From Candidatus Omnitrophota bacterium (GTDB lineage: Bacteria; Omnitrophota; Gorgyraeia; Zapsychrales; Fredricksoniimonadaceae), in assembly GCA_002753745.1 (NCBI GenBank), contig PEAR01000003.1, forward strand, positions 1-46,911: DNA of 46,911 nucleotides, written 5' to 3'. The notes under the pieces are model-generated. The model had not been told where the DNA came from, made no database searches, and saw only the letters and a program-made list of their open reading frames with translations. Below, piece after piece: positions 1 through 46,911 of the stretch. Every line of letters starts with the position of its first letter. Position 1 is the stretch's first letter. The translations under genes were made by a program, and so were the position numbers.

Positions 1-88
1 CTTCAGTCTTAAAATCATACGGAACATAGAACTTTACTTTAACATCTGTTTCATAACGCAGGTGTTTCCGCTGCTCGATAGTAGTCAT
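1..88 (-). CDS. PilZ domain protein (partial, runs off left edge)
   Basis: Only the first 29 codons are present. The ATG at 88-86 overlaps the TGA of the flavodoxin gene (87-85) in an ATGA junction, so the two are probably translated in series. The visible N-terminus (MTTIEQRKHLRYETDVKVKF...) has the RxxxR c-di-GMP-binding motif of PilZ domains at Arg7-Arg11, followed by a beta-strand-like stretch, as at the start of many PilZ proteins. The second PilZ motif (D/NxSxxG) would lie outside the window. The frame is open to base 1. Assignment is from a short fragment and is an inference. Confidence 0.6.
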   Translation of the reverse strand, partial: MTTIEQRKHLRYETDVKVKFYVPYDFKTE

Positions 89-657
89 AAGGAAAATGTC
101 CGGCTCCAGTGTTCAATAATCCGGAGCGTCCTGTTGTCGAGGGCCTCCGGTGCTTTTCCGTTTGAATATTGAATGAGACCAAAGGCATTAACATTTTCAC
201 CTGGAAGGGTATTAACGGATAAGGGAACTGAAAGCATGCCCATGTATTTAGCATAGGTATGTAACGCCGATAACGTTAAATCTCCTCCGCCTTCAGTATT
301 TCCTGCCGAAACAAAAGCGGCAAACTTTTTACCCACCAGTTTTCCCTGGAACCACAATGCGCCGGTTGAATCCATGAACGCTTTAAGTTCCGCTGAAACA
401 TTGCCGAAATATACCGGAGATCCCATCAAAATAAGGTCAGCCTGCAAAAGCACCTCCGGTTTAGCTTCCGGCACAGCACGCAAAGCTTGCAAAACACCAC
501 GGATATTCTCTGATACATCGGGCTTCTCGAACCAATCGGCATCAACCACACGACGCAGCATAACCTCATGTCCAGCGGACAAAAGTGTTTTCTCAAAAGC
601 CTTCGCAATCAGGAAAGTATTCCCGCATACAGAATGAAAGACGATACAGATTTTCAT
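85..657 (-). CDS. Flavodoxin-like / NAD(P)H-dependent oxidoreductase family protein
   Basis: A 190-residue protein with a flavodoxin fold. The FMN phosphate-binding loop is near residues 8-14 (HSVCGNT), the second flavin-contact loop is GSPVYFGNVS at 79-88 and a third is around FVSAGNTEGGGD at 115-126, as in the WrbA and flavodoxin-like reductase families. It is predicted to bind FMN in the cytoplasm and to shuttle electrons or reduce quinones; the exact substrate cannot be read from the sequence. It is the first gene of a leftward unit whose next gene is a PilZ protein (ATGA overlap). Two copies of a 12-bp direct repeat lie just upstream of its start. Confidence 0.8.
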   Translation of the reverse strand: MKICIVFHSVCGNTFLIAKAFEKTLLSAGHEVMLRRVVDADWFEKPDVSENIRGVLQALRAVPEAKPEVLLQADLILMGSPVYFGNVSAELKAFMDSTGALWFQGKLVGKKFAAFVSAGNTEGGGDLTLSALHTYAKYMGMLSVPLSVNTLPGENVNAFGLIQYSNGKAPEALDNRTLRIIEHWSRTFSL

Positions 658-671
658 GACATTAACTCAAC

Positions 672-706
672 GGTAAAAATATTAATTAAAATAGGGTAAA
701 AATATT
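672..706. repeat. Two 12-bp direct repeats, 23 bp apart
   Basis: GGTAAAAATATT occurs at 672-683 and again at 695-706, start-to-start distance 23 bp, about two helical turns. The pair lies 15-50 bp upstream of the flavodoxin-like gene start (657, leftward) in an AT-rich 229-bp gap that also separates it from pntAA. Tandem sites on one DNA face are typical operators, but the gap is AT-rich and chance cannot be excluded. Confidence 0.4.
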
Positions 707-886
707 CTTATTAAGTATAGTTTATCCTATAACAAATTATTGCAGAAAACTAGAAAAACATGCATCTTCATTATTTAATGTAATCTTGACTTTCAAAACT
801 CGTTTGGTACTGTAGTATAAAATCTGTTATCTAAAAATAATCCGAACGACTACTTTACTGCGTTGTTAAAAAACCTAGGAGCGGAT

Positions 887-2011
887 ATGAAGATCGGCAT
901 TATTAATGATGCGCTTGTTGATGAAAACCGTATTGCCATGACTCCTCAGGGAGCCGCCAGGCTGGTCAAAAAAGGCGCAGAAGTTGTTATTGAAACAAAT
1001 CTCGGTGCCCAACTAAACTTCACTAATGAAGCTTATAGCAGGGCTGGTTCAAAATTATCATCGCGTGCTGATATCCTTGCCAATACTGATGTTATCCTGC
1101 GGATCCGCAAACCGTCGCTGGACGATATTAACGCCATGAAGCCTGGCACAATCCAAGTCAGTTTCCTTGATCCTTTTAATGAAAAAGAAATTGTTAACGC
1201 CCTGGCAGCCAAGAACGTTTCTGCTGTATCACTTGAAATGATCCCGCGCTCCACCTTGGCACAAAAGATGGACGCCCTGAGTTCCCAGGCCAGCCTGGCA
1301 GGATACGCCGCGGTGATCCTGGCAGCCGAGCGCAGCAAAAAAATATTCCCCATGATGACAACGCCTGCCGGTACGATACCACCGGCCCGTGTCTTCATTG
1401 TCGGCGCCGGCGTTGCCGGCCTTCAAGCCATTGCCACAGCAAAAAGGCTCGGAGCACGTGTTGAAGCCTTTGATACGCGTCCTGTTGTCAAAGAACAGGT
1501 CCAGTCACTCGGCGGAAAGTTTGTTGAGATTGATCTCGGTGAAACCGGTCAGACCAAGGACGGCTACGCGAAAGCACTGACCCCGGAGCAACTTGCCAAA
1601 CAGCGTGAAGGCATGAGCAAAATTTGCGCCGCCAGCGATATCGTCATTACGACCGCCCAGCTATTCGGTCGCAAGGCGCCGGTTATCATCACCAGGGAAA
1701 TGGTCGCAGGCATGAAGCCCGGCAGCATCCTGATAGATCTGGCAGTTGAGTCAGGTGGTAATATTGAAGGCTCTCTGGTTGGGAAAGAAGTTGATATTAA
1801 CGGGGTTAAGATCATCGGATTTGCCAATATGCCTGGCAAAGCCGCCATTGACGCAAGCGAAATGCTGGCCTCCAATTTCGTAAACTTTATTGATCATTCC
1901 TGGAACAAAGAAAAGGCCTCCGTTGAGCTGAACCTTAATGATGACATTATCAAGGGCTGCCTTATAACTTATCAAGGCGCAATCGTTAACAATGCGTTAA
2001 AAAAACAATAA
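887..2011 (+). CDS. pntAA: NAD(P) transhydrogenase subunit alpha part 1 (PntAA)
   Basis: The soluble NAD(H)-binding domain I of proton-translocating transhydrogenase, which transfers hydride between NADH and NADP+ at the expense of the membrane proton gradient. The start chosen is ATG 887 because AGGAG lies at 877-881, five bases upstream; the longer reading begins at a TTG with no ribosome-binding site. The 374 residues match the split alpha subunit seen in Rhodospirillum-type three-gene enzymes. The family N-terminus KIGIINDALVDENRIAMTP is present, and the Rossmann GAGVAG is near residue 173. It is followed by the membrane part (pntAB, 19 bp gap) and pntB. A TTGAC-type element (786-791) and TATAAA (816-821) upstream are 24 bp apart, too far to call a promoter. 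Confidence 0.95.
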   Translation: MKIGIINDALVDENRIAMTPQGAARLVKKGAEVVIETNLGAQLNFTNEAYSRAGSKLSSRADILANTDVILRIRKPSLDDINAMKPGTIQVSFLDPFNEKEIVNALAAKNVSAVSLEMIPRSTLAQKMDALSSQASLAGYAAVILAAERSKKIFPMMTTPAGTIPPARVFIVGAGVAGLQAIATAKRLGARVEAFDTRPVVKEQVQSLGGKFVEIDLGETGQTKDGYAKALTPEQLAKQREGMSKICAASDIVITTAQLFGRKAPVIITREMVAGMKPGSILIDLAVESGGNIEGSLVGKEVDINGVKIIGFANMPGKAAIDASEMLASNFVNFIDHSWNKEKASVELNLNDDIIKGCLITYQGAIVNNALKKQ

Positions 2012-2030
2012 CTTTTCCGGAGATATACTT

Positions 2031-2327
2031 ATGAACGATCCCCTGGCTTACCAGTTATTCATTCTGGCTTTATCTGTCTTTCTTGGCTTTGCGCTTATTA
2101 GTAAAGTCCCCCCGCTGTTACATACACCGTTAATGTCGGAAGCAAATGCGATCTGTGGCATTATTATTGTTGGCGCGCTTATTGCTGCCGGTGTTGAGGC
2201 CGAATCGCCTTTTACGATCATCCTGGGAACCTCTGCTGTTGTCCTGGCAGCATTTAACGTGGTCGGTGGATATATGGTTACTGAACGAATGCTTAAAATG
2301 TTTAAAAAGAAGGATGGCGCCCAATGA
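2031..2327 (+). CDS. pntAB: NAD(P) transhydrogenase subunit alpha part 2 (PntAB)
   Basis: A 98-residue membrane protein with about three hydrophobic helices, corresponding to the C-terminal transmembrane piece that is fused to domain I in E. coli PntA but is a separate gene in split enzymes. The helix ending GIIIVGALIAAG, followed by a second helix with GTSAVVLAAFNVVGGYMVTERML, is characteristic. A CCGGAG ribosome-binding site precedes the ATG. The stop overlaps the pntB start in ATGA, indicating coupled translation. It forms the proton channel together with the membrane part of PntB. Confidence 0.95.
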   Translation: MNDPLAYQLFILALSVFLGFALISKVPPLLHTPLMSEANAICGIIIVGALIAAGVEAESPFTIILGTSAVVLAAFNVVGGYMVTERMLKMFKKKDGAQ

Positions 2328-3712
2328 ATCTTTCATTTCTTGTTCAAATAACTTATATCGCTGCCTCGATTCTCTTTGCTTTTGGTTTAAAGTTCCTTTC
2401 TTCGCCCATTACGGCCCGTCAAGGGAATACGCTATCTTCCACCGGCATGCTCCTGGCTGTACTGGCTACCCTGGCTGGACAGCATATCATCGGATATCAA
2501 TGGATCATGATCGGTCTGATCATTGGATCCAGTCTGGGCGCTTTAGTAGCCTTGAAAGCCAGGATGACCCAAATGCCTGAGATGATCGCTCTTTTACATG
2601 GTTGCGGAGCCCTGGCCAGCGTCTTTGTTGACTGGGTACACTACGAAAAATTATTACATCTTCCCGTTTTTTCAATCGGTTTAGTAGAAGGCTTCACGCT
2701 GTATCTTTCAATTGTTATCGGAGCATTAACTTTCTCGGGTTCCGTGATCGCCTGGGGAAAACTCAGCGAACGGCTTCCCGGAAGGCCCATTCTTTTCCCT
2801 GGCCAGAAATGGGTCAACCTGGCTATCCTGGCTGCCATCGTCATTGCCGGCACTTTATTTCTGATGCATCCTGAACGAATTGAACTGTTCTATTCGTTCC
2901 TGATTCTTTCAGCTTTCTTCGGAATCTTCCTGGTAATCCCTATCGGGGGCGCTGACATGCCAGTCGTTATATCCGTGCTCAACAGTTATTCCGGGATCGT
3001 CGCCTGTACTACAGGTTTTGTCATCAATAACACCTTGCTCATCGTCGTCGGGGCACTGGTCGGGGCCAACGGCGTTATTTTAAGCATTATCATGTGCAAA
3101 GCCATGAATCGTTCTTTGGCAAACGTCATTTTCGGCGGATTTGGCCAACTTAAGAAAAAGTCAACCGATGGTGTTAAGAAAGAGGCGCACCCGATATCTG
3201 CGGAAGATGCGTTTCTTATTCTCGAGGCCGCAAGAACCGTGATCTTCGCACCCGGTTACGGTATGGCCGTTGCCCAGGCCCAGCATGCCGTGCGTGAGCT
3301 TACCCTGGCGCTTGAGAACAATGGTTGCGATGTAAAGTTTGCAATCCATCCTGTTGCCGGTCGCATGCCCGGACATATGAACGTCCTTCTGGCCGAAGCA
3401 AATATCCCCTACGATCAGCTGCTTGAAATGGACACTGCCAATCCATTGATGGAATCAACAGACGTGGCGATCGTGATCGGCGCCAACGACACCGTAAATC
3501 CCGCCGCTTTAAATGACAAATCTTCACCGATCTACGGCATGCCGATCGTCGAGGTGTTTAAAGCTAAAACAGTATTTGTGATCAAAAGGTCAATGGCTGC
3601 TGGTTTCGCAGGGGTAGAAAATGATCTTTTTTATTACGACAATACCCGGATGATCTTTGGTGATGCCAAAGATATAGTGCAGAAACTGGGCGCTGAATTT
3701 AAGTCAAAATAA
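2324..3712 (+). CDS. pntB: NAD(P) transhydrogenase subunit beta (PntB)
   Basis: A 462-residue protein of family length. The first roughly 270 residues form multiple membrane helices. The C-terminal roughly 180 residues form the NADP(H)-binding domain III, including GYGMAVAQAQHAV, HPVAGRMPGHMNVLLAEA and IGANDTVNPAA. It pairs with PntAA and PntAB to couple NADPH formation to proton re-entry. It is the last gene of the rightward pnt operon and faces the leftward pilZ-fumC-pepA-gltA operon; a weak hairpin lies between them. Confidence 0.96.
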   Translation: MNLSFLVQITYIAASILFAFGLKFLSSPITARQGNTLSSTGMLLAVLATLAGQHIIGYQWIMIGLIIGSSLGALVALKARMTQMPEMIALLHGCGALASVFVDWVHYEKLLHLPVFSIGLVEGFTLYLSIVIGALTFSGSVIAWGKLSERLPGRPILFPGQKWVNLAILAAIVIAGTLFLMHPERIELFYSFLILSAFFGIFLVIPIGGADMPVVISVLNSYSGIVACTTGFVINNTLLIVVGALVGANGVILSIIMCKAMNRSLANVIFGGFGQLKKKSTDGVKKEAHPISAEDAFLILEAARTVIFAPGYGMAVAQAQHAVRELTLALENNGCDVKFAIHPVAGRMPGHMNVLLAEANIPYDQLLEMDTANPLMESTDVAIVIGANDTVNPAALNDKSSPIYGMPIVEVFKAKTVFVIKRSMAAGFAGVENDLFYYDNTRMIFGDAKDIVQKLGAEFKSK

Positions 3713-3732
3713 ATCAAACCCGAATTTTGCAT

Positions 3733-3760
3733 CATTAGACGTGGATGAAGTACGTTAATG
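3733..3760. terminator. Weak hairpin between converging operons
   Basis: CATTA(g)ACGT at 3733-3742 pairs with ACGTTAATG at 3752-3760 around a 9-nt loop with one bulged G. It sits between the ends of pntB and the pilZ gene. There is no clean run of T on either strand, so termination is only suggested by position. Confidence 0.25.
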
Positions 3761-3772
3761 CTATTCGCCGCG

Positions 3773-4126
3773 TTATCGATGCGTTTTGGCTGGACGTTTT
3801 TTCGCAGGTTTGGTGATGAACTTGACGGCCACATCAAAGGATGTGTCGCCATTCTCAACAACACGGATCACCTTTGCATTTCCTTTGGCAATATCGATGA
3901 CTCCTGAAATAGCAACGCTTACCTCAACAATATCCCCTACTTTATAAGGGATCGAACTCAAAAATAGTATTCCACTCACACTCATGTTCTTCGTGGTGGA
4001 TAAACTCCAATTACTGCGCGCTTTCGTAAGATTGCGCTTGACCAGCCGGTGTTCAATAGCGATCACCCGGCTGGCGCGAATTGCTTGACGACGCTCCTGA
4101 CCCTTTTTAACTGTTGACGATATCAT
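3773..4126 (-). CDS. PilZ domain protein
   Basis: A 117-residue single-domain protein. RxxxR is at Arg13-Arg17 (ERRQAIR) and the second PilZ signature at Asn47-Gly52 (NMSVSG), followed by beta-barrel-like strands with GDIVEVSVAI. PilZ domains bind c-di-GMP and switch partner proteins. The C-terminus is basic (KPAKKRPAKTHR), perhaps for nucleic acid or membrane contact. It is the last gene of gltA-pepA-fumC-pilZ, 13 bp after fumC. Its partner is not evident. The HD-GYP protein at 8393-9499 would be the counterpart that degrades the signal. Confidence 0.8.
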   Translation of the reverse strand: MISSTVKKGQERRQAIRASRVIAIEHRLVKRNLTKARSNWSLSTTKNMSVSGILFLSSIPYKVGDIVEVSVAISGVIDIAKGNAKVIRVVENGDTSFDVAVKFITKPAKKRPAKTHR

Positions 4127-4139
4127 GGTTATCTTTCAA

Positions 4140-5531
4140 TTAATAAGGTTTTAACATTTGCTCAGGACGAACAGTCTTGTCAAAATCTTCGGCTGAAATA
4201 ACCCCCAGCGCTAAAGCGGCCTGTTTCAGGGTTAACCCTTCATGATGGGCTTTTGAAGCAACTTCAGCCGCTTTATCATAACCAATCTTGGGCGTTAACG
4301 CAGTCACCAGCATCAATGAACGATCAAGGTGTTCCTTGATCCGCGCCAGATCCGGCTCAATGCCATCAACGCAATTCTCTTTGAAACTTTTAGCTGCCCC
4401 AGCCAGTAACGAAATGGATTGTAGAAGATTGTAAACGATCACCGGTTTAAATACATTTAACTCAAAATTTCCGGAAGCCCCCGCAATAGTGATCGTGGCA
4501 TCATTTCCGATCACTTGAGCACAAACCATGCTCATGGCTTCACATTGCGTCGGATTCACTTTCCCGGGCATAATGGAACTGCCAGGTTCGTTTTCGGGCA
4601 GGCGGATCTCCCCAATACCGCTGCGCGGACCAGACGCCAGCCAGCGGATGTCATTGCTGATCTTCATCAGCCCTACAGCAGCTGTTTTTAATGCGCCGCT
4701 TAGTTCAACCATGGCATCATGGGCCGCCAGTCCTTCAAACTTATTTCTAACAGGTTTAAAATCAATCCCGGTCAATTCGGCAATGATCCTGATCGATGTG
4801 CTGTCGAACGCAACATGAGTATTTAACCCTGTCCCTACTGCAGTCCCCCCAAGCGGTAATTCAAACAAGCGCGGCTGGCAGGACTCGATGCGTTCAACCG
4901 CGTTATGTACCTGCTGGGCATAACCGGAGAATTCCTGGCCAAGGGTAACCGGCGTAGCATCCATTAAATGGGTGCGCCCGATCTTAACAATATCATTGAA
5001 TTCGTTTGCTTTGGATAATAACGCACCCTCAAGATCGGTAAGCGCCGGGACAAGTCGTGATTTAACTTCTTCAGCTGCAGCAATGTGCATTGCCGTCGGG
5101 AAGACATCATTGGATGACTGTCCCTTATTAACATCGTCATTGGGGTGGACCGGTTTTTTTGAACCGATAATACCGCCTAACCGCTCGATAGCCCGGTTAG
5201 CAATGACTTCATTAGCATTCATGTTAGTCTGCGTGCCGCTGCCGGTCTGCCAGACAACTAAAGGAAAATGATCGTCCCAATAACCGGCAATAACTTCGTC
5301 TGCGGCAGAAACGATCGCATCCGCTTTGGTCCGGTCAAGAACTCCGATCCGTACATTGGCGAGGGCCGAGGCTTTCTTGACAATACCAAGGGAACGAATA
5401 AACTCCCGCGGGAATCTTTCACTACCGATCTTGAAATTTTCAAAAGAACGCTGAGTCTGGGCACCATAGTATCGGTCACCCGGAACGCTTACCTCTCCTA
5501 GGCTGTCTTTCTCGATGCGCTGTTCCGCCAT
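4140..5531 (-). CDS. fumC: Class II fumarate hydratase
   Basis: A 463-residue protein of FumC length that interconverts fumarate and malate without an iron-sulphur cluster. The superfamily signature [11 protein letters not shown] is at 317-327 and the catalytic-site segments [13 protein letters not shown] (97-109) and [12 protein letters not shown] are present. The cysteine-free oxygen-stable class II type is clear from [17 protein letters not shown]. The ATG at 5531 has a GGGAG ribosome-binding site. It lies 16 bp downstream of pepA in a run headed by citrate synthase, so two TCA-cycle enzymes are co-transcribed. Confidence 0.97.
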
Positions 5532-5547
5532 CAGAACTCCCGATTGT

Positions 5548-6999
5548 TCAATTGTTTAAAAGATAATTAGTGCACAAGCGAACGCCGTAACCGGTTGCCC
5601 CATGGCCATAGTACCAGTGTGAATCTCCATCGACAAACGCCGTTCCGGCAATATCAAGATGAACCCAGGGAGTCTCGCCAACAAACTGATGCAGGAACTC
5701 CGCGCCGCAAACAGTTCCAGCCGCACCACGGACATTGCTGATATTCTTGATATCAGCGATCTTGGATTTGATCGCGTCTTTATATTCCGGATACATCGGC
5801 AACTGCCAGGCACGGTCGTCCGTTGCATGGGCACTGGCTAATATTTTCATGATCAGATCATCATTATTGCCCAAAACGCCGGCATAATCATGCCCAAGCG
5901 CAACAACACACGCACCGGTCAACGTGGCAAGATCAATGACTTTTGCAGGAGAGTAATTCTTAATAACATACGAAAGGACATCGGCAAGAACAAGCCTCCC
6001 CTCGGCATCAGTGTTCCCTATTTCAACGGTCTTGCCGGAATAGCCCTTGAACACATCGCCAGGTTTATATGAATTAGCATCGATCGCATTCTCGACTGCT
6101 CCAAAAGCAAAAATAAGATTCTTTTTGGGCTTTAGCGCCAGGACCGTCTTCAGCGTACCGATGACCGCAGCGGCCCCGCTCATATCTTCCCGCATGGTTT
6201 CAATGCTGCCGGAAGGTTTAAGATTCAATCCGCCGCAATCAAAAGTAAGTCCTTTACCGACGAAAGCTGTAAAGGGCGATCCTTTCCCCGCACCGGAATA
6301 TTTGGCAATGACGACTCGCGGCTTTTTATTGCTGCCCTGATTGACCGCCAGTAAAAGACCCAATCCTTTTGCCGATAATTCTTTCCTGCCGAGTACCTCC
6401 AGTGAAACGGTCTTATTGTTTTTTATCAGATCGCGCACCGTCTTTTCAAGAAATTCAGGTGTTACCGTATCAGCATTATCATTAACGAGGTCTCGTGAAA
6501 AGTTAACCCCATCGGCAATGACAGCCGCCAGAGATGCTTCTTTGGTAAAACGCGTAACAATATAGTAAAACTTAATATCGACGGTTTGGTCATCCTTCTT
6601 GCGCGTGATATATTTCTTCCAGGCGTAAGTGCCGATGATCGCTGCTTCAACAGCCGCGTGAGCAATATCTGCATGATCCTCATGCAGAATAACTTCAACC
6701 GTGGATAACTTTTTCAAGGGGTTGGAGAGGAACGCCCGACGTAAAACAATACGGACAGAAGTTAACGACACATCTGCTGATTTTCCAAGACCCACAAGAA
6801 TAACTACTTTCCCGGCAATGACAGCCGGGAACATCTCACCCTTACCGCCCTCAAATTGGGAGGCGTCAACGGCAGCCTGTAGCGCTTCGCAAACAGGCTT
6901 TAATGGAAAAGGACAAGCCTTTTTCTGGACCTGATCTTTTGTTAAAAGTACGACCGCAGCCTGCTTATCAAACCGGGGCTTATCATAAAAAGAAACCAT
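5548..6999 (-). CDS. pepA: Leucyl aminopeptidase, M17 family
   Basis: A 483-residue cytosolic aminopeptidase that removes N-terminal residues from peptides with two metal ions, normally as a hexamer. The family signature NTDAEGRL is at 329-336. Metal ligands expected at Lys249, Asp254, Asp272, Asp331 and Glu333 are all present. The N-terminal domain (1-160) is divergent, as usual. It starts 8 bp after gltA and precedes fumC. Some PepA proteins also bind DNA; nothing here tests that. Confidence 0.95.
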
Positions 7000-7007
7000 A
7001 GCGCCTC

Positions 7008-8303
7008 TTATCGTTTATTGATCTGTACATAATCACGTTTATTCGCACCAACATAGATTTGCCGCGGACGGCCGATCTTTGTCCCACCGGGAACTTCCGT
7101 CATCTCTTTCCAATGCGCAATCCATCCGGGCATGCGGCCGATAGAGAACATGACAGTGAACATATCTTTAGGGATACCGATCGCTTTATAAATAATCCCG
7201 CTGTAAAAGTCTACATTAGGATAAAGATTGCGTTCCAGGAAATACGTGTCCTTCAGCACTTTCTCCTCGATTTTCATCGCGATTTCGAGAAGAGGATCAT
7301 TGATCCCGAGCTTTTCCAGAAGATCATGAGCACATTGTTTAATGATCTTTGCACGCGGGTCGTAGCTTTTGTAAACCCGATGCCCAACCCCCATCAGAAG
7401 GAAATTAGAAGACTTATCTTTTGCCAGATTGATATATTTGTCAATATTGCCGCCATCCTTGGCGATCGTCTCGAGCATATCGAGAACAGCCTCATTCGCT
7501 CCACCATGTAAAGGGCCCCACAAAGCACAAATCCCCGCCGAAATTGAGGCAAAAAGATTAGCCTTCGAGCTTCCCACAAGACGCACTGTCGAGGTAGAAC
7601 AATTTTGTTCGTGGTCAGCATGCAGGATCAAAAGAACCTTAAGCGCCGTTACCACTTCGTCATAAATCTTGTATTGTTTTGTTGGCGAAGAGAACATCAT
7701 ATTTAAGAAGTTAGGAACGTACTCAAGATCTTCCCTGGGATAAACAAACGGCTCACCAATGGATTTTTTATACGCAAAAGCGGCAATCGTACGGATCTTG
7801 GACATCAGCTGAACAGAGATCGAATCAAATTGCTCCTTAGTCGGCTGCATCAGATCAATTCCCGGATAATATGCTGATAGCGAACAAACCATAGAAGCCA
7901 GAATCGCCATCGGATGCGCTGTGACCGGATAACCGTTAAATAGATTTTTCATGTCTTCATGGATCATGGAATGCTGGGTAAATGAGTCTGAGAAATCACG
8001 CAGTTGATCGGCATTAGGGAGCTCACCGTAGATGAGCATATACGCGGTTTCCACAAAACTGGAATGCTCAGCAAGCTGTTCAATAGGGTAACCGCGGTAG
8101 CGCAGAACGCCCGCTTCACCGTCGAGATAGGTAATGGCGCTTAAACAATTCGATGTGTTGCCAAAACCATGATCAAAAGTAATATAATTGGACAGGGTGC
8201 GCAGTTTTGCAATATCAATACCGTGTTCGCCTTCCGTCCCCACAATGACGGGAAGTTCATACGTATTGCCATCAATGATGACCTTTGCCGCTGGCTGATC
8301 CAT
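7008..8303 (-). CDS. gltA: Citrate synthase (type II)
   Basis: Condenses oxaloacetate and acetyl-CoA to citrate. The long hexameric type is shown by the N-terminal extension with YITFDHGFGNTSNC, the catalytic segments HADHEQNCSTSTVR and LWGPLHGGANEAV, and GVGHRVYKSYDPRA. I start at the ATG at 8303 (MDQPAAK, 431 residues) rather than the in-frame ATG at 8315, because GGAGG lies 5 bases before the second ATG and the first ATG abuts it. A well-spaced promoter (8349-8377) lies upstream, and pepA, fumC and pilZ follow closely. Confidence 0.96.
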   Translation of the reverse strand: MDQPAAKVIIDGNTYELPVIVGTEGEHGIDIAKLRTLSNYITFDHGFGNTSNCLSAITYLDGEAGVLRYRGYPIEQLAEHSSFVETAYMLIYGELPNADQLRDFSDSFTQHSMIHEDMKNLFNGYPVTAHPMAILASMVCSLSAYYPGIDLMQPTKEQFDSISVQLMSKIRTIAAFAYKKSIGEPFVYPREDLEYVPNFLNMMFSSPTKQYKIYDEVVTALKVLLILHADHEQNCSTSTVRLVGSSKANLFASISAGICALWGPLHGGANEAVLDMLETIAKDGGNIDKYINLAKDKSSNFLLMGVGHRVYKSYDPRAKIIKQCAHDLLEKLGINDPLLEIAMKIEEKVLKDTYFLERNLYPNVDFYSGIIYKAIGIPKDMFTVMFSIGRMPGWIAHWKEMTEVPGGTKIGRPRQIYVGANKRDYVQINKR

Positions 8304-8348
8304 TGTTGCCTCCATCCGAGGTTGCGTTAAAATTACAAATAGTAAAGA

Positions 8349-8377
8349 ATTATATTATATGAAAGTGGAAAACGCAA
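8349..8377 (-). promoter_or_regulatory. Sigma-70-type promoter for gltA-pepA-fumC-pilZ
   Basis: Reading leftward: -35 TTGCGT (8377-8372), a 17-bp spacer and -10 TATAAT (8354-8349). Transcription would begin near 8342, giving a leader of about 39 nt before the gltA ATG at 8303. It lies in the 89-bp gap after the HD-GYP gene. The spacing is ideal and the -10 is consensus. Confidence 0.6.
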
Positions 8378-8392
8378 TGCAGATAAAGTTTA

Positions 8393-9499
8393 TTAAAGGA
8401 TTTTTGAATGTGGCGAATGCACCCGTTTGCTTATCCTAAGATCCTGAGCATTAACATCGCGGCTGATCGCTTTTATTTGAGGGAAAATTCGTACAAAAGC
8501 CTCGGCAACTTTAGGATCAAAGTGAGTCCCGGATACACGTTTGATTTCTTTGATCGCCGCATCAAAAGACCATGCTTTCTTATAGGGGCGTTCCGATGTG
8601 AGCGCGTCAAAAACATCGCAGACAGCACATATGCGGCCCGCCAACGGGATCTCCTCACCTTTAAGCCCTTTTGGGTACCCTTTACCATCCCAACGCTCAT
8701 GATGCGTCAAAGCAATAGTTTCGGCCATTTTGAGAAAAGGGGAACTGGCACCGGAAAGAATCTCCGCGCCAATAGCAGCATGAGAACGCATGATGTCGCT
8801 CTCTTGCGGCGTTAAAGCTCCCGGTTTCAAAAGAATACTGTCAGGAATAGCGATCTTTCCCACATCATGCAAAGGACTGGTGGCCAAAAGAAGTTCGCAA
8901 TCTTCTTCGGACATGCCCAAGGCACGCGCCAATGCCTCACAGTAGCGGCTCATCCGGATAATGTGCTCACCGGTGTCTGTATCCCGATATTCTGCGGCAT
9001 AACCAAGACGACGGATAACATCCAAACGGCTTTGATGAAGTTCAGCGGTGCGTTCATGTATTGTTCGGGCAAGATTTTTATTACGATCTTTAACCTCATT
9101 ATGCAGAAGGTTTGTTTCAATAAGATTCCGGCAGCGAAGAATAACTTTAGCCCGGTCATACGGTTTGCCGAGGAAATCTTTGGCACCTGCCGACAAGGCC
9201 CTTAGATGGATATCATCCGCATCGCTGGAAATAACGATCACCGGCAAATAGTCACCGGGATACTCTTTCTGCAAACGGTTCATGACATCAAATCCGCTAA
9301 TCCTGGGGATCGAAAGGTCAAGAAGAACGAGATCAGGTAAATACGAGCGGTAGATATTCACAAAACGACTGGCGTTAGGCAGACAGCGAATATGCGTGAA
9401 CCCGGCACCGACCAGGATATTCTTAAGGATCAATCGGCTGGGCTTATCATCCTCGACAATAAGGATCTTGGCATTGAGGATCTGTTCAGGCGTTATCAT
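8393..9499 (-). CDS. Response regulator with HD-GYP phosphodiesterase domain
   Basis: A 368-residue protein. Residues 10-125 are a receiver domain (acidic pair EDD at 16-18, phosphoacceptor Asp61, Lys112). A short coiled linker with HERTAELHQS follows, then an HD-GYP domain from about 160. That domain shows HDVGKIAIPD (HD at 211-212), HHERWDGKGYP at 266-276 (the GYP motif) and CDVFDALTSERPYKKAW. Such proteins hydrolyse c-di-GMP when phosphorylated by a partner kinase; no histidine kinase is in the window. The start overlaps the end of surE by 14 bp, placing it at the tail of the bioB-menD run. Confidence 0.93.
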   Translation of the reverse strand: MITPEQILNAKILIVEDDKPSRLILKNILVGAGFTHIRCLPNASRFVNIYRSYLPDLVLLDLSIPRISGFDVMNRLQKEYPGDYLPVIVISSDADDIHLRALSAGAKDFLGKPYDRAKVILRCRNLIETNLLHNEVKDRNKNLARTIHERTAELHQSRLDVIRRLGYAAEYRDTDTGEHIIRMSRYCEALARALGMSEEDCELLLATSPLHDVGKIAIPDSILLKPGALTPQESDIMRSHAAIGAEILSGASSPFLKMAETIALTHHERWDGKGYPKGLKGEEIPLAGRICAVCDVFDALTSERPYKKAWSFDAAIKEIKRVSGTHFDPKVAEAFVRIFPQIKAISRDVNAQDLRISKRVHSPHSKIL

Positions 9500-10226
9500 A
9501 AGATTTTAAAGTTATATAATCCGTTGAATCGCAATGTACAGGTGTTACTGTAGCAAATCCGCGGGCTAAAAGATAGCTGTCTGACGTTTTTTCATTCGGG
9601 CCAGCCGGCGGGCGTCCGGTAAGCCAGTAATATTCACGTCCACCGGGATCCTTTCTACGACGAAATTCGCTATGGATCGGGACCCTGCACTGACAGGTCC
9701 AGCGGGTTCCACGCGGAATTCCGGGCGGAACATTAACGTTCAGGAAGGTCCCCTTTGGAAGTTTCTTATTAATGATAGTGCGAACAATCTTGGCACCAAT
9801 AATCGCCGAAGGAGCAAAATTCGGATTATCCCATTCATCCAGTGAAACGGCGATCGACGGAAGACCCTGCAGTGCTCCCTCACGGGCAGCGGCGACAGTC
9901 CCGGAATAAAAAACACTGCAGCCATCGTTACTGCCACGATTAATGCCGGAAACGATAATATCGGGTCGATCCTTTTTTAAAAGAACCGCCAGGGCGAATT
10001 TAACACAGTCCGCCGGCGTGCCACTCAAGGAGTGACCTTGCGTCTTCCCTAGAAAAGGCACCATGCTATGGTACAAAGGATGATCAAGGGTGATCGCCTG
10101 AGATATGGAGCTACGCTCCCCTTCAGGAGCAACAATCGTTACTCGGGAAAATGTCGTCAATTGTTTGAATAAAGCGGCAATACCTGGAGCGCGAATACCG
10201 TCATCGTTTGTCAGTAATATATGCAT
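9486..10226 (-). CDS. surE: 5'/3'-nucleotidase SurE
   Basis: A 246-residue survival protein E homologue: metal-dependent phosphatase of nucleoside monophosphates. The N-terminal metal site TNDDG is at 6-10. APEGERSS, SGTPADCVKFAL and SGINRGSNDG follow in family order, and YSGTVAAAREG completes the active site. It overlaps menD by one base upstream and the HD-GYP gene by 14 bp downstream. No link to menaquinone is known; the operon may simply be a housekeeping string. Confidence 0.95.
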   Translation of the reverse strand: MHILLTNDDGIRAPGIAALFKQLTTFSRVTIVAPEGERSSISQAITLDHPLYHSMVPFLGKTQGHSLSGTPADCVKFALAVLLKKDRPDIIVSGINRGSNDGCSVFYSGTVAAAREGALQGLPSIAVSLDEWDNPNFAPSAIIGAKIVRTIINKKLPKGTFLNVNVPPGIPRGTRWTCQCRVPIHSEFRRRKDPGGREYYWLTGRPPAGPNEKTSDSYLLARGFATVTPVHCDSTDYITLKSYDNA

Positions 10227-11932
10227 TATTTCCTTGGAGATACCTTGATCTCAATGATTGATGATCGGCGGGCTTTCAGGGCTTGACGATAGATTAACTC
10301 AAAAGACCTGGCCGATAACGGAGCGGCATAACGGATCTTGAATAAAGCAGCTGCCGCAGCAAAAGACAACCCGTGAGGAGTTTTGAAAAACCGATCAAAG
10401 ATCAGATGATCTGCCGCGACCGGAAGATGCGTAAAGATCCCGCCACCATTATTATTCATGACCACAATAATCAGTCTTTGATCTAGCGACCGCAAAAGCG
10501 CCAAGGCGTTGAGGTCATAAAGAAATGCCAGGTCCCCGATCATCAATGTCGTGGTTCGACCGAGCCCCTCGGCGAAACCGGCAGCCGAAGCAATGATCCC
10601 GTCAATGCCTGATGCGCCGCGGTTGGCACCAACCACTACGGGATGACCGTCAGCAGATGCATACATATCCATATCACGAACTGGCATGCTGTTACTCAGG
10701 AACAATCCATCACCGGCCGGGATCAGACGAGAAACGCGTCGGGCAATGATCGGCTCTGACAGGTCATTTCTCGAATCATCCTTTCGCAGTTGATTGCTCC
10801 ATCGGGAATTCTCACGCTTTAACATCAACAATAACCCGGAAGATGAGCGTTGGGGGATCAACGGCAGTATAGAATCGATAAAAAGCGCAGGAGTGACTGT
10901 CAGCCGCGCCGTGACCTGATGAAGAGGGTCACTTCGTAAGGGATGACCGAGAGCCATAACATATTCTTTAAGGTCGCAAAGCGCTAATTGATCATAACAA
11001 CGTTTAGACGTCATCCGGCCGCCAAAATGGATAACACCGTCGACACTGGACAGCACTTTCTTGTTTAATAGTACCTGATCGTAATAAGTGATGACATTGG
11101 GATGATCATTGCCAAGGCGGAGCCCTGATGTTATATCAGCAAAGACAGGAAACTGTAATCTCTCTGCAAGCGTCAAAACGGCCTTTTGGTCGCGTGATGT
11201 CGAAAGTTTCCCTGCGAGAATAATGCCGTTCTTAATCCGGCCAAAACGGGTACTGATATCACTTAATGTGTCTGCCGTTAAAATAGAAACCTTAGGATAA
11301 TAGTGCGTATAGACGTTATTGGAACAGGCCCAGTTGGTAAGTAAAGCCGTATACCGGGAGAGCCCTCTATTGGAAATGGCCGGCGACAAAGGTTCTCGGA
11401 ACATCATATTCAAATGTACCGGACCGGATAACTCCCCCCTCGCCCGGCTTATCAAATGTCCGGCAGTTGTCAAAACGAACTGCGGCGGGATATCCCGGGA
11501 AGGACATGGCATATCAAAAGACCATCTTACATACGCCTGATATAATCCAGATTGTTCGATCGTCTGGGCAGCACCGGTTTTCTGAAGCTCAGGAGGACGG
11601 TCAGCGGTAAGAATGATCAGCGGCAATTTCTTCTTTGAAGCTTCAATAATCCCCGGCAGGAAATTAGCCGCCGCCGTACCGGATGTACAAATGAGAACGG
11701 CAGGCTTCCCGGAAGATGCCGCGTACCCGCAGGCCATAAAAGCCAGGGCGCGTTCGTCAAAATGAACAAAAACGCGAACCTTTTTATTATGACCAATAGC
11801 CGAGGCTATTGGTGCTGACCGTGATCCGGGTGCCACAAAAAAATGATCTGCCCCCTGACGACGCAACTCCTCGACCAATAGAGATGACCATAAATAATTG
11901 ATATTGGGCTGCTTTAATAAATTATCTGCCAT
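10226..11932 (-). CDS. menD: 2-succinyl-5-enolpyruvyl-6-hydroxy-3-cyclohexene-1-carboxylate synthase
   Basis: A 568-residue ThDP enzyme of menaquinone synthesis that joins isochorismate with 2-oxoglutarate. The N-terminal pyrimidine domain shows FFVAPGSRSAPIA, the DERALAFMACGYA glutamate region and CTSGTAAANFLPGIIEA. The C-terminal ThDP-pyrophosphate domain ends with GDLAFLYDLNAL and NNNGGGIFTHLP, all typical of MenD. The start overlaps menF by 11 bp, so the substrate-producing enzyme and its user are coupled. menB, menC, menE, menH and menA are not in the window. Confidence 0.95.
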   Translation of the reverse strand: MADNLLKQPNINYLWSSLLVEELRRQGADHFFVAPGSRSAPIASAIGHNKKVRVFVHFDERALAFMACGYAASSGKPAVLICTSGTAAANFLPGIIEASKKKLPLIILTADRPPELQKTGAAQTIEQSGLYQAYVRWSFDMPCPSRDIPPQFVLTTAGHLISRARGELSGPVHLNMMFREPLSPAISNRGLSRYTALLTNWACSNNVYTHYYPKVSILTADTLSDISTRFGRIKNGIILAGKLSTSRDQKAVLTLAERLQFPVFADITSGLRLGNDHPNVITYYDQVLLNKKVLSSVDGVIHFGGRMTSKRCYDQLALCDLKEYVMALGHPLRSDPLHQVTARLTVTPALFIDSILPLIPQRSSSGLLLMLKRENSRWSNQLRKDDSRNDLSEPIIARRVSRLIPAGDGLFLSNSMPVRDMDMYASADGHPVVVGANRGASGIDGIIASAAGFAEGLGRTTTLMIGDLAFLYDLNALALLRSLDQRLIIVVMNNNGGGIFTHLPVAADHLIFDRFFKTPHGLSFAAAAALFKIRYAAPLSARSFELIYRQALKARRSSIIEIKVSPRK

Positions 11933-13277
11933 CGATCACGTCCATGATGTTTTTCATTTTTAATCCTATCTCTTCCCATTCCCCAAGCGCATCTGATCCC
12001 CGCACAACGCCGGCACCGCCGTAAATATACCAGCTCGTCCGGCGGATCAGGCAGGAACGGATCCCGACAGCCATTTGCGCCTCATCACGATTCAACCATC
12101 CGATCGTTCCCGCATACCAGCCCCGGTCAAACGGCTCTACAGAAGCTAACAAATCAATTGCCTTTCTCGTCGGCACACCGCCAACTGCCGGCGTAGGATG
12201 CAAAGCGTTAATGATAATCTCGTCATTAACACCATCCAAGAGACGACCTCGCAGGCATTGATAAAAGTGGCGCTGATTAGCAAGCTCAACCATCCCGCCT
12301 TTGCCGTGAGCTTTTGACAATACACATAATGACTTAAGCCGATCCGCCAGCATGTCAACGACCTGTTTATGTTCAAGCTTGTCTTTTGTCGATGTTGCAA
12401 GGGCTTCCTTGAAGCGCTGGTCCTCCCATTCATCCTGACTGCGAGGGCGGGTACCAGCCACCGCAAATGTATCCAGTCGATCGCGGCGGCGATGATAAAG
12501 TAATTCAGGAGAAACCCCGAGAAATGCGGTCTGCGGTGCCGGCTGACACATAAACGCATAGCCTTGCTGCCCTAACAGCCGGGCCATCACCGCTTCAGGC
12601 GCGGCATAATGACTCATTTCAAGATGAAGACAGCGCGCAAGCACAACTTTAGAAATATCGCCCGCATCGATATATTCTAAAATGGCCGCAACGATCTTCT
12701 CCCAATTTTCGTACGAAGGCAACTCCTGGCGAGACAGAATATCAAACGAAATAGCGGAGTGATCTTCCCTGTAAAAAATAGTAGCCAGGTCAGCCAAGGT
12801 TGACTCGATCAATCCATCCTGGCGTTCTAACAGGACCAGCTGACAGATCAAATGCCAGTGAGCGCTAATCGGGTCACGTTCAAAACCGATCTTGGGTACA
12901 ACCATGGAAAAAGCGTCAAAATCAGACCATTCACGACCATGGATCCTGGGATAAAACGATCCTCCGATCCAGCAGCGCAGTGACGGTTCCTGGGTTATCC
13001 ATGAACGAAGATCCTCCCATTGTTCACCCGTAGATGCACGATCAGACCCTGTATGAATATAAGCAGCTCCCGCATAAGCCAACACGCGCCCGCCGTCATC
13101 ACTACGCCAAAAGAACTTTGGGAATTCTTTCTGGGATGCCAGCCAGGATAATGGGTCATACTGATCTCCCACATCAACCTGTACCCGAATAGCAGCAGGA
13201 AACTTGCCTGCCGCGACCGCCTTGGCATATTCCCTTGTTAAATGACGTATTAATGCTTTTACGGGATCGGAATTCAT
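11922..13277 (-). CDS. menF: Isochorismate synthase
   Basis: A 451-residue chorismate-binding enzyme that converts chorismate to isochorismate, first step of menaquinone (or siderophore) synthesis. Conserved segments include VAGTRPRS near residue 275, LHPTPAVGGVPTRKA and FDRGWYAGTIGW, and the C-terminal GGAGVVRGSDALGEWEE. Since menD follows immediately and the ubiE/menG methyltransferase precedes it, a menaquinone role is favoured over siderophore synthesis (EntC/DhbC). Start ATG overlaps the ubiE stop by 4 bp. Confidence 0.93.
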   Translation of the reverse strand: MNSDPVKALIRHLTREYAKAVAAGKFPAAIRVQVDVGDQYDPLSWLASQKEFPKFFWRSDDGGRVLAYAGAAYIHTGSDRASTGEQWEDLRSWITQEPSLRCWIGGSFYPRIHGREWSDFDAFSMVVPKIGFERDPISAHWHLICQLVLLERQDGLIESTLADLATIFYREDHSAISFDILSRQELPSYENWEKIVAAILEYIDAGDISKVVLARCLHLEMSHYAAPEAVMARLLGQQGYAFMCQPAPQTAFLGVSPELLYHRRRDRLDTFAVAGTRPRSQDEWEDQRFKEALATSTKDKLEHKQVVDMLADRLKSLCVLSKAHGKGGMVELANQRHFYQCLRGRLLDGVNDEIIINALHPTPAVGGVPTRKAIDLLASVEPFDRGWYAGTIGWLNRDEAQMAVGIRSCLIRRTSWYIYGGAGVVRGSDALGEWEEIGLKMKNIMDVIDGR

Positions 13278-14005
13278 TTCAAGCTTACCTGGGGAAGCTC
13301 ATCTTTCTTTGCCAAATATAATGTCACAGCGCCAAACGCCATCGATGTCACGCAAACATCCTTGAATCCCGCCTGACAAAACATTCTTAGAAATCTATTT
13401 CGATCAGGAAACGAAAGGATACTCCGGCCAAGATGCTGATACGCTGCCCAGTTTCCAGTCAACAATAGGCCGGCAAGCGGCACCATAAACCCTAAATAGA
13501 AAGAGTGAAGTACAACTGCCAAACCACCTTTGGGACGCGAAAACTCAAGAACAGCGAAGGATCCCGAAGGTTTTAAAACACGATAAGCTGTTATAAAAAG
13601 ACGCATAATATCGGGTACATTGCGCAAAGCAAAACCAACCGTCACGGCATCAAAGGTGTCAGCTCCCATCGGCAGATCAAGAGCATCACCCTGAAGTAAG
13701 TTAATTCGTCGATCAGCAACAGCCTTGCTAACCCGAGTTTTTCCGATCGTAAGCATATTCTCAGAAATATCGACACCGACAATATTTGTGATCTTATCTC
13801 TGTATCGCGCCAACGCCAAAGGGATGGCTGCGGTGCCGCAGGCCAGATCAAGAACGGAAGTCGTTTGTGCCGGCAAAGCTTGTGCCAGACGCACACGCCA
13901 TGACTGATGGAACCCAAAAGACAAAAAAGCATTAACAAGATCATACCGCGCCGCAATATTGTTAAAAACCTTGTTGGATGCGTCGGTCGATAGACCCATG
14001 ATCAT
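13274..14005 (-). CDS. ubiE: Demethylmenaquinone / ubiquinone methyltransferase
   Basis: A 243-residue SAM-dependent methyltransferase of the UbiE/MenG family, catalysing the last step of menaquinone synthesis. It shows the family start FNNIAARYDLVNAFLSFG, the SAM site VLDLACGTAAIPLAL near residue 50, GVDISENML, and FALRNVPD followed by LKPSGSFAVLEFSRP. A MGLS start two codons downstream is equally possible. It lies between trxB and menF, with no spacing. Since menF and menD follow, menaquinone rather than ubiquinone is the likely substrate. Confidence 0.93.
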   Translation of the reverse strand: MIMGLSTDASNKVFNNIAARYDLVNAFLSFGFHQSWRVRLAQALPAQTTSVLDLACGTAAIPLALARYRDKITNIVGVDISENMLTIGKTRVSKAVADRRINLLQGDALDLPMGADTFDAVTVGFALRNVPDIMRLFITAYRVLKPSGSFAVLEFSRPKGGLAVVLHSFYLGFMVPLAGLLLTGNWAAYQHLGRSILSFPDRNRFLRMFCQAGFKDVCVTSMAFGAVTLYLAKKDELPQVSLK

Positions 14006-14006
14006 T

Positions 14007-14942
14007 TTATCCGTTCAGAAAATGCTCGGCCTCTAAAGCAGCCATACAACCGGAACCCGCTGCCACGATCGCCTGGCGATACTTCTTGTCTTGAACATCG
14101 CCACAGGCAAAAACACCCTGAATACTGGTAGCTGTTGTTCCTGGAATAGTTTTAATGTATCCCACCGGATCAAGATCAAGCTGACCAGCCAGAAAACCGG
14201 TATTAGGTAAATGCCCGATCGCATAAAATAGGCCGCCACATACCAAATCGGTTTTCTGTGCGGTCTTTGTATTCTGAACCTTTAAGCCAGTTATAATCTT
14301 ATCGCCGACAGCCTCAAGCGGCACCGTGTTCCACATTACCTCGATCTTGGGATTCTCCAGCAGGCGCTTTTGCATGGCTTTGGAAGCGCGCAATTGATCA
14401 CGACGATGCATCAGGATTACTTTCGAAGTATAATGAGTTAAGTGCGTGGCCTCTTCAACGGCGGTGTCTCCTCCACCGATAACGACCAAAACCTTATTTC
14501 GGAAGAAAGGCAATGCCCCGTCGCAAACAGCACAAGCGGAAATACCTCTCTGCCAGAATTTCTCTTCACCGGGGATATTCATCCTTTTAGCGGTAGCGCC
14601 CGTGGCAATGATCAGGGACCTTGAAGTATAAGCTGTCCCGCTTTCCGTAGTCACCGTAAAGGGAACGTTTCTCAGATCAACTTTCTCGATCGTTTCTGTC
14701 TCAATGCGCGCGCCGCATTTAAGCGCCTGCTCGCGCATCCTGGCCATGAGCTCAGGCCCGGTGATCGCCCCTGGAAACCCTGGAAAATTCTCGATCTCCG
14801 TTGTGGTAGTAAGTTGCCCCCCGGCCGCAACCCCGCCGGCCAGCATTCCCTCGAACATTAAAGGTTTTAAATTCGCCCGTGCCGCATATATTGCCGCCGT
14901 ATGCGCCGCCGGCCCTGAACCAATAATAATAACGTTTTCCAT
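14007..14942 (-). CDS. trxB: Thioredoxin-disulfide reductase
   Basis: A 311-residue flavoprotein that reduces thioredoxin with NADPH. The FAD site GSGPAAHTAAIYAARA is at 8-23, the redox-active CAVC at Cys137-Cys140, the NADPH site GGGDTAVEEA from 156 and the C-terminal FAD segment GVFACGDVQDKKYRQA is present. The CAVCDGALPFFRNK variant and the long loop GGVAAGGQLTTTTEIENFPGF resemble the low-molecular-weight enzymes of the eukaryote/proteobacteria branch. It sits 2 bp from bioB and 1 bp from ubiE. No thioredoxin gene is in the window. Confidence 0.95.
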   Translation of the reverse strand: MENVIIIGSGPAAHTAAIYAARANLKPLMFEGMLAGGVAAGGQLTTTTEIENFPGFPGAITGPELMARMREQALKCGARIETETIEKVDLRNVPFTVTTESGTAYTSRSLIIATGATAKRMNIPGEEKFWQRGISACAVCDGALPFFRNKVLVVIGGGDTAVEEATHLTHYTSKVILMHRRDQLRASKAMQKRLLENPKIEVMWNTVPLEAVGDKIITGLKVQNTKTAQKTDLVCGGLFYAIGHLPNTGFLAGQLDLDPVGYIKTIPGTTATSIQGVFACGDVQDKKYRQAIVAAGSGCMAALEAEHFLNG

Positions 14943-14944
14943 AA

Positions 14945-16012
14945 TTAACCTTTATTGTTAAATGGTCTTAATTCGTTAACTGTTTTTAAACCTTGACCAT
15001 TGTCTTCTTCAGTTTGACGGTCAATGAGCTGATCTAACGGCACATCGGACTTGATCGTAAAGCCTGCATCTTTGATCATTTGCAGTGTTTGCTTATCCGA
15101 GGTCCCGCGGGCATTTAAATATCCCTGTAAAAACAATGAATTAGCGGCATATAGCCCCATCGCCTCCAAAGACCTTAAATGCATTTCACGTCCCGCGGCC
15201 ATTCTGATCTCAGCAGAAGGGTTGATCAAGCGGAATAAACATAAAACACGCAAACAGTATTCAGGCGTGAGGCCGTTTGCCTGTTTGATAGCGGCACCGG
15301 GAATCGGAATGAAGAAATTTACCGGAATTGATGCTGCATGATATTTTTTAAGCTGCATTGCCATATCCACCACATCAAGCGGCGTTTCCCCCATTCCAAC
15401 AATAACGCCGGAACAAACCGCCAGCCCTGCCTTCTTTGCCGCTTGTAAGGTAGATAACCGGTCACTATAAGTATGAGTCGAACAAATACGGCTGTAATAA
15501 CGCTCGGATGTATTCAAATTATGGTTAAGGCGGTCTAAGCCTGCCGCCTTTAGCTCGGCGGCTTGACCTTCTGTCACGATCCCGGGAGATACACAAACCT
15601 CTAAATTATATTGCTCTTTGATACGCCGAACAATACCACAAATCGTCTTAATACGGTTATCTGAAGGGCCAGTCCCGGCAAAAACCATGCAATAGCGATG
15701 AGCGCCTTGTTCGTAAGCCGCCTTGGCTTCCGCCAGAATCTCGGCCTCCGGCTTCATGGCATACGTCTCGATTGGAGCCTCGGAAGATCGAGATTGGGCG
15801 CAATAACGGCAATCCTCAGGGCAAAACCCATTTTGAACATTATTCAGAATATGCACCGTCACCTCACGGCCATAATGGGTCTTTCTATAAAAGTAAGCCG
15901 CAGATAGTAGTTCTATAAGATCTACGGCATCGGGAGCAAGCAGACGCAAACCATCCTCTACGGACAGGCCATGTTGCTCTTCAATTGTATTAATGATGTG
16001 ATTTAAGTTCAT
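14945..16012 (-). CDS. bioB: Biotin synthase
   Basis: A 355-residue radical SAM enzyme that inserts sulphur into dethiobiotin. The radical SAM cluster motif CPEDCRYC (Cys64, Cys68, Cys71) is followed by the family segments MVFAGTGPSDNRI, NHNLNTSERYY and CSGVIVGMGE. The C-terminal GRE-MHLRSLEAMGLYAANSLFLQGYL region is complete. It heads a run of seven close-packed genes; the other biotin genes are not here. No Shine-Dalgarno is visible before the ATG and the predicted leader is very short. Confidence 0.96.
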   Translation of the reverse strand: MNLNHIINTIEEQHGLSVEDGLRLLAPDAVDLIELLSAAYFYRKTHYGREVTVHILNNVQNGFCPEDCRYCAQSRSSEAPIETYAMKPEAEILAEAKAAYEQGAHRYCMVFAGTGPSDNRIKTICGIVRRIKEQYNLEVCVSPGIVTEGQAAELKAAGLDRLNHNLNTSERYYSRICSTHTYSDRLSTLQAAKKAGLAVCSGVIVGMGETPLDVVDMAMQLKKYHAASIPVNFFIPIPGAAIKQANGLTPEYCLRVLCLFRLINPSAEIRMAAGREMHLRSLEAMGLYAANSLFLQGYLNARGTSDKQTLQMIKDAGFTIKSDVPLDQLIDRQTEEDNGQGLKTVNELRPFNNKG

Positions 16013-16031
16013 AAAGTGAATGCATCATAGT

Positions 16032-16060
16032 ATTATGAAAAACAGCATTTTTAAAGTAAA
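16032..16060 (-). promoter_or_regulatory. Possible promoter for bioB operon
   Basis: Leftward: TTTACT (16060-16055), a 17-bp spacer, CATAAT (16037-16032). The predicted start, about 16025, would leave only about 13 nt before the bioB ATG at 16012, consistent with the lack of a ribosome-binding site. Both hexamers are imperfect. Confidence 0.35.
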
Positions 16061-16104
16061 ATCAAATAGGAATTTCTTGACTGCAAAGGAACATTCAAAA
16101 CAGC

Positions 16105-16132
16105 TTGCTTTTCAGATGAATTGATCTATATT
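16105..16132 (+). promoter_or_regulatory. Possible promoter for the 16163-19933 unit
   Basis: Rightward: TTGCTT (16105-16110), 16-bp spacer, TATATT (16127-16132). The start near 16139 gives a 24-nt leader carrying AGGA at 16153-16156 before ATG 16163. This also argues against the upstream TTG at 16121 as the start, which would lie inside the promoter. Confidence 0.45.
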
Positions 16133-16162
16133 GGCGAGAGTAGTTTTACGACAGGATACCTT

Positions 16163-17956
16163 ATGGGCCATACATTTCATATACCCGTCATGGGAACAGG
16201 ATTTACCACTGACTCGCCAATCCGTGTGGGCCGTTATGGTATTTCCTCGGTTATTTCACTAGTTGATGATCATCTGGTCGAAGATCTGCGCAAATTCTAT
16301 GCCCAGCAGTATGGCGAAGAATATACGCCCATCAAGAAACATGATGATGACTGGCGCGCCCGCCGAATAACCGAGTACCTTAACCTGACTGACCGCATCA
16401 TAGAAAAACAAATCACTGGACTTAAAAACGCTCGTTTTGAACCCGGTAGCGAGATCACTAAATATTTTGAATTTCTTCCTGAAACATCCCCATTAACTAA
16501 ACTTTATCGTTCCATGCTTTCTTGCAGCGATCAGGAAGCCAAAGCGCTGCTTCAAGACGAACTGCGTACCCTGGTCACCCCGGGACGCATCGACGTTAAC
16601 ATCATGACAAAACTCGACAGGCTGAATTTTGCCAAAACAGGCGAACCCCTGCCGGATGAACATTCGGACGCCTTATCTGCCTTACGCGGTTATGCCAATA
16701 GTACTGTTCGCTCAGCGATTGTCCTTTCCGCCGGTTTTAATCGGCGTTTGTATACTTACATAGAAGAATTCCCCGACTTTTTCCCTGACATTAATGGGAT
16801 TATTAAAAAAGAAATCATCCTCAAAGTAAGTGATTACCGCTCTGCGATCACTCAGGGGAAGTTTTTGACCCGCAAAGGTTTATGGGTTTCAGAGTTTCGC
16901 GTCGAATCAGGATTGAACTGCGGTGGACACGCTTTCGCTGGCTCCGGTTATCTGATGGGGCCCATTCTTGAAGAGTTTAAACAGAGAAAACAGGAACTCA
17001 TTGATCAATTAGGAGCGCCCTATCTCGAAGTCTTAAAGACTAAAGGTAAAACATTACCGGCAAAACCTCTGGATTTCAGATTAACAGCGCAAGGCGGCAT
17101 TGGAACTTTTGCTGAAGATACTTTCTTAAGACGATACTACGGAGCCGTATCGACCGGTTGGGGATCGCCTTTTCTTCTAGTTCCCGAAGCTGTTCAGATC
17201 GATAAGGAAACGCTGGAGCGTCTTGCAGCTGCTGGCGAGAATGATATTTATTTAAGCGACGTTTCCCCCCTGAATGTGGCATTTAATAATTTAAGAAACT
17301 CGTTAAGTGAGATCAAGAAGTGCCTCCTGATCAATGCCGGTGAACCAGGAAGCCCCTGTCTTTTGGGCCATCTTGCCAACAATACCGAATTTACCAAGAA
17401 TCCTATTTGCACAGCATCACGCACCTATCAACGGTTAAAACTTGACGCTATTAAAGCCCTGGGCCTTCCACAGGAAGAATATGACCGGCAAGCGCGCAAG
17501 ATCACCAGCAAAGCCTGCATCTGCGCGCAGTTGGGAGACAGTTTCTATGTCAACGAAAATATCCCCAAGAAAGAAGGCACTTACCCAGCGGTATGCCCCG
17601 GCCCCAACATTGCCTATTTTAACCGTCCGGCATCATTGAAAGAAATGATCGACCATATTTACGGTCGTAAAAATATCATGCCTTTTAAGAACCGGCCCCA
17701 CATGTTCATTAAGGAGCTAAAACTCAATATCGAGCAATTTGAACTGCTTCTTGCCGATAAGACTGAAGACCCCGGGGGAAAAAGAAAATCAACAATTGAA
17801 GAATATCGGCAGAATTTAACTGACGGTATTGCCTACTATCGCACCATCGTTCCGTTATTATCCGAAGAAAGTGAAGCCGCTCGCGAGCGCTTCAACTATG
17901 ACCTGAATGAATGCGCCAGGATCGTGGCAGCATTAACGCCTTCAAAAACGACTTAA
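16163..17956 (+). CDS. Conserved protein of unknown function (597 aa)
   Basis: I recognise this as a conserved family seen in diverse bacteria but know no proven function. The start is set at ATG 16163 (MGHTFHIPVMGTGF) with AGGA 7 bases upstream. The opening resembles a TIM-barrel flavoenzyme start (HIPVMGTGFTTDSPIRVGRYGISSV). Later glycine-rich loops (LTAQGGIGTFAEDTF, then STGWGSPFLLVPEAV) recall FMN-dependent dehydrogenases of the nitronate monooxygenase or glutamate-synthase type, so an FMN enzyme is an inference. Cysteines in NCGGHAF, GSPC, NPICTASR, KACICAQ and AVCPGPN could hold an Fe-S cluster. No signal peptide or membrane helix is apparent. A KimA-like transporter follows 12 bp downstream. 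Confidence 0.75.
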   Translation: MGHTFHIPVMGTGFTTDSPIRVGRYGISSVISLVDDHLVEDLRKFYAQQYGEEYTPIKKHDDDWRARRITEYLNLTDRIIEKQITGLKNARFEPGSEITKYFEFLPETSPLTKLYRSMLSCSDQEAKALLQDELRTLVTPGRIDVNIMTKLDRLNFAKTGEPLPDEHSDALSALRGYANSTVRSAIVLSAGFNRRLYTYIEEFPDFFPDINGIIKKEIILKVSDYRSAITQGKFLTRKGLWVSEFRVESGLNCGGHAFAGSGYLMGPILEEFKQRKQELIDQLGAPYLEVLKTKGKTLPAKPLDFRLTAQGGIGTFAEDTFLRRYYGAVSTGWGSPFLLVPEAVQIDKETLERLAAAGENDIYLSDVSPLNVAFNNLRNSLSEIKKCLLINAGEPGSPCLLGHLANNTEFTKNPICTASRTYQRLKLDAIKALGLPQEEYDRQARKITSKACICAQLGDSFYVNENIPKKEGTYPAVCPGPNIAYFNRPASLKEMIDHIYGRKNIMPFKNRPHMFIKELKLNIEQFELLLADKTEDPGGKRKSTIEEYRQNLTDGIAYYRTIVPLLSEESEAARERFNYDLNECARIVAALTPSKTT

Positions 17957-17968
17957 CTTTTATTCCTT

Positions 17969-19933
17969 ATGCCTTCAATTTTCAAAAATATTAAAACTGC
18001 TCTTGTCGGCCAAGCTAAAAACCCATTCGACCGCACGATTTTCCATAAACTATCCTTGATCGCTTTCCTGGCCTGGATTGGTCTTGGCGCTGACGGCCTT
18101 TCTTCCTCCTGTTACGGACCTGAATCAGCCTTTTTGGCTCTTTCCGGACATACTTACCTTAGTATTTTTGTTGCCATTGCAACGGTCATCACGGTATTCC
18201 TGATCAGCGCCAGTTATTCACAGATCATCGAATTATTCCCTTCCGGCGGCGGTGGCTACCTGGTGGCCAGTAAATTGCTGAATCCATCCCTCGGGATGGT
18301 ATCTGGATGCGCGCTATTAATTGATTATGTTTTAACAATATCCCTCTCCATTGCAAGCGGAGCAGATGCTGTTTTTAGTTTTCTCCCTCCTGGCTGGCTG
18401 CCCTTTAAACTAGAGGTCGGCGTTTTTATTCTTATCGTCCTTACCATCCTTAATATGCGCGGTGTTCGGGAAACCATCGAGCCTCTTATTCCCATATTTC
18501 TTGTGTTTCTGGCGACCCATCTGTTTGCTATTCTTTACGCATTCTTCACTCACGCCGGTGAATTCCCTGTAATTGTGGCACAGGCCAGATCTGAGGCCGT
18601 TAATGCTTCCGCCCAAATCGGCGTTGCCGGTGTTATTTTGTTGATGCTTCGATCTTACAGTCTCGGAGCTGGTACGTACACCGGGATCGAAGCCGTAAGT
18701 AACGGTTTGCCCATCCTGCGTGAACCTCAGGTTGAAACAGGTAAACGCACCATGGCTTACATGGCCGTTTCCCTGGCATTTACCGTCTTCGGTCTAATGG
18801 CAGCCTATTTACTTTTTAAAGTCGTTCCTCAATCCGGGAAAACTCTTAACGCGGTACTCTTTGAGAACATGTCCGTTAACTGGGGCCCCTGGGGAAATGT
18901 CTTCCTGATCACAACGCTGGTATCTGAAGCTCTCCTGCTATTTGTTGCCGCACAAACAGGTTTTCTCGGTGGTCCCAAAGTTATCGCCAATATGGCGCTT
19001 GACCGCTGGCTGCCGAACAAGTTTGCGAACCTGAGCGACCGACTGGTCACCCAAAACGGCATTATGATCATGGGCATTGCAGCGTTAGTCACTCTTATTC
19101 TTGCAAATGGCAAAGTCCAGCTCCTGGTTATTTTCTACAGTATTAATGTATTCATCACATTCTTTCTTTCATTGCTCGGCATGTCCCGACACTGGTGGAA
19201 TGTTCGCCATGAAGATAAAAAATGGAAACAACGGATCACAATCAGCGGATTAGGCTTATTCTTAACCACCTTTATTCTGTTATCTGTCATTGTTATCAAG
19301 TTTAATGAAGGTGGATGGGTCACTCTATTTGTTACAGGCTCTCTTATCATCGCGGCAGTTCTGATCAAACGGCACTACCTGTCGGTAGCCAAACTTCTCC
19401 ATCGTCTAAATTCACTAGTTCATGCCACCACGATCACTGAGAAACCGAACTTCACCGGTATCCCAAAATTCGACACCACTGGACGGGTTGCCGTTATTCT
19501 GGTCAACGGTTTTAACGGTATGGGACTCCACTCCCTGTTTAATGTCACAAGATTTTTTGGTAAGGAATTCAAGAACTATATTTTCGTCCAGGTTGGCGTG
19601 ATCGATGCGGGGAATTTTAAGGGTGCAGCCGAGATCTCAAATCTCCAGATACAAATCCAAAAAGATCTTAGCCGTTATGTCGATTTTATGCACGAACAGG
19701 GCTACTTTGCGAAAGGTATCCCGTTTATGGGTGTAGACATTGTTAATGAAGCAGAAAAGATCATCGCGGTTGTCGCCAAGGATTATCCCAATGCCGTCGT
19801 CTTTGGCGGACAACTTGTATTCCCGGAAGATAATATCTGGACGCGTTGGCTGCATAACGACACGGCGTTCATTCTGCAGCGAAAATTCTACCAGGAAGGT
19901 ATTCCCTTCGTCGTATTGCCGATTCGAGTATAA
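17969..19933 (+). CDS. APC-superfamily permease, KimA-like potassium (or amino acid) transporter
   Basis: A 654-residue protein. The first roughly 460 residues form about 12 membrane helices with the APC pattern LGADGLSSSCYGPESAFLAL, the unwound-helix segment PSGGGGYLVASK and TGIEAVSNGLPILREPQ. The last roughly 190 residues form a soluble domain. Order and spacing match B. subtilis KimA (YdaO), a c-di-AMP-controlled potassium importer with a C-terminal cytosolic domain, better than plain amino acid permeases. Substrate is an inference. The stop is 19 bp from the end of the converging thiC, and no ribosome-binding site is obvious before the ATG. Confidence 0.8.
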   Translation: MPSIFKNIKTALVGQAKNPFDRTIFHKLSLIAFLAWIGLGADGLSSSCYGPESAFLALSGHTYLSIFVAIATVITVFLISASYSQIIELFPSGGGGYLVASKLLNPSLGMVSGCALLIDYVLTISLSIASGADAVFSFLPPGWLPFKLEVGVFILIVLTILNMRGVRETIEPLIPIFLVFLATHLFAILYAFFTHAGEFPVIVAQARSEAVNASAQIGVAGVILLMLRSYSLGAGTYTGIEAVSNGLPILREPQVETGKRTMAYMAVSLAFTVFGLMAAYLLFKVVPQSGKTLNAVLFENMSVNWGPWGNVFLITTLVSEALLLFVAAQTGFLGGPKVIANMALDRWLPNKFANLSDRLVTQNGIMIMGIAALVTLILANGKVQLLVIFYSINVFITFFLSLLGMSRHWWNVRHEDKKWKQRITISGLGLFLTTFILLSVIVIKFNEGGWVTLFVTGSLIIAAVLIKRHYLSVAKLLHRLNSLVHATTITEKPNFTGIPKFDTTGRVAVILVNGFNGMGLHSLFNVTRFFGKEFKNYIFVQVGVIDAGNFKGAAEISNLQIQIQKDLSRYVDFMHEQGYFAKGIPFMGVDIVNEAEKIIAVVAKDYPNAVVFGGQLVFPEDNIWTRWLHNDTAFILQRKFYQEGIPFVVLPIRV

Positions 19934-19952
19934 AACTCATCCCTTATACTTA

Positions 19953-21555
<1,603 letters not shown>

Positions 21556-21556
21556 C

Positions 21557-22345
21557 TCAAAGAGGCGCCATATCAGTCGACAGCATGTCCGTAGGGATAT
21601 ATTCTGGTTTGATATTCTTCAAACTGTTAAAAATATTTATCTTGATAGATGGCGTAACTTTCTCCATTTCGGCAATAATCTTCTTGATCGCTGCTCGCTG
21701 AGTGTGTCCGGAAACCGGGCAGCGGCATCCGCCCAGGCCACCAATCCCGGCTCCTTTAGCAAAGAGTCGGATCATCTGTTCATTCTCATGCGCTAACGGA
21801 CGGATCAGGGTCAGCGCGCCGTTAAATATCACCTGCTTGGGACACATAGAACTTAATTCACCTTTAAAAAATTGATTAAGCAGGATAGTTTCAACAATAT
21901 CATCCAGATGATGACCAAAAGCGATCTTGTTAAAACCATGATCCTGAGCATATTTAAATAATAGTTTTCGCCGGTTCCATGAACACCAGAAACAATTAAG
22001 GTCCGGGTGTTTCTTGCCATCAATAGTCTTAAAAAGATCGGTCCTTTTAATATGATGTTTAACACCTGTAGATTTAAAATATGCTTCCAGGAGACCTAGA
22101 TCCGGACCTGGCATGCCAAGGTCCACATGCATCGCCATCAATTCAAAATTAATTGGGGCGATCGATTGCCGGTGAAGCATTACATTCAATAAAGTCAGGC
22201 TGTCTTTACCGCCGGAAACAGCGATCAGGATCCTGTCGCCTTCACTGATCATATCGTACGCACCAATAGCCTTCCCGGTCCGTCGGGATATCTGTTCAAA
22301 TACGCTCAAAGTATCCTTATTTAAATAGCTGAACAGATGATCCAT
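21557..22345 (-). CDS. TtcA-like tRNA 2-thiocytidine synthetase / PP-loop ATPase
   Basis: A 262-residue adenylating enzyme of the TtcA/TtuA family, which thiolates tRNA via an Fe-S cluster. The PP-loop SGGKDS is at 44-49, a CxxC pair at Cys118 and Cys121 (CFWCSWNRR), GHHLDDIVETILLN follows, and Cys207 plus Cys209 lie near the C-terminus. The pattern fits TtcA (C32 thiolation) but close relatives modify other positions. The ATG has GGAGG about 6 bases upstream. It overlaps the upstream phosphotransferase gene by 29 bp. Confidence 0.85.
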   Translation of the reverse strand: MDHLFSYLNKDTLSVFEQISRRTGKAIGAYDMISEGDRILIAVSGGKDSLTLLNVMLHRQSIAPINFELMAMHVDLGMPGPDLGLLEAYFKSTGVKHHIKRTDLFKTIDGKKHPDLNCFWCSWNRRKLLFKYAQDHGFNKIAFGHHLDDIVETILLNQFFKGELSSMCPKQVIFNGALTLIRPLAHENEQMIRLFAKGAGIGGLGGCRCPVSGHTQRAAIKKIIAEMEKVTPSIKINIFNSLKNIKPEYIPTDMLSTDMAPL

Positions 22346-23261
22346 CCTGGCCTCCAGCTCTTGCTAATGAACTCAAAATATCAAAATAATCAAACTCCAT
22401 CCGGATCATCTCTTCGTCGTTCTTACGAAGCCATTCGGATAGCCAGGCGAATCGGAACGCGATCATCAAATCGGTAAAATGTCTGAAACTTATCTCGGCA
22501 TATTTTCCCGACAAACGCAAGTGCTCAAGAAAACTGACCGGGGCCCCCGACCATAAACACTCAGGATCTTCAATCCCTAAGCAAGAAACCATATTGGCCG
22601 CATCATAGAGTTCTGGTTTAAGTCCGCAGAATTCCCAGTCGATAACAGCCGCTATTCCCCGCTCTTTCCAGATAATGTTAATGGCATGAAAATCTCCATG
22701 AGCAAAACAAACCGGCAGCTTGTCATACACTGGAAACAAATGATCCTTAACGTAGTTGTACATAATATCAACTTGCGGAGAAATGTCCTGACGATTTCTG
22801 CGGATCGCAGCCATAAGCTGTTCTATATACCTGGGAAGTGAAAAAGCCGGCTCAACAATAACAGGCGCTGCAGAACGCATTTCCAATAGGAAATTTGCAG
22901 CAGATTCCCCCCTCCACAGATCAAATACATATCCCGGCCGGTCAAGCTGAATACCAGGAAGGTACGGCACCACCTGCCAAAAATATCCTTCGTGTTCAAG
23001 AAGAAAACTGCCTTTAGAATCCCGGCGATATGGGAATACCGGCATCAAGCCATTTAATCGTAACTGTTCAAGAATCTCAGCGATGCGCCGCTTTCGTGAC
23101 CGCAGTTTAAAAGATAGCGCTTCAACAACAAACAATTCCCCCCTACAGTCCTCAATCACCATTCTAAAATCGCTGCGTTCAGGACTACCGGCAATAAGAA
23201 TATCCGGCCGCTCGTGCGACATGTCTATACGCCATGATTTAAGCAGTGATGGATCGATCAT
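22317..23261 (-). CDS. Aminoglycoside phosphotransferase-family kinase
   Basis: A 314-residue protein kinase-like fold (APH/choline kinase family). I start at ATG 23261, which overlaps the upstream stop in ATGA, rather than the longer reading inside the previous gene. The catalytic loop HGDFHAIN is at His188-Asp190-Asn195 and the metal-binding IDWE at Asp208. FWQVVPYLPGIQLDRP resembles spore-coat CotS and YsxE/SrkA-type proteins. The substrate is unknown and nothing suggests antibiotic resistance; the neighbours are RNA modification genes. Confidence 0.8.
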   Translation of the reverse strand: MIDPSLLKSWRIDMSHERPDILIAGSPERSDFRMVIEDCRGELFVVEALSFKLRSRKRRIAEILEQLRLNGLMPVFPYRRDSKGSFLLEHEGYFWQVVPYLPGIQLDRPGYVFDLWRGESAANFLLEMRSAAPVIVEPAFSLPRYIEQLMAAIRRNRQDISPQVDIMYNYVKDHLFPVYDKLPVCFAHGDFHAINIIWKERGIAAVIDWEFCGLKPELYDAANMVSCLGIEDPECLWSGAPVSFLEHLRLSGKYAEISFRHFTDLMIAFRFAWLSEWLRKNDEEMIRMEFDYFDILSSLARAGGQDGSSVQLFK

Positions 23262-24196
23262 GATCTTCTGAACTTTGCGATAAAGAAACCCGAGAAGACA
23301 CCGTCTGGAAGCACCCGCCAGCAAGCGGCGAGATCGCTCTTATACGCCCGCTGATCAAAAGATTTAAGCACAGGATAGCGAGGAACCCCCGGAAGATCAA
23401 TCGCTTCCAGAAAAAAATCTCCGGATGTTTTATTAAGAAACCAGTCGACAACGCCCTCATTCTCTTCAGGAGCAAACGTGCAGGTAGAATACACTAAACT
23501 GCCCCCAGGGTTAACGCAACGCGAAGCACTAAGCAATAACCCTTTTTGCTTATGCGCCATTTCCTTGATCTTACGTGGGCTCCAATAACCAATCGTTTCT
23601 TTGTTATTAATATCAAAACGTCCTTCGGAACTACATGGGGCATCAACCAGCACTTTACTGAAAAGCTCATTTGCCGACACACGAAAACGCCTTCCGTCAG
23701 ACAACCGGCACTTGACATTCATTGCCCCGGTCAAGGTACAAACAGACTTTAATTTAAAAAAACGCCCTTTCACTACTTCGATAGCGATGATCTCTCCCTC
23801 GTTGTTCATCAAGGCCGCCATTTGTGTTGTTTTACTGCCGGGGGCTGCGCACAGATCAAGCACCCGCTCACCGGGCATTGGCGCCAGCACCCTGACAGGT
23901 AATGCGCTTGAGGGAGCTTGCCAATATAATTGTCCTTCTGTAAAAAGTTCGCAGTCACGAAGTTGCTGACGGGCTGATGAAGAGACGATCATAATCTCAG
24001 GAGCTGCTTCAAGCGCTGAAACAGTGATCCCTTGATCAGCCAGGAAAGAAATTGCTAAAGCCTTACTAAATTTAAGGGTATTAACCCGAATGCCGGCTGA
24101 AGCATGTGTTGATAATAAATTCAACACGCGCTCAAATGAATCTGAAGGGACAATGGATTTTAAGCGCTCAACAAAAAGCGCCGGTAAGGAAGGCAT
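23258..24196 (-). CDS. RsmB/NOP-family RNA (cytosine-5) methyltransferase
   Basis: A 312-residue SAM-dependent rRNA or tRNA m5C methyltransferase. The SAM-binding motif is LDLCAAPGSKT (113-123). Both catalytic cysteines are present: Cys188 in DAPCSSEGRFD and Cys239 in YSTCTFAPEENE. It lacks the NusB-like N-terminal domain of RsmB (about 430 aa) and the C-terminal PUA-type domain of RsmF, so it is a minimal form. The target base cannot be told. It is 12 bp from the HTH-REC gene and overlaps the kinase gene by 4 bp. Confidence 0.88.
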   Translation of the reverse strand: MPSLPALFVERLKSIVPSDSFERVLNLLSTHASAGIRVNTLKFSKALAISFLADQGITVSALEAAPEIMIVSSSARQQLRDCELFTEGQLYWQAPSSALPVRVLAPMPGERVLDLCAAPGSKTTQMAALMNNEGEIIAIEVVKGRFFKLKSVCTLTGAMNVKCRLSDGRRFRVSANELFSKVLVDAPCSSEGRFDINNKETIGYWSPRKIKEMAHKQKGLLLSASRCVNPGGSLVYSTCTFAPEENEGVVDWFLNKTSGDFFLEAIDLPGVPRYPVLKSFDQRAYKSDLAACWRVLPDGVFSGFFIAKFRRS

Positions 24197-24208
24197 GTGA
24201 GCTTGTTG

Positions 24209-24793
24209 TCAGGCTTTAGTGATGCCCAGCAAGGCATGCACCTGATCCAGAAGTACTTCCGAATTGAATGGTTTATCAATGCATGCATCAACACCGATAT
24301 CCAGTAGTTTCTTCTTATCCGCATCTTCAAAATAGGCCGATACTCCAATGATAGATGTATGTGCGCAATTAGGGGAACGTTTGACTTTCTGAGCGACCTC
24401 ATACCCATTCATCCCAGGCATTCTCATGTCGAGAATAAGAATATCAGGTTTGAATAATAACAGCTTTATACCGGCCTCAAATCCATCATAAGCTACATCA
24501 ACTTCAAATTGCTGATCTTTCTTAAGCAATCGCTTGAGTGAACTGACCATATTGGCATCATCGTCGACAATGAGAACCTTGCGCGTATTCCCCCGCACTA
24601 AAAGAGAATCCGGGATCGGCATATTATATTGTTTCAGAAAATCAATGAAATCAGCAACTTGAACACGGCTGTGATTACCCGGAGTTCGATAGGCCTTTAA
24701 TTTTCCGTCATGAATCCATTGCAGAACTGTCCTTAAGTGGATATGACAGAAATCTGCGATCTCACCGGTTGTTAAAGGCTTTTCACTACTCAT
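24209..24793 (-). CDS. Excisionase-type HTH + receiver domain protein
   Basis: A 194-residue protein with the unusual order DNA-binding domain first, receiver last. Residues 6-56 are a MerR/BldC-like winged helix (LTTGEIADFCHIHLRTVLQWIHDG, then RTPGNHSR). Residues 72-190 form a receiver with acidic VDDDA (76-80), phosphoacceptor Asp122 (LILDMRMPG), Ser152 and Lys174. No kinase is nearby. It may control its own operon (RNA methyltransferase, kinase, TtcA-like). A good promoter sits 100 bp upstream, giving a leader of about 94 nt. Confidence 0.85.
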   Translation of the reverse strand: MSSEKPLTTGEIADFCHIHLRTVLQWIHDGKLKAYRTPGNHSRVQVADFIDFLKQYNMPIPDSLLVRGNTRKVLIVDDDANMVSSLKRLLKKDQQFEVDVAYDGFEAGIKLLLFKPDILILDMRMPGMNGYEVAQKVKRSPNCAHTSIIGVSAYFEDADKKKLLDIGVDACIDKPFNSEVLLDQVHALLGITKA

Positions 24794-24893
24794 AGATGAC
24801 TCCGATATGAATAAACGATAACCATCTGAAAATCTTTAGAATACTTACAGGCTGAGACAACTCAAATCCTGATTCTCTAAATTTTCCAGTATC

Positions 24894-24922
24894 AAGATAC
24901 AACGATAACCTAACTCTGTCAA
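24894..24922 (-). promoter_or_regulatory. Sigma-70-type promoter for the HTH-REC operon
   Basis: Leftward: TTGACA (24922-24917), exactly 17 bp, TATCTT (24899-24894). The -35 element lies inside the perfect palindrome CTGTCAAGACAG (24916-24927), a possible operator. Predicted transcription start is about 24887. It occupies the 174-bp gap downstream of atpC. Confidence 0.6.
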
Positions 24923-24967
24923 GACAGGCTATGCAAAAATAGCGAATCCTAATAATGCAAAATAAAT

Positions 24968-25252
24968 TTATGCGGCATTAATGGCAAGAGAATCTGCAGA
25001 ATCAAGAAGAATGGACACAATATTCTTATCAACCTGAATAAATCCCGAATTCTTTGTTTTAAAGAAAATACTTTTACCTGGCTCCTCAAAACGTAATTCG
25101 TAGGAGCCAGGTGAAAGTGTCGAAAGTAATGAAGCATGATCGGGCAGGATCCCCATACTGCCTTCCCCACCCGGGACAAGAAGATAAGAAACATCGCCGT
25201 TAAACATTACACGATCAGGAGTAAGAATGGATACTTTGAAAGTCTTTGCCAT
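24968..25252 (-). CDS. atpC: ATP synthase F1 subunit epsilon (short form)
   Basis: A 94-residue beta-sandwich domain only (FKVSILTPDRVMFNGDV, then GSMGILPDHASLLSTL), about 40 residues shorter than the usual epsilon subunit because the C-terminal two-helix inhibitory domain is missing. The ORF ends at a normal TAA with no frameshift in sight. It links gamma to the c-ring. It is the last gene of the atp operon, 3 bp after atpD. Confidence 0.93.
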   Translation of the reverse strand: MAKTFKVSILTPDRVMFNGDVSYLLVPGGEGSMGILPDHASLLSTLSPGSYELRFEEPGKSIFFKTKNSGFIQVDKNIVSILLDSADSLAINAA

Positions 25253-25255
25253 GCA

Positions 25256-26665
<1,410 letters not shown>

Positions 26666-27514
26666 TTACCCTTTCAATGCCTCGACGGACGAAATGATCT
26701 CAATGACCTCTTTCGTGATCGCCGCCTGCCTGACCTTGTTCCTGAGAAGGATCAAATCCCCCATCAGTTCTTTTGCGTTATCCTTGGATGATTTCATGGC
26801 CACCATGCGCGCCGAATGCTCTGACGTCAATGATTCAAGCAACATCAGACGAAACATGCTCGACAAATACACCGGCAGCAGACTCGCCAGAACACCATCA
26901 CCGCTGGACTCCAAAATAAAATGCGAATTCTTAGTTTGCGGACGTTCTACGTGCAAAAATTTATCGACTACCGCCCGATGTTTCATGGGATTTTCAAAAA
27001 CAGTGTACGCTACATGTAATTCAGATACCTTATTATTCAGATAATCAGCGATCAAATGATCAAACATTTTAACATGAAAATTACCGCTTAACCGACCATG
27101 CATCCCAGGAAAAACGTGATTTATTGATATTCCTTTTTTACGAAAATGACCGGCACCTTTACGTCCGTAAACATACAGTCTGACTTCCTGACCGGCATTC
27201 TTTTCAAGAAAACGTTCCGCCGCTCGGATCAATTGATAATTATAAACTCCGCACAATCCGGTATCAGCGCTAATCACCAGCAGCCCCAGGGGGCCCTTGC
27301 GCTTCGACATAAAAGGATTTCTCAATGAAAATTCCATGCCGGCTGCGTTATTAAACAGTGAACGTACCTTCTCAAAGTAATTACGTCCCATCTTAAGAGG
27401 AGCTTCGAGAGATTTGAATTTTGACATTGAGACCATTTCCATCGCCCGGGTCACCTTCCAGGTTCCCTCAATCGAACGGATTCGGGTCTTAAGTTGTCTT
27501 AACTGCTGAGACAT
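26666..27514 (-). CDS. atpG: ATP synthase F1 subunit gamma
   Basis: A 282-residue central stalk subunit with the conserved N-terminal coiled helix (RQLKTRIRSIEGTWKVTRAMEMVSMSKF), the GLCGVYNYQL motif and the C-terminal helix (LTSEHSARMVAMKSSKDNAKEL). It transmits rotation from the c-ring to the beta subunits. The order A-G-D-C is the standard bacterial arrangement. Confidence 0.97.
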   Translation of the reverse strand: MSQQLRQLKTRIRSIEGTWKVTRAMEMVSMSKFKSLEAPLKMGRNYFEKVRSLFNNAAGMEFSLRNPFMSKRKGPLGLLVISADTGLCGVYNYQLIRAAERFLEKNAGQEVRLYVYGRKGAGHFRKKGISINHVFPGMHGRLSGNFHVKMFDHLIADYLNNKVSELHVAYTVFENPMKHRAVVDKFLHVERPQTKNSHFILESSGDGVLASLLPVYLSSMFRLMLLESLTSEHSARMVAMKSSKDNAKELMGDLILLRNKVRQAAITKEVIEIISSVEALKG

Positions 27515-27518
27515 GTCT

Positions 27519-29042
27519 TTACGCCTTTATGAATTCCGCTTTGAACTCAAGGATCGCTTTCTTGAGAAGATCGGTATTCTCATTGGAAAGATCACCGGTT
27601 TTTTCAATATCACCCTCTAACTTAGGATATTTGCTGATAATGAATTTAAAGAAACCCGGCTCGAAACGACGGACTTGTTCAACCGAAAGATCATCCAGAA
27701 AGCCGTTAACGCCGGCAAAAATGATCATGATCTGTTCGCCTAAGGATAACGGCTGATACTGGCCCTGCTTGAGAATTTCTACAACGCGCTCTCCTCGAGT
27801 GATCTGATCCTGGGTGGCTTTATCAAGTTCCGAACCAAACTGAAGAAAGGTCACCAATTCACGATATTGAGCCAGGTCAAGTCTAAGCTTGCCAGAAACT
27901 TTACGCATCGCTTTCGCCTGGCCTTTACCGCCAACGCGGGACACCGAAAGACCAACGTTGATAGCCGGACGCACACCAGAATAAAACAAGTCCGATTCCA
28001 GATAAATCTGCCCGTCAGTGATCGAAATAACATTGGTCGGAATATAGCTGGTGATGTCACCGCCTTGAGTCTCAATAATAGGAAGCGCCGTCAACGAACC
28101 ACCGCCGAGCTTGTCGGACAATTTGGCGGCACGTTCCAAAAGGCGTGAATGCAGGTAAAAAATATCGCCAGGATAAGCTTCGCGTCCCGGTGGTCGACGC
28201 AACAACAGTGACAATTGGCGATACGCCTGGGCATGCTTGGAAAGATCATCATAAACAACGAGAACGTCTTTGCCTGCGAACATTTGCTCTTCACCTATTG
28301 CGCACGCCGCATAAGGCGCAAGATATTGAGATGAGGCGGTGGCCCTGGAAGATGCGCTGACAACTGTCGTATATTCCATGGCATTATGTTTTTTGAGGGT
28401 CTCGACAACAGCGACAATACTGGAAATCTTCTGGCCAATAGCAACGTAAACACAGTAAACGCCTTTTCCGCGCTGATTAATAATCGCATCTATCGCAATC
28501 GCCGTCTTGCCTGTTTGGCGGTCTCCGATAATCAGCTCACGTTGTCCGCGACCGATCGGTATCATGGAGTCAACAGATTTGATCCCGGTTTGAAGCGGTG
28601 TATTGATCGGCTGACGAGAAATAACATCAGGAGCATTAAACTCAATCGAACGGTAACGGTCGGTAACAATGGGACCTTTCCCGTCAATAGGGAAACCGAG
28701 TGCGTTAACAACACGTCCTTTTAAAGCATCTCCGACAGGAACCTGCACGATCTTTCCCGTGCGCTTGACTGTATCCCCCTCTTTAATCAGACGGTCGGCA
28801 TTGTCTTTACCAAAAATAATGACGCCGACGCTGTCTTCTTCGAGGTTTACCGCCATGCCAAATACATCATGGGGGAACTCGACGATCTCGCCGACCATGA
28901 CGTCATCCAGGCCGTAAATACGCGCAATGGCGTCTCCGACTTGAAGGACCGTCCCGATTGACTCGGTACGAAGGTTTGTTTTAAAATTCTCAAGTTCTTT
29001 TTTAATGATTGATGTGATTTCTTCGGGTCTTAATGTGCTCAT
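27519..29042 (-). CDS. atpA: ATP synthase F1 subunit alpha
   Basis: A 507-residue non-catalytic nucleotide-binding subunit. The N-terminal beta barrel contains [18 protein letters not shown], Walker A is GDRQTGKTA near residue 170, and the alpha-type signature [13 protein letters not shown] is present. Length is normal. It follows atpH by one base and precedes atpG by four. Confidence 0.98.
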
Positions 29043-29043
29043 T

Positions 29044-29589
29044 TTATATCACCTGGGATTGAAGCAACTTTTTCTTAAGTTCAGCAAGACGATTACGCAC
29101 CGAACCGTCAATAACGGTATTCCCAACTATAACCTGAACCCCACCTAACAGGTCAGGGTCAAGTTCTAAATAAAGATTGGCCTTCTGTTTTAACCTTTGT
29201 TCCAACTTGAGCTTGATCCGTGACACTGTATCCAGTTCCAACGGAAAAGTTGTACGCAGTACCACATCGACCAGATCACTATGCGCAAACTGCAGACGAA
29301 CCTGATTGGCAATTTCCGGAAGCAGCGTAACCCTGTTCTTGCTGATCAGATAATTAATAAATATGACCATCTCTTCAGAGTAATATGCCTTGAACATATT
29401 CTGCAAAACACGCGCCTTGACAACACGGGAGACTTCCGGAGCTTTTAAGAAAATATCGAAGTCGGGCTCTTCCCTCAATAGACGCTTAATGTCCTTCATT
29501 TCCTCGACACAACGTTCTATCCCAAGGGTAGGCTGAGCAAAATCGATGTACGCCAATGCGTAGCGTTTAACGATGATCTGGCTGCGCAT
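29044..29589 (-). CDS. atpH: ATP synthase subunit delta
   Basis: A 181-residue peripheral stalk subunit. It has the helical N-terminal domain ([12 protein letters not shown]) and the C-terminal end [29 protein letters not shown] that is diagnostic of delta/OSCP. The start overlaps atpF by 23 bp, so translation is probably coupled. Confidence 0.96.
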
Positions 29590-30085
29590 CCGCCGTTTTA
29601 TCCATTTCGGTTAACATTTTCTCGATGATCTGCCGGTCTTGTTCGTACGTGAGCTTCTCAAGGATCATTTTTTCTGTCACGGTTACAACCATGCCGACGA
29701 CATCGCGACGTAAAGCCTCTCGGGCTTTAGTAATCTCAAAAGTGATTTCTTTTCGTGAATCTTCAATGATATGATCAGCATCCTGCCGGGCCTTATCTTT
29801 GAGCTCGCGGGAACGTGCTTCGGCCTGGCGCTCGATCTCTCGAAACTTTAACTGAGCTGTTTCGTCGATCTTGGCCAAAGATTGAGCATAATCATTCTTA
29901 AGCTTCTGGACATCCGCCTTGGCCGTCTCGACAGCAGCCAGCTCTGCCTTGACTCTTTCACGCCGTTCTTCAAGAACCGTAAAAACGGGCTTCCAAAGAA
30001 ATTTCTTTAACAGAAAAAGAACCAGAAAGAAACAAACGATCTGGGTAATCACCATTTGAACATTGATCAGTTTTAGAATTTCCAT
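29567..30085 (-). CDS. atpF: ATP synthase F0 subunit b
   Basis: A 172-residue stator protein. One N-terminal membrane helix (about residues 8-28) is followed by KPVFTVLEERRERVKAEL and a long charged coiled coil. Only one b gene is present, so a homodimer is expected rather than b/b' pairs. It overlaps atpH by 23 bp and lies 36 bp from atpE. Confidence 0.96.
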   Translation of the reverse strand: MEILKLINVQMVITQIVCFFLVLFLLKKFLWKPVFTVLEERRERVKAELAAVETAKADVQKLKNDYAQSLAKIDETAQLKFREIERQAEARSRELKDKARQDADHIIEDSRKEITFEITKAREALRRDVVGMVVTVTEKMILEKLTYEQDRQIIEKMLTEMDKTADAQPDHR

Positions 30086-30121
30086 ATCAAACCTTTGACC
30101 TGATTATCAAGGAAAGCGATA

Positions 30122-30355
30122 TCATATCTTTCCGATAAGGGGAAAAATAACAAACGCCAGGACGTAAAAAATAATCGTCTCGATCAGGGCCGCGCCCAAT
30201 AACATCAACGTCATGATCTTGCCCATAGCATCAGGTTGACGACCAAGAGCCTCCAAGGCACCCGAAACCGCGTTACCTAAACCAACGCCAACACCCAAAG
30301 CCGCCAGTCCAAGACCGATGGGTAAACCAAAAGCTAAAGCTGCATGAAAGTCCAT
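30122..30355 (-). CDS. atpE: ATP synthase F0 subunit c
   Basis: A 77-residue hairpin of two membrane helices with the polar RQPDA loop at 39-43 and the ion-carrying Glu59. The glutamine that ligates sodium in Na+-type c subunits is replaced by Leu27 (GVGLGN), and the position after Glu59 is Thr followed by Ile rather than the sodium-type Ser-Thr, so proton coupling is favoured. That is an inference from family knowledge. Confidence 0.95.
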   Translation of the reverse strand: MDFHAALAFGLPIGLGLAALGVGVGLGNAVSGALEALGRQPDAMGKIMTLMLLGAALIETIIFYVLAFVIFPLIGKI

Positions 30356-30410
30356 TTACTCCTCCTTTTTAATTTATCTACGAAAAATTAAATGTTCCCC
30401 GAAAAAATAA

Positions 30411-31178
30411 TTAATGGTGCACCTCTTCGTGTTTTAATACGAGTGAGAAATAAACCAGCGTCAGAATACTAAAAACAGCCGCCTGAATCGTAGACGTTAA
30501 AACCATTAAAATAAAATTAGGGAAAAGCCACAAAAAACCATCCTTAAGTCCCCAACTGGCAAATAACGCAAGAATAACGTCATCACCGTACACATTGCTG
30601 CGCAGACGAAGCGAAAGGCTGACAGGACGCACCAGTTCACTGACAACATGCAAGACCAGCATAAAAACAGGCATAATGATCGTCATGGCCATTACGCCGC
30701 GCGGTTGACCCATCAAATGATCTACATATCCGCGAAATCCAAGTTCCCTAAAACCTGTATATTGAATGTAAAAGAAGACGATCAGTGCCAACCCGACCGT
30801 TGTAGAAAGATCGGCTGTGGGTGATTTAAAGAACGGGATTAACCCGATATAATTCATGGCAAGGATATAAATAAAAAGAGTCCCGATAAAAGCTGTATAG
30901 TGCCTTCCTCTTGTCCCAAGGATGCTACAGACGAAATCGTCTATAAAAGAAACGAGCAATTCCGCCCCACTTTGAAAGCGGCCTGGCGAATACTCCATCT
31001 TTCTTGTGGCGAAGTAAGACGCAAGCGAAAGCAGGGTAATTACCAAAAGAGAATAAATCGCTGTCTCCCAACGTTGAAGGAAATGACCGAAAGCATTGCT
31101 GCTGTTTAATTCAGCAATGATCCCCACAATGTGAGGAAATTCTGCGGTAGTAGACTTTGCGGTTGTTTCTGCGATCAT
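30411..31178 (-). CDS. atpB: ATP synthase F0 subunit a
   Basis: A 255-residue integral membrane protein forming the ion half-channels. The essential arginine region is RPVSLSLRLRSNVYGDD, and FIGTLFIYILAMNYIGLIPF and the C-terminal helix IQAAVFSILTLVYFSL are typical. The start ATG at 31178 lacks a clear ribosome-binding site. It heads the eight-gene operon; no atpI is seen upstream. Confidence 0.95.
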   Translation of the reverse strand: MIAETTAKSTTAEFPHIVGIIAELNSSNAFGHFLQRWETAIYSLLVITLLSLASYFATRKMEYSPGRFQSGAELLVSFIDDFVCSILGTRGRHYTAFIGTLFIYILAMNYIGLIPFFKSPTADLSTTVGLALIVFFYIQYTGFRELGFRGYVDHLMGQPRGVMAMTIIMPVFMLVLHVVSELVRPVSLSLRLRSNVYGDDVILALFASWGLKDGFLWLFPNFILMVLTSTIQAAVFSILTLVYFSLVLKHEEVHH

Positions 31179-31269
31179 AAATGTGGTTTTTAAAGGCCGT
31201 TAAATTTTAATATGTTACCAAGTCGTGAATATAATTCAACATTTTTTAGTGATTTTGTAACAACTAATG

Positions 31270-31295
31270 CAAAAAGAGGATTTCAGCTACTGAAA
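31270..31295 (-). terminator. Small hairpin plus T-rich tail after glnB
   Basis: Read leftward, TTTCAG-TAG-CTGAAA (31295-31281) is followed by TCCTCTTTTT (31280-31271). The 6-bp stem is AU-rich, so it is a weak intrinsic terminator at best. It lies between amt-glnB and atpB, together with the larger inverted repeat just upstream. Confidence 0.4.
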
Positions 31296-31297
31296 GA

Positions 31298-31358
31298 TAA
31301 ACCGGAACACATCAGGTTAATGAGTTATTTTCTTCAAAACCCAATGTGTTCCGGTTTA
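31298..31358. repeat. 15-bp perfect inverted repeat with 31-nt loop
   Basis: TAAACCGGAACACAT (31298-31312) and its exact complement (31344-31358) are separated by 31 AT-rich bases. It lies 24 bp after the glnB stop and 120 bp before atpB. It may be part of the glnB terminator, a protein-binding site or a tiny mobile element. No flanking duplication or T-run on the long hairpin supports any one of these. Confidence 0.55.
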
Positions 31359-31381
31359 AAATCGTCTCTGATACAGGGACT

Positions 31382-31723
31382 TTAACCGATAGCAAGCCCC
31401 CCGCGCTCTTCGGTACGGATACGAATACATTGATCCAGCGGAAGAATAAAGATCTTACCGTCGCCTGTCTCTCCGGTCTTGGCTCCTTTGACAATGGCCT
31501 TTACCGCCGTCTCGACAAACGTATCGTTAACAGCAATATCGATACGTATCTTCCTTAAAAGGTTCCCCATCTCTTTCGCACCGCGATACACCTCTGTTAC
31601 ACCCTTTTGACGGCCATGGCCAAGGACTTCGCTTACTGTTATTAAATTTACATCAACTTTATACAATTCCTCTTTTACATCATCTAGCCTGCTGGGCTGA
31701 ATAATCGCCACAATCATTTTCAT
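31382..31723 (-). CDS. glnB: PII nitrogen regulator (GlnB/GlnK), lacking Tyr51
   Basis: A 113-residue PII protein that senses 2-oxoglutarate, ATP and ADP and usually gates Amt. The opening MKMIVAIIQPSRLDDVKEEL, GRQKGVTEVYRG with Gln39, and the C-terminal TGETGDGKIFILPLDQCIRIRT are typical. Position 51 is Glu (RGAKEMGN) where GlnB and GlnK carry the uridylylated Tyr, so control by uridylylation is not expected. It follows amt in the standard amt-glnK arrangement, so glnK is an equally good name. GGAG lies 8 bases before the ATG. Confidence 0.95.
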   Translation of the reverse strand: MKMIVAIIQPSRLDDVKEELYKVDVNLITVSEVLGHGRQKGVTEVYRGAKEMGNLLRKIRIDIAVNDTFVETAVKAIVKGAKTGETGDGKIFILPLDQCIRIRTEERGGLAIG

Positions 31724-31770
31724 AATTTATTCTCCTTTTAATTTTGATCCAACATAAACATTCAGACAAT

Positions 31771-31807
31771 CTCCGTGCCAGCCGGTCCCGCCGGCTGGCA
31801 GACGGAG
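31771..31807. repeat. GC-rich palindrome between amt and glnB
   Basis: CTCCGT-GCCAGCCGG (31771-31785) pairs with CCGGCTGGC-AG-ACGGAG (31791-31807) around TCCCG, giving about 15 bp with a two-base AG bulge. It is much more GC-rich than its surroundings. It occupies the 94-bp gap between amt and glnB, so it could trim expression of the second gene, stabilise the amt message, or be a REP-like intergenic repeat. Confidence 0.65.
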
Positions 31808-31817
31808 TAGTTTGATT

Positions 31818-33044
31818 TTATTCTAACATAGTATAGGCGCGCTCATGATGCTGGGTGAGATCAAGACCGACATCTTCTTCCTTAGAAGATACTCTCATCC
31901 CAAGAACCAGATCAACAACTTTATACAGGATCGCTGTTACAACGGCTGAGTAAACAACCGTCACAGCAACAGCTTTAACCTGGATCATAAATTGAGCAGG
32001 GTTACCGTAAAAAACGCCATCTGCGCCGGCAGAGTTGACGAGTTTGGTAGCAAACAAGCCTGTCGCCAAAGCGCCCCATATACCACCGATACAATGAACA
32101 CCAAAAGCATCCAGCGCATCATCGTAACCAAGAGCGGGCTTAATGATAACGGCAGCCAAATAGCAGAACACACTAACCAGCAACCCGATCGCCAAAGCAC
32201 CGCTAACATTGACAAAGCCGGCGGCAGGTGTGATCGCAACCAAACCTGCAACAGCACCAGAAGCAATACCAAAAAGGGTTGGCTTTCCATTACGTACCCA
32301 TTCGATCACAGCCCAGCTTAAACCGGCAGCAGCAGCAGCTGTATTTGTCACCACAAAGGCATTTGCCGCCAAACCATTTGCCGCCAAAGCAGAACCGGCG
32401 TTAAAACCAAACCATCCGAACCATAACAAAGCAGTTCCTAAAGCCACGAAAGGTAGATTGTGTGGTGAAGGAATATGCTTATCAGCATTCTTTCTAGGCC
32501 CGATCATTAAAGCAGTAACTAAAGCAGCAATACCTGCGTTAATATGGACGACCGTCCCTCCCGCGAAATCCAAGGTTCCAAGATTACGAAGGAATCCACC
32601 CATACCCCACACCCAGTGTGCAATCGGGCAATATACAAGTGTCAGCCAAAGAATCATGAAGACAACAAATGAAGAAAACTTCATTCTTTCCGCAAACGCG
32701 CCAATGATCAACGCAGGAGTGATTACCGCGAACATGGCCTGAAAGATCATGAAAACCTGATGCGGGATCGTCGCAGAATAATCGTTATACGGCTCCAAAC
32801 CGACACCATTTAACATCGACCAGTTAAACCCGCCCCAAAAACCAGTTCCCGGCGCAAAAGCCAAACTGTAACCATAAACAACCCAAAGAACGCTCACGAG
32901 ACATAAAACAAAAAAGCACTGCATCAAGACGCTTAAGACATTCTTTCTTCTAACCATCCCTCCATAAAAGAAGGCCAACCCAGGCGTCATTAGCATAACA
33001 AGCGCCGTTGATACCAAAACCCATGATGTATCTCCTGCATTCAT
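31818..33044 (-). CDS. amt: Ammonium transporter Amt
   Basis: A 408-residue protein with about 11 membrane helices. Family signatures include DFAGGTVVHINAGIAALV (first pore histidine), the later GVHCIGGIWGALATGLFA (second pore region) and MTPGLAFFYGGMVRRKN. AGGAGA lies before the ATG. It is followed by PII and preceded by an attenuator-like leader (33045-33265). No signal peptide is evident. Expression is predicted to be under antitermination control. Confidence 0.96.
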   Translation of the reverse strand: MNAGDTSWVLVSTALVMLMTPGLAFFYGGMVRRKNVLSVLMQCFFVLCLVSVLWVVYGYSLAFAPGTGFWGGFNWSMLNGVGLEPYNDYSATIPHQVFMIFQAMFAVITPALIIGAFAERMKFSSFVVFMILWLTLVYCPIAHWVWGMGGFLRNLGTLDFAGGTVVHINAGIAALVTALMIGPRKNADKHIPSPHNLPFVALGTALLWFGWFGFNAGSALAANGLAANAFVVTNTAAAAAGLSWAVIEWVRNGKPTLFGIASGAVAGLVAITPAAGFVNVSGALAIGLLVSVFCYLAAVIIKPALGYDDALDAFGVHCIGGIWGALATGLFATKLVNSAGADGVFYGNPAQFMIQVKAVAVTVVYSAVVTAILYKVVDLVLGMRVSSKEEDVGLDLTQHHERAYTMLE

Positions 33045-33265
33045 AATTTTCTCCTTTGTTTTTTAATCCTGCCCTGTTCTTAAACTTAATCGCTTTTACT
33101 GCCAACTGCCGGAAAAAAGAAAAAAGCGCCTTTAATTCATCAGCGATGATGATTTAAAGACGCCTTTGTCTTTTACTCCAATTTGTCTCAGGCTTCGTTG
33201 CCTGTTATTTGCTTGGGCCTTTTCGGCCCAATTCGCACCAATAGCTCTCAATGGTACGTTAGACA
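33045..33265 (-). ncRNA. amt leader RNA with predicted ANTAR antitermination switch
   Basis: This is most of the 312-bp gap between amt and the NSS gene. In the leftward transcript, in order, there is a hairpin TTGGGCC-GAAAA-GGCCCAA (33231-33213); P1, CAGGC-AACGAA-GCCTG (33204-33189); a 15-nt linker; P2, AAAGAC-AAAGGC-GTCTTT (33173-33156); then the terminator. Both P1 and P2 have six-base loops with A at position 1 and G at 4, the known signature of RNAs bound by ANTAR-domain antiterminators (as in NasR, AmiR and eut systems). P2 shares GTCTTT with the terminator's 5' arm, so the two folds exclude each other. No ANTAR gene is in this window. Confidence 0.75.
33120..33170 (-). terminator. Intrinsic terminator (attenuator) upstream of amt
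   Basis: Leftward: GCGTCTTTAA (33163-33154) pairs with TTAAAGGCGC (33135-33126) with one G-U, and an inner TCATCA/TGATGA stem (loop TCGC) continues it after an A-A mismatch, about 17 bp in total. TTTTTTCTTTTTT follows directly. It lies 75 bp before the amt start, so it must be bypassed for amt-glnB expression. Confidence 0.85.
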
Positions 33266-33271
33266 TTTGTA

Positions 33272-33299
33272 AGTATAAAACCTTTTGGTAAAATTTCAA
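33272..33299 (-). promoter_or_regulatory. Promoter for amt-glnB
   Basis: Leftward: TTGAAA (33299-33294), 16 bp, TATACT (33277-33272). A start near 33265 gives a leader of about 220 nt containing the whole predicted switch. No sigma-54 element (GG-N10-GC) was found in the region. Confidence 0.55.
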
Positions 33300-33319
33300 G
33301 GGGTAATTTTAATTATTTT

Positions 33320-33347
33320 TTGCCTCGACGACAATTTTATGTATAAT
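33320..33347 (+). promoter_or_regulatory. Promoter for the NSS transporter, possibly leaderless
   Basis: Rightward: TTGCCT (33320-33325), 16 bp, TATAAT (33342-33347). Transcription would begin near 33354, two to three bases before ATG 33357. There is no Shine-Dalgarno sequence, which fits a leaderless message. Confidence 0.5.
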
Positions 33348-33356
33348 GTTTTCATC

Positions 33357-34919
33357 ATGGCTCAAAAACAACGAGATTCCTGGGGATCACGTCTTGGCGT
33401 GATCATGGCCGTCGCCGGATCGGCGATCGGACTGGGAAATTTTCTTCGCTTTCCCGCCAAAGCCGCCGCAAATGGCGGCGGAGCGTTCATGATCCCCTAT
33501 CTAGTAGCCCTTATTCTTCTTGGTATTCCTTTAATGTGGATCGAATGGACCCTGGGGCGCTTTGGCGGTGGTTTCGGCCACGGCACAGCACCCGGTATTT
33601 TTCACTCAATCTGGAAAAAGAACCGTTTTATCCGCTACTTCGGTGTTATCGGCATTTTTGGTCCCATTGTCATCTTTTCTTATTACACTTTCATTGAATC
33701 GTGGACCCTGGGCTATAGCTTCTTTTCCATATCGGGAAAACTTCATACACTTTCGGACCAAAACGCCATGCAAAACTTTCTCCGTGGATACCAAGGCGTT
33801 GAACATAATATATTCTTCAATGACATTAAATGGGCATATGCTTTCTTCACTGTTACGTTCCTAGTAAATATTGCGGTCATCTATCACGGTATTAAAGGAG
33901 GGATTGAAAAACTCTGTAACATCGCCATGCCTCTGCTGTTTGTTTGCGGTGTCATTCTCATGCTACGCGTCATTACTCTCGGAACACCTGACCCGTCAAA
34001 ACCAGACTGGAATATCGCCAACGGGTTTGGGTACATGTGGAACGCTGATTTCTCAAAACTTTTATCCGCCAAAGTCTGGCTGGAAGCTGCCGGTCAAATA
34101 TTCTTTACCCTCAGCGTCGGAATTGGTGTAATTCTGACATATGCGAGTTATCTCAAAAAAGGCGATGATGTTGCCCTGTCCGGGTTGACAGCTGCCAGTA
34201 CCAATGAGTTAGCTGAAGTTATTCTCGGGGGCAGTATCATTATCCCGGCCGCTTTTATATTTTTTGGGCCAGCCCAGATCGAAACTATTGCCAAGTCCGG
34301 CACTTTTAATCTGGGTTTCATCACCATGCCTCTTATCCTTAACAAACTTCCCTGGGCTGAATTATTCGCTTTTGCCTGGTTTCTTTTACTTTTTCTGGCC
34401 GGGATCACTTCGTCTGTATCGCTGGCGCAGCCGGCGATCGCGTTCCTGGAAGATGAATTCGATATCAGCCGACGACGCGCCGTGGTCATTTTTGCGATCG
34501 TTACCTTTATTCTCTGCCAGCCGGCAATATTTTTTCTCAAGAATGGCGTTGTCGACGAGCTTGACTTTTGGGGTGGGACATTTTTCCTGGTACTCTTTGG
34601 TCTTATCGAAACCATTCTTTTCGGTTGGGTGCTGGGCATGAACAGCGCCTGGGAAGAAATCCACCACGGAGCGGACATGAACATCCCCAAAATATATAAG
34701 TTTATTATTAAATACGTAACCCCTACTTTTCTTATCTTTATTCTTGGAATGTGGCTTTTTCAGGAATGGCTGCCGGTTATTCTAATGTCCAGCGTCCCGT
34801 CTTCTGATAAACCCTATGTCCTGGCTACCCGTCTGGGGTTGATAGGATTTTTCATTATACTGGCCTTTTTGGTAAAGGTCGCCTGGCGGCGTAAAGAAGG
34901 AAAGAATTGGTTCTTATGA
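33357..34919 (+). CDS. Sodium-dependent NSS-family transporter, large subunit
   Basis: A 520-residue member of the neurotransmitter:sodium symporter family (LeuT fold, about 12 helices) that imports amino acids with sodium. The helix 1 signature GSAIGLGNFLRFPAKAAANGGGAFMIPYL contains the sodium and substrate site. I start at ATG 33357 (MAQKQRDSWGSRLG), where the family begins, not at the upstream ATGs, which lie before or inside the -10 element. The stop overlaps the start of a MetS-like small gene in ATGA. This pairing is known for the methionine/alanine importer MetPS, so hydrophobic amino acids are a reasonable guess for substrate. Confidence 0.88.
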   Translation: MAQKQRDSWGSRLGVIMAVAGSAIGLGNFLRFPAKAAANGGGAFMIPYLVALILLGIPLMWIEWTLGRFGGGFGHGTAPGIFHSIWKKNRFIRYFGVIGIFGPIVIFSYYTFIESWTLGYSFFSISGKLHTLSDQNAMQNFLRGYQGVEHNIFFNDIKWAYAFFTVTFLVNIAVIYHGIKGGIEKLCNIAMPLLFVCGVILMLRVITLGTPDPSKPDWNIANGFGYMWNADFSKLLSAKVWLEAAGQIFFTLSVGIGVILTYASYLKKGDDVALSGLTAASTNELAEVILGGSIIIPAAFIFFGPAQIETIAKSGTFNLGFITMPLILNKLPWAELFAFAWFLLLFLAGITSSVSLAQPAIAFLEDEFDISRRRAVVIFAIVTFILCQPAIFFLKNGVVDELDFWGGTFFLVLFGLIETILFGWVLGMNSAWEEIHHGADMNIPKIYKFIIKYVTPTFLIFILGMWLFQEWLPVILMSSVPSSDKPYVLATRLGLIGFFIILAFLVKVAWRRKEGKNWFL

Positions 34920-35017
34920 ACATTAGCGGCTGGATAATGATATCTTTCACCTGGGGAGCGATCCTGCTTCTGACTGCTTTCTGCTTTTACAAAGTCCTGT
35001 CAAAAAAAGATCTATAG
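34916..35017 (+). CDS. metS: MetS-family NSS transporter small subunit (33 aa)
   Basis: A 33-residue protein, MNISGWIMISFTWGAILLLT followed by AFCFYKVLSKKDL, missed by usual ORF length cut-offs. A single hydrophobic helix with a short basic tail matches the small subunit of methionine/alanine NSS importers (the putative methionine and alanine importer small-subunit family). Its ATG overlaps the large-subunit stop (ATGA) and its end overlaps the converging MATE gene by 6 bp. The family match is from memory of the pattern; the position and size are as expected. Confidence 0.82.
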   Translation: MNISGWIMISFTWGAILLLTAFCFYKVLSKKDL

Positions 35018-36430
35018 TTCCGACGGCTCATGAAAACCATCAGCGACAGTCACGACAGGAAGAGGCTCCACCACCTTGATCTTTCTCCAGTTCCCGGTTT
35101 GATAACGGAAAAAAACGATAAACGAAAACACAAAAAAGAGACCCACCAACGCTGCCCATCCAGCGAGTGGAGACATATTTAACATTCGCAACATCACATA
35201 AAGAGCTCCAACAACGATCCAGTGCAGAGATACCGAGATCGCCATCGCCCAAAAAGTATCGCCCGCGCCCCTTAAAGCGCCAATAAAAACAACAAACAAT
35301 GCTTCAACCAAAACATAGATCGACGCCAAGCGAACCATCATGACGGCCAAAGGTGCGGCAGTGTCAAAAATCGCACCAGTTCCAGAGGGTTGAAAAATAC
35401 GCACCAGCATCTCGGGAAAGCATAAGAACAAAAATAATATAACTGAAGAATAAGCCAGTCCCAGTTTAAACCCGGACATGGTCGCCCGATGCGCCGTATC
35501 AGGATCCCCTGCCCCCATGTAGCGTCCCACCAGGCTGGTAACACCGATCTCAACCCCGATCAAAGGTACAAACGAGACCAGGTCCCAGTTTAACACGATT
35601 GTGGCCGCCGTTGCCGTTACCAGTCCATGAGCGTGAAAAATAAGAACTGTTGCATTAAAAGCCAGAATATTCAGAAATAATTCTACGCCTGATGGGGTGC
35701 CAAACCGCAATAGTTTGAACATTGCTTCACGATCGAATCGAAAAGACTTGGCTAAACCGAAATCAAGTGCATTTCTTCGATTCAGATAAGCCGCTATCAG
35801 GACCAGAAAACCACTAAAACCGCCGATCAGCGTTCCATAAGCTGCCCCCCGAATTCCCATCGGCGAGAGCCCTAACTTGCCGAAAATAAAAATATAGTTT
35901 AAAACCATATTGACCAGCATCGCCGTAAACGAAGCGATCATCACAATCCGGGTCCTTCCAATACCGGAAAAGAATGACCCCAGGCTGATGCGGAACAAAC
36001 TGATTACAGCTCCATATAATAAAATATCAAAATACAAATTCTGCGGCGCCATTTGCTCAGGAGCGACACCCATCAGCTGAAAAAGTCCATGGGCCAACGG
36101 ACGACATAATAAAATAGGGATATACGCAACGATCGAGATTATAAGAGCCTGGGTCAAAACCAAAGCGCATTTGTCTTTACGCCCGGCGCCCAAATATTGT
36201 GCAACGAGCGCCGAGGCATACCCGACGATCCCGACAAAAAGAGAAAACATCATAAAAGAAGTCAACCCTCCACCGAAAGCCGCATTCATTTGTTCGGGAC
36301 CTAATTTAGATAGAAATAACCGATCCGTAAAGATCATCACCGTATCACACGACTGGGAAATAACCATCGGGAGCGCGATAGCGATCATTTCACCAATACT
36401 GCCTTGTTGATGACGAAAAGGACTGCTCAT
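35012..36430 (-). CDS. MATE family efflux transporter
   Basis: A 472-residue protein with about 12 membrane helices in two similar halves. Each half has the MATE opening pattern (IGEMIAIALPMVISQSCDTVMIFTDRLFLS; later FLNILAFNATVLIFHAHG). Such proteins export drugs or metabolites using sodium or protons; the substrate is not predictable. Its start overlaps the GHL10 gene stop in ATGA, so it appears to be the last gene of the SulP-Ehr run. Confidence 0.92.
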   Translation of the reverse strand: MSSPFRHQQGSIGEMIAIALPMVISQSCDTVMIFTDRLFLSKLGPEQMNAAFGGGLTSFMMFSLFVGIVGYASALVAQYLGAGRKDKCALVLTQALIISIVAYIPILLCRPLAHGLFQLMGVAPEQMAPQNLYFDILLYGAVISLFRISLGSFFSGIGRTRIVMIASFTAMLVNMVLNYIFIFGKLGLSPMGIRGAAYGTLIGGFSGFLVLIAAYLNRRNALDFGLAKSFRFDREAMFKLLRFGTPSGVELFLNILAFNATVLIFHAHGLVTATAATIVLNWDLVSFVPLIGVEIGVTSLVGRYMGAGDPDTAHRATMSGFKLGLAYSSVILFLFLCFPEMLVRIFQPSGTGAIFDTAAPLAVMMVRLASIYVLVEALFVVFIGALRGAGDTFWAMAISVSLHWIVVGALYVMLRMLNMSPLAGWAALVGLFFVFSFIVFFRYQTGNWRKIKVVEPLPVVTVADGFHEPSEL

Positions 36431-37524
36431 TTGATCAGTGAGTCTTTCAATGCGGACGATTCAAGCAGGCTACCATAATGAAAAATAACACACGAACCCG
36501 AAGATACTTTCCGGCAAAGGTCAAGTTGTGCCATAAACCTCTCCGGTGATTTAATCTGCTGATACGCACCAACAGCGATGTTCAATCGCTTCGGGTCTGT
36601 CACCCGGACAAGAGCGTCAGCCATGAATTTGTCAAAATCAGTCGTATCGGCGGCATATGTCATTACAGTAACAAAATCAACCAGCCCGGTATTGACCCAT
36701 GAAGGCCAGTCCTGAAAAGCCTCATCAAACGCACGCGTATAGGGTGAACAGCCGGTGGTAGATACTTTAATATCAGGACGAAGGAATCTAACTTTCTTGA
36801 TCAATCGCTGCAGCAATGCGGTTACCTGGGCGCGTTTCCAGTCTTTCCAGATCTTGCTATCATCATCAATGCTATCCTGTCCCGAAGCTTTCTTGAAGCG
36901 GTCAATATTGATAGGCGTATAGCCGTAATGCGGATCCTGATCAGGATAACGGATATAATCAAACTGCACGCCATCCAGGGATGGATACGTACGAACAAGC
37001 TCCCCAACCATACTTAATAACGCCGTGCGAACCCGAGGGTCACCTGGTTCAAGAAAGAACTGCTGATCGATCTGATAATCATCAAGATTCTTCTTCTTCT
37101 GTTTACTACGCGTCAGAATGCTTGCCCCGTATTGCTTTAATAAAGGAGATTTCCTGTTTTTGCTTAAACTCAACAGATTGATCCACGCATGAACCTGAAT
37201 ACCTTCGTTGTGAGCCTGCTTAATCAGCAAAGCAAAAGGGTCTTCCCCAACATTTTTAAGACAGATCTCATACGGAGACTGATCTGCCACCTTCGACGGA
37301 AACCAGGACTGGTTAGCCCGGTACACTTGAACAAAAAGAGTGCCGATCCCGGCTTGTTTTGCATAAGCCACCAAATCTGCGATCGCCTGGCGGCTGGCAA
37401 GAATTTGAGGTTCTTGAATAACTGTAACAAAAAGATCACGCCGAGGTAAGGCATCAGCCCGGACCGGGGATAAAAACAGTAAAGAAGCGGCTACTGATAA
37501 AAGAAATCCAAAAAAATATTTCAA
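36427..37524 (-). CDS. GHL10-type putative glycoside hydrolase (secreted)
   Basis: A 365-residue protein with an N-terminal signal peptide (KYFFGFLLSVAASLLFLSPVRADA, cleavage near residue 25). The TIM-barrel core carries the family features AIADLVAYAKQAGIGTLFVQVYRAN, VHAWINLL, DGVQFDYIRYP and a late VDFVTVMTYA. This matches the DUF187 / glycosyl-hydrolase-like 10 (YddW) family, thought to act on cell-wall or other polysaccharides. It overlaps ehrS and MATE by 4 bp each. A link to the membrane complex is positional only. Confidence 0.82.
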   Translation of the reverse strand: MKYFFGFLLSVAASLLFLSPVRADALPRRDLFVTVIQEPQILASRQAIADLVAYAKQAGIGTLFVQVYRANQSWFPSKVADQSPYEICLKNVGEDPFALLIKQAHNEGIQVHAWINLLSLSKNRKSPLLKQYGASILTRSKQKKKNLDDYQIDQQFFLEPGDPRVRTALLSMVGELVRTYPSLDGVQFDYIRYPDQDPHYGYTPINIDRFKKASGQDSIDDDSKIWKDWKRAQVTALLQRLIKKVRFLRPDIKVSTTGCSPYTRAFDEAFQDWPSWVNTGLVDFVTVMTYAADTTDFDKFMADALVRVTDPKRLNIAVGAYQQIKSPERFMAQLDLCRKVSSGSCVIFHYGSLLESSALKDSLIK

Positions 37525-38213
37525 ACTGAGCCTTTCTGCGCTTTAATGCGCCCGAGCAATCGCAATAACCCATCCAGGATCGTCAACGGATGCGGCGGGC
37601 ATCCAGGGACATAAAGATCTACCGGGATGATCGTATCCAAACCTGCGGACACCTGCGGACTATCTGCAAAAACACCTCCCGATATTGCACAAGCACCGAC
37701 AGCGATCACTATCTTCGGATCAGGGACTGCTTCATATGTTTTCATTAAAGCCTCCCGCATATTGCGGGTTACGGGACCAGTAACAACAATACCATCTGCG
37801 TGGCGAGGTGAGGCGACAAACTGGATGCCAAATCGGCTCAGATCAAAAACAGGAGTATTTAAAACATTAATATCGGCTTCGCAGGCGTTACACCCGCCGG
37901 CGGAAACCTGTCGCAGCTTAAGAGAACGGCCGAAAATAGCCAGCATTTCACGTTGCAAAGCACGGGCCAATACTATTTCGCCGTTATTGAGCAACAGACC
38001 TGCTCTCGTCGATACAGCCATGCGAAAATCACGGCTATACTGAATGCCCGTTTCAGGAACAAACGTCATCTTTCCCAGATCGACAGAGGTTCCTTGAGCA
38101 ATAATCGGACGACCACGATAACGCTCCGGTAAGTTTGGAGGCTGTCCCTTAGGAAACGGTAATGTCCGGCAACCCTGTTTGAACCTCGTGATCAAAACTT
38201 TCAGCATAAACAC
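37521..38213 (-). CDS. ehrS: Ehr complex small subunit (HyfI/NuoB-like) with degenerate ferredoxin N-terminus
   Basis: A 230-residue protein. The C-terminal half (from about 105) is the NuoB/HyfI domain and keeps all four cluster ligands: Cys108, Cys111 (GGCNACEAD), Cys175 and Cys205 (PGCPPHP). The N-terminal 70 residues resemble the start of HyfH/HycF ferredoxin subunits (TLPFPKG...LPERYRGRP, then SVDLGKMTF and GIQYSRDFRMAVSTR), but the CxxCxxCxxxCP cluster motifs are absent. I read this as a fused HyfH remnant that lost its clusters. It lies 3 bp after ehrL and overlaps the GHL10 gene by 4 bp. Confidence 0.82.
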   Translation of the reverse strand: MFMLKVLITRFKQGCRTLPFPKGQPPNLPERYRGRPIIAQGTSVDLGKMTFVPETGIQYSRDFRMAVSTRAGLLLNNGEIVLARALQREMLAIFGRSLKLRQVSAGGCNACEADINVLNTPVFDLSRFGIQFVASPRHADGIVVTGPVTRNMREALMKTYEAVPDPKIVIAVGACAISGGVFADSPQVSAGLDTIIPVDLYVPGCPPHPLTILDGLLRLLGRIKAQKGSV

Positions 38214-38216
38214 TTC

Positions 38217-39728
38217 CTATAAGTCGTGTCCGCAATACGATAAATTAAAACTTTTATTACACAATGGAAAATCTGAAATCTGCTGGCCGCGCATAGCAAC
38301 AGAAAGGCCAAACCAGTTATGGAAAGATGGATCTTTGACCTTATACCTGGAAAATCCCCCCTGATCATTGGAAATGCCGACATGCATGATCTCGCCGCGC
38401 CAACCCTCGACAAGTGAAACAGCAAAAGCGTTGGGTTTGATTGTGCCAACAGGTGAAGAAATACTGCTTTTGGGCAGAGTTGGCAAAATTTTTAATAAAA
38501 AGTCCAAAGACCGCAGTACTTCCTGCCGCCGAACCAGCGCACGAGCATACACATCACCAGTCGCTGATAAGGAGATGGGCACATGATTAAACTGCCATAT
38601 ACCGGAAGAATACTCAATACGCACATCACGTTCCTGCTGACTGGCGCGGGCAACAGGGCCCACCAGACCAAGCTGTTTGGCGATCATCGGTGATATAACA
38701 CCAATATTCTCAAAACGGGCAAGAACCGATGGTCGGGAGAACAGCAACTCACTGACATCTTCAAATTCCTTTTTATAAATAACGAGCTTGTTGCAGAAAT
38801 CATCACTCATCGTCTGGTCCAGATCAAAAAGAACGCCGCCCGGTCGGCACAATCCCTTGCCAAAACGATTGCCGGTCAATGCCAACAGTAAATTCAGATA
38901 ATCACCTCTCATGCGTCCAAAATAAGAACTTGAAGGCAAAAACCCCGCGTCCATGCCCATAGCGCCAAGATCGCCCACATGATTCGCCAAACGTTCAAGC
39001 TCAAGCGCCACCGCCCTTATTACCTGAGCTCTGGGGGGAACGACACAACCGGTCAACGATTCAACAACCTCACAAAATGCGGTCGAATGCCCGATCGACG
39101 TATCACCTGCAATAGACTCGCTTAAAAGCACACTGCGTTTGAGGTCATTACCCGTTAACATCGGCTCTATCCCCCGATGCTGATACCCAAGCTGTATCTC
39201 AAGATGTAAAATTTCTTCCCCGTGACATTGAAAACGAAAATGTCCAGGTTCAATGATCCCGGCATGAACCGGCCCGACAGCGACTTGATGAACTTCATCA
39301 CTGTCAACACCATAAAACGGATACGCACCGGGAATAGGCCGAGTCATTATATCGGCCCACAAATCTTCAACCCCGCGGTAATTGGAATGGTACCTCAACG
39401 GTTTTAGCCAGGGATGTCCCAAGGGGACTACCGCCCATTGTTCGGCAATCTCGCGTTCGAAATTTTGGGCAGCCAACAGAACCGGCGTTAACGATTGATA
39501 TTGAAGATTATCCGATGATACGAGCGTCGATTGTACCCTGATCTGAGCTTCTTCATCGAAACCAAGAATTGCGTATAAACGCACCTTCCCTGAGTTTTCC
39601 GGGCTAGCAAACAAATTTTGAAGTCTGGCACCGCTATGGCAATAATACAACACCTCCTGACGAAACTCTTCCATTGTCAGTACAGGGATATCAGCTAAAA
39701 GAATATTTCCACCGTTAAATAAATTCAT
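38217..39728 (-). CDS. ehrL: Ehr complex large subunit (HyfG/NuoCD-like), no nickel ligands
   Basis: A 503-residue protein resembling HycE/HyfG. Residues 1-130 are the NuoC-like part; from about 150 comes the NuoD/hydrogenase part with HAGIIEPGHFRFQCHGEEI and QLGYQHRGIEPML. In [NiFe] hydrogenases the first CxxC sits in ERICGICSFTHS; here the aligned residues are Ala207 and Thr210 (SIAGDTSIGHS). The last DPCxxC is replaced by Ser497 and Gly500, with a stray Cys499. Nickel cannot be held in the usual way, so it is not a hydrogenase. It overlaps ehrD by 4 bp. Role inferred from the Ehr (hydrogenase-related) family. Confidence 0.85.
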   Translation of the reverse strand: MNLFNGGNILLADIPVLTMEEFRQEVLYYCHSGARLQNLFASPENSGKVRLYAILGFDEEAQIRVQSTLVSSDNLQYQSLTPVLLAAQNFEREIAEQWAVVPLGHPWLKPLRYHSNYRGVEDLWADIMTRPIPGAYPFYGVDSDEVHQVAVGPVHAGIIEPGHFRFQCHGEEILHLEIQLGYQHRGIEPMLTGNDLKRSVLLSESIAGDTSIGHSTAFCEVVESLTGCVVPPRAQVIRAVALELERLANHVGDLGAMGMDAGFLPSSSYFGRMRGDYLNLLLALTGNRFGKGLCRPGGVLFDLDQTMSDDFCNKLVIYKKEFEDVSELLFSRPSVLARFENIGVISPMIAKQLGLVGPVARASQQERDVRIEYSSGIWQFNHVPISLSATGDVYARALVRRQEVLRSLDFLLKILPTLPKSSISSPVGTIKPNAFAVSLVEGWRGEIMHVGISNDQGGFSRYKVKDPSFHNWFGLSVAMRGQQISDFPLCNKSFNLSYCGHDL

Positions 39729-41140
39729 GGTGTCGATCCTATTAATGCTGCCGCATCAGAAATAACCCTGGTTAACGGGGCCGGCATCCAAATCCCGAGG
39801 ACAACCAGTAAAGCCGCAGCCAAAGCAATGACGGCATTCATGATGGCATTCTCTCTTTTAGGTAAAACTGGTTCCGTCGATCGACCATAAACAAACCCTA
39901 AAACAATCTTTGCCAGACCGATAAAAATAATACCAAGAGAAAGAACGATCGTGCCCGCCAATAAATAACGTTTGGACATCACGGCGGCGTTAATGATCAT
40001 TAATTCACTATGAAAAGTCGCAAACGGAAACATGCCAGTCCCGCCAAATAAAGCTATAATTAATAAAATCCCGGTAACAGGATACAAATGAATGACGCCA
40101 CGGACGTCGCTTGAATTAGCCGAACCATACTTCTGGGCCACTGATCCCGCCGTCAGAAACATTACCACTTTAGCCAATGCATTATTGATGACATGGAATA
40201 ATGCGCCAAAGATCCCGACTCCGCCAAGGCCGAGGCCCAACACCAAGATGCCCATATGTTCAATCGATGAGTAGGCAAATGACCGCTTAAGATTCTTCTC
40301 GCCCAGAACAAACACTGCAGCTACGATCAATGAAAGTATCCCTGTAAGGATAAGGATCGATCCATAAAACTGACCCAGACCTGTTTTGAAACAGATTTGA
40401 CTAACTCGGACCAGGGCCAGAAAAGCGCATTGGGTCAAGCCGCCAGCCATCAGCACGGACGTCATCCCGGTTGAACGGCCATACGCTTCTGGTTTCCAGC
40501 TATGCATTGGCGCCAAGCCTAATTTGCACCCGTAACCGACCAACAAAAAAATGACACTTATCTTAAGCCAATTAACAGAAAGTGCTGATGCCCCACTGAG
40601 AACCGCTGGCAGCATAAGTGAATCAACCTGGTGAGCTGCAATCGCCAGAAAAAATGTCCCCATTAAAGCTAAGGCGATCCCCACCGAACAAATTAACAAA
40701 TATTTCCACGTCGCTTCCAGGCTTTCACGGGTGCGATGAAAACTGATCAGCGGAGCGCTGAATAATGTTGTGGCTTCAACCGCAACCCACAAAAGGCCCA
40801 TATGATTACTAAGCGTAACGACCGTCATCGTACATAACAAAAACATCAAACAGGCCGTAAACGTGCGGCTGTTTCTTTTTTCATGCTTAAAATAACCTAA
40901 CATGAAAACAGAAACAGAAAGAAAAAGAAAACTTATTACCGATAAGAACAGCAACCCCAAAGCATCAAGGACCAAGTACCCCTGAAACTCAGGAGTGGGT
41001 CGGGAACACCAAAATGATGCGACAGAGATCGAATGAACGAATGAAACGATGACAAATAAACGGATGCGAAACATCCTTGTTACCGGCAACAAAACTGATA
41101 AACCGCATAAAAACGGGATCAATGTAATAAGAATCAGCAT
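39725..41140 (-). CDS. ehrD: HyfF-like antiporter-type membrane subunit (Ehr complex)
   Basis: A 471-residue protein with about 14 membrane helices of the NuoL/M/N and Mrp antiporter family. Conserved pieces include LLWVAVEATTLFSAPLISFH (helix 5 glutamate), KLGLAPMHSWKPEAYG (helix 7-8 region, His loop) and the channel lysine region NNALAKVVMFLTAGS. It is one of two pumping subunits of the complex. It follows the HyfE-like gene with a one-base overlap. Confidence 0.88.
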   Translation of the reverse strand: MLILITLIPFLCGLSVLLPVTRMFRIRLFVIVSFVHSISVASFWCSRPTPEFQGYLVLDALGLLFLSVISFLFLSVSVFMLGYFKHEKRNSRTFTACLMFLLCTMTVVTLSNHMGLLWVAVEATTLFSAPLISFHRTRESLEATWKYLLICSVGIALALMGTFFLAIAAHQVDSLMLPAVLSGASALSVNWLKISVIFLLVGYGCKLGLAPMHSWKPEAYGRSTGMTSVLMAGGLTQCAFLALVRVSQICFKTGLGQFYGSILILTGILSLIVAAVFVLGEKNLKRSFAYSSIEHMGILVLGLGLGGVGIFGALFHVINNALAKVVMFLTAGSVAQKYGSANSSDVRGVIHLYPVTGILLIIALFGGTGMFPFATFHSELMIINAAVMSKRYLLAGTIVLSLGIIFIGLAKIVLGFVYGRSTEPVLPKRENAIMNAVIALAAALLVVLGIWMPAPLTRVISDAAALIGSTP

Positions 41141-41793
41141 CAGAACACTTCCCTTGGCTTTACCTGTTTCTCCGGATCAGGGCCCTGCTCAAACTCTTCG
41201 TTAATATGATTTAAAACTATAGCCATGATGAATACCGCGACAAAGATATCCAGTAGAATGCCCATTTCAATTAACGTCGGCATAGAATCAAATAAGGACA
41301 AAGCAAAAAGAAAAATGCCATTCTCAATAATAAGATAACCAAGTACCTGCGTAACAGCGCGCGTACGCGTCACCATAATCATAAAACCTAAAAGGAGTAC
41401 CGCTAGTGAGCACGGTAGGCCTAAATCGGCAGCAGCCTTCCCCGGTATTCTTAATGACATGGAAACCCAAAACGCACCCGCCACAAGCAAAGCGCCGCAT
41501 ACAATCGACGATCCCAGACCAATGATAGGTTTAATCTCGGAGCGCATAGAAATACGACGGATCGCCCAAAACAAAATAAACGGAACAACCCCGGCCTTTA
41601 ACACCATCGTTCCCAGTGACAAAACAATATCCCGGCTTGAAACATTTCCAGCATGAAGAAAAAGCGGCATGAGGCTTAAGACAAATGACTGCAGGGCATA
41701 AATTTGGATCATTCCAACAATGCGATAGGTTGCAAGAATCGAAAGCGAGAAAAAAACGATTAAAATACAACTGGCATCAATCCAGGTCGTCAT
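41140..41793 (-). CDS. ehrC: HyfE-like membrane subunit (Ehr complex)
   Basis: A 217-residue hydrophobic protein of the HyfE/MrpC-NuoK-like type, with about seven helices. The helix pair YLIIENGIFLFALSLFDSMPTLIEMGILLDIFVAVFIM contains the conserved intramembrane Glu that belongs to the NuoK proton path. It is 3 bp downstream of the HyfC-like gene. The C-terminus is charged. Confidence 0.85.
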   Translation of the reverse strand: MTTWIDASCILIVFFSLSILATYRIVGMIQIYALQSFVLSLMPLFLHAGNVSSRDIVLSLGTMVLKAGVVPFILFWAIRRISMRSEIKPIIGLGSSIVCGALLVAGAFWVSMSLRIPGKAAADLGLPCSLAVLLLGFMIMVTRTRAVTQVLGYLIIENGIFLFALSLFDSMPTLIEMGILLDIFVAVFIMAIVLNHINEEFEQGPDPEKQVKPREVF

Positions 41794-41796
41794 CTC

Positions 41797-42714
41797 TTAC
41801 GCCCTCCACCACGTTACGATCAGTCCAAAAAAAGCCAAGGCAAAACTTATCAATAAAAGATGCCTGACCCGGTCAAGGCGAAGACGTGCCATCGAAGTCT
41901 CCACACATCCAACCAGCACCGCAAGTCCCGTCATTCCTCCTAGGTAAATAGCCAAATTAATGAACGGATCAAGGCTTTTGACTGGAATAATGATCGGGAC
42001 TAGAATCGATGAAAAAATCAAAAACTTGATCGCTGAGGCGTACATCATAAATGCAAGATCTACGCCGCTATGTTCAAGGAGCATCACCTCATGAATCATG
42101 GTAAGTTCCAAATGTGTATCAGGATCATCGATCGGAATCCGACAATTTTCAGCCAACAACACAATGAAAAGGCTCGCCACGATCAACAGCATTGACGGAC
42201 CCACAAGATTCCAGGAAACCGGGTAATTCGCACCAATCATCTCAGACAATGAAATGCTATGTGCCAGAAGCCCCAGGGCCAAAAGATTCATAAACAGCGT
42301 AACTTCAGTCAGGCATGAAAAGAATGCTTCCCTGCTCGCGCCCATCCCCTCCATGCTAAACCCTGTGTCCAATGAGCCTGCAATCATAAAAAAACGGACC
42401 AGGGCAAAAAGATAAACCAAAACCAGAATATCCCCGGCAAACTGCACAGGCGCTTTAAAAATTCCGATCGGAATCATTAAAGAAACCATCAGCACCGCTG
42501 CTAAAACGATCATGGGTGCTAACCTGAACACCCATGTAACGCCAGAACTGTAAACACTTCTTTTTTGCGAAAGCCGGGCCAGATCATAATAAGACTGAAA
42601 TAAAGATGGGCCAATTTTTCCGGCTATAACAGCTTTAACTTTAGTGATCACACCGATAAAGAAAGGCGCAAACAATAACGTTAACAACCAGTGGATCAAA
42701 ATCGTGGTAATCAT
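41797..42714 (-). CDS. ehrB: HyfC-like membrane subunit (NuoH family, Ehr complex)
   Basis: A 305-residue NuoH-like protein with about eight helices. I use the ATG at 42714 (MITTILIHWLL), which overlaps the previous stop in ATGA, not the longer reading inside that gene. The quinone-side loop and helix features GKIGPSLFQSYYDLARL and NCRIPIDDPDTHLELTMIHEVMLLEHSGVDLA match HyfC/HycD closely. It is the membrane anchor that joins the soluble ehrL/ehrS arm to the pump modules. Confidence 0.9.
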   Translation of the reverse strand: MITTILIHWLLTLLFAPFFIGVITKVKAVIAGKIGPSLFQSYYDLARLSQKRSVYSSGVTWVFRLAPMIVLAAVLMVSLMIPIGIFKAPVQFAGDILVLVYLFALVRFFMIAGSLDTGFSMEGMGASREAFFSCLTEVTLFMNLLALGLLAHSISLSEMIGANYPVSWNLVGPSMLLIVASLFIVLLAENCRIPIDDPDTHLELTMIHEVMLLEHSGVDLAFMMYASAIKFLIFSSILVPIIIPVKSLDPFINLAIYLGGMTGLAVLVGCVETSMARLRLDRVRHLLLISFALAFFGLIVTWWRA

Positions 42715-44522
42715 GTCAACTTCCAGGCTAATAAAAATATCAGAAACAGAAAAATATACATTAAATACATTTGGGTATACCGGACTCTTCCGGCATCGAT
42801 GTTTTTTGACCACACAAACATAGCCTTGACCAAAGGCCGGAAAATGTTTTCATCCGAGGCATCATGAACAGAAGTCCCCAAACTAATTTTGTTTGGGAAT
42901 GCACCTTTGATTTCTTCACCATGAGAACGAACCAACAGCAGGTTTTTGACAAACTCAACAATTGTGCACGCAAAAGATGATGACGTATACTGCATTTTCG
43001 GCGAACATCGGGTGAATCCACAACGCCAGGCCTCACGGACAGGCATATCCTTACGACCGACCATAAAACGACGAAGAAGAACTAGCCCAAGGATTAAAGA
43101 AAGAAACAGAAAAGACATTCCTATCACCATCGATAAAGGCACCATGACTATGTTTAAATCAACTGCAAAATAACTAATACGCGACATATATGTTCCAGCG
43201 AGAAACGTAAGAATGACCATGGTTTGCGGAACAAGCCCGATCCATATGCATAGACCTGCAAGTACCAGCATCGGAATAATCATCAACATCCCCGGATCTT
43301 CACCTTTTAAGTCAAAACGGGGCTCGCCGGAAAAAACAATACCGTAGACCTTGGTAAAACATGCCAGAGCCAACGCGCCCATTAAGGCTAGTGCTATGAT
43401 GCCTAATGAACAAAAAACTGCTCCCTGCAAAGGCAACATAAACAACCCCTGGAAAAGTCCAAAATAAATAAGAAACTCGCTGATAAACCCGTTAAATAAC
43501 GGCAAGCCGCATATTGATAATGACCCGACCATAAATAACGAGCTGGTGAGAGGCATTGTTTTGGCCAATCCACCCAAACGATCGATCTGACCGGTATGGG
43601 TTTGTTGTATGACCGAACCAGCACCCAGAAAAAGAAGTCCTTTAAAAATGGCATGATTTACAACATGTAACAAAGCGCCGCCGAACCCGAGAACAGTAAT
43701 CAATGAATTATGATAATTCCTCCCCAATAAGCCAACGCCGAGCCCAAGGGCAATGATCCCGATATTTTCAACGCTGTGATACGCCAGAAGCTTCTTTAGT
43801 TCATGCTGACCAAGCGCGTAAAGGACGCCCATTACCCCTGAAACAACCCCGATCCCCAGAAGTAAATAGGCACACCAGTCGGGCAGCACGCCCAAGATCC
43901 ACAAAATACGACAGATCCCATAAATCCCCATCTTAATGGCGATCCCTGATAACAACGCTGAAATATGAGACGGAGCTGCCGGATGAGCGTGTGGCAACCA
44001 AATGTGTAAAGGTAGAAATCCCGCCTTGACCCCAAATCCTGCGAGGGATAAAAGAAAAACAGTAACAGCGATCATTGGAGGAAAAGAGGTCTTCGCAATA
44101 AGATCAAAATTCATCGAGCCAGCCGTATGGGCCATCAGAAAGAACATCAAAAATAAACAAAAGGTTGCGCAATGAGAAGCGACCAGATAAATAAACCCCG
44201 CTTTGCGAACTGATTCCTGCTCATCGTTAAATATAATTAAAAAGAATGTAGAGATTGTCATCACTTCCCAGGCGCTCAAGAAAAGGATCACGTTATTGGC
44301 AGAAACAATGACTAGAAGGGTTAAAACAAAAATACAATAAAATGAAACGTGACTGACCAAAGACTTTTTGCCTTGGTAGAATCGCATATATCCAATGCCA
44401 TACACGCCGGCACATATAACCAGAACCGCAATCGCGATCAAAAAAATAATATTAAGCGGATCAATGCAAAGAGTAAAGATGCCGAAAGGAACCTGCCATG
44501 GCAGTTGAAGAACGCTGCTCAT
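42711..44522 (-). CDS. ehrA: HyfB-like antiporter-type membrane subunit (Ehr complex)
   Basis: A 603-residue protein with about 15 helices of the NuoL/HyfB family. Conserved sites include FLSAWEVMTISTFFLIIF (helix 5 glutamate), KAGFLPLHIWLPHAHPAAPSHISALLSG and NHAIFKGLLFLGAGSV (pump lysine). A C-terminal extension beyond residue 480 includes AWRCGFTRCSPKMQYTSSSF, typical of HyfB/HycC. It is the first gene of the six-gene complex and directly abuts the HTH-EIIA stop with no gap. Confidence 0.9.
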   Translation of the reverse strand: MSSVLQLPWQVPFGIFTLCIDPLNIIFLIAIAVLVICAGVYGIGYMRFYQGKKSLVSHVSFYCIFVLTLLVIVSANNVILFLSAWEVMTISTFFLIIFNDEQESVRKAGFIYLVASHCATFCLFLMFFLMAHTAGSMNFDLIAKTSFPPMIAVTVFLLSLAGFGVKAGFLPLHIWLPHAHPAAPSHISALLSGIAIKMGIYGICRILWILGVLPDWCAYLLLGIGVVSGVMGVLYALGQHELKKLLAYHSVENIGIIALGLGVGLLGRNYHNSLITVLGFGGALLHVVNHAIFKGLLFLGAGSVIQQTHTGQIDRLGGLAKTMPLTSSLFMVGSLSICGLPLFNGFISEFLIYFGLFQGLFMLPLQGAVFCSLGIIALALMGALALACFTKVYGIVFSGEPRFDLKGEDPGMLMIIPMLVLAGLCIWIGLVPQTMVILTFLAGTYMSRISYFAVDLNIVMVPLSMVIGMSFLFLSLILGLVLLRRFMVGRKDMPVREAWRCGFTRCSPKMQYTSSSFACTIVEFVKNLLLVRSHGEEIKGAFPNKISLGTSVHDASDENIFRPLVKAMFVWSKNIDAGRVRYTQMYLMYIFLFLIFLLAWKLT

Positions 44523-45206
44523 CTATCCAGCCCTCGCTGTTTTTGATTCAGCTACCTGAAACGCTGTAAGGATCTCCTGCGCATTAGTTCGCCGGTTTAA
44601 GGCGGATCGGACATTTTCATCCTGAAGACAAAAAGCCAATCGAGATAATAATGAAAGATGCCCTTTAAAAGAACCCGTAAGAATAACAAACAATGTATGT
44701 ACATGCTCGCCATCGAATGCCTCAAAGTCGATCCGGTTCTCGAGAAAAAACAGTCCCACCACCGGCTCCATTCCCGCAAGTATTACCGGATGTTTAACGT
44801 GAGGAATAGCAATGCCATTGCCGATTCCGGTGGTGCCGGTCTGTTCACGGGATAACAGCATTTCTTTTAATGGATCTCGCTGAATATGTCCAGGTAGCGG
44901 AAGAGCGTTTAATACTTTCTCAAGGATATCTTCGCGTTGAGTGCCCTGAATATTAAAATAAATACCGCCACGCGTTAAGGCCGGTGTCATGACATCCTGA
45001 TCGGAACGGGTCTTTTCACATAGCTTTAAAGCGCCAGGCGTTAGCGAAACCTGATTCTTGAGCGCCCACTCAAGCACTTCGACTGAATTAAAATAATACT
45101 GGTCATTTGCTTTAACCGCCGGCATCCCGCGGGCATTGAGCCACTGATAAAGTGTTTTCTCGTTGATCTCGAATGCTGTCTCAATATCACGGAACGTCAG
45201 CTGCAT
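44523..45206 (-). CDS. HTH domain fused to PTS EIIA (type 2, PtsN/fructose-like)
   Basis: A 227-residue fusion. Residues 1-55 are an excisionase-type winged helix (LTFRDIETAFEINEKTLYQWLNARGMPAVK). Residues 80-215 are a PTS IIA type-2 domain with the phospho-acceptor His136 in GNGIAIPHVKHP, preceded by MLLSREQTG. The PTS type-2 regulators (PtsN/EIIA-Ntr) control transport and potassium or nitrogen functions through phosphorylation by HPr/EI; no HPr or EI gene is here. It ends immediately before ehrA and follows sulP by 48 bp, so it probably regulates this operon. Confidence 0.85.
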   Translation of the reverse strand: MQLTFRDIETAFEINEKTLYQWLNARGMPAVKANDQYYFNSVEVLEWALKNQVSLTPGALKLCEKTRSDQDVMTPALTRGGIYFNIQGTQREDILEKVLNALPLPGHIQRDPLKEMLLSREQTGTTGIGNGIAIPHVKHPVILAGMEPVVGLFFLENRIDFEAFDGEHVHTLFVILTGSFKGHLSLLSRLAFCLQDENVRSALNRRTNAQEILTAFQVAESKTARAG

Positions 45207-45254
45207 GCCATCTCGCTTTTCAATAAAAAGTATAAAAGGAGAAACCTGCCATCT

Positions 45255-46904
45255 TTATGCCAGCAGATCCTCAGCACGTTTTATCGCATCTTTCATGCTG
45301 GAGAAAACATTCTCTTCCCCAATTAATTCGTATAGATTAGATTTTACCATTTCATTAAGTGGTTGTACATGAAGCCCGGTTATAATCAGCTTGATCCCGG
45401 AACGCTGGCATTTGCCATAAAAACTTTTTAAAGCGTGCATGCCCGTTGAATCGATCAGTGGCACATCACGAAAACGAAGTATACGTGCTTTGACGGTAGT
45501 GCCGTTAACTTCCCGATCAACTTCATCAAAGCGATTAGCTGCCCCAAAAAACAATGGGCCATTGATCTCGTAGATTTCAACTCCCTTGGGAATTGAAAAG
45601 GCCGATAACGGCCAATCATCAGTACTTTCGTCCTCTTGAAATTGTTTGGCAATGACCTTGATATGCGTCGCATCCGACATCCGTTTCATGAAAATAAAAG
45701 CTGAAAGAACGACACCAACCTCGATCGCCGCGTTAAGATCAACAAAGACCGTCAGCAAGAAAGTAGTTAAAAGGACCATCCTTCCGCCGTTAGACCAATG
45801 GAGCAATTCAAGAAATGAGCGCCATTCACTCATATGATAAGCGACAACAACAAGGATACCGGCCAGGCACGCCAGCGGTACAAATTTAATCAGAGGGCCC
45901 AAAAAAAGCATGATCAGCAACACGGTCACCGCATGGACCATGCCAGCAACAGGCGTGCGCCCGCCATTCTTGACATTGGTGACTGTCCGCGCGATCGCGC
46001 CTGTCGCCGGGATTCCGCCAAAAAGCGCCGATGCGATATTGGCGATTCCCTGCCCGATCAATTCCGTATTAGAGCGATGTTTAGCGCCGATCATACCGTC
46101 GGCAACGATCGCCGATAACAATGATTCAATTGCACCTAACAAGGCGATCGTGATCGCCGGTTGAAAAAGCTCACGGATCCTCGCCATTGTTATCCCGGGG
46201 AAATGCGGGACCGGAAGAGTATGAGGCAAATTGCCGAAACGGCTTCCAATTGTTTCAACAGGTAAAGAAAAGAAAGCCGTCAACGTTGAAACGGCGATCA
46301 GTGCCACCAACGCTCCCGGAACACGCTTGAGTATTTTAGGCGAAATGATAATAATCAGGACCGTCAGCAACCCCAGCGCCAAAGCGTCATAGTTTAGACT
46401 GGCAATATTCTCTATAAAGATTCGCCACTTCCCAACAAATTCCGCTGGGACCTTGTCGATATGCAGCCCAAGAAAATCCTTTACCTGAGATGAAAAAATT
46501 ATCGTGGCAATCCCGCTGGTAAAACCGACAATAACCGAATGGGGAATAAATTTAACCGCTGTGCCAAGCTTGGCAACACCCATAATGATCAGGAGAATAC
46601 CCGCCATCAATGTTGCGATGATCAATCCGTCGATACCGTATTTCTGGACAATACCATAAACAATGACCACGAACGCGCCTGTTGGCCCACCGATCTGCAC
46701 TCGGCTGCCACCAAGAGCAGAAATAATAAAACCTGCAACAATGGCTGTAAATAAGCCCTTATCGGGAGAAACCCCTGAAGCTATAGCAAACGCAATAGCC
46801 AGCGGGATCGCGACAACGCCGACAATAATGCCCGCGATACAGTCAGCAATAAATTTGTCTTTGGAGTAGTCTTTAAGGCAAGTAAGCAACTTTGGGGAAA
46901 ACAT
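45255..46904 (-). CDS. SulP family anion transporter with STAS domain
   Basis: A 549-residue protein of SLC26/SulP type. A roughly 430-residue membrane domain has the family signature near the N-terminus (GVVAIPLAIAFAIASGVSPDKGLFTAIVAG) and QIGGPTGAFVVIVYGI. The C-terminal STAS domain (from about 445) has PLIDSTGMHALKSF. SulP proteins move sulphate, bicarbonate, nitrate or dicarboxylates; the substrate cannot be told here. The ATG is 7 bases from the window edge, so a slightly earlier start and the promoter cannot be judged. It is the first visible gene of the SulP-HTH/EIIA-Ehr run. Confidence 0.9.
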   Translation of the reverse strand: MFSPKLLTCLKDYSKDKFIADCIAGIIVGVVAIPLAIAFAIASGVSPDKGLFTAIVAGFIISALGGSRVQIGGPTGAFVVIVYGIVQKYGIDGLIIATLMAGILLIIMGVAKLGTAVKFIPHSVIVGFTSGIATIIFSSQVKDFLGLHIDKVPAEFVGKWRIFIENIASLNYDALALGLLTVLIIIISPKILKRVPGALVALIAVSTLTAFFSLPVETIGSRFGNLPHTLPVPHFPGITMARIRELFQPAITIALLGAIESLLSAIVADGMIGAKHRSNTELIGQGIANIASALFGGIPATGAIARTVTNVKNGGRTPVAGMVHAVTVLLIMLFLGPLIKFVPLACLAGILVVVAYHMSEWRSFLELLHWSNGGRMVLLTTFLLTVFVDLNAAIEVGVVLSAFIFMKRMSDATHIKVIAKQFQEDESTDDWPLSAFSIPKGVEIYEINGPLFFGAANRFDEVDREVNGTTVKARILRFRDVPLIDSTGMHALKSFYGKCQRSGIKLIITGLHVQPLNEMVKSNLYELIGEENVFSSMKDAIKRAEDLLA

Positions 46905-46911
46905 AAAACCA

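Follow-up and report, generated by a model that had tools for sequence, protein, structure and literature searches.

A predicted ANTAR antitermination switch in the amt-glnB leader of a Candidatus Omnitrophota bacterium

The leader of the amt-glnB operon in the window (the whole 46,911-nucleotide stretch of Candidatus Omnitrophota DNA analyzed here) is very probably an ANTAR antitermination switch, a reading to which we assign a probability of roughly 0.9. RNA polymerase would start near position 33265 and, by default, the terminator (33166-33123) would fold and stop transcription near 33115, before amt is reached. An active GAF-GAF-ANTAR protein, most likely a dimer, would bind the hexaloops of two leader hairpins, P1 and P2, reading the G at loop position 4 (G4) of each. 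With P2 held folded, the terminator would lose its 5' arm and transcription would proceed into the amt and glnB genes. Nitrogen status, detected through the GAF domains, is the probable signal. Within this reading, protein binding, dimerization, activation as the direction of control and the ligand are inferred.

Results

Anatomy and folding of the leader

The features of the leader are listed in Table 1. The original prediction had described two hairpins with six-base loops (AACGAA and AAAGGC), both with A at position 1 and G at position 4 (A1/G4) and 15 nt apart, downstream of a good promoter and ahead of amt. Both hairpins were found at the place given, and the promoter (TTGAAA-16-TATACT) matched the consensus at 10 of 12 positions; its -10 region was kept as TATA-T across 12 aligned family leaders. 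Folding also bore out the claim that P2 shares GTCTTT with the 5' arm of a strong terminator followed by a T-run. The 5' arm is formed by the loop end and 3' arm of P2, so that P2 and the terminator are mutually exclusive folds, and the U-tract (33125-33113, minus strand) reads TTTTTTCTTTTTT.

Table 1. Positions of the amt-glnB leader features in the window and of two further candidate leaders (locus given)
Feature	Position	Strand	Sequence or evidence
Sigma-70-like promoter	33272..33299	-	TTGAAA-16-TATACT; consensus scan, 10/12 matches
-35 box	33299-33294	-	TTGAAA; followed by 16-nt spacer
-10 box	33277-33272	-	TATACT
Hairpin A	33234..33258	-	stem CGTACCA/TGGTGCG; fold and alignment; sequence varies among relatives
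Hairpin B	33213..33231	-	TTGGGCC-GAAAA-GGCCCAA; GNR(N)A-like pentaloop kept in family; three compensated base pairs
P1, candidate ANTAR hexaloop hairpin	33189..33204	-	CAGGC-AACGAA-GCCTG; loop 33199-33194; fold
P1-P2 linker	33174..33188	-	15 nt, unpaired
P2, candidate ANTAR hexaloop hairpin	33156..33173	-	AAAGAC-AAAGGC-GTCTTT; loop 33167-33162; excludes terminator
Intrinsic terminator (attenuator)	33113..33166	-	stem 33166-33123; U-tract 33125-33113
amt, ammonium transporter, 408 aa	31818..33044	-	PF00909 E = 1e-132; TIGR00836 above cut-off
glnB-type P-II protein, 113 aa	31382..31723	-	PF00543 E = 1e-26; 94 nt 3' of amt
ANTAR gene-glutamine synthetase gap	L151 4480-4660	-	promoter, P2-type GGGC-ATTGAC-GTCC, terminator
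Second amt-glnB operon (amt2) leader	L131 6893-6975 (G000 contig C17)		three successive A1/G4 hexaloops

The five amt proteins closest to that of the window in the genome collection were 67-76% identical to it; four came from records named Candidatus Omnitrophota or Omnitrophica and one from a record named 'bacterium'. A sodium-dependent neurotransmitter-type symporter (PF00209; 33357-34919, plus strand) is encoded divergently from amt, and the two genes have the intergenic region in common.

The 162-nt leader folded at -68.9 kcal/mol (z = -8.8 against shuffles, with 0 of 200 as good), and the terminator hairpin alone at -22.2 kcal/mol. Across the stretch from P1 to the terminator, the terminator fold reached -26.9 kcal/mol compared with -18.3 kcal/mol when P2 was enforced (P1 and P2 together). 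This gap of 8.6 kcal/mol indicates a leader that is off by default and a P2 hairpin that needs stabilization from outside. A scan of both strands of the whole 46.9-kb window for two hairpins followed by a U-run returned this region alone.

Conservation of the leader in the family

We aligned 12 family leaders, the window's own included, over their whole length. Both hairpins, the overlap with the terminator and a G4 in every P1 and P2 loop were kept in 12/12 leaders. The expectation that relatives would conserve A1/G4 loops and the terminator overlap therefore held for G4 and for the overlap; A1 was not strict, with A or G, and once U, at this position. The family consensus of P1 was C[AG]GGC-NNNGNN-GYYYG (loop position 1: A in 6 rows, G in 5 and U in 1 of 12), with seven-base loops in G019 and G027, and that of P2 was AAGRC-RAWGRC-GYCUU (A in 9 and G in 3 of 12). 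A compensatory change from A-U to G-C was identified in P1 among the relatives.

Covariation was counted for the stems of hairpin B, P1 and P2 in the ten rows with six-base loops. This analysis revealed 97.8% paired cells, a percentage that leans towards structure because the hairpins were excised by pattern, and six pairs in which both partners had changed (17 cells); compensatory changes in variable columns are independent of the excision. The covariation score was 0.295 compared with 0.135 in shuffles, none of 500 of which reached it, and at most 0.083 when the partners were slid.

Hairpin B, absent from the original prediction, was placed a few nucleotides 5' of P1 in all 12 leaders, with the loop GAAHA or GAGCA in the relatives; this pentaloop resembles the GNR(N)A type of phage boxB RNA. 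Hairpin B does not behave as a dispersed element: in 30 family genomes it occurred about once or twice per genome, with its copies mainly at the amt1 leader.

Specificity of the loop signature

To gauge the signature we counted hexaloops of every letter pair at positions 1 and 4 in 51 amt leaders from relatives, in which leaders and genomes are related and the counts are therefore not independent events. A hexaloop over the 5' arm of the terminator carried A1/G4 in 40/51 leaders and G1/G4 in 8/51, with 0-3 for the other letter pairs. Hexaloop hairpins in total numbered 105 for A1/G4, 27 for G1/G4 and 4-16 for each of the others. A strict search, requiring the same letters in both hairpins together with a terminator, returned six of the 51 leaders for A1/G4 and none for the other 15 pairs. 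A loose scan of 1.09 Mb of the organism's own genome gave 34 A1/G4 matches compared with 21-49 for other pairs, a background that corresponds to a few chance matches per thousand leaders of 420 nt. Within the present set, Nitrospira, Selenomonas, Peptococcaceae and Desulfosporosinus likewise carried the signature ahead of amt. The original prediction took ANTAR control to be unexpected for amt in this type of organism; instead, with A1/G4 over the terminator in 40 of 51 leaders, it appears to be the rule in the order. ANTAR control of amt has moreover been reported in other bacteria (PMC3369931), so the surprise is smaller than the original prediction held.

These counts bear on the simplest alternative, a plain attenuator in which a constitutive terminator lowers amt expression and P1 and P2 are chance by-products of the sequence. 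The strong terminator includes P2 and could by itself explain the conservation of that hairpin, and loose matches of a hexaloop over a terminator are common genome-wide, as the 1.09-Mb scan showed for every letter pair. P1, however, lies outside the terminator and was nevertheless kept with compensatory change and an invariant G4, the enrichment was specific to the letters A1/G4, and the same architecture was found at amt2 and at glutamine synthetase. We consider a plain attenuator very unlikely.

A GAF-GAF-ANTAR protein in the genome

A search of the organism's own genome (2.54 Mb, 86% complete, 240 contigs) identified one PF03861 match (E = 3e-21), in a 413-aa protein in which two GAF domains precede an ANTAR domain at the C-terminus. 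The regulator that the original prediction called for is thus present; its placing of the gene 'elsewhere' is correct for this genome, whereas in 15 relatives an ANTAR gene lies directly upstream of amt. With this protein at hand and the leader architecture kept in relatives, the central claim that amt-glnB is switched by an ANTAR protein is supported at the level of sequence. The first GAF domain most resembled that of PtsP-type phosphotransferases, and the NifA model matched the second; in both cases the matches were partial and fell far below curated cut-offs. The PtsP-type and NifA families are linked to nitrogen signaling, and the likeness makes nitrogen sensing plausible.

The protein was aligned to EutV (6WSH/6WW6), allowing for a two-residue offset in chain numbering. 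Arg142, Lys143, Glu146, Lys149, Glu160, Tyr164 and Met172 of EutV were kept; Lys147 (R), Arg168 (H), Asn173 (D), Arg175 (C) and Arg177 (S) differed. In EutV, G4 is contacted by Arg142, Lys149, Glu160 and Tyr164, the last of which stacks on G4, and Met172 acts as a plug (PMC8934654). No direct contact to A1 was found in EutV (PMC8934654), which fits the drift of position 1 to G in relatives. The Tyr was kept in 17 of 18 extracted homologues. The differences at several residues that contact the RNA backbone in EutV (R168H, N173D, R175C, R177S) count against the ANTAR reading, as does the G or U found at P1 loop position 1 in half of the family rows.

ANTAR was detected in 48 of the 55 genomes of relatives, 46 of these 48 having one or at most two matches, and a wider sample of 98 genomes across the phylum gave 67 with ANTAR; most ANTAR open frames outside the order were about 230-280 aa in length, not 410-440. 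G040 (93% complete) had ANTAR-like hairpins 5' of amt, yet no ANTAR gene was detected in this genome, a further point against the ANTAR reading. A co-loss of ANTAR and hexaloop in G040 was considered and dropped, as the ANTAR-like hairpins sit further upstream of amt.

The same survey weighs on the possibility that the leader is the target of a second ANTAR protein, whose gene would fall in the part of the genome that the assembly lacks. The assembly is indeed incomplete and fragmented into 240 contigs, but the near-universal count of one or at most two matches per ANTAR-bearing genome and the linkage of a single ANTAR gene to amt in many relatives make a second protein highly improbable.

Linkage and candidate targets of the regulator

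In the 15 relatives with linkage (G007, G012, G013, G021, G022, G026, G030, G031, G032, G033, G039, G043, G045, G048 and G050), the ANTAR domain ended at most 1.5 kb upstream of amt on the same strand. A gene assigned to type III glutamine synthetase from its length and sequence motifs follows the ANTAR gene in the organism's own genome, and the gap between the two carries a candidate leader in which a P2-type hairpin overlies a terminator (Table 1). Its arrangement was kept in G001, G003 and G015, with the loops ACTGAT, ATTGAT and AATGAG. No standard P1 was found in the glutamine-synthetase leader, which makes it the weaker case.

The leader of amt2 carries TGCCGGAC-ATTGAC-GTTTGGCA, GGTAC-AATGAT-GTACC and then, 10 nt further on, GGGC-AACGTG-GCCC over the terminator. 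A covariance model (R1) built from amt2-type elements gave a convincing score in the own genome at amt2 only. As it recovered the window leader poorly (13.7 bits), the model is too narrow and says nothing on the size of the regulon. Beyond amt1, amt2 and glutamine synthetase, the loose 1.09-Mb scan left one candidate with a real-looking terminator (L170, about 7836, minus strand). Here a strong terminator overlain by an A1/G4 hexaloop separates a response-regulator gene from the gene of a Rex-like repressor, which hydrogenase-type genes follow; this may be the plain terminator of the response-regulator gene.

A metabolite- or tRNA-sensing leader (a riboswitch or T-box with hairpins A and B as the sensor and P1 and P2 as switching arms) would account for the conserved and covarying hairpins A and B, the latter of which ANTAR alone leaves without a reason, but is hardly credible given that no Rfam family, known riboswitch and T-box models included, matched the window at gathering score and that the amt2 and glutamine-synthetase leaders share the loop signature with no hairpin B seen in either. 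At E-values up to 10, Rfam matches in the leader region were confined to microRNA, sRNA and plasmid antisense models. The lack of an Rfam match also weighs against the ANTAR reading.

Linker length and a third hexaloop

The linker between P1 and P2 was 15 nt in the window and 10-15 nt across its genus. Linkers in other genera were 30-60 nt long and contained one to three hairpins, always with an unpaired remainder of 9-15 nt; once inserted hairpins were folded, each of the 12 family leaders had an unpaired linker of 9-15 nt. In all nine long-linker leaders, the hairpin inserted first resembled TAAAGT-AAAGAA-GCTTTA and had an R1/G4 hexaloop. Loops of these first hairpins were AAAGAA, AAGGAA, AAAGTA, GTAGAA, AGAGAA and AATGAA, with one row placed in a different register by RNAfold.

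In the eut leaders of E. faecalis the linker is 5-12 nt and induction was impaired at 14 nt (PMC3369931), and a 20-nt extension abolished antitermination by EutV in vitro (PMC8934654). This loss with linker extension leads one to expect a constant unpaired length if one dimer spans P1 and P2. Alternatively, the third hexaloop allows the working pair to be the middle hairpin and P2. The 15 nt of the window exceed the range of the E. faecalis leaders, which speaks against the ANTAR reading. In several genomes of the order (L097, L098, L099, L103 and L110), an extra A1/G4 or G1/G4 hexaloop hairpin stood between the terminator and amt. The large natural set of leaders, with A or G at position 1, two or three hexaloops and linkers lengthened by hairpins at a constant unpaired length, could be used to probe what an ANTAR dimer requires of its RNA.

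The classical nitrogen-regulatory route

No GlnD UTase domain was found in any of 55 genomes, and none of the genus's four genomes, two of which reach 92% completeness or more, gave a sigma-54 DNA-binding domain; in control genomes both searches detected their targets as expected. P-II proteins are nonetheless encoded in the organism's own genome. The lack of detectable GlnD, together with that of sigma-54 in the genus, makes the classical NtrC-sigma-54 route to amt-glnB unlikely in the genus; as sigma-54 was found in 22 of the 55 genomes, its absence does not extend to the whole order. These data suggest that ammonium uptake and glutamine synthesis are controlled at the termination of transcription and not at its initiation.

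Discussion

Beyond the leader in the window, a wider circuit can be proposed tentatively for the order, and we regard it as possible though rather doubtful as a whole. One GAF-GAF-ANTAR protein would be the main nitrogen switch in place of GlnD, NtrC and sigma-54, with two amt-glnB operons and glutamine synthetase as its targets. As a composite, the amt1 leader would combine serial hexaloops (a third in most genera, the unpaired linker constant) with a conserved GNR(N)A hairpin, possibly recognized by a second factor.

The dual-hexaloop ANTAR RNA was described by Ramesh and colleagues in 2012 (PMC3369931), who also located ANTAR RNAs upstream of genes for P-II proteins, ammonium transporters, glutamine and glutamate synthases and nitrogenase, for example in Desulfotomaculum. 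Among the papers searched, none dealt with ANTAR in Omnitrophota. The mechanism and the target genes are thus already known; what is added here is the phylum, a double-GAF regulator beside amt and glutamine synthetase, and the composite leader. For an uncultured and poorly studied phylum, this amounts to a concrete, testable nitrogen-control circuit.

Three known systems are the closest. The EutV/eut system of Enterococcus faecalis (PMC3369931, PMC8934654) likewise has two A1/G4 hexaloops, a P2 over the terminator and the residues that contact G4; EutV, in contrast, is a receiver-ANTAR two-component regulator acting on linkers of 5-12 nt, whereas here the regulator is a GAF-GAF-ANTAR protein with several backbone contacts changed and the linker is 15 nt. 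The Desulfotomaculum-type ANTAR RNAs (PMC3369931) share both target genes and RNA arrangement with the leader described here, which comes from another phylum, with the ANTAR gene often beside amt in the order and a third hexaloop in many leaders. NasR/nasF of Klebsiella (PMC3369931, PMC7496416) is alike in serving nitrogen genes, in its A1/G4 hexaloops and in joining a sensory domain to ANTAR, with no kinase passing on a phosphoryl group; in NasR a NIT domain detects nitrate, whereas the protein identified here carries two GAF domains.
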